The notes: a model not told the origin generated them from the letters alone. DNA of 26,730 bases from a virus (IMGVR_UViG_3300008108_001127:1-26730); one strand, 5' to 3'; shown: positions 1-26,730, counted from the first letter of the stretch. Numbers and translations are program-made.

Positions 1-1661
1 TCACTCTTTTGTTCTTCAGTTAATTTATCATCCAAATCTTTGATTGACTTTTCCGTTTGGAAGATTGTACCGTCAGCTCTGTTTAGAACTTCAGCATCTT
101 CTCTGAGTTTTTTGTCTTGTTCAGCATTTAACTCAGCTTCTTGTTTCATTTTCTCAATCTCTTCTTTTGATAAACCTGATGATGCTTCAATACGAATTGT
201 TTGTTGTTTGTTTGTACCCTTATCAACTGCAGATACATTAATAATACCATTCGCATCAATATCAAACGTAACCTCAATTTGTGGAACACCTCTCATTGCC
301 GGTGGAAGACCGTCTAAATTGAACTTACCAATAGTTTTATTATCTCTTGCCATTGCTCGTTCACCCTGAAGTACGTGGATCTCAACTGTTGGTTGATTAT
401 CCACTGCCGTTGAGAACACCTGAGATTTTTTAGTTGGAATTGTGGTATTAGCGTCAATTAATTTAGTCATAACTCCACCCATAGTTTCAATACCTAAAGA
501 TAAAGGTGTTACATCTAACAATAAGACATCTTTAACATCACCAGCAAGTACACCCCCTTGAATTGCCGCACCTAATGCAACTACCTCATCAGGGTTAACA
601 CCTTTAGATGGTTCCTTACCAAAGAATTGTTTAACCGCCTCTTGGATCGCCGGAATTCTTGTTGTACCACCAACCAAAATAATTTCATCAACGTCAGATA
701 CCTCCATCTTAGCGTTTTTCAAGGCTGACTTACAAGGTTCAATAGTTCGTTTGATTAACGAATCAGCCAATTGTTCAAACTTAGATCTTGATAAAGTTCT
801 AACCAAGTGTTTTGGCATCCCATCTACCGGCATCAAATACGGTAAATTAATTTCTGTTGATGAGGTTGAGGATAATTCAACTTTTGCTTTTTCAGCGGCT
901 TCTCGTAAACGCTGTAACGCCATCGGATCTTTGGTCACATCAATTCCATTCTCATCTTTGAATTCATTTGCCAACCATTCAATAAAGTCATCACCACCTA
1001 AATGAGTATCCCCATCAGTAGACAATACTTCAAATACACCATCACCTAATTCAAGGATAGACACATCGTGTGTACCACCACCACAGTCAAAAACAACCAC
1101 TACCATATCTTTAGACATTTTATCTAAACCATACGCCAATGCCGCTGCTGTTGGTTCATTAATGATACGTTTTACTTCCAAACCTGCAATCTCACCCGCT
1201 TCTTTGGTTGCTTGTCGTTGAGCATCATTAAAATATGCTGGTACCGTAATAACCGCCTCAGTAACCGTCTCACCCAAATAATCCTCAGCAGTTTGTTTCA
1301 TTTTTTGTAAAACCATTGCAGAAAGTTCCTGTGGAGAATACTGTCGTTTATCAATGTCTACTCTTGGTGATCCACCATCTCCTTTTACAACTTTATAAGG
1401 AACTTTTTTTACCTCATTTTTGGATTCAGTAAAACTTGTTCCCATAAATCGTTTAATTGAATGTACGGTTTTTTCAGGATTAGTTACCGCTTGTCGTTTA
1501 GCCGGATCCCCAATCTTTCTTTCACCATCTTTAATGAATCCAATTACAGATGGTGTTGTTCGTTTACCTTCGTTATTTGTGATAACTACCGGTTCATTCC
1601 CTTCCATAACGGCTACACAAGAGTTTGTTGTACCTAAGTCAATTCCAATTATTTTTCCCAT
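1..1661 (-). CDS. dnaK: Hsp70 chaperone DnaK, C-terminus cut by the window edge
   Basis: This is an ATP-driven cytosolic chaperone that would work with a DnaJ and a GrpE, neither of which is in the window. About 553 residues are visible and roughly 85 C-terminal residues (lid end) lie beyond base 1. The phosphate-1 loop GIDLGTTNS (residues 6-14), the GGGT phosphate-2 loop (194-197), the hydrophobic linker DVLLLDVTP (about 379) and the substrate-binding domain follow in normal order. The overall sequence ([15 protein letters not shown] start, KRTTPS, IFQTEKS) reads like Bacteroidota DnaK, which suggests capture from a host. Odd points are Cys193 and His198 in DCGGGTHD, where Hsp70s normally have Leu and Phe. 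Start: ATG at 1661 after an A-rich leader. Family assignment is certain; whether it is phage or host DNA rests on the neighbours. Confidence 0.97.
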
Positions 1662-1736
1662 TTTTAATTTTTAGTTTTTATTTTTTATTTATTATTACTT
1701 TTCAGTCGTGCCAAGTTTCCCAAAAAATGTTCCACT

Positions 1737-1763
1737 CATAAAAAACTGACATTTTGTCAGTTT
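1737..1763 (-). terminator. Rho-independent terminator, leftward
   Basis: On the minus strand the stem AACTGACA / TGTCAGTT with an AAA loop is followed by a run of T. The stem includes the stop codon of the 1762-2052 gene. It separates the leftward run from dnaK. Confidence 0.8.
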
Positions 1764-2052
1764 ACCAACTATCAACGTCTGTCAAATCTAATTCTGTGTC
1801 AGCCAATTCACTATACACTACGACAATTTGTCCTATACCACTACTTGAGAATGTATATTCGTAGTTTCCATAACTCCCATAGATTGCCTTTATGTGGCTC
1901 TGCCATTCCTCTAACTTTTTAACTTGATTTTCATCAAGAGTAAAAGTTTTAGTTTTACCTTGTTTAGGTGGAGGTGGTGGCATTTCACGATCTGTTACTT
2001 CACCATTAATCCTCAAATACATTTTATTTATACGTTCTTGAGCATCATTCAT
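1762..2052 (-). CDS. Conserved phage hypothetical protein, 96 aa
   Basis: I do not recognise a named domain. The protein is small and soluble, with a proline run (PPPPP, near residue 25), a charged segment (FTLDENQVKKLEEW) and an acidic tail (TELDLTDVDSW). It has the look of small conserved proteins in large Bacteroidota phages, but that is an impression and not a database match. It follows the 2059-2262 gene by 6 bases, so the two are probably co-transcribed, and it ends inside a terminator stem. ATG start. Confidence 0.7.
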   Translation of the reverse strand: MNDAQERINKMYLRINGEVTDREMPPPPPKQGKTKTFTLDENQVKKLEEWQSHIKAIYGSYGNYEYTFSSSGIGQIVVVYSELADTELDLTDVDSW

Positions 2053-2058
2053 AACTTA

Positions 2059-2262
2059 CTATTTTTCAATAAACATATTTGTATTCGCAATTGGGGCTCT
2101 GAATGTTGGTATTTTTTTCCCATCATAATCCTCAACATATACTTCATAGTGTTGTTCCATAACTTTTACCGTTGGAACATTGTCTTGGGTATAAATTGTA
2201 TCCCCATGAGAGTTAACTACTTTAACTTCTCTTTTTGTTGTGTTAAATGTTAATGTTTGCAT
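2059..2262 (-). CDS. Conserved phage hypothetical protein, 67 aa
   Basis: This is a short soluble protein with alternating hydrophobic and polar residues suggesting beta strands (KREVKVVNSHGDTIYTQ) and a C-terminus RAPIANTNMFIEK. I know similar small proteins ending in a PISNTNM-like motif from large phages, but no function is known to me. It lies 17 bases downstream of the KWC-motif gene and 6 bases upstream of the 1762-2052 gene, and is probably part of that transcript. ATG start at 2262. Confidence 0.7.
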   Translation of the reverse strand: MQTLTFNTTKREVKVVNSHGDTIYTQDNVPTVKVMEQHYEVYVEDYDGKKIPTFRAPIANTNMFIEK

Positions 2263-2279
2263 ATTATTTTATTTTATTA

Positions 2280-3314
2280 TTATCCCTGTTGTTCTTGTTG
2301 TTCTAAACCTGGCAATATGTCTGATATCATATCCATAATTTTTTCTTGGGCGGAATATTCCGCTTCTTTTTCCTCCATTATTTCTGCCAACATTTCTATT
2401 CTTTCTCGAGCCGGCATTGGAATTATTCGTCGGTTAAATCTTGGTAATTCTTCATTCACTGCCATTGTTTCCTCTATGTGATTCATTGGAAGTAATTCTT
2501 CCTCCATAGGAACTAATTTTAATTCATAGTTACTTTTTTCCTCATCACTAAATAAATCTGAATTAACACCGTATTTTTCTATGTTCATCAAATCCATTAA
2601 TATAACTAATTTTTCATATGGTAATCCAATGTGAAAAGAGTCAATAGATTGATCAACCTCATTATAAATGTGAACTCTACCAGGTTCATTTTTTTCCGAA
2701 TGACACCCAAATTTTCTACCTGTTTGTTTATTAATTAGATAAATCAAAACACCATTTTTAGAATATCTATAAAAATATTCAGGATCATTTTTCATTGATG
2801 TACACCATTTTGTTCCGGCACCATATTTTAAAGATGCCTCAAAAGATAATGGTTTAAGCATCATAATTTCATCGTCTTCATAAACAACAGAGATTTCTTT
2901 TCTAGATTTCTTTAATAATTCTTTTGTTCTAGCGACCGACAATTGATTTGTAATATCTTCAAAATTTTCGTATTTAGATATGTCATTTTGATCTACCAAA
3001 CCTTTATCCAAAGCTTCATTAAATTCCACTAAAGTTTCAATATTTTCCGCACTAAATTGATCTATAACCCAAGATAATAATAATTTTTCAATACCACTTA
3101 CATCACTCATCTTATTATTAACATATTTATATCTTGAACTATAAATACCATTCTCTTGAATGACTTCTTTTTCAAATTTAGATATTCTTTTTTTAAAAAC
3201 TTTTACCATAAATGGTGTTAGTTTATTTGTTTTACTTGGATCAAGTTTAGATATTAAACGGACCAAATTTAAATCCAAACTAGGATTTTCCTGAATTAAA
3301 TGTTTTATTCCCAT
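2280..3314 (-). CDS. KWC-motif protein 1, function unknown, 344 aa
   Basis: One of three proteins in the window sharing a core that reads P-L-S-(F/Y)-E-A-(S/A)-x-x-Y-G-A-x-T-K-W-C-(T/I), here with the Cys at residue 171. The core is followed by a Tyr-rich stretch (EYFYRYSKNG) and beta-strand-like text (VLIYLINKQTG). The N-terminal 140 residues are mostly helical and align by eye with the protein at 8469-9377 (ENIETLVEFNEA versus ENVETLNEFE; NDIS in both). The C-terminal 70 residues are acidic and Met/Glu-rich and end in a QQ-rich tail. No catalytic family is recognised; the invariant Cys could be catalytic or structural. It starts 1 base after the stop of the 3316-3588 gene, which indicates translational coupling. 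Confidence 0.85.
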   Translation of the reverse strand: MGIKHLIQENPSLDLNLVRLISKLDPSKTNKLTPFMVKVFKKRISKFEKEVIQENGIYSSRYKYVNNKMSDVSGIEKLLLSWVIDQFSAENIETLVEFNEALDKGLVDQNDISKYENFEDITNQLSVARTKELLKKSRKEISVVYEDDEIMMLKPLSFEASLKYGAGTKWCTSMKNDPEYFYRYSKNGVLIYLINKQTGRKFGCHSEKNEPGRVHIYNEVDQSIDSFHIGLPYEKLVILMDLMNIEKYGVNSDLFSDEEKSNYELKLVPMEEELLPMNHIEETMAVNEELPRFNRRIIPMPARERIEMLAEIMEEKEAEYSAQEKIMDMISDILPGLEQQEQQG

Positions 3315-3315
3315 A

Positions 3316-3588
3316 CTATAAAGGTAATTTATTTGTTATTTTTTTTATTATTTCTTCATCTTCTTGTGTTAACTGATAATAAGAATTCCATATTCTAAGG
3401 AGATTATCTCTTAATTCTTTTTCCCCCGGAGATTCTCGGTCACCTCTAACCACTTTACGTATTTCAGGATTTGGGTGTGATTCCAAAATCCCATCTTCGT
3501 GTAACCATTCAGCCATATCTCTTTTATCATTACGGCTCATTTCATTATAGACCTCATCTAGATCAACGTCAATTCTAACCCAACTCAT
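3316..3588 (-). CDS. Small acidic hypothetical protein, 90 aa
   Basis: Not recognised. It is charged and probably helical, with a C-terminal segment EDEEIIKKITNKLPL and a middle HPNPEIRK. It is the first gene of a leftward transcript that continues into the KWC-motif gene and two small proteins. Its ATG at 3588 has no Shine-Dalgarno sequence, but a TATTTATA box lies 16 bases upstream on the coding strand (3605-3612). Confidence 0.7.
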   Translation of the reverse strand: MSWVRIDVDLDEVYNEMSRNDKRDMAEWLHEDGILESHPNPEIRKVVRGDRESPGEKELRDNLLRIWNSYYQLTQEDEEIIKKITNKLPL

Positions 3589-3604
3589 TTGTTATTTTTT
3601 TAAA

Positions 3605-3612
3605 TATAAATA
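3605..3612 (-). promoter_or_regulatory. TATTTATA box upstream of the 3588 start
   Basis: Coding-strand TATTTATA, 16 bases before the ATG, followed by an A-rich leader. It is one of about ten such boxes found just upstream of genes here. It could be a phage promoter element or part of the translation start context; this is an inference from recurrence. Confidence 0.4.
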
Positions 3613-3632
3613 AAAAAAGTGATCCCATCAAG

Positions 3633-4643
3633 TTAATTCCCTTGAATGTTATTATTAAACACATACTTATCTTGCTCTTCTTTTGACCATGGACCTGAAT
3701 ATAACGTCTCAACTTCTTCTAACCCTAAACATTGGAAATGAGTTGTTTGTCTTAAATTATCCTCATAGGTTCCATCAACTTCAACATCAAATCCCGCAAA
3801 ACGAATTTCAGTTAAACCATAATCATAATTCTTTTGGATCCCGTGACCATAAATCTCACCATAGATAATAAAACCTGATCCAATTTCATTTGGATAATAA
3901 GTATCTTTAACGTGATCCCAAAGTTTTTTACGAATGTTATATTTTTCCGCCACTGTTTTCCATACGTCTGTCGCATAAAAACCTTGAGAGTCGGATCCCT
4001 TCTCAACATTGTGAGATCCATAAACATATTCATATCCAACCCATTGATTACCAAACCACCCTTTAATTTTATCAAGGATTGAGAGTTTTTTCTTTCTTAC
4101 AATCCCATAACGAGCGTTGGTTCCGTGAAGTTTTCTTGTTATAACAACTTCATCTTCCTCATTAAACATTTCAGGTGCGTTCTTTAAATTAGGGAACTTG
4201 TAGTAAATATGGAAGTTCGGGTTTTGATGATATTTAAATTTTCTTCCACCAACATTCATCTCAACCATTTTGACCGGTGGTTCGTATTTGGTAATGCCTA
4301 ACAGTTCCATTAAATCTTCTCCTTCTGTAAGAGTGGGGAATTTCCTTAAAAGAAAAATATTCTTACTAATTATTAAACATTCAGAGTAAACTCCACGAAG
4401 TTTTACGGTTCTAACTCGCTGACCTTTACGAAGGTAACCAGTTACGCCCATAAGGTCTGATAACTCTTGTGGGATCACAGCATCGGTTGTTGCAATAACA
4501 ACCTTATCTCCAACCTTATATTCTCCTTTCTTAGTGATTGCTTGCCACCCACTAACTAATACAACTTCTATGTTGTCAGCCCCTTCTATTGGTACGATTT
4601 CACCAATACGACCAACATAACATACACTATTCAAATTTTCCAT
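3633..4643 (-). CDS. RNA ligase of the Rnl5/DRB0094-like type, truncated before motif IV
   Basis: An ATP-dependent RNA ligase joins RNA ends through a lysyl-AMP intermediate. The first ~120 residues look like the N-terminal OB-type domain of DRB0094-like ligases. The nucleotidyltransferase domain follows: motif I is KLHGTN with the nucleophile Lys171, motif III is YGEIYGHG (Glu263), and motif IIIa is FAGFDVEVDG (283-292). The protein stops at residue 336 in NNNIQGN, and neither motif IV (EGxV-like) nor motif V (KxK-like) is present; the next bases do not supply them convincingly in another frame. It may therefore be a decayed gene, or adenylation-deficient. It starts 3 bases after the stop of the 4647-5201 gene. 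Confidence 0.85.
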   Translation of the reverse strand: MENLNSVCYVGRIGEIVPIEGADNIEVVLVSGWQAITKKGEYKVGDKVVIATTDAVIPQELSDLMGVTGYLRKGQRVRTVKLRGVYSECLIISKNIFLLRKFPTLTEGEDLMELLGITKYEPPVKMVEMNVGGRKFKYHQNPNFHIYYKFPNLKNAPEMFNEEDEVVITRKLHGTNARYGIVRKKKLSILDKIKGWFGNQWVGYEYVYGSHNVEKGSDSQGFYATDVWKTVAEKYNIRKKLWDHVKDTYYPNEIGSGFIIYGEIYGHGIQKNYDYGLTEIRFAGFDVEVDGTYEDNLRQTTHFQCLGLEEVETLYSGPWSKEEQDKYVFNNNIQGN

Positions 4644-4646
4644 TTC

Positions 4647-5201
4647 TTATATTTTTTTTAATATTAAACAACCATTTTCATCAAGTTTTGGTTTATCTAA
4701 ATAGTGACCTTGAGATATCCCCATTGTAGGGTCAAAAATAAATTCCTTTTCTTCATCAATCTCAACCTCAACATCCCATTCAGTTTGTTGTAGTGATTGG
4801 ATGTGTTCACCTAATGTTTCTTTATGTGTTTGAAATATTAGTGCTTTATTCCAACAATTCATCATATCTTCAAGAGTAAACTTCTTATCACCTATTAACT
4901 CAAGTGCTTTTTGGAAACCTTCTTTATACATATCTAACCAATACCCTGAATCATTTGAAGGATGGAATGGGTATTTACTGTAAAGTAATTCATTAGCCAA
5001 CTCATCCAAATCATAACCACGGTCAATTGCTTCACAGTTTTTAAGAGATATCCTTTGAAGTTTTATTCCCCTACTAGTTGCAGCATATTCTACTTCAGTA
5101 GGAACTGGAAATAGAGTAGTTGCTATGGTATGTCCGTTTTCATTTTTCAAGTGATAGTTTACAATCAACTCTTGTTTTGTCTTAATCAATTTTGCTTTCA
5201 T
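4647..5201 (-). CDS. Conserved phage hypothetical protein, 184 aa
   Basis: Not assigned to a family. It opens with a beta-rich part (MKAKLIKTKQELIVNYHLKN) and has a middle helical segment (YWLDMYKEGFQKALELIGDK). The acidic region DVEVEIDEEKEF precedes a short tail. An in-frame TTG at 5216 would add five residues, but the ATG at 5201 lies just after the upstream stop (TAAGATG) and is the better start. It sits in the leftward run between a small coiled-coil-like protein and the RNA ligase. Confidence 0.7.
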   Translation of the reverse strand: MKAKLIKTKQELIVNYHLKNENGHTIATTLFPVPTEVEYAATSRGIKLQRISLKNCEAIDRGYDLDELANELLYSKYPFHPSNDSGYWLDMYKEGFQKALELIGDKKFTLEDMMNCWNKALIFQTHKETLGEHIQSLQQTEWDVEVEIDEEKEFIFDPTMGISQGHYLDKPKLDENGCLILKKI

Positions 5202-5202
5202 C

Positions 5203-5463
5203 TTATACTTTTTCAAATTCTTCTTTAACTAACTCCATCTCTTCTATTACTCTTTCAAGTTCTTTGGAGACCATTTCTTTAATAATGTTTTTATTATAAA
5301 AACTTAATTCATCTTTTCTTGGGAATGGTCCTGAATGTGTAAATCCAACCGTCACCCCCAAACTACAACTTTTAAGAGCGGATTCCAATTTATACTTCTG
5401 TCTTTCCAACCTATCAAGGTTTTCTTTTACCTTTTTCGCTTGTTCAAGTTTTTCTAATTCCAT
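5203..5463 (-). CDS. Small helical hypothetical protein, 86 aa
   Basis: Two charged helical segments (KLEQAKKVKENLDRLERQK and the C-terminal ELERVIEEMELVKEEFEKV) flank a conserved-looking loop, GVTVGFTHSGPFPRKDELSFY. The arrangement suggests a helical hairpin or coiled coil. I have no function to propose. It overlaps nothing but sits 3 bases from the upstream micro-gene stop and runs directly into the 4647-5201 gene, so all three are probably one transcript. Confidence 0.7.
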   Translation of the reverse strand: MELEKLEQAKKVKENLDRLERQKYKLESALKSCSLGVTVGFTHSGPFPRKDELSFYNKNIIKEMVSKELERVIEEMELVKEEFEKV

Positions 5464-5466
5464 TAT

Positions 5467-5565
5467 TTATCTTTTTCTGTTTAAATCGTCTATCGTATCA
5501 TCCATCTTATTAAAGATATAACTAACCCAAACGATAATTAAAATTACCACTAAAATTATTTTCAC
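5467..5565 (-). CDS. Single-pass membrane microprotein, 32 aa
   Basis: Residues 2-19 are a hydrophobic helix (KIILVVILIIVWVSYIF) followed by a short charged tail (NKMDDTIDDLNRKR). The GTG start overlaps the TAG stop of the upstream gene by one base (TAGTG), a coupling seen elsewhere in this window. Such small membrane proteins are common in phages and can be lysis- or envelope-related, but nothing specific can be said. The GTG start and small size keep the confidence moderate. Confidence 0.6.
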   Translation of the reverse strand: MKIILVVILIIVWVSYIFNKMDDTIDDLNRKR

Positions 5566-6064
5566 TATACCGTATGTTCTATTTGTACTCTAACACAATT
5601 CTGTGGTAAACGATTGATGTGTCGGTAGTTGTTGATGTAACCCATCATGTTAGCAGCTCCAATAGCGTTTGCGGAGTGAACCACAACATCAACAATTGGT
5701 TTACCGTCCATCCACTGATTCACTAACCATTTAGTGCAATCCATACCGGTCTTTTCAGTAATATTATCGTAATTGATTTCATAGTTTCTTACAACACCAT
5801 GTAACCACTCTTTCATTGCACTATCACCCAAGTCATGGTCCAAAGAAATGAGTTCAATATTTTCTAAACCAATTGAGTTTATCTTTTGTACGAACTCGTC
5901 GTAAGAACGAACAACAGTCCACTCAGGAACTCCATCAACCCATTCGTTGTTGGAACTCACAGGAGTTCTTATACGAATACCTTGATTTTATCACCGGTTA
6001 ATTCTGTATTACTTTTTGCTTCCATATCTATATAGGTTCCAAATTTAGTTTTTATTTCTTTCAT
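5565..6064 (-). pseudogene. Cyclic-phosphate-processing receiver-like (cREC) gene with a 5' lesion
   Basis: The main open frame (5565-5960, GTG start) has the signature of the cREC family: WTVVRSYDEF, then SLDHDLGD, then VHSANAIGAANM. Members normally begin with a strand and acidic pocket of the type K-h-F-L-D-D-x-R-x-P. Here the strand KIKVF is present in another frame, in a 31-codon reading frame whose ATG (6064) overlaps the upstream stop as ATGA. That frame ends at once (TAA at 5969-5971), while IRIRTP continues in the downstream frame. The Leu-Asp-Asp pocket is missing. The simplest reading is a small deletion of about a dozen bases with a frame change. The alternative is two genes, a 31-aa peptide and a shortened cREC protein using GTG. 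The fold is thought to process nucleotide cyclic phosphates; that role is inferred. Confidence 0.65.
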
Positions 6065-6342
6065 TTTAATATTTCAAAAAATATAATGGTTATTAATGAA
6101 CCAATCAAGTAACCAAAACCTGAACATAATGCAAGTTTTAATCTTTCTTTCCATGTTTTTGAGTCGACCATATATCCAACAAACGGAAGTCCCAAAAATG
6201 GCCCAATGAACGCAAAAAATAACATTCCAAGATAATTCTTATCAGATACCACACTGATATAAAAAGTACTTCCCATCTCAAGAATACCAGCACTAAAAAA
6301 AACAATAAGATATTTTTTATTATCTACTTTTTTTACTTCCAT
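6061..6342 (-). CDS. Small integral membrane protein, about 93 aa
   Basis: Three hydrophobic segments are visible: YLIVFFSAGILEMGSTFYIS, LGMLFFAFIGPFLGLPFVGY and the C-terminal LALCSGFGYLIGSLITIIFF. They are separated by short charged loops, so the protein is predicted to span the inner membrane two or three times. No family is recognised. Start: ATG at 6342 (MEVKKV) is chosen; an upstream ATG at 6351 is possible and would deepen the overlap with the preceding Cys-protein gene. The stop overlaps the next ATG as ATGA. Confidence 0.7.
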   Translation of the reverse strand: MEVKKVDNKKYLIVFFSAGILEMGSTFYISVVSDKNYLGMLFFAFIGPFLGLPFVGYMVDSKTWKERLKLALCSGFGYLIGSLITIIFFEILK

Positions 6343-6499
6343 AACATTCAAGTTTCTTATCCGTCACATTCCATAAATCTTTAACACCATCTGTCATATG
6401 ACAATTGTGACGTTTACCAGTTCTACGACCGAACTCAACAATCATATCATTGTGCCGATTTTTAATAAAATGAGGACATTCCTTACATGGTTTTTTCAT
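6320..6499 (-). CDS. 59-aa Cys/His microprotein, DUF6283-like
   Basis: ATG at 6499. The protein starts MKKPCKECPHF, has NCHM near residue 33 and ends with ECYGSKKSR. The pattern C-x2-C-P near the N-terminus, C-H in the middle and C-x-G near the end is that of the DUF6283 group of small proteins, which probably bind metal. Function is unknown. It overlaps the start of the membrane protein gene by about 20 bases in another frame and begins the short leftward run after the protease gene. The ordered Cys pattern and the overlap argue that it is real despite its length. Confidence 0.65.
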   Translation of the reverse strand: MKKPCKECPHFIKNRHNDMIVEFGRRTGKRHNCHMTDGVKDLWNVTDKKLECYGSKKSR

Positions 6500-6534
6500 A
6501 TAAGAACAAAGATAATAAAAAAATTTTGATTAAT

Positions 6535-7776
6535 TTACTTTAAAAAAGAAAATTTTGTAAGTATTGGTCTTTTTCCGTATTTTTTTTCCATTAACTTCTG
6601 ATGAAGTTCCCAATTAATTATGGATTCATTAACCGGATCATCATCTTTTGCCATAGCATAAAGTTTACCAATTTTTTTCAACATTTTTGTTGCAATGTAA
6701 TTATATTTTTCACATTCATCCTGAAAAAATTTTAAAGGGTCATTCTCATATTTAATAATACTATTTATAATTTTTCTTCTCACTTTGTCAACATTTTCTT
6801 CATCGTCATCATCTTTCATAAATGAAGGTACGTGACCCATCATTTGTTTGAAAAGGTCTTTTAACATATCTACCTTATTACTAACCATTTTGTCAAATGT
6901 CTCTACCTTTATATTTGCAAGATTGACAAACACAAGCTCTAATACTCTTTTAATTTTTTCTTGATCTGTCATTTCATCCGTATCTTCTCCAATATGATCA
7001 AGTAATGCATCTACTCTGTCCATCCTTTCATATAAACCTTCAATAAGTTTTTCATATGTGAAATTTTTTATTTCAACTAATTCTTTATAAACTCTATTGT
7101 TTTCTAAAAATTCTCTAAACTGAGATTTTGTAATATTTTCACTTTTAAGTTTAGAAGCAATTTCAGTTGGTCTCACTAAATTTTCCGCAATAGAAATATA
7201 ATACATATACCTGAAAAACTTTTGATCTATTACAGGTATCCCAAACGTTGAGATTTTTTGTGTTGCAGTATATTTTACATCCCGACCAATTAAATCAATT
7301 TGTTTCGCCTGCTTATCGTACTTATGTTTTATTTCGTGAGCCAATGAAGCTATATGCTCATTTTTTTCTCTCATTAAAGTTTCGTACAACTGATTAGGTT
7401 CCCAAGATGATGATACCGCATATGTTATTGATAAAGAAGCATTCGTTGATGGTTTAATTTTCTTCATCATAATTTTTCTATCAAACATAAATGTCTGAGC
7501 CATCCCCATCGATAAAATATCTGGTTCACCATCATATTCATCAAATTCTTTTACGTTAACTGTTAATTCATAATGATCAATAACTATTTTTTTATTATAA
7601 CCTAACTCAATGTCTAAATCACCATCAAAATTATATTCTTCTTGTTTGGTATTAATTGATTGAATATCTTTAGATACTATCTCAAATAATTTTTCGGCAG
7701 CATCAAGAATGTTATCAGGAACACCTAACGCTTCATTAATAATTTTACACTGACTTTCTGTTATAATAATTTTCAT
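6535..7776 (-). CDS. Zincin-like metalloprotease candidate with N-terminal MKIIITESQ
   Basis: This is a 413-residue soluble protein. HEIKHKYD at residues 147-154 fits the HExxH zinc motif, and a downstream segment AENLVRPTEIAS (197-208) offers Glu198 and Glu205 as a third ligand, as in gluzincins. A long helical, acidic C-terminal region (about 250-400) follows. The first nine residues are nearly identical to those of the sigma factor at 9829, although the rest is unrelated, so they may be a shared tag. The ATG is preceded at 3 bases by a TATTTATT box, and a strong hairpin lies between it and the upstream gene. It is probably a single-gene transcript. Substrate and timing are unknown; a virion or maturation role is a guess. 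Confidence 0.75.
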   Translation of the reverse strand: MKIIITESQCKIINEALGVPDNILDAAEKLFEIVSKDIQSINTKQEEYNFDGDLDIELGYNKKIVIDHYELTVNVKEFDEYDGEPDILSMGMAQTFMFDRKIMMKKIKPSTNASLSITYAVSSSWEPNQLYETLMREKNEHIASLAHEIKHKYDKQAKQIDLIGRDVKYTATQKISTFGIPVIDQKFFRYMYYISIAENLVRPTEIASKLKSENITKSQFREFLENNRVYKELVEIKNFTYEKLIEGLYERMDRVDALLDHIGEDTDEMTDQEKIKRVLELVFVNLANIKVETFDKMVSNKVDMLKDLFKQMMGHVPSFMKDDDDEENVDKVRRKIINSIIKYENDPLKFFQDECEKYNYIATKMLKKIGKLYAMAKDDDPVNESIINWELHQKLMEKKYGKRPILTKFSFLK

Positions 7777-7779
7777 ATT

Positions 7780-7787
7780 AATAAATA
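7780..7787 (-). promoter_or_regulatory. TATTTATT box 3 bases before the 7776 start
   Basis: Coding-strand TATTTATT, then AAT, then ATG. The spacing is the same as at 9818-9825 (sigma factor) and 13637-13644 (DUF192). So close to the ATG it may be a translation-start context or a promoter for a leaderless message. Confidence 0.4.
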
Positions 7788-7789
7788 TA

Positions 7790-7820
7790 TTGGGGTTATT
7801 AAATTATCCAATAACCCCAA
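7790..7820 (-). terminator. Hairpin terminator after the metallophosphoesterase gene
   Basis: Perfect 11-bp stem TTGGGGTTATT / AATAACCCCAA with a 9-base loop that contains the stop codon of the 7804-8457 gene. Downstream on the minus strand the sequence is AT-rich but has no pure T run, so it may be a partial terminator or an mRNA-end stabiliser. Confidence 0.6.
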
Positions 7821-8457
7821 CTAAATCATCTAAATGGTGATCACCTTCCATTTCAGGAACAATTTTTCTTTTATCCATCATATGTACAATTTCAGTTATA
7901 CTATATGGATATAGATTGTTACCATCAACGCCAACATCTAATCTTTTACCCTTACCCCATTTTCTACTTGCAGGTAAGTGAACGTGACCATGAAGATGTA
8001 TAACACCTTTATTAAGACCATTCCAACTTTCAAACGGATAATGTGTCATAACAAAATCAGCACCATCTATGTGGACTTGGAGGTAATCACTTACAGATAA
8101 AAACATATCTCTTATGTTTTCTCTATTATTTCTTATATGTTGATCATGATTACCCATCACTAAATGAATATTCTTACACACCAATCGATCCAAGAAAATC
8201 CTAATACTTTCAAAACCACCGAATGCAACATCACCCAACATAATTAATGTGTCGTTTTGTCCAACTTTTGAATTTATGTTATCCACTAAAACATTATTCA
8301 TTAGATCTATTGTATGAAAATCTCTTGTATTATTAAGAGGAATCTCACCATCTTGGGTTCTCCAATTTGTTACACCTCTACAAATATTTTTATGGTTATA
8401 ATGCGGATCCGATGTAACCCACACTCTACCTGTTGTTAATATTTTATCAAATTTCAT
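7804..8457 (-). CDS. Calcineurin-like metallophosphoesterase
   Basis: This is a phosphoesterase of the calcineurin-like superfamily with a dinuclear metal centre. All motifs are visible in order: DPHYNH (17-22), GD (75-76), GNHD (102-105), THYP (138-141), HGHVH (156-160) and DVGVDGN (about 174). At 217 aa it is the usual size of the small phage members. Known members hydrolyse phosphodiesters, nucleotides or RNA ends; the substrate here cannot be told. It lies 11 bases downstream of the second KWC gene and in the same transcript as the P-loop kinase, which is consistent with an RNA-end or nucleotide-processing role (inference). Confidence 0.9.
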   Translation of the reverse strand: MKFDKILTTGRVWVTSDPHYNHKNICRGVTNWRTQDGEIPLNNTRDFHTIDLMNNVLVDNINSKVGQNDTLIMLGDVAFGGFESIRIFLDRLVCKNIHLVMGNHDQHIRNNRENIRDMFLSVSDYLQVHIDGADFVMTHYPFESWNGLNKGVIHLHGHVHLPASRKWGKGKRLDVGVDGNNLYPYSITEIVHMMDKRKIVPEMEGDHHLDDLVGVIG

Positions 8458-8468
8458 ATTCTTTTTAT

Positions 8469-9377
8469 TTAAGGTAAATCAATTGATTCATCTGACGTAT
8501 ACATATATTCTCTTAGATACTTTTCAAAATCAACATAATCGGGAGAACTGTAAGTTCTATATACATCATTATGGGAATCAGTATTTATGTAACCCATATA
8601 ACCTCCGGTCAAATTTAGTGGACCCGTACTATTGCTGTTTAATAAATTTCTCACTCTATCAAGAATGTTATCCGAACCCAAATTATGTGGGATAATCTTA
8701 TTATTATCCGGTAGTAAATCCCATATTGATTCTTCTTTTTGTAATTCAGGTATTACCACTGACCATATTTCCTGAGGTATATTTAATAATAATGGACTTG
8801 TCTCACTATCATCAGACAACCACGCCTTTAAATCTTTATTATCCGTTTTATCTCTAGAGATCGCATATTTAACATCCGTACTTCTATTGATCACATAAAT
8901 AATTTTATAATTCTCAACATAGTTATTCCAATATTTTTCTTCAGTTATACACCATTTAGTATTTGCACCATATAACTTTGCCGCCTCATAACTTAATGGT
9001 ATCATAACTAACCATTCCCCATATTCAAGTAATTTTTTGGTTTGTTTTTCCAACTCTTTTAATCTGACAATTTCTTTAGCCTTATTAACCTCATTTTTTA
9101 AAGTCCTAAAGTCGGTATGTTGACTAATATCGTTTTTCTCAATTCTTTTTGCCTTACAATGTATTTCAAACTCATTTAAAGTTTCAACATTTTCTTCACC
9201 AAAAAAATCAACCCCAATACCATATCGTATGTCAATATTATCATACCACGTTTTTAATTTTTTAATTAAAAACTCAGAATATTTATACGTATCGGTAGGA
9301 TCTATCATACCAATAAGATCTATAATGGTAATGTTTAATTCAGGATGTTGTTCTTTTAATCTATCTAATCTACTCAT
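8469..9377 (-). CDS. KWC-motif protein 2, function unknown, 302 aa
   Basis: A paralogue of the protein at 2280-3314: the core IPLSYEAAKLYGANTKWCIT carries Cys143, followed by an aromatic stretch (YWNNYVENY) and IIYVINRST. Upstream helices also match (EENVETLNEF, KNDIS). The C-terminal third differs from its relative and includes an Asn/Ser/Gly/Tyr-rich segment (about 245-280). No known enzyme family fits. It sits 2 bases after the P-loop kinase gene and 11 before the metallophosphoesterase, so the three are one operon under the host-type promoter at 9786-9816. Confidence 0.85.
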   Translation of the reverse strand: MSRLDRLKEQHPELNITIIDLIGMIDPTDTYKYSEFLIKKLKTWYDNIDIRYGIGVDFFGEENVETLNEFEIHCKAKRIEKNDISQHTDFRTLKNEVNKAKEIVRLKELEKQTKKLLEYGEWLVMIPLSYEAAKLYGANTKWCITEEKYWNNYVENYKIIYVINRSTDVKYAISRDKTDNKDLKAWLSDDSETSPLLLNIPQEIWSVVIPELQKEESIWDLLPDNNKIIPHNLGSDNILDRVRNLLNSNSTGPLNLTGGYMGYINTDSHNDVYRTYSSPDYVDFEKYLREYMYTSDESIDLP

Positions 9378-9379
9378 AA

Positions 9380-9781
9380 CTACAAATTTATTTCAAAACG
9401 ATTTCTCATCGAGGTTAATGTTTCTTCGGGTACATTGTGCTCGTTAACACCTCCGTGTCTATTTTCCACAATTATAGAAAAAACTTTATATTCAAAATAT
9501 TCCGCCATTTCAAAATATGGTTTCATTTCCCATTCTTGAGTGAATGTGTTTGAAACAACAATTACATTATTTAATAACGCAGTATGATTTAATAACATTG
9601 CAGTATAAACACTATCTTGACACCATTTATGGGCTTCTTTAATTTTAGATATATCAAATTTATATTCCCCATCTTTCATAAAAAACATATCAGTTTCAAA
9701 ATGAGTACCACCTAAAGATTTAGCAAATGTGGATTTACCAGATCCTGGAATTCCACGAACTATATACAATATTTTTTCCAT
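9380..9781 (-). CDS. P-loop kinase of the AAA_33 / N4BP2-like type, 133 aa
   Basis: Residues 10-18 are the Walker A loop GIPGSGKST, followed by a conserved-looking acidic position (ETDMFF, about 29-34) and NVIVVSNTF (about 73), where such kinases place the second acidic or polar strand. An Arg-containing tail (HNVPEETLTSMRNRF) is typical of polynucleotide/zeta-toxin-like kinases related to the N4BP2 5'-OH kinase. A phosphate transfer to a nucleic-acid end or nucleotide is likely but the substrate is not shown. It is the first gene of a three-gene operon. Its ATG is only 5 bases from the -7 box of its promoter, so the message may be leaderless. Confidence 0.85.
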   Translation of the reverse strand: MEKILYIVRGIPGSGKSTFAKSLGGTHFETDMFFMKDGEYKFDISKIKEAHKWCQDSVYTAMLLNHTALLNNVIVVSNTFTQEWEMKPYFEMAEYFEYKVFSIIVENRHGGVNEHNVPEETLTSMRNRFEINL

Positions 9782-9785
9782 ATCA

Positions 9786-9816
9786 CAAAGATATGAATTT
9801 TTTTTTCAATAAACAA
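9786..9816 (-). promoter_or_regulatory. Bacteroidota-type housekeeping promoter for the kinase operon
   Basis: On the coding strand TTG (9814-9816), a 20-base spacer, then TATCTTTG (9786-9793). This fits the Bacteroidota sigma-A consensus TTG-N19-21-TAnnTTTG. The start codon is at 9781. Confidence 0.75.
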
Positions 9817-9817
9817 C

Positions 9818-9825
9818 TATTTATT
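9818..9825 (+). promoter_or_regulatory. TATTTATT box 3 bases before the sigma-factor start
   Basis: TATTTATT, then GTT, then ATG at 9829. The same 13-base string TATTTATTGTTAT precedes the acidic protein that starts at 20040. Candidate phage promoter or start-context element. Confidence 0.4.
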
Positions 9826-9828
9826 GTT

Positions 9829-10389
9829 ATGAAAATCATTTTAACTGAGTCACAATATGAACACTTAATAAGTGAAGGATTTAATTTTGATCTTGAATAT
9901 AAAAGGTTATACCCAAAAATATTTAGACAGATTTGTTTAAGATATGCAAACGGAGACAAAGAAAAAGCAAATGATTTTTGTCAATTAGGTTTTATAAAGG
10001 TTCACCAAAAAATGGGAATGTATGACGGTTCAGGTAGCCTTGAAGGTTGGATTCAACGTATTATAAAAAATACAATTATTGATGAATTAAGAAAAGAAAA
10101 AAGATCTCCAAAAAGAAAAGATGTTGATTTCGGTCGTGAAGATTTAGGTCTTGAGGATATGCCAAATGAAGAACCTATGTTTTCTATGTCCGATATTAAA
10201 GATGCTATGGAAACTTTATCACCATCATATAAAAGAATTTTTAATATGTATTATTTTGAAGATATGTCTCACCAAGAAATTGCAGATGAATTAGGAATTA
10301 GCGATGGTACATCAAAATCAAATTTATTTAAAGCAAAAGCCAACGTTAAATCTTATTTGGAAAAGTTAAATAAAAAAAGGGAAGGTTAA
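9829..10389 (+). CDS. ECF-like RNA polymerase sigma factor with N-terminal MKIILTESQ
   Basis: A 186-residue sigma-70-family protein with region 2 (LYPKIFRQICLRYANGDKEK, with the following DFCQLGFIKVHQKMGMYDG and the GSLEGWIQRIIKNTIIDELRK stretch taken as a whole) and region 4 (LSPSYKRIFNMYYFEDMSHQ, then EIADELGISDGTSKSNLFKA as helix-turn-helix). There is no region 1.1 or 3, so it is ECF-like. It would direct host RNA polymerase to phage promoters. An upstream in-frame start (9727) is possible, but it would run through the divergent promoter; the ATG at 9829 gives the MKIILTESQ start shared with the protease at 6535. It is alone and rightward between leftward operons. Its targets might be the TATTTATW boxes, one of which precedes it. 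Confidence 0.9.
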   Translation: MKIILTESQYEHLISEGFNFDLEYKRLYPKIFRQICLRYANGDKEKANDFCQLGFIKVHQKMGMYDGSGSLEGWIQRIIKNTIIDELRKEKRSPKRKDVDFGREDLGLEDMPNEEPMFSMSDIKDAMETLSPSYKRIFNMYYFEDMSHQEIADELGISDGTSKSNLFKAKANVKSYLEKLNKKREG

Positions 10390-10400
10390 CCCCTCCCTTT
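10372..10400 (-). terminator. Terminator of the lipoprotein operon, overlapping the sigma gene 3' end
   Basis: Minus strand: AAAGGGAGGGG, a TTAA-centred loop, CCTTCCCTTT with one bulge, then TTTTTATTT. The T run is on the minus side, so it stops leftward transcripts entering the sigma gene. Confidence 0.7.
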
Positions 10401-10456
10401 AAAGGTCGACAATGAATTGTCCGACTCCACCACCTTGTTTTACTAAACAAGGAAAA
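10401..10456. other. Convergent gap with two further hairpins
   Basis: The 56 bases between the convergent genes hold GACAA-TGAA-TTGTC (within 10407-10422) and a perfect 8-bp stem CCTTGTTT-TACT-AAACAAGG (10433-10452). Neither has a T run. No start-bearing gene is visible. Confidence 0.5.
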
Positions 10457-10936
10457 TTAACTAAAGTTTGTTGAATCCGATATTCTTAATCCATCCACAC
10501 AACGTTCAGGTTTACTCCAATAAGTTCTACGTTCAGGATATTCCAAACTGTATGACTCAATATCATAACCATCTTCCTTACCCCAAGAAAGAGCCATATC
10601 AATGAATTTTTCCTGATTCATCTCATTTCCGTATTCATCCACAATACGTCCTGATCTAATGAATTTAAATAGAGATTCTTTATCCTTAAAATACTTATCA
10701 TCATTAAAATTCCAAAGGAACTTCCACCCCATACTACGTTTACCTAAATGAACCTTTACACTATCACTAAACTCATCCCAAGGTGTCCAATCCTCAAATA
10801 CTTCTGGGTTTTCTATCGCAAAATTACTATTAACCGATGATGGAGATAACTCCATTCGTCTAACTCTAGCCATAAGACGATTACGTCTTGTTTCTAACTC
10901 ATTAACAGATGGTATTCTATAAAAATTTGTTCCCAT
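10457..10936 (-). CDS. Phage hypothetical protein of the MGTNFY / GKxSxGW type, 159 aa
   Basis: Starts MGTNFYRIPS and contains VHLGKRSMGWKFLWNF (about 82-97). Phages carry many small proteins that begin MGTNYY and have an H-h-G-K-x-S-x-G-W motif; this looks like a member without the Cys pairs some of them have. The role is unknown to me. The remaining sequence is charged, with an aromatic C-terminal part (YPERRTYWSKPERC). It is the last gene of the three-gene operon begun at 11676 and follows the lipoprotein gene by 2 bases. Confidence 0.75.
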   Translation of the reverse strand: MGTNFYRIPSVNELETRRNRLMARVRRMELSPSSVNSNFAIENPEVFEDWTPWDEFSDSVKVHLGKRSMGWKFLWNFNDDKYFKDKESLFKFIRSGRIVDEYGNEMNQEKFIDMALSWGKEDGYDIESYSLEYPERRTYWSKPERCVDGLRISDSTNFS

Positions 10937-10938
10937 GT

Positions 10939-11388
10939 TTATAATCTTTCAATCCAAAGGTAGTAGTTCGGAGGATTAACCACACCTATTGAAATATCCG
11001 TAAATTTTCCTCCGATTATATATCCCATTTCTAAATTGACCTTATTCACATTACCAGTCAAATATCCAAAGATTGTGTAATTCAAAGTTAAAGAATATAC
11101 AGTCCCGACTGAATTAAACCCATAGTTATATGGACCAATTGAATTATACTTATATACACTCTTTGTAATAAACTTGATAGTGTCAGGTGGAAGCATTTCA
11201 GATGGTAATCCCATTTCACCAATACGATATTGTTTAATTACCCAAGTTTGTCCCGCCAAAGAATATGTACTATCCTGTGGATTTGGATTAGTGGGAACTG
11301 GTGGTTGATACACTCCTGGTTCAATTACTTGTTTCTCACAGGATATCATTCCTAACACTAATACTAATAAAAAAAATATTCTTTTCAT
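10939..11388 (-). CDS. Predicted lipoprotein, 149 aa
   Basis: A signal peptide with a lipobox, MKRIFFLLVLVLGMISC, places the lipidated Cys at residue 17, followed by a Pro/Asn-rich linker (PPVPTNPNPQDS) and a beta-rich domain (about 45-149). The layout is that of Bacteroidota lipoproteins, exported through Sec and anchored to a membrane. No family is recognised for the mature part. In a phage it could act in superinfection exclusion or surface change (inference only). It lies 3 bases from its upstream neighbour, so its expression follows the host-type promoter at 11693-11722, which would make it early. Confidence 0.8.
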   Translation of the reverse strand: MKRIFFLLVLVLGMISCEKQVIEPGVYQPPVPTNPNPQDSTYSLAGQTWVIKQYRIGEMGLPSEMLPPDTIKFITKSVYKYNSIGPYNYGFNSVGTVYSLTLNYTIFGYLTGNVNKVNLEMGYIIGGKFTDISIGVVNPPNYYLWIERL

Positions 11389-11391
11389 AAT

Positions 11392-11676
11392 TTATTTTGT
11401 TACTAACGATTCAATTTTACTTTTAATTTGTTCAGTCATTAAAATATCACTTTCGTTACTAATAATTACCGAGTTAACTAATATTTTATTTGGGATGTGA
11501 ACCAAAAATGTATTACCATTATAAAAACTTAAGTTATGACCCAATTCAATCGCCCCGTGAATCATCTTAACGAATAATTTGAATTGAATCTGATCCATAA
11601 ACGTCTCATCAATCAGCACTCCCATATTCTCATTGATGACTTTTAACGTATATCCTGTAATTGTTGGCTTTGACAT
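11392..11676 (-). CDS. Small hypothetical protein, 94 aa
   Basis: Not recognised. Mixed alpha/beta: YTLKVINENMGVLIDETF, then FKLFVKMIHGAIELGHNLSF, then FLVHIPNKILVNSVIISN. No Cys and no membrane segment. It is the first gene of the lipoprotein operon, 13 or so bases behind the predicted transcription start. Confidence 0.7.
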   Translation of the reverse strand: MSKPTITGYTLKVINENMGVLIDETFMDQIQFKLFVKMIHGAIELGHNLSFYNGNTFLVHIPNKILVNSVIISNESDILMTEQIKSKIESLVTK

Positions 11677-11692
11677 ATTCTATAATTTTAGA

Positions 11693-11722
11693 CAAAGATA
11701 GTAAACTATTTTAATATAACAA
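11693..11722 (-). promoter_or_regulatory. Bacteroidota-type housekeeping promoter
   Basis: Coding strand: TTG (11720-11722), exactly 19 bases, TATCTTTG (11693-11700). It drives the 11676-10457 operon. Confidence 0.8.
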
Positions 11723-11726
11723 ATTT

Positions 11727-12182
11727 TTATAATAGAAAATTATCTTCGTGTGTAAATCCTGATGAATCAATTTGTGGTCCATTATCAATTAAAACTTCAA
11801 CTTTTATTTCACCATCAATAAATCTTGAAACCGAACAAAACTCAATTTCAACATCTTCTTGAATACTTTGTTTAAGTTCATTATATTGATCCTCATTTTC
11901 TAATGATCCACATTGTGTTGCCGGTGAATGATAAACTTTTATTCTATATGAACCGTATGGATTTTCTAACGTATTGGTATCCCAAATTAAATTTTCAAAA
12001 TCATAATTTTCAGAACCATCTTTAGTTAAAAATTTACCATCACTATCTCTTTTCCAAACCTGTGAATGATGGAATCCACAATTATTACAGATCACATATT
12101 CTTCACCTGTTTTATAATAAAAATCAGAAAATGCCTCTTGTTTGCAATTTGGACATTCTAAATAATCAATTACGCTTCCCAT
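11727..12182 (-). CDS. Zinc-ribbon hypothetical protein, 151 aa
   Basis: CPNC (10-13) and CNNC (32-35) form a probable four-Cys zinc ribbon in the first 40 residues, starting MGSVIDYLECPNC. The rest is beta-rich and acidic, with KVEVLIDNGPQID near the end. The function is unknown; a nucleic-acid or protein-binding role is plausible from the ribbon only. It starts 1 base after the stop of the 12184-12513 gene, which makes the pair translationally coupled. Confidence 0.75.
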   Translation of the reverse strand: MGSVIDYLECPNCKQEAFSDFYYKTGEEYVICNNCGFHHSQVWKRDSDGKFLTKDGSENYDFENLIWDTNTLENPYGSYRIKVYHSPATQCGSLENEDQYNELKQSIQEDVEIEFCSVSRFIDGEIKVEVLIDNGPQIDSSGFTHEDNFLL

Positions 12183-12183
12183 A

Positions 12184-12513
12184 TTATTTTGTTATTATAT
12201 ATTTTTTACCTTGCTTTTCCAACTTACCAACATAGTCGTTTTTGTAATCAATTCCTGACCAAAAACCACTACCATCACTCCAAAGACCACGTTTATTATT
12301 TTTATAAACTTCTTCACCAAATGTGATATAATCAGGTTGATCGTGATCAACCAAACAACTCGCTCTTGTCATTTCTCGTTTTTCTGTTGGTGTGTAATTA
12401 CCAGACCAATCTTGTTTACATAAGAAAGTCGCTTCTCCAACAATAACTTCTTGTCCATCAAGAGTTGCCTTCTTATCTAATTTTTTCTTGTATGTGTATA
12501 TGTAAGATCCCAT
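12184..12513 (-). CDS. Small basic hypothetical protein, 109 aa
   Basis: Not recognised. Beta-rich, with YTYKKKLDKKATLDGQEVIV at the N-terminus and a Gly/Trp/aromatic stretch (GLWSDGSGFWSGIDYKNDYV, about 75-94). Two Cys are present but not paired as a metal motif. It starts 5 bases after the end of a terminator hairpin, so its expression presumably depends on read-through from the 13013 promoter or an unseen start. Confidence 0.7.
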   Translation of the reverse strand: MGSYIYTYKKKLDKKATLDGQEVIVGEATFLCKQDWSGNYTPTEKREMTRASCLVDHDQPDYITFGEEVYKNNKRGLWSDGSGFWSGIDYKNDYVGKLEKQGKKYIITK

Positions 12514-12517
12514 ATTT

Positions 12518-12546
12518 AAAAATTTTATCCCCCCAATTAAGGGGGG
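12518..12546 (-). terminator. Rho-independent terminator (or attenuator)
   Basis: Minus strand: CCCCCC-TTAATT-GGGGGG, then ATAAAATTTTT. It lies between the 12555-13013 gene and the next leftward gene, so it would reduce but need not abolish downstream expression. Confidence 0.75.
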
Positions 12547-12554
12547 AAGATTAA

Positions 12555-13013
12555 TTAATTTTGAGTAAACGCTTTATCAGCCCAAGTTTTTGCACCCATT
12601 CGGGTCCAAATATTCATATCACACATATCAGGAAATGATTCTCTCATTGTTCCTACTGTCAACACATCCAAAAATCCTTTGTCTATGGAATACCATTTAC
12701 CACCTTTAGTTGTATAAACATTCATCCAATGACCAAACTCATTTTTCATTTGGATGTTAATCAATACGTTTTTTTTATATCCACGAATAACACTAGAAGG
12801 TGTCCCTTTAGTGTCGTGAATATTAATAAAACCCGCTCTACATTTTCCCGCTATACGGAATTCATATTCTTTATTAATATCTTTAAGGTGATTGGACACT
12901 TGGACCGTAGTTACCTTATTTTTAACGATTGTTTTAAAGGATCCATAGAATACGTCACCTGACATTGTTCCTTCATTAACTGAGATAATTGTGTTGGTTT
13001 TTGTAGTTGTCAT
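12555..13013 (-). CDS. Hypothetical protein, 152 aa
   Basis: Not recognised. It is a soluble, slightly basic protein with many beta-strand-like stretches (VFYGSFKTIVKNKVTTVQVS, NVLINIQMKNEFGHWMNVYT) and the C-terminal WTRMGAKTWADKAF. It is the first gene under a host-type promoter (13040-13069) and is closed by a strong terminator, so it may be transcribed abundantly and early. Confidence 0.75.
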   Translation of the reverse strand: MTTTKTNTIISVNEGTMSGDVFYGSFKTIVKNKVTTVQVSNHLKDINKEYEFRIAGKCRAGFINIHDTKGTPSSVIRGYKKNVLINIQMKNEFGHWMNVYTTKGGKWYSIDKGFLDVLTVGTMRESFPDMCDMNIWTRMGAKTWADKAFTQN

Positions 13014-13039
13014 AACTGTTTATGTTTTTAATTACAATA

Positions 13040-13069
13040 CAAAGGTAATGCTTTTTTTTAAACTGCCAA
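13040..13069 (-). promoter_or_regulatory. Bacteroidota-type housekeeping promoter
   Basis: Coding strand: TTG (13067-13069), exactly 19 bases, TACCTTTG (13040-13047). The ATG at 13013 is about 23 bases downstream of the expected start. Confidence 0.8.
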
Positions 13070-13117
13070 ACAAAAACAAAAAATCCCACAACTTTTTTTT
13101 AAAAAAATTATGGGATT
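13070..13117 (-). terminator. Long-stem terminator downstream of the Nudix gene
   Basis: Minus strand: AATCCCA / TGGGATT outer stem, an inner TTTTTTT / AAAAAAA stem, then TTTTTGTTTTTG. It stops leftward transcripts from the Nudix side just before the 13040 promoter. Confidence 0.7.
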
Positions 13118-13208
13118 ATGTTTTGATTAACCATTAAATAACTGAGAAGGGGGATTTTGGTTGTTTTTTGTATGATATAAATATATTATTGTTTACCAAA
13201 ATTCAATT
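13118..13208 (-). other. Gene-free stretch with a TATTTATA box, possible short transcript
   Basis: No reading frame with a start is visible. The minus strand has TATTTATA at 13176-13183, followed by about 60 bases and then the 13070-13117 terminator. A small RNA of roughly 60-100 bases could be made here, or the box may be a remnant. Confidence 0.25.
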
Positions 13209-13628
13209 TTATTTTAAATTTTTTACAATAATTTTGTAAAATTCATCATTTTTTTTGTCTAAAGGTAAATTATCAATACTAAAATAACCACATTCACTAT
13301 GTTCACCACCATCTTTGGCATTTTCTAAATCAGGATAGATCTCCTCATCAACCTCTAAAGAATATACATACATAAATCCTTTTAAATAGGTTCCATCTTT
13401 ATTAAAACGATCAATAAACCCAACTAAATCTAAATTACCATTAACTTTAAGATTTGTTTCCTCATAAAACTCTCTACGAGCCGCCTCTTCAGGACTTTCC
13501 CCTTCTTCTATCCCTCCACCGGGTATTGACCAAACTCCAGGTAAAGTATTATCATTACTTCTTTTACATAACAATACCTTATCATTACATTTAACCAATA
13601 TACCGGAAAATCTTTTGTTTTTCTTCAT
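13209..13628 (-). CDS. Nudix hydrolase, 139 aa
   Basis: Hydrolyses a nucleoside diphosphate linked to another group. The Nudix box is complete: G38, E44 and REFYEE at 52-57 in GGIEEGESPEEAARREFYEE. It resembles MutT-like NTP pyrophosphohydrolases (LLCKRSNDNTLPGVWSIPGG). The ATG at 13628 (MKKNKRFSG) is chosen because a longer in-frame start at 13709 would run through the divergent DUF192 gene. The two starts are only 19 bases apart around a palindromic TATTTATAAATA. Substrate unknown; nucleotide-pool cleaning or cap/NAD-type RNA turnover are both known phage uses. Confidence 0.92.
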   Translation of the reverse strand: MKKNKRFSGILVKCNDKVLLCKRSNDNTLPGVWSIPGGGIEEGESPEEAARREFYEETNLKVNGNLDLVGFIDRFNKDGTYLKGFMYVYSLEVDEEIYPDLENAKDGGEHSECGYFSIDNLPLDKKNDEFYKIIVKNLK

Positions 13629-13636
13629 ACCTTCTA

Positions 13637-13648
13637 TATTTATAAATA
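13637..13648. promoter_or_regulatory. Palindromic TATTTATAAATA between divergent Nudix and DUF192 genes
   Basis: The 12-base perfect palindrome presents TATTTATA on both strands, 3 bases before the DUF192 ATG and 12 bases before the Nudix ATG. It could serve both genes as one shared element. Confidence 0.45.
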
Positions 13649-14004
13649 TGGAAATAATAATAAACAATAATCTCTTTAATGTCAAATCTGCAATTACAGA
13701 TAAAGACATTCAAGAAGGAATGAAAGGTAAAAAATTTGACGATACTTTTAACGGAATGTTATTCATAATGAACGAAGGGTACCATTCCTTTTGGATGAAG
13801 GATTGTTTAATCTCTTTGGATATCATTTATATATCAGACGGTAAAATTCAAAAAATTTACAGTGACTGTCCTCCATGTAGGGAACAAGACGATACGAAAT
13901 GTCCCCACTATGAAGGTGTTGGTGATATGATCTTAGAGATCAATGGTGGTGATTGTATTAAATACGATATCACCGAAGGAGATTCAATTTTGATTAAAGA
14001 GTGA
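13648..14004 (+). CDS. DUF192 family protein, 118 aa, with a Cys-rich insert
   Basis: DUF192 hallmarks are visible: NGMLFIMNEGYHSFWMKDCL then SLDIIYISDGKI, and a C-terminal VGDMILEINGGD and ITEGDSI. The family has a small beta fold and no agreed activity; bacterial members are often exported, but this one has no signal peptide. The usual short loop after the strand IQKIYSDC is expanded to CPPCREQDDTKCPHYEG, which with Cys78-type positions could bind a metal (inference). It overlaps the 3' end of the convergent methyltransferase gene by 21 bases. Confidence 0.85.
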   Translation: MEIIINNNLFNVKSAITDKDIQEGMKGKKFDDTFNGMLFIMNEGYHSFWMKDCLISLDIIYISDGKIQKIYSDCPPCREQDDTKCPHYEGVGDMILEINGGDCIKYDITEGDSILIKE

Positions 14005-14829
14005 TTTTTGTTCAACAAAAGGTTTAACTCTATCTTCCGCAATTTTCATATAATTAGGACTTAATTCAATACCTAACCATCTACGATTTAATATCTCCGC
14101 AGCAACTAATGTGGTTCCAGATCCTGCAAATGGATCTAATACTACATCGTTTTTGTAGGATAATATCTTAATTGCCTTCGTTGGTATATCCATTGAGAAG
14201 GTCGCCTTGGTGAGTGATTTTGTATCTGCAAAATAATTCCACTGACCAAAAACAAGCTCCATAAATTCTTTCTTATCCGTCTCCTCATAAACTACTTTTT
14301 TCTTTGAACTACCATCCTCTTGTTCAACATCTGTTGGTACTCCAACCCATTGTGGTTCTCCTTTTATTTTTTTGATGTGCTGTTTTTTATAAGCCAAAAT
14401 GACACATTCCTTAGGGATGTAGATGTAAGGGCTTGATGGACTCATCCAAGATCCCCATGCTGTTGTTTTACTCCTGTGTGGAGAATCTTCTTCAAGATCC
14501 ACAATACCAAAAAATCCGTAACCAATTTCTTTCATAATTTGCCACATCTCAGAAACAAAAAATATTCGACCACCTTTCTTTTGTCTATTAATTTCATAAG
14601 GAATATTCAAAGCAATTCTTCCATCATCTTTTAATAATCTATATGATTCAGTTAACCAATTTTTTGCGAACTCAATATATTCGTCAAATTCCACATCATC
14701 TTCGTGAACGTCATAATCAATACCAACACCATAGGGTGGTGATGTTACAATTAAATCTACTGTTCCTTCGGGCAGTGTTTTCATTATTTCAACACAATCA
14801 CCATTTAAAATTTTTCCTGTTTCAATCAT
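13984..14829 (-). CDS. DNA methyltransferase, N6-adenine or N4-cytosine, 281 aa
   Basis: Transfers a methyl group from S-adenosylmethionine to an exocyclic amino group in DNA. Motif IV TSPPYG is at 29-34 and the AdoMet motif I DPFAGSGTT near 240, the order of the beta class (for example, many type II enzymes and CcrM-like enzymes). The N-terminal ILNGDCVEIMKTLPEGTVDLI and C-terminal RRWLGIELSPNYMKIAEDRV match the family. The length is normal and no restriction partner is beside it, so it is probably an orphan protecting phage DNA. It is the last gene of the leftward run from 18469, with its stop overlapping DUF192. Confidence 0.93.
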   Translation of the reverse strand: MIETGKILNGDCVEIMKTLPEGTVDLIVTSPPYGVGIDYDVHEDDVEFDEYIEFAKNWLTESYRLLKDDGRIALNIPYEINRQKKGGRIFFVSEMWQIMKEIGYGFFGIVDLEEDSPHRSKTTAWGSWMSPSSPYIYIPKECVILAYKKQHIKKIKGEPQWVGVPTDVEQEDGSSKKKVVYEETDKKEFMELVFGQWNYFADTKSLTKATFSMDIPTKAIKILSYKNDVVLDPFAGSGTTLVAAEILNRRWLGIELSPNYMKIAEDRVKPFVEQKSLFNQN

Positions 14830-14844
14830 TTTTTTTTGTTTTTT

Positions 14845-14982
14845 TTATAATAATAGTAAATAAATAATTAAAAGTCCAGTAGTAATAATTGAAATCCCTA
14901 TCATAGCCATTCCAAATACTTTATTATTACGATCAACCTGCTCTTTAGATCTTCCTTGCCATTCATTTCTGTCCCATTTCAT
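14845..14982 (-). CDS. Single-pass membrane microprotein, 45 aa
   Basis: ATG at 14982. A charged N-terminus (MKWDRNEWQGRSKEQVDRNN) is followed by a long hydrophobic helix (KVFGMAMIGISIITTGLLII, then YLLLL) running to the stop. This is an N-in/C-out or C-tail-anchored layout. It overlaps the 3' end of the RmlB remnant by 20 bases in another frame. The clean topology and tight packing support a real gene. Function unknown; holin-like roles are possible but unsupported. Confidence 0.6.
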   Translation of the reverse strand: MKWDRNEWQGRSKEQVDRNNKVFGMAMIGISIITTGLLIIYLLLL

Positions 14983-15827
14983 ATCCATACATTTTTTTTA
15001 GATAATCAAATAAATTTAAAAAATTAGGAAATTGTCCGTGTTTTTGTCTATAATAATTTTCCATTTTTGATGAATTAAGACCATATTTTTTATCATGCCC
15101 CAATCTATCTTCAACGTGTTTTATTTTAACTTTTTTATTTAATATAACTCCAATTTGATTTATAATATCTAAATTAGTTACTCTGAATCGAGTTCCAATG
15201 TTAAAAACTTGGTTTATGACCTCATCGTCAAACATAAGATCACATATGACTTTAACGTTGTCATAAACATACATCCTTTTCCTCAAATTGATGTTCTCCA
15301 AAATTATTACAAGTTCTTGTAATTAAGTACGGTAAACCATATGTTCTATTTGCCGAAAATACTAACATATCAGAAGCCGCCTTAGTTGATGAATAATATG
15401 AACTTGGTTTAATATTATCATCCTCTGTTGCAGTATGATTTATCGCAAAATGATCATCCATATCACCATAAACCTCGTCAGTTGAGATATGAATAAATTT
15501 TTTCAAGTTCTTATTTTTTCTTGAAATCTCTAAAAGATTAAAGGTCCCCTCCACATTAGTTCTAACAAAAGGTAAACCATTTTTAATTGAGTTATCAACG
15601 TGAGATTCGGCAGCAAAATGAACTATATAATCAAAATCACCAAGATCATTATCGGTTACATCACAAATGTCTTTTTGTAGAAATGAAACATTGTGTTTGA
15701 TATTTTCTTTTTTACCTGCATAAGTCAATTTATCTACACAAAGAACATCACAATCAAAGTTATCTAATAGGTGATTTATAAATGCGGAACCTATAAAACC
15801 CGCCCCTCCTGTTACTACTATTTTCAT
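14963..15827 (-). pseudogene. rmlB: RmlB-like dTDP-glucose 4,6-dehydratase, deleted and frameshifted
   Basis: The first frame (15827 down) carries the NAD-binding GGAGFIGS (7-14), DKLTYAG, FAAESHVD, STDEVYGD and the catalytic YSSTK, then reads NNFGEHQFEEK and stops. The second frame (to 14963) resumes with NLRKRMYVYDNVKVI, then FNIGT and DRLGHDKKYG. Between them the family normally has about 20-25 residues (the EKLIP...IYGxG segment), and these are absent. A 12-base string TTTGAGGAAAAG reads sensibly in both frames (FEEK and, shifted, NLRKR), as expected if a deletion fused two short repeats. Intact RmlB makes the 4-keto-6-deoxy sugar for surface or virion glycans. Overlaps the membrane gene upstream as ATGA. 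Confidence 0.85.
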
Positions 15828-16144
15828 AATGAACTTGATATTAATTGTGCAATCTTATAACCTGTGTAAGCCCCAATAGCCGCAGATCCTGGAAGTACAA
15901 TAAATTTACCTAACATAGTTTCATATTTTTTTCTATTCACAATGTACGAGATTAAAATGTAATATAAAATATAGTTAATTAAAACCATAAAATCCATTTC
16001 TTTAGATACAAAAACCACTACCGAATTACCCAACAATCCCCAAGCAAAATTAATAACAGTTTCTCTTATAAGTTCACCAGGACTTGTTATAGCATCTAAA
16101 ACAACAATTTCTTTTTCTAAACCTTTTTTAGTTTTTTTATCCAT
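15824..16144 (-). CDS. Membrane protein, 106 aa
   Basis: A charged N-terminus (MDKKTKKGLEKE) is followed by hydrophobic segments FAWGLLGNSVVVFV, FMVLINYILYYILISYIV and a C-terminal amphipathic or weak membrane segment (VLPGSAAIGAYTGYKIAQLI). Two to three spans are predicted. No family is recognised. It overlaps the DUF3310 gene upstream by 8 bases and the RmlB remnant downstream by 3, so it belongs to a tightly coupled operon. Confidence 0.7.
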   Translation of the reverse strand: MDKKTKKGLEKEIVVLDAITSPGELIRETVINFAWGLLGNSVVVFVSKEMDFMVLINYILYYILISYIVNRKKYETMLGKFIVLPGSAAIGAYTGYKIAQLISSSL

Positions 16145-16421
16145 TTTGTTTTTCTAACATTTCAATATGGTGTTCTAAATACCATAATGCTTTTTTTAAA
16201 TCCTGTAACTCTTTGTCCGAATCTTTTTTACCCGCTCTTGAGATATACTTTACTGTATTTCCCAAACTAAATCCTAAATTCCAAGCGTCAATAACCTTGA
16301 TGGCTTCATAAGGATTATTTACTCCACCATAATGTAGTGGATGATTAACTTGTTCTACTTTTATTGGGGGACACTTACAATCGCCAGTACCCCCACATAA
16401 ACATACTTTTATATTATCCAT
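16137..16421 (-). CDS. DUF3310 family protein, 94 aa
   Basis: The signature VNHPLHYGG (25-33), then EAIKVIDAWNLGFSLGNTVKY and ISRAGKKDSDKELQDLKKAL, is that of DUF3310, common in phages and related by sequence context to small nucleotide-binding proteins. The N-terminal extension has CLCGGTGDCKC, four Cys that may bind a metal. The exact activity is unknown. Its ATG overlaps the stop of the glutamine synthetase remnant by one base (TAATG). Confidence 0.88.
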   Translation of the reverse strand: MDNIKVCLCGGTGDCKCPPIKVEQVNHPLHYGGVNNPYEAIKVIDAWNLGFSLGNTVKYISRAGKKDSDKELQDLKKALWYLEHHIEMLEKQNG

Positions 16422-17367
16422 TATTCTTCTTCTCTATATACGTTTAATAATTCGTCTCTTGATATAGTATTGTATTTACCACTTAATCCATCCATATCAA
16501 CAAATTTAGTCATCATAATTTTTGTTTCATAAATCTGTTTTGTAACATCAAGAGATTTAACAATCTCACGAATAATTTTATATGGATCCGCATTTGATCC
16601 CGGTCTACGGTCTTCAATGTAGCCTTTCCATTCTTTTGCCGTATCTTGTGGTACACGAATTGATGCTCCACGATCTGACACACCCCAACTGAATTTGATG
16701 TCTTGATTCAAATGCATTAAATAAAGCCATAAAATATTTTTCATTTCCATCATTTCTCATAGTATCGGTTGAGAAATTAGTGTGAAGTCCAGATCCATTC
16801 CACTCACCGTGTGTTAATGGTTTAGGGTGTAATTCAATATGATAACCATATTTTTCTGCCATTTTGAATAAGAAATAACGAGTCATCCAAAGATCGTCAC
16901 CACCTTTTAATTTTCCTTTTGAAAAAACTTGATATTCCCATTGTCCTAAAGCAACCTCAGCATTAGTACCGGTAATATCAATCCCATAATTTAGACACAT
17001 ATCTAAGTGTGATTCGACAAAATCACGACCAACAACATTATGTCCTACACCACAATAATATTCTCCCTGTCCTTTAAGGATGTTTCTTTTATGACCTAAA
17101 ATGTTTCCGTTAATCTCTTACTTCACATAATACATATACAGTATCATTTACGAATGGGAACCCATGTGTTGTATACTGTCTAACAGGTTTTAAAAGACGA
17201 TCTGAATTTCCTGTTTCCGCTTGAGAAGTGGATGATCCATCAAAATTCCATACCGGAATATTATTTAATTCCATAGGAACTTCACTTTCAACAATTTTAA
17301 CTTTACTTCTAAGGTTTGGCTCCGGTCTATATCCATCAAGCCAAACATATTCTAATTTAATTTTCAT
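16421..17367 (-). pseudogene. glnA: Glutamine synthetase remnant in three reading frames
   Basis: Three fragments in gene order form one enzyme of the short (about 340 aa) GS type. Frame one (17367-17110): IKLEYVWLDGYRPEPNLRSK, NFDGSST, VYVLCEVRD then stop. Frame two (about 17100-16614): NGNILGHKRN, EYYCGVGHNVVGRDFV, GTNAEVALGQWEYQVF, ELHPKP, WNGSGLHTNFS. Frame three (to 16421): [16 protein letters not shown] and [17 protein letters not shown]. Absent are about 35-40 residues with the metal-binding ExE segment (normally FGxEQEY) and about 25 with the N-x-x-RLTGxHE segment. The second gap sits at GACATCAA, which encodes part of RHQ in one frame and DIK in the next. The product cannot be active. 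An intact copy would have made glutamine for phage nucleotide synthesis. The ATG overlaps the upstream stop as ATGA. Confidence 0.9.
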
Positions 17368-17546
17368 TTGTTTTCGTTTATGTATTTTATTATTTCTTCT
17401 TTGGATTTTCCTTCATTAAATAACCGATAAACATCTCTTGAGAATTTATCAGTTAAAAATGCAGCATCGACATCAAGATATTTTTCTATATCATCTAAAT
17501 GTCTTAAAATATGTTTTTTTGTGAAAATTCTCTTATTGAACCCCAT
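17364..17546 (-). CDS. Small helical hypothetical protein, 60 aa
   Basis: Not recognised. Charged, all-helical text such as ILRHLDDIEKYLDVDAAFLT and KSKEEIIKYINENK. It overlaps the glutamine synthetase remnant at ATGA and the 50-residue protein upstream by 14 bases. The C-terminal helix repeats the small-domain style of phage accessory proteins, and no function can be proposed. Confidence 0.65.
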   Translation of the reverse strand: MGFNKRIFTKKHILRHLDDIEKYLDVDAAFLTDKFSRDVYRLFNEGKSKEEIIKYINENK

Positions 17547-17685
17547 TTGAATTAGATTTAAGGGTTTGGGAATTTTTTTGACCGATAATTTTAATATAAA
17601 CTTTTCTGACTTCTTTACCTAAATCCATATCGTTTGGTAGGTCCTTAATTAATTTTTCAATCAATTTTTCGAAATTTTTATCCAT
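17533..17685 (-). CDS. Small hypothetical protein, 50 aa
   Basis: ATG at 17685. A helical N-terminus (MDKNFEKLIEKLIKDLPNDM) leads into DLGKEVRKVYIKIIG and a polar tail. I have an impression of similar tiny proteins with a LPNDMDLGKEVR-like segment in large phages. It starts 1 base after the stop of the 17687-18469 gene and overlaps the next gene by 14 bases in another frame, which supports it as a real, coupled gene. Confidence 0.65.
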   Translation of the reverse strand: MDKNFEKLIEKLIKDLPNDMDLGKEVRKVYIKIIGQKNSQTLKSNSNGVQ

Positions 17686-17686
17686 A

Positions 17687-18469
17687 TTAAGAATTTAATT
17701 GTTCTTTGTTTTTCTTGTAGTTTTCTAACATCTGTACTTGGTTAACATAACTAATCAATTTTCTTTTAAAAAGAGGTAAAAGTGTTTCATTAATTGGGAA
17801 CTCACCTTCACAACTCATTTCAAATAGAGGTAGTTTTGATTTATTATCTATGTTCCATTGACTAAATGTATTTATAATTTTTGTGATTGTCAAATTATTT
17901 TTCTTATCAGAATAAATTAAATTAACTAAAGTTTTACTCTCAGGTGATTTTTTATTGACTGGTTTTACATCATATTCCCAAACATAATACATTTCATCCT
18001 TAGGATTAATGTAATAAAAATATCCTTTTTTTTCTAAAACCGAATCTTTATTTTTCTTTAGTTTCATTATGATACTATCAAATACTATTTCCCAAACAGA
18101 TTTAGCAATATTAAAATATTCTAACATTCTTGGAGCACTATACGATAATATTTTAGTGAATTCACCCATCTCCTCATTGTCTAAAGTTGGGATTTCTTTA
18201 ATCTTTAAATCTTTTACAAGTAACTCATCGTCTATAGTTGAAAATTTCTTATCCGTGTAGATAATTTTCTTATCCTTAATAAGAGTTTGAATATTCGCTA
18301 AATGTAGTGATAATTCAATGAAACTTGGATACAGTTCCATGTTGTCTAATTTTTCCCCCATTTTTTGGAAGTACGACAATAATTTGTATTCTTTGTGTTC
18401 TTGGTCAATAGGTTTTTCAAACATCCATTCGGTGTTCATTAAAAACTCTATTTTTTTCTTTCTTCCCAT
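17687..18469 (-). CDS. Hypothetical phage protein, 260 aa
   Basis: Not assigned. A basic N-terminus (MGRKKKIEFLMNTEWMFEKP) precedes a mainly helical, Lys/Glu-rich body with SLHLANIQTLIKDKK, an aromatic stretch KGYFYYINPKDEMYYVWEYD (about 145-165) and a helical C-terminus. ATG at 18469 is preferred over a GTG one codon upstream. It heads the leftward run that ends with the DNA methyltransferase. Upstream only a weak promoter-like string exists (TATCTTTA with a 17-base spacer), so its promoter is unresolved. Confidence 0.75.
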   Translation of the reverse strand: MGRKKKIEFLMNTEWMFEKPIDQEHKEYKLLSYFQKMGEKLDNMELYPSFIELSLHLANIQTLIKDKKIIYTDKKFSTIDDELLVKDLKIKEIPTLDNEEMGEFTKILSYSAPRMLEYFNIAKSVWEIVFDSIIMKLKKNKDSVLEKKGYFYYINPKDEMYYVWEYDVKPVNKKSPESKTLVNLIYSDKKNNLTITKIINTFSQWNIDNKSKLPLFEMSCEGEFPINETLLPLFKRKLISYVNQVQMLENYKKNKEQLNS

Positions 18470-18510
18470 CACACATAAACATAATAATATTTTTCTATTC
18501 TGTAAAGATA

Positions 18511-20040
18511 TTAATCAACTCTAAAGACAACGTAATTTGTATCGTTGATTCTAATTTCATCGTAAGTCCCATCATAATTTGCTAATATACCGTAATCTGA
18601 ATCACGAATTAAATCTTCTTCTAATGATCTTTTATCCACAAAATTTTCATAATCCATACCATAATCGTCTAACCATCTAATCGGGTCGTCTTTAATTTCA
18701 TCTAATCTTTCTTCTACCTCTCTTTCAACATCATCTTCATCAGGATCTCCTTCAGGATTATCTTTAATAGTTTCTATGTCATCTTCAATATCCACAAAAC
18801 GATCCTCAATTTCACTTATTCTTTCCGCAATATTTTCAGACATTTCATCCCAATCTATATCTTTGTATACGGGATTTTTTAAAGTTGGTGTCCCATTTAG
18901 TAAAACAGTTTTACTTCCGTCTTGATTGGCAATTAAATTAATTTTGTTACCCGCACCATCTTTATATTCCCAATTATTCTCTCTATTAACAACAAATTCT
19001 AATGGTGGTATTATCCCATAATTAATTAAAAATAACTCACCCTGTAATTCAACTCTCTCAAATTTTAAATCATCTATTTGTTGTTCCTGATATCCAGATA
19101 TATCTCTTCTTACATCATAATTACTCGGATCATCATAGATCCATTGTCTTATCATATCCTCAAAATATTCCGCAACATCATCCCCGTCAATGTGATAAGA
19201 TAAAGTGTCTTTACTAAAATTACTTAAGTCATCTATCATATCTTTATAATAGTCCTGAAGAGATGTGTCGGCATCGTATTCCGTACCAACTGCATATACA
19301 TGACCATCAGCATCGGGATGAATTGATCTAAATGTATCCATTTCATAATGACTACCAAGAGGAATTAAACCATATACATCATTATTTTTAGATTTAAGTT
19401 CATCAATATCATATTGTAATTCATCATAATCATTTGTTAACTCATCAACCAAATCCGGATCTTCTTCAACATCAATTCTATCTTCGAGTTCCTGTAGTTT
19501 TTGTTCTAAACTTTTTAACTCTTCAATTTCATTCTCTTCTAACTCATCAATATCACCCTCATTAACCATAAATCGGAATACCGCATGAGCTCTTTCACCA
19601 GTATTATCGGTATCATTTAAATTCCATTCATCATCAATTCTTCTTTGATCCGCATCATCTCTTTCTTTTTGTCTTTTACGTCTTTCAATTTCTTCAGCAT
19701 ATGGTGTATTATAGTATGCACCAAGAGAATTGTATTCAACACCATTTAAACTTTTTATTTGTGTTCCAGCAATCGTGAGCTGACCATTTATGGTAATTTC
19801 ACCCAAACTTTTTATTGGTTTACCGTTTATATTTACAGGACCATTAACTCTAAGTTTTTTACCTTTAAACATAGGTAATTTAGGTATTGCCTGAGCTTGA
19901 TAATTAACAGATCTTAATAACATATAATACTGATCAGGTGTGATATCATAATATTGATCATCACCTTCAGTTTCTTCAAATATTATAGTTTTAATTAAAT
20001 TAACTAAATCACCACCTTTTATTTCTACTATTCTTGACAT
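18511..20040 (-). CDS. Very acidic repeat-bearing protein, 509 aa, unknown
   Basis: ATG at 20040 (MSRIVEIKGGDLVNL); an in-frame start at 20058 would only add six residues. Residues about 55-105 hold short strand repeats of an open beta-helix or LRR-like type (LRVNGPVNINGKPIKSLG, ITINGQLTIAGTQIKSLNG). A basic-acidic helical segment follows (RRKRQKERDDADQRRIDDEW), then a long Asp/Glu-rich coiled-coil-like region (about 165-215). The C-terminal half is again extremely acidic (EDDIETIKDNPEGDPDEDD). No enzyme motif is seen. A TATTTATT box lies 5 bases before the ATG. The rightward protein at 20327 is also acidic and contains a similar D-D-V-A-x-Y/S helix, but homology is unproven. Confidence 0.8.
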   Translation of the reverse strand: MSRIVEIKGGDLVNLIKTIIFEETEGDDQYYDITPDQYYMLLRSVNYQAQAIPKLPMFKGKKLRVNGPVNINGKPIKSLGEITINGQLTIAGTQIKSLNGVEYNSLGAYYNTPYAEEIERRKRQKERDDADQRRIDDEWNLNDTDNTGERAHAVFRFMVNEGDIDELEENEIEELKSLEQKLQELEDRIDVEEDPDLVDELTNDYDELQYDIDELKSKNNDVYGLIPLGSHYEMDTFRSIHPDADGHVYAVGTEYDADTSLQDYYKDMIDDLSNFSKDTLSYHIDGDDVAEYFEDMIRQWIYDDPSNYDVRRDISGYQEQQIDDLKFERVELQGELFLINYGIIPPLEFVVNRENNWEYKDGAGNKINLIANQDGSKTVLLNGTPTLKNPVYKDIDWDEMSENIAERISEIEDRFVDIEDDIETIKDNPEGDPDEDDVEREVEERLDEIKDDPIRWLDDYGMDYENFVDKRSLEEDLIRDSDYGILANYDGTYDEIRINDTNYVVFRVD

Positions 20041-20045
20041 ATAAC

Positions 20046-20053
20046 AATAAATA
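20046..20053 (-). promoter_or_regulatory. TATTTATT box before the 20040 start
   Basis: Coding strand TATTTATT, then GTTAT, then ATG. It shares the 13-base TATTTATTGTTAT with the sigma-factor leader. Confidence 0.4.
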
Positions 20054-20085
20054 TTCAATTCTTTACAAATATAATAATCTTTAGA

Positions 20086-20093
20086 TATTTATA
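20086..20093 (+). promoter_or_regulatory. TATTTATA box upstream of the GCGC microprotein
   Basis: TATTTATA, 30 bases before the ATG at 20124. With the terminator at 20280-20309 it brackets a one-gene rightward transcript. Confidence 0.4.
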
Positions 20094-20123
20094 GATAAAT
20101 AAACCTAATAAAAACAAATTACC

Positions 20124-20258
20124 ATGGGATGCGGATGTAAAAAAAATCAAGCACAAGCGGCACCTCAACCACAAGCACAACCTCAACCAGCACAACAAAA
20201 TGCTACGGTTCAGGAATCTGTGAAAAAAATTGTTGAGAAATATTACAAGAATAAGTAA
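20124..20258 (+). CDS. 44-aa GCGC / Gln-Pro-Ala microprotein
   Basis: Sequence begins MGCGCKKNQ, continues with a Gln/Pro/Ala repeat (AQAAPQPQAQPQPAQQ) and ends in an amphipathic helix (VQESVKKIVEKYYKNK). The Gly-Cys-Gly-Cys start suggests a lipid or metal attachment site, or thiol chemistry; none is proven. It has its own TATTTATA box and its own terminator, so it may be strongly expressed. It lies between the two acidic proteins, divergent from one and co-directional with the other. Codon structure and the transcription signals on both sides support a real gene. Confidence 0.7.
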   Translation: MGCGCKKNQAQAAPQPQAQPQPAQQNATVQESVKKIVEKYYKNK

Positions 20259-20279
20259 TAGGTGTTATGCGAATTGTTG

Positions 20280-20309
20280 AGGTGGAGAATTATTTTTCCA
20301 CCTTTTTTT
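20280..20309 (+). terminator. Rho-independent terminator after the microprotein
   Basis: AGGTGGAGAA, a TTAT-type loop, TTTTCCACCT, then TTTTTT. The stem has ten pairs including one G-T. Confidence 0.85.
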
Positions 20310-20310
20310 A

Positions 20311-20318
20311 TATTTATT
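20311..20318 (+). promoter_or_regulatory. TATTTATT box upstream of the 20327 start
   Basis: TATTTATT, 8 bases before the ATG, directly after the terminator T run. Confidence 0.4.
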
Positions 20319-20326
20319 AGTTAGAT

Positions 20327-21409
20327 ATGGACTTAAAACAAATAATACAAAATTTTAACGATGGTGATTGGGATGACATATCACCTATTTTTAATCGTAA
20401 AACTACCACATTTTTAAAATTTTTAAAAAGTAAAAATTTATTAGATAGAATTGATATAAATCAATTACCGGAAGATGATTTTCCTGAAATGGAGTTTTTA
20501 GATTCTTTAGGTATTTTAGATGGGTTAGAATATAAATCAGTACCAGATGAACAATCTAATAGATATCTTTTGTATATGTTAGAAAAAAACCCATCGGAAA
20601 CTTTAAAATTTATTTGTGATAACCTATTAACAGATGTTGAGTTGAGAGGTGAGGATTATTATCTCAAATTAAAGGATAGAGAAGAATTATCCGAATTTTT
20701 TAAAGATTCTCGTCAATCAACATCACCTAAAGATGTTGCTAAATCAATTTTAGGTGAAGATTCTTGGGACCCATATTGGGACACAACTGATGATGTTTAT
20801 CGTGATGTAATTGAAGTGTTAGATAAAGAAAACTTGAGTCACCTTTCACAATATATAATTGAACATATTGGTAATCAGATTTTATCAATAGATGATTACG
20901 ACACTCAATTTTTTGATGAAATTTCAAATGAATTGGGAGAATTTACAATCACATCAGAAAATGTTGAAGGACTACTCAGAGATGAAGAATCAATGAAACT
21001 ACTTTTAAAAAATGATCTTATTGATTTAAAATCCGAATTATACTCATTACACGATAGTTCATATAATTCAGCATATGAAAATGAAATATATTCTAGTGTT
21101 ATGTCAGAATTAGAAAGATTATTTGTTGGTAATATAATTGAAGAACCATTAACAAGAAACGAAAAAACTTATTATAGACCATATATTAAAATCCGAGATT
21201 TTTATGGAAATGTTAAATTATTTTTATCCACGTTTGTAGGTTCAGGTTATAACGATGACAATCTTGATTATCACGGATCATACACCGAAATGATTAAACA
21301 TTTAATGGGTGAAGATGAAATACAGTATTTAGATTTTAGAATACCAGATTATCCTGACTACCGTGAAGTTGAGAAAAATATAAATGATATGTTAACCTCT
21401 TACATTTAA
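20327..21409 (+). CDS. Acidic hypothetical protein, 360 aa
   Basis: No family recognised. The protein is rich in Asp, Glu, Leu and Tyr and mostly helical. Notable segments are MDLKQIIQNFNDGDWDDISP at the start, DVAKSILGEDSWDPYWDTTD (about 136-155), a long helical middle (about 215-265) and the C-terminal IKIRDFYGNVKLFLSTFVGS. The acidic character and Tyr/Asp-rich text resemble the leftward protein at 18511-20040. No signal peptide or membrane segment. It is transcribed alone, from behind a terminator and a TATTTATT box; the next rightward gene has its own box. Confidence 0.8.
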   Translation: MDLKQIIQNFNDGDWDDISPIFNRKTTTFLKFLKSKNLLDRIDINQLPEDDFPEMEFLDSLGILDGLEYKSVPDEQSNRYLLYMLEKNPSETLKFICDNLLTDVELRGEDYYLKLKDREELSEFFKDSRQSTSPKDVAKSILGEDSWDPYWDTTDDVYRDVIEVLDKENLSHLSQYIIEHIGNQILSIDDYDTQFFDEISNELGEFTITSENVEGLLRDEESMKLLLKNDLIDLKSELYSLHDSSYNSAYENEIYSSVMSELERLFVGNIIEEPLTRNEKTYYRPYIKIRDFYGNVKLFLSTFVGSGYNDDNLDYHGSYTEMIKHLMGEDEIQYLDFRIPDYPDYREVEKNINDMLTSYI

Positions 21410-21425
21410 GTAAAAATACCTTAAC

Positions 21426-21433
21426 TATTTATA
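21426..21433 (+). promoter_or_regulatory. TATTTATA box in the leader of the 21471 gene
   Basis: TATTTATA, 37 bases before the ATG, with an A-rich AAAAAAAGAT just before the start. The long leader separates the box from the start and favours a promoter reading over a start-context reading. Confidence 0.4.
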
Positions 21434-21470
21434 TATTCATTTAAAATCCATATCAATTGTAAAAAAAGAT

Positions 21471-22166
21471 ATGAGATTAATTAATAAAAATTCAAAAAGA
21501 GGCATTGTTAATCTATTTGCCGATTTCATTTTATCTAAGATTGATAAAAATGAAAATTCAATTATACAAGTTTCAGATGTTGGTTCTTTTTATGTAATTA
21601 ATGGAATTACAACGAGTGAAACATTTTTAGACATAAATTCAATAAGAGATGAATTTACCGAAAAATTCCAAGATATATTAACGTCATTGGAGATTAAATC
21701 ACTTAACGTTATCGATATTATCAAATACAATCAAGAAATTGGAAATATTGAGAAGGGATGGATTAAAGTTAATAAAATTCCTTTTATTGAGGAACCTGAA
21801 CCTTTAAGTGAGATTTCAATTAATTCTGAATTCCCATATGGTCATAGTTTAAACTGCGGTAGATTAATGGTTTATTACACCCACTATATGTTTAATCAAG
21901 TTTATAGTACAATAATGACCAATGAAGTTCATTTTTTCTTCACCAAAAAAATTGATTCTAATGAAGATTTTAAAATTAAAGTAGTAACAGATAAAGGACT
22001 ACATAAAGATATTATCAAATCACTTATCTTAGACGTATTTAACTTCGATTTGGAAGAGTTTTCATCCAAAGTGGTAAGTTATGACTTAACTCAAGATATA
22101 TTAGATCCTATGGGAGAAAAACCATATTTAATACAAGATAGATTGGAAGACGTAATTGTCTTCTAA
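21471..22166 (+). CDS. Unknown protein, distant MAT-like (AdoMet synthetase) resemblance
   Basis: A 231-residue soluble protein. The string SFYVINGITTSETFLDINSI (about 43-62) recalls the VxGEITTxAxVDI strand of S-adenosylmethionine synthetases. A later helical segment (LMVYYTHYMFNQVYS, about 131-145) and KVVTDKGLHKDIIKSLILDV (about 176-195) fall in the order expected for MAT central-domain elements. However, the catalytic N-terminal HPDK segment and the C-terminal domain are absent, so it is not a working MAT if related at all. It ends inside a 16-bp hairpin shared with the convergent glutaredoxin gene. Treat the link as a hypothesis. Confidence 0.7.
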   Translation: MRLINKNSKRGIVNLFADFILSKIDKNENSIIQVSDVGSFYVINGITTSETFLDINSIRDEFTEKFQDILTSLEIKSLNVIDIIKYNQEIGNIEKGWIKVNKIPFIEEPEPLSEISINSEFPYGHSLNCGRLMVYYTHYMFNQVYSTIMTNEVHFFFTKKIDSNEDFKIKVVTDKGLHKDIIKSLILDVFNFDLEEFSSKVVSYDLTQDILDPMGEKPYLIQDRLEDVIVF

Positions 22167-22173
22167 TCTATCT
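22136..22173. terminator. Bidirectional hairpin over two convergent stop codons
   Basis: AGATAGATTGGAAGAC (22136-22151), loop GTAATT, GTCTTCTAATCTATCT (22158-22173): sixteen pairs with one G-T. Both genes end within it, so the stem is coding sequence on each side. TTTT follows on the plus strand. Confidence 0.75.
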
Positions 22174-22452
22174 TTTAAAAAATTCTTTAATTATTTTAGC
22201 GCCTTGTTCAATATCTTCAAAATCTCGGTCAGGAGCAAACAATTTAGTCACAGGATTATCTTCAGGTGATTCAATTAACATAAATGCCGGAACAAATTCA
22301 TTTTCTGTTACCTCAACAAATAAGTTATACTCTTCTTCATATTCGTGAATATCACGATCCACGTATTCAATACCCTCTTTGTCTAACATTTCTTTTAACA
22401 TATGACAAAAAGGGCATTGTTTCATCGTAAAAAGAACCGCAACCTTATCCAT
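22168..22452 (-). CDS. Glutaredoxin-like protein, 94 aa
   Basis: A thioredoxin-fold dithiol oxidoreductase. The active site CPFC is at residues 13-16 (KQCPFCHMLKEML), followed by GIEYVDRDI and a FVPAFMLIE region where the cis-Pro lies. The length is normal. In phages such proteins supply electrons to ribonucleotide reductase or keep phage proteins reduced. The start overlaps the thioredoxin stop by 8 bases, so the two redox genes are translated as a pair. Confidence 0.9.
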   Translation of the reverse strand: MDKVAVLFTMKQCPFCHMLKEMLDKEGIEYVDRDIHEYEEEYNLFVEVTENEFVPAFMLIESPEDNPVTKLFAPDRDFEDIEQGAKIIKEFFKR

Positions 22453-22759
22453 TGATTAATTCGGTTAACATATCTTTTAATTGACCTTCGTTAAGTACCC
22501 CAACTTTTGTATCAATAACTTCACCAGAATTAATCACTTTAATCGTTGGTATACTTCTAATACCTAATGACGCTCCAACTTCTCTATTTAAATCTACATT
22601 CATTGTATACATCTTAACATCAGATGTATTTTCATTTGATATTCTTTCAAATATTGGTTTCATCATTCTACATGGTCCACACCATTCAGCCCAAAATTCA
22701 ACAATTAATTTTTCACCATTGTTAATTTTTTCTTTTAATTCTACACTTGTAATTTCCAT
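22445..22759 (-). CDS. trxA: Thioredoxin, 104 aa
   Basis: Carries the classic active site WCGPC (Cys27 and Cys30 in EFWAEWCGPCRMMKPIFERI) and the cis-Pro strand SLGIRSIPTIKVI near residue 75. Full length and apparently intact. It reduces protein disulfides in the cytosol, including ribonucleotide reductase; phage thioredoxin may also be a polymerase processivity partner, as T7 uses the host one. It is upstream of, and overlaps, the glutaredoxin gene. No box or host-type promoter is visible in its A-rich leader. Confidence 0.95.
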   Translation of the reverse strand: MEITSVELKEKINNGEKLIVEFWAEWCGPCRMMKPIFERISNENTSDVKMYTMNVDLNREVGASLGIRSIPTIKVINSGEVIDTKVGVLNEGQLKDMLTELING

Positions 22760-22784
22760 TTTTTTATTTTTTTATTTTATATGA

Positions 22785-23129
22785 TCAATGACCACTGTTC
22801 AACTTTGATAAATTTTTTATAAAGAATTTAACTTCATCATATTGATCCACATCGTAATAAACTTTCACATTATAATTTAGTTCAGATAAATCAATCTTAG
22901 ATAAATATAAGTAAAACCCGGATCTATGTTTAAAAATTCCTTCGGTATGTTTTATTTCCCCACCATATTCCTCACCTTTAAGATATTCTATCAAAAAGTT
23001 TTTATGTATTAAAACGTCTGGTGTTAAATTTAAAGGACTATTAATTTTTAAAACACCATATAATTTTTGATGTCTATCTTTAAGGATATCCAAAAAGTTA
23101 TTTTCGTTTAAAAAATATTTATCTTCCAT
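22785..23129 (-). CDS. Hypothetical protein, 114 aa
   Basis: Not recognised. An N-terminal helix (FLNENNFLDILKDRHQKLYG) is followed by strand-like text (HTEGIFKHRSGFYLYLSKID) and a helix near the end (DEVKFFIKNLSKL). No Cys and no membrane segment. It starts just behind the terminator of the DUF932 gene and probably depends on read-through from the 23944 promoter or on an unseen start; thioredoxin follows 25 bases later. Confidence 0.7.
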   Translation of the reverse strand: MEDKYFLNENNFLDILKDRHQKLYGVLKINSPLNLTPDVLIHKNFLIEYLKGEEYGGEIKHTEGIFKHRSGFYLYLSKIDLSELNYNVKVYYDVDQYDEVKFFIKNLSKLNSGH

Positions 23130-23132
23130 AAT

Positions 23133-23157
23133 TTAAAAAAAGGGGTCCGTAGACCCC
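23133..23157 (-). terminator. Rho-independent terminator of the DUF932 gene
   Basis: Minus strand: GGGGTC, loop TACG, GACCCC, then TTTTTTT. A tight, GC-rich stem in an AT-rich setting. Confidence 0.9.
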
Positions 23158-23164
23158 GTAGTAG

Positions 23165-23920
23165 TTATAACATTGATTCTGCGGTTTCCCAAAGTTTTGT
23201 GTTAACATAATTCAAACTTGATATGTTTTTCAAACTTCTCAAACTTGACTTGCGACCAGTTTTTGTTTTATACTCAATACCTCCTCGGACAAATTTTTCC
23301 TGAACCATGTTGAATGTAGACCAAAGGTCGTCACCAGAGTCCTCATGTCTTAAAGGTGTTAAAATTTCTTCGATGTTTAACTCCGCAGGAACAGAACCAA
23401 TAGCCCATCTAAACTTAGAAGATTTCTCAACAAAATCAATCTTTTCGTCAATTGTTAATTTTCTTTCCATCATTCTACCAACAGAATGTTCAATCTTAGG
23501 TAATTTCTTACTAAAACTTTCAGTTAGTTCTTTTACCTCATCTAAGGTAAATGCCTTATGACGAATATTAAATCTTTCAGATACAGACGTAGGAACAACA
23601 AGACCATTACTACAAACTAGTCGGTAAAGACCAGCACCTAAAGAAAAACCTGAAGTACCATTGTGTGAGTTACGAACAATCGCCTCAACTAAAGTATCAC
23701 CAACCGCAGGTAATTGTTTGTTACGAAACTTAACCTCGTGTAACGCATGAATACCTTTACCCGTTTGATGTGCTGAGGAAACATCCCAACCTTCTCTCAA
23801 AAAATATTCAATTACCTGATCCGTAGGTACGAATGAATATTTGTTAGTCAACTTACTTGAAGGTTCTGTTGCAAACACCGATGGTTCCACTTTTTTAATT
23901 AATTCTGGTGTGTAAATCAT
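23165..23920 (-). CDS. DUF932 family protein, 251 aa
   Basis: Matches the phage and plasmid DUF932 family in order: VEPSVFATEPSSKLTNKYSF, HALHEVKFRNKQLPAVGDTL, VRNSHNGTSGFSLGAGLYRL and VCSNGLVVP, then FNIRHKAFTLDEV and a C-terminal GDDLWSTFNMVQEKFVRGG. Members are widespread in mobile elements and often abundant early products, but the biochemical role is not settled. The gene has a clean single-gene unit: host-type promoter at 23944-23973, ATG about 20 bases downstream of the expected start, and a strong terminator. The full length appears intact. Confidence 0.93.
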   Translation of the reverse strand: MIYTPELIKKVEPSVFATEPSSKLTNKYSFVPTDQVIEYFLREGWDVSSAHQTGKGIHALHEVKFRNKQLPAVGDTLVEAIVRNSHNGTSGFSLGAGLYRLVCSNGLVVPTSVSERFNIRHKAFTLDEVKELTESFSKKLPKIEHSVGRMMERKLTIDEKIDFVEKSSKFRWAIGSVPAELNIEEILTPLRHEDSGDDLWSTFNMVQEKFVRGGIEYKTKTGRKSSLRSLKNISSLNYVNTKLWETAESML

Positions 23921-23943
23921 AAGTATAAAATTTAATTATACCA

Positions 23944-23973
23944 CAAAGATAACACTTTTTTTATAAACCACAA
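23944..23973 (-). promoter_or_regulatory. Bacteroidota-type housekeeping promoter for the DUF932 gene
   Basis: Coding strand: TTG (23971-23973 complement), 19 bases, TATCTTTG (23944-23951 complement). It matches the Bacteroidota consensus closely. Confidence 0.8.
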
Positions 23974-23990
23974 TAATTTTTTGATTTTTT

Positions 23991-24251
23991 TTAATTTAAA
24001 AATATATCACCGAATTTTGTTTTCATTATATGTTGTTCAATTTTTTCTATTGATGCCAACTTTTCAAATAATTCAGGTGCCTTTAACTCTAAAACAATAT
24101 CTAATATTTGTTGTTTTGTTAAAATATAATCTTCCCCCTTTTCCACATTTTCCAATGATTTTTCTTTCATCTTTTGGTTGAACACACCGGGGTTATTTTC
24201 AAAAAAAGTTATCATTTGTCTTATGTATACTTCAACATCTATATTTTTCAT
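23991..24251 (-). CDS. Small acidic hypothetical protein, 86 aa
   Basis: Mostly helical: VEVYIRQMITFFENNPGVF at the N-terminus, then ENVEKGEDYILTKQQILDIV (about 34-53) and a helical C-terminus ending KFGDIFLN. I recall small phage proteins with a YIxQMITFFENNP start, but no function. It lies 10 bases after the stop of the third KWC gene, so the two form one leftward transcript that runs into the DUF932 promoter region. Confidence 0.7.
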   Translation of the reverse strand: MKNIDVEVYIRQMITFFENNPGVFNQKMKEKSLENVEKGEDYILTKQQILDIVLELKAPELFEKLASIEKIEQHIMKTKFGDIFLN

Positions 24252-24261
24252 ATTTTATATT

Positions 24262-26211
24262 TTAGAATTTCCCTAATCCAGTACAGTGTTGTTTCATATC
24301 TTCAGGGAAATGAATAAACCAAAAATCCTCATCAGGTGTCATATATTCTTCTAATTTTTTAGGTATCTTGATATTAGGATTTGATCCCATAATTGAAAAG
24401 AATTCTAAACAAGTTAATTTAGAAATAGATTCAGGTAACTTATCTAACTCAGGGTTGTTTGTTAAATTTAAAAATGATAATTGTCTACAGTTTCCAATAC
24501 TTTCAGGTATCGACTTAACCATATTATCAATTACCAAAGTTGTAAGTTCAGTAAATTTTCCAATACTTTCGGGTAGATCCATTGCGATGACATCATTTGA
24601 TTTATTTTCCATATTAATGAATTCAACATTATCAGGAATTGAATCAAAATATTCCTCAAAACCAAATAGTGCAATGTATTTAGATGCATCATCTTTAGGA
24701 TATTCCAATTGAACAAATGTTCCTGTATCCTTAGATGTTAACTCTTGAGCGTATTTTCTTTTAAGTTGTCTGAAATACGGTCTCATTTCTTTGGTTTTAA
24801 TTGTCTCAATATCGCTTGAAGTTAACTGACTTAATGTTTTTGTAAGTAATTTTTCTTTTTTCTTTGAAACATAATAAGACATAGCCCCATCTTTAAGGAC
24901 CTTAACCATTCCACCATTTAACTCAGTTCCTAAACCAATATATTTCTTTTGTAGTTCTTCAGGTAAATTAGCAAATATTTCAACACCGTTACTCATGTTA
25001 GTGAAATCGGGACCTCTTAATTCCATCCATAATTCAACTTCTTCAACACTACCTAACTCTTGTATCGGATCGTTAGTTCTTAGGTTATAAGATTTATATC
25101 TCTGCATTTTTTCTTGATCCTCATTACTAAATGGTTTTGGTTCAAGATATTCTTTTTTACCTTGTAATGCCGGAACCTTTCTAGTAATTTCGTCCCAATC
25201 AATTTCTGTAGCTCCGGCATATCTACCTGAATTGGTACCATCCGCCAATCTCATTCCTCCCCATCTATCAACAAGGACAACAACAGCATAATTAACATCT
25301 GATTCAGGTAAATTCTTACTAATAACATAATATAATGTTAAGTTTTGATTTAATCTATAATTGTAGTAGTAATTACTTGATCCTTCCCAAGATGTACACC
25401 ATCTTCTATCGGGAGCGTGTTTTTTTCTAATATTAATACATTGTTGTTTTTCATCAGGAGCAAAAATTAATATGTTATCATCTTCATATGCAATATCAAC
25501 GTCATCTAAATCAATATCAGGTAAACTATATTCATCTTCACCCATTGGTGTGTAACCATCAACCAAATGCTCAAACTCATCAAATGTCATAAACGCAGTT
25601 AATTTAGCATTTAATGGAATTGATTCGAAGTGTCTCACAAATCTTTTAACCCTAGGAAGAATAACTGTTAATGGATCATCATCAGGATTATCCTTCATAA
25701 ATTTTTCTGTCATTCTTTTTGTTAATTCATTCTCACCATTGTCATCAAATCTACCAAAAAATCTATTAACTAAATCATTTAATTGAGATGGGTTTAAATC
25801 GGTAACATCTCTTTTGAATAACTTTTGATCGGGGAATAATGTTTTTAACTCAAAATATTTTTTAATATTTGTTTTAACTAATTGTAAGTCAACACCTTTG
25901 TGTTTAGTCACAAATTCTTGTGCAATACTCTCAAGATCTTTTTTGGTTTTTTGCTTTGTGGATTTATCCGCAACAAGTTGCTTTACTTTTTCATAACTAT
26001 GTTTGAATATATCTTTATCTTCATTATCAAATGCCGCTTTAAATCTTTCAAAATCAGATATTGTTTTCTTGATTTCATCCTCAGTATCATCAGTTTCTTT
26101 AGTAAACTTATCCAATAATTTCTTTACTGTGGATTCAGGATACTCCAATAATATTTTTTTAATATTTACGTTTTCTTTAACGACTTTTGATAAAATTCCA
26201 ACTAATTCCAT
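24262..26211 (-). CDS. KWC-motif protein 3 with C-terminal leucine-rich repeats, 649 aa
   Basis: The N-terminal ~200 residues are helical and charged. A diverged KWC core follows: EDDNILIFAPDEKQQCINIR then KKHAPDRRWCTSWEGSSNYY, with Cys272, then NQNLTLYYVISKNLPES. Compared with its two paralogues, TKWC has become RRWC. A long linker leads to leucine-rich repeats (about 535-625), such as LPESIGKFTELTTLVIDNM, IPESIGNCRQLSFLNLTNN and LPESISKLTCLEFFSI, suggesting protein binding. The whole is one intact frame. The TATTTATA box at 26227-26234 is 15 bases before the ATG. A sensor or virion role is possible, but nothing in the sequence decides it. Confidence 0.85.
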   Translation of the reverse strand: MELVGILSKVVKENVNIKKILLEYPESTVKKLLDKFTKETDDTEDEIKKTISDFERFKAAFDNEDKDIFKHSYEKVKQLVADKSTKQKTKKDLESIAQEFVTKHKGVDLQLVKTNIKKYFELKTLFPDQKLFKRDVTDLNPSQLNDLVNRFFGRFDDNGENELTKRMTEKFMKDNPDDDPLTVILPRVKRFVRHFESIPLNAKLTAFMTFDEFEHLVDGYTPMGEDEYSLPDIDLDDVDIAYEDDNILIFAPDEKQQCINIRKKHAPDRRWCTSWEGSSNYYYNYRLNQNLTLYYVISKNLPESDVNYAVVVLVDRWGGMRLADGTNSGRYAGATEIDWDEITRKVPALQGKKEYLEPKPFSNEDQEKMQRYKSYNLRTNDPIQELGSVEEVELWMELRGPDFTNMSNGVEIFANLPEELQKKYIGLGTELNGGMVKVLKDGAMSYYVSKKKEKLLTKTLSQLTSSDIETIKTKEMRPYFRQLKRKYAQELTSKDTGTFVQLEYPKDDASKYIALFGFEEYFDSIPDNVEFINMENKSNDVIAMDLPESIGKFTELTTLVIDNMVKSIPESIGNCRQLSFLNLTNNPELDKLPESISKLTCLEFFSIMGSNPNIKIPKKLEEYMTPDEDFWFIHFPEDMKQHCTGLGKF

Positions 26212-26226
26212 ATTGACTTTTTTTAA

Positions 26227-26234
26227 TATAAATA
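26227..26234 (-). promoter_or_regulatory. TATTTATA box upstream of the 26211 start
   Basis: Coding strand TATTTATA followed by TTAAAAAAAG, nearly the same arrangement as at 3605-3612. Confidence 0.4.
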
Positions 26235-26252
26235 TCCAAGAAATAAAAAAAA

Positions 26253-26730
26253 TTAGTAATTCATTATAAGTAACTCCTCACCCATATTTTGTTTCTCACC
26301 TTTCTTAGCAGCGGCAGCCTTAGCAAACTCTTTTCTTACCCAAGTATAACGATCTTCAGGGAACCATTCACGAAGTAAATCAAAGTCATAATAAGACAAT
26401 GAAAACTTACCTTGGACTCCGTGTAGAACGTTTGCCAATCTCTCGTGATCATTACGGTCGAAATCGTGGTTGGAGTAATAGTTCTCTGTCTTCCAATATG
26501 GTGGATCCAAATAAATGTATGTTGATGGTGAGTCGTATTTATTAATTACATCTGCGAAATCCATATTCTCAACATCTGTGATCTTTAAGAAATGATCCAC
26601 CCAATCAGGTTTCATCAACTTGTCTCTAAAGGTAAGATATTTTGACTTATATTTACCTTTCAAATCAATAAATTTTGATGTCTCAGGTTTTGATCCACTA
26701 AATACCTGAGTAAGAACGTAGACATACTTT
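26253..26730 (-). CDS. dam: DNA adenine methyltransferase, Dam/D12 class, N-terminus beyond the window
   Basis: About 158 C-terminal residues are visible, in one frame that continues past the right edge. Motif IV is YLDPPY (preceded by SPSTYI and followed by WKTENYYSNHDFDRNDHERL), and the C-terminal GKFSLSYYDF, EFAKAAAAKKGEKQNMGEEL and LIMNY are typical of phage D12-class N6-adenine methylases. The AdoMet-binding FxGG segment would lie upstream, outside the window. An internal TTG at 26663 is not the start. The enzyme would modify GATC-like or related sites, probably to evade restriction, and would complement the methyltransferase at 13984. Confidence 0.92.
   Translation of the reverse strand, partial: KYVYVLTQVFSGSKPETSKFIDLKGKYKSKYLTFRDKLMKPDWVDHFLKITDVENMDFADVINKYDSPSTYIYLDPPYWKTENYYSNHDFDRNDHERLANVLHGVQGKFSLSYYDFDLLREWFPEDRYTWVRKEFAKAAAAKKGEKQNMGEELLIMNY

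Follow-up and report, generated by a model that had tools for sequence, protein, structure and literature searches.

A short N-terminal peptide, MKII[I/L]TESQ followed by an [L/I]xE motif, was found on otherwise unrelated accessory proteins of jumbo phages, and it is very likely a propeptide resembling the capsid-targeting sequence (CTS) of phage T4, whose carriers would be made late, docked, cut by an S77 protease, packed and injected. The tag would work like a T4-style CTS, and very probably is one, with a new sequence and used far more extensively. The DNA analysed (hereafter the window, meaning the whole stretch) is the 26.7-kb IMG/VR fragment IMGVR_UViG_3300008108_001127:1-26730, with 31% GC. 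Coordinates of its features are given in Table 1, where the arrow marks a predicted cut.

Two genes of the window share a nine-residue start

A 413-aa ORF on the minus strand begins MKIIITESQ at 7776, and a 186-aa ORF on the plus strand begins MKIILTESQ at 9829; both are there as claimed in the earlier note, which had pointed to their near-identical starts. The start given by the ORF caller at 9727 (220 aa) corresponds to a longer version of the second ORF, a sigma factor gene, for which 9829 is the conserved start. No other pair among the 42 genes of the window shares more than 3 of the 8 residues at positions 2-9. From N-terminal composition, 0.0007 such pairs are expected by chance, and the match is far above chance for the window. 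At the DNA level, the first 27 nt of the two genes differ at 8 positions, and the serine codons, AGT in one gene but TCA in its partner, cannot be interconverted by one synonymous change. It is the peptide that is conserved rather than the DNA, in agreement with the first description.

If recombination had spread a cassette of promoter plus gene start (TATTTATT...ATGAAAATT), this would account for the upstream element shared by the two genes, since TATTTATT does lie exactly 3 nt 5' of each ATG, as had been noticed. However, codons vary freely, serine being split between TCN and AGY, and many tagged genes are without the element and many genes with the element are without a tag. Within the window, TATTTATT is also found outside the two genes and is thus not specific to them. 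A DNA-level explanation of the shared start was rejected on the codon evidence, and such a cassette is considered extremely improbable.

Table 1. Tags, predicted mature proteins and upstream elements in the window
Feature	Position	Strand	Remark
HExxH-protein N-terminal tag MKIIITESQCKIINE	7732..7776	-	predicted cut after E15 (INE↓A)
Predicted mature HExxH protein, putative zinc metallopeptidase	6538..7731	-	HExxH motif
TATTTATT element	7780..7787	-	3 nt before HExxH-protein start
Sigma N-terminal tag MKIILTESQYEHLISE	9829..9876	+	predicted cut after E16 (ISE↓G)
Predicted mature ECF-like sigma factor, sigma-70 regions 2 and 4	9877..10386	+	Pfam
TATTTATT element, probable late promoter	9818..9825	+	3 nt before sigma start
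Third predicted tag, class-B-like, MSRIVEIKGGDLVNLIKTIIFE↓E	19975..20040	-	on 509-aa protein 18511-20040
TATTTATT element before 509-aa gene	20046..20053	-	5 nt upstream of start
Fourth candidate tag MELVGILSKVVKENVNIKKILLE	26143..26211	-	on 649-aa protein 24262-26211
TATTTATA element before 649-aa gene	26227..26234	-	15 nt upstream of start

Distribution of the tags

Tags were considered as class A when the start was MK-I-I-I/L-T-E-S-Q, and as class B when they were sister tags such as MKKIIRLTESDLTRIVKRVIKE. Searching viral contigs with a degenerate DNA pattern for the class A start gave at least 120 IMG/VR stretches. The 218 class A proteins fell into 66 families (grouped by post-tag sequence), and class B (MKKIIRLTESDLTRIVKRVIKE) was present on 47 families within the same jumbo genomes, so that both classes consist of a short N-terminal peptide common to otherwise unrelated proteins, which is a defining feature of a CTS. 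Far from being confined to two genes, a possibility for which the earlier note had allowed, such starts were recovered on hundreds of proteins in relatives. Class A families comprise the sigma factor, the HExxH protein, a lysozyme, a cell-wall hydrolase, a DHH protein, zinc ribbons, membrane proteins and many unknowns; the lysozyme or cell-wall hydrolases are not obvious head cargo. Tagged ADP-ribosyltransferase-like proteins are not claimed here as Alt analogues, the sole basis being a sub-threshold PARP match (E 0.019).

Further spellings (e.g. MKELIRNILKE and MNLQETIRRILRE) occur in the jumbo genomes. With a loose tag pattern, 14-22 starts per genome were counted in G030, G016 and G005, a few of them probably due to chance, and the tagged proteins that can be recognised number about 15-20 per jumbo phage.

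The class A DNA pattern gave 4 matches in 257 Gb of bacterial and archaeal genomes, each of them in Bacteroidota and none at the start of a gene of more than 50 aa. Because of these four genome matches and of the named Gp23 relatives (Flavobacterium phage immuto and RM378), the phages with these tags probably infect Bacteroidota. Phage immuto has MCP and protease sites of the same kind but no TESQ tags, and the paper on Baltic Flavobacterium phages contains no virion proteomics for it. The RM378 sigma factor starts without a tag, and no such tags were seen in the crAss-like cr7_1 or in a Lak fragment. Searches of named phages with the bare tags (protein tblastn) gave no match, queries this short falling below tblastn sensitivity; neither class A nor class B tags were found in any isolate, and the tag peptides were not encountered in the literature searched.

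The tag ends in an [L/I]xE motif and is exchanged between homologues

An LxE motif is located at +4 to +16 after the TE motif in 46 of 66 class A and 45 of 47 class B families, versus 13-22 of 66 and 5-10 of 47, respectively, in later control windows. Shuffled class A sequences gave 17 +/- 3.5 families with LxE (maximum 29). The LxE positions were not included in the pattern used to search for tags. In most class A families having one, [L/I]xE is at +9/+10; in class B, position +14 is E in 91%, with [I/L/V]-x before it, and the information content falls from 3.0 bits at this residue to about 0.1 bits, i.e. background, at +16. The L/I-x-E motif of prohead proteases, in which a CTS ends, is present in both window genes and is missing in about one third of class A families, notably in ~100-aa proteins reading MKIIITESQxxxLRR. 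Since T4 tolerates targeting without processing (PMC9026906), this absence does not refute targeting.

At least 9 families carry differing tags, every one ending in LxE at the domain junction. When homologues were counted in families chosen for having a site, the junction site was present with 146 class A, 84 class B and 62 other starts, and absent with 5, 1 and 6. HExxH-protein homologues with other tag spellings retain xxE↓AxGVP. In the 509-aa protein of the window (start at ATG 20040, not at TTG 20058), homologues have differing N-terminal peptides of about 9-22 aa ending in [L/I/V]xE at the same place, which range from MKFINLLLE↓ to MSRIVEIKGGDLVNLIKTIIFE↓ on the same domain. Homologues of the 649-aa protein in three jumbo phages start with MKITSVLSNLITE↓Q, MRFQDLLRRVIVE↓Q and MAIRFTDILRDLIIE↓N. 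Three contigs encode a 337-aa protein made up of a tag, a hydrophobic domain, NESKIGNLLKE↓ and, at the C-terminal end, the sigma factor. Here NESKIGNLLKE↓NVDF places a tag-like site exactly between the two domains. As judged from sequence, the tag is modular and swappable, and bounded by [L/I]xE.

Alternatively, the nine residues could form the opening strand and helix of a small N-terminal fold inherited from a common ancestor, a folded N-terminal domain having been considered in the earlier note. A strand-turn-helix pattern is plausible, and some small proteins run directly from TESQ into a helix, but conservation stops at the LxE boundary, the families are otherwise unrelated, and homologous domains have unrelated peptides in place of the tag. 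AlphaFold models gave a pLDDT below 50 over most of the tag in both proteins, i.e. over residues 1-5 and 7-16 (residue 6 excepted) of the sigma factor and residues 1-10 of the HExxH protein, with an isolated helix over tag residues 7-15/16; pLDDT is used as supporting evidence only, because the alignments were shallow (12 sequences for the sigma factor and 24 for the HExxH protein). A shared folded domain is thereby made most improbable.

Head genes and prohead protease of the relatives

The phages from which the tag contigs derive have heads of the T4 type, and their head clusters comprise terminase, portal, protease, scaffold and the Gp23 major capsid protein (MCP). Among class B contigs of 100 kb or more, 12 of 16 have Gp23; among class A contigs, many of which are short fragments, 10 of 50 do. 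The protease is a Peptidase_S77 (Pfam), the family of T4 gp21, with an E value of 6.5e-24. The pro-region of the MCP ends in ENQASFLINE↓A, placed like the pro-site of T4, with LINE↓A in 12 of 13 sequences and LIYE↓A in one, and its ENQxxxLIxE resembles the TESQxxxLIxE of the class A tag. A gp21-family protease and a Gp23 predicted to be cut at the same motif, as expected of a phage using a CTS, are thus found in the relatives, the window fragment itself being without head genes. In LR756508, a more distant Gp23 phage, the MCP pro-region ends in LLENQYQQLLKE↓A and the phage has its own tag spelling, MKLTERKLRNLVKEVLKE. The same agreement of MCP site and tag end was observed in the more distant Gp23 phages.

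Head genes are also absent from the longest relatives of the window (72 and 75 kb). Collinearity of the 75-kb relative with G030 spans a block reaching from the window region into large late-type genes. The window phage is tied to the head genes by collinearity with G030 and G012, and also by G018, a single 269-kb contig where Gp23, a T4-type portal and a tagged sigma factor are found together.

Two other functions were weighed against that of a cleaved propeptide. In the first, the peptide would stay on the protein and dock it to some other phage structure, such as the replication complex, the late transcription complex, a membrane site or a phage nucleus, with LxE being part of a helix. The class A families without LxE, the tagged peptidoglycan hydrolases and the helix modelled over the tag are all compatible with it, whereas the interchange of tags of different sequence and length that keep [L/I]xE at the junction, the presence of the same motif at the end of the MCP pro-region, and the tag-like LLKE↓ joining two polyprotein domains speak against it; nucleus-forming jumbo phages, moreover, belong to another group (PMC7824862). 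Permanent docking is therefore rated as improbable. In the second, the peptide would be a degron or a secretion-like signal acting in the infected cell; systems of this kind, too, typically use short N-terminal signals on unrelated proteins. This would leave both the prohead-type LxE boundary and the likeness to the MCP pro-site unexplained, and the peptide is charged and too short for a signal peptide, which leaves a signal of this kind with hardly any credibility.

A probable late promoter element precedes many tagged genes

The window contains 20 copies of the TATTTAT[A/T] element to which the upstream sequence TATTTATT belongs. Of these copies, 8 lie immediately 5' of ORF starts, including those of two further proteins with tag-like starts (18511-20040 and 24262-26211, both minus). 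In three genomes, the 7-mer TATTTAT was found at most 30 bp upstream of 58-62% of tagged genes versus 18-20% of other genes. Tag and element are associated with an odds ratio of 6.2 (p 2e-11, a p value that is optimistic because starts favouring the element were used and the three genomes are related). The spacing to the ATG is 3-5 or 11-18 nt, and the former implies leaderless or near-leaderless mRNA. The element also precedes scaffold, prohead protease and probable tail genes. Because it precedes head genes and is enriched before tagged genes, TATTTAT[A/T] is probably a late promoter.

With the [L/I]xE end, the S77 protease and the Gp23 pro-site, this probable late promoter points to a cleavable CTS of the T4 type, in line with the shared targeting, packaging or cleavage tag suggested from the two genes, and no testable defining feature of a CTS speaks against it.

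The tagged sigma factor

The 186-aa protein matched Sigma70_r2 (49 bits) and Sigma70_r4_2 (60 bits) in Pfam, as well as Sigma70_ECF, and gave no match to the region 1.1 and region 3 models; regions 2 and 4 without 1.1 and 3 are the composition of an ECF-type sigma-70 factor. Across 12 sigma homologues, M1, K2, I3, I4, E7, Q9 and E16 are invariant, and the length of the spacer from TESQ to LxE varies.

The 75-kb relative of the window phage (G044) has two sigma-70 region-2 matches. One is an RpoD-like protein of about 266 aa, untagged and without the late element, which is present in nearly all related contigs, and the other is ECF-like and tagged. A weak match to the T4-type late sigma factor (gp55-like), also untagged, was found in G030, and the tagged sigma factor of G018 begins MKIIIKESQLPLLLE↓N with TATTTATA upstream. 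Tag and late element are thus found together only on the accessory ECF-like sigma factor, the two other, core sigma factors being untagged. The simplest reading is that the ECF-like sigma factor would be made late, packed, and act on the host polymerase at the next entry, which agrees with the virion-carried sigma factor raised as a possibility in the earlier note.

The tagged HExxH protein

E7, Q9 and E15 of the tag are invariant in 24 homologues of the HExxH protein, as is the HExxH motif itself (H147, E148, H151). This motif favours the protease initially proposed, which is nonetheless only a reasonable guess because no known family or fold matched: searches of Pfam, PHROG and PDB folds gave nothing significant, and no match was found in named phages.

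Proposed mechanism and significance

Tagged proteins would be made late from TATTTAT[A/T] promoters, and the N-terminal peptide would dock them into the prohead core, perhaps by mimicry of the end of the MCP pro-region (ENQxxxLINE). The S77 prohead protease would then cut after [L/I]xE, and the mature proteins would be retained in the head until they pass into the next host together with the DNA. We infer that the cargo of the window phage consists of the ECF-like sigma factor, the HExxH protein, the 509-aa protein and probably the 649-aa protein, and that the injected sigma factor would redirect the host RNA polymerase at once. A broader proposal, which we hold to be more likely than not, is that of a large uncultivated jumbo-phage clade with a genome-wide code for packaging, written in interchangeable CTS tags and readable from sequence, comprising ~15-20 recognisable tagged proteins per phage, where some phages would inject an ECF-like sigma factor, made late in the infection before, to take hold of the host RNA polymerase on entry and where one lineage would carry it in a polyprotein with a hydrophobic partner, from which the prohead protease would free it.

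If true, the internal virion cargo of jumbo phages without an isolate would be readable from sequence, any late gene with such a start would predict an injected protein, and many unknown genes would become candidates for roles in host takeover and counter-defence. A sigma factor brought in by the virion would add a third route by which a phage takes over transcription within the first minutes, next to carried polymerases and enzymes that modify the polymerase. Loading proteins into large phage heads is a further possible use of the tags.

Comparison with known systems

T4 gp21 cleaves behind L/I-X-E, and a CTS of ten residues is sufficient (PMC9026906). As in the gp21-cut CTS of T4 (IPI, IPII, IPIII and Alt), a short N-terminal peptide is present on different proteins, with an L/I-x-E end and probable late expression, in phages having an S77 prohead protease and a Gp23 with a matching pro-site. 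Unlike in T4, the tags consist here of a TESQ / LTESDL helix with several interchangeable spellings per genome, the tagged proteins are about 15-20 per jumbo phage instead of a handful, a sigma factor is among them, and some members are without LxE. The architecture is the same (short peptide, helix, LxE) with no sequence identity, the peptides being too short for a significance test.

Propeptides removed by a cut after Glu are also known at the N-termini of ejected head proteins in phiKZ, 201phi2-1 and SPN3US, and gp53 and gp54 of SPN3US have an identical start, MANFVKSKLARESVE (PMC5694885). In phiKZ, however, the cleavage motif is S/A-x-E, propeptides are often longer than 100 aa, and a whole RNA polymerase is packed, not a sigma factor. 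The virion RNA polymerases of N4 and phiKZ are likewise virion-carried transcription machinery for early genes, whereas a sigma factor only, used with the host RNA polymerase, is proposed here.

Sigma factors of Gp23-type (group 2) jumbo phages recruit host RNA polymerase (PMC7824862), and the untagged RpoD-like and possibly gp55-like proteins found here resemble them; the extra ECF-like sigma factor differs by its packaging-type tag and late-type promoter. Finally, the T4 late promoter TATAAATA (read by gp55 with gp33 and gp45) is also a single AT-rich element just upstream of late and head genes, the putative late element found here being TATTTAT[A/T], at 3-5 or 11-18 nt before the ATG.

Promoter-like elements

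The late element, a probable late promoter, can be read in either direction in TATTTATAAATA, which lies between a NUDIX-like and a DUF192-like gene and is a possible bidirectional late promoter. TA-N2-TTTG sequences (TATCTTTG, TACCTTTG), the promoter type of host Bacteroidota, were found upstream of several minus-strand window genes without a tag, which suggests host-type promoters for early/middle genes.

Coordinates of features in the window and in related viral contigs
Feature	Location	Strand
TATTTATAAATA, late element	window 13637-13648	both
NUDIX-like gene	window 13209-13628	-
DUF192-like gene	window, start 13648	+
Genes preceded by TA-N2-TTTG	window 9781, 11676, 13013, 23920	-
Untagged protein, weak late-sigma match	G030 229117-229866	+
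Sigma polyprotein, 337 aa	L133 4051-5061	+
Tagged protein, PARP match below threshold	L020 3588-4127	-
MKIIITESQxxxLRR small proteins (class A families 10, 14, 16, 24, 29, 43, 52, 56)	L048, L004, L070, L074, L083 and others	
L290	LR756508 150001-200000	

Tagged and sigma-like proteins

In the sigma polyprotein the class A tag (the MKII[I/L]TESQ start) is followed by a hydrophobic domain (LLGDIVGVFDPTGIVDTANAISYW...), after which come NESKIGNLLKE and the sigma domain; two more contigs have the same arrangement. The G030 protein (~250 aa) weakly matched the T4-type late sigma factor family, and has apparent relatives in G005, G018 and G054. The small proteins (~100 aa) are fast-evolving and carry the tag, the predicted LxE cleavage site being mostly absent. 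The L020 protein, whose match to PARP fell short of the threshold (E 0.019), is possibly an ADP-ribosyltransferase, comparable to the injected Alt of T4.

Contigs with Gp23 heads

The 269-kb contig G018 (IMGVR_UViG_3300032296_003307) encodes two Gp23 major capsid proteins and two T4-type portals, ~200 kb apart, which would reflect either a duplicate set of head genes or chimerism in the assembly. In the 484-kb phage LR756508 (segment L290), whose head is of the Gp23 type, several proteins carry a tag spelled in this phage's own way, M[K/R]LSERKLRxIVKEE...VLxE.
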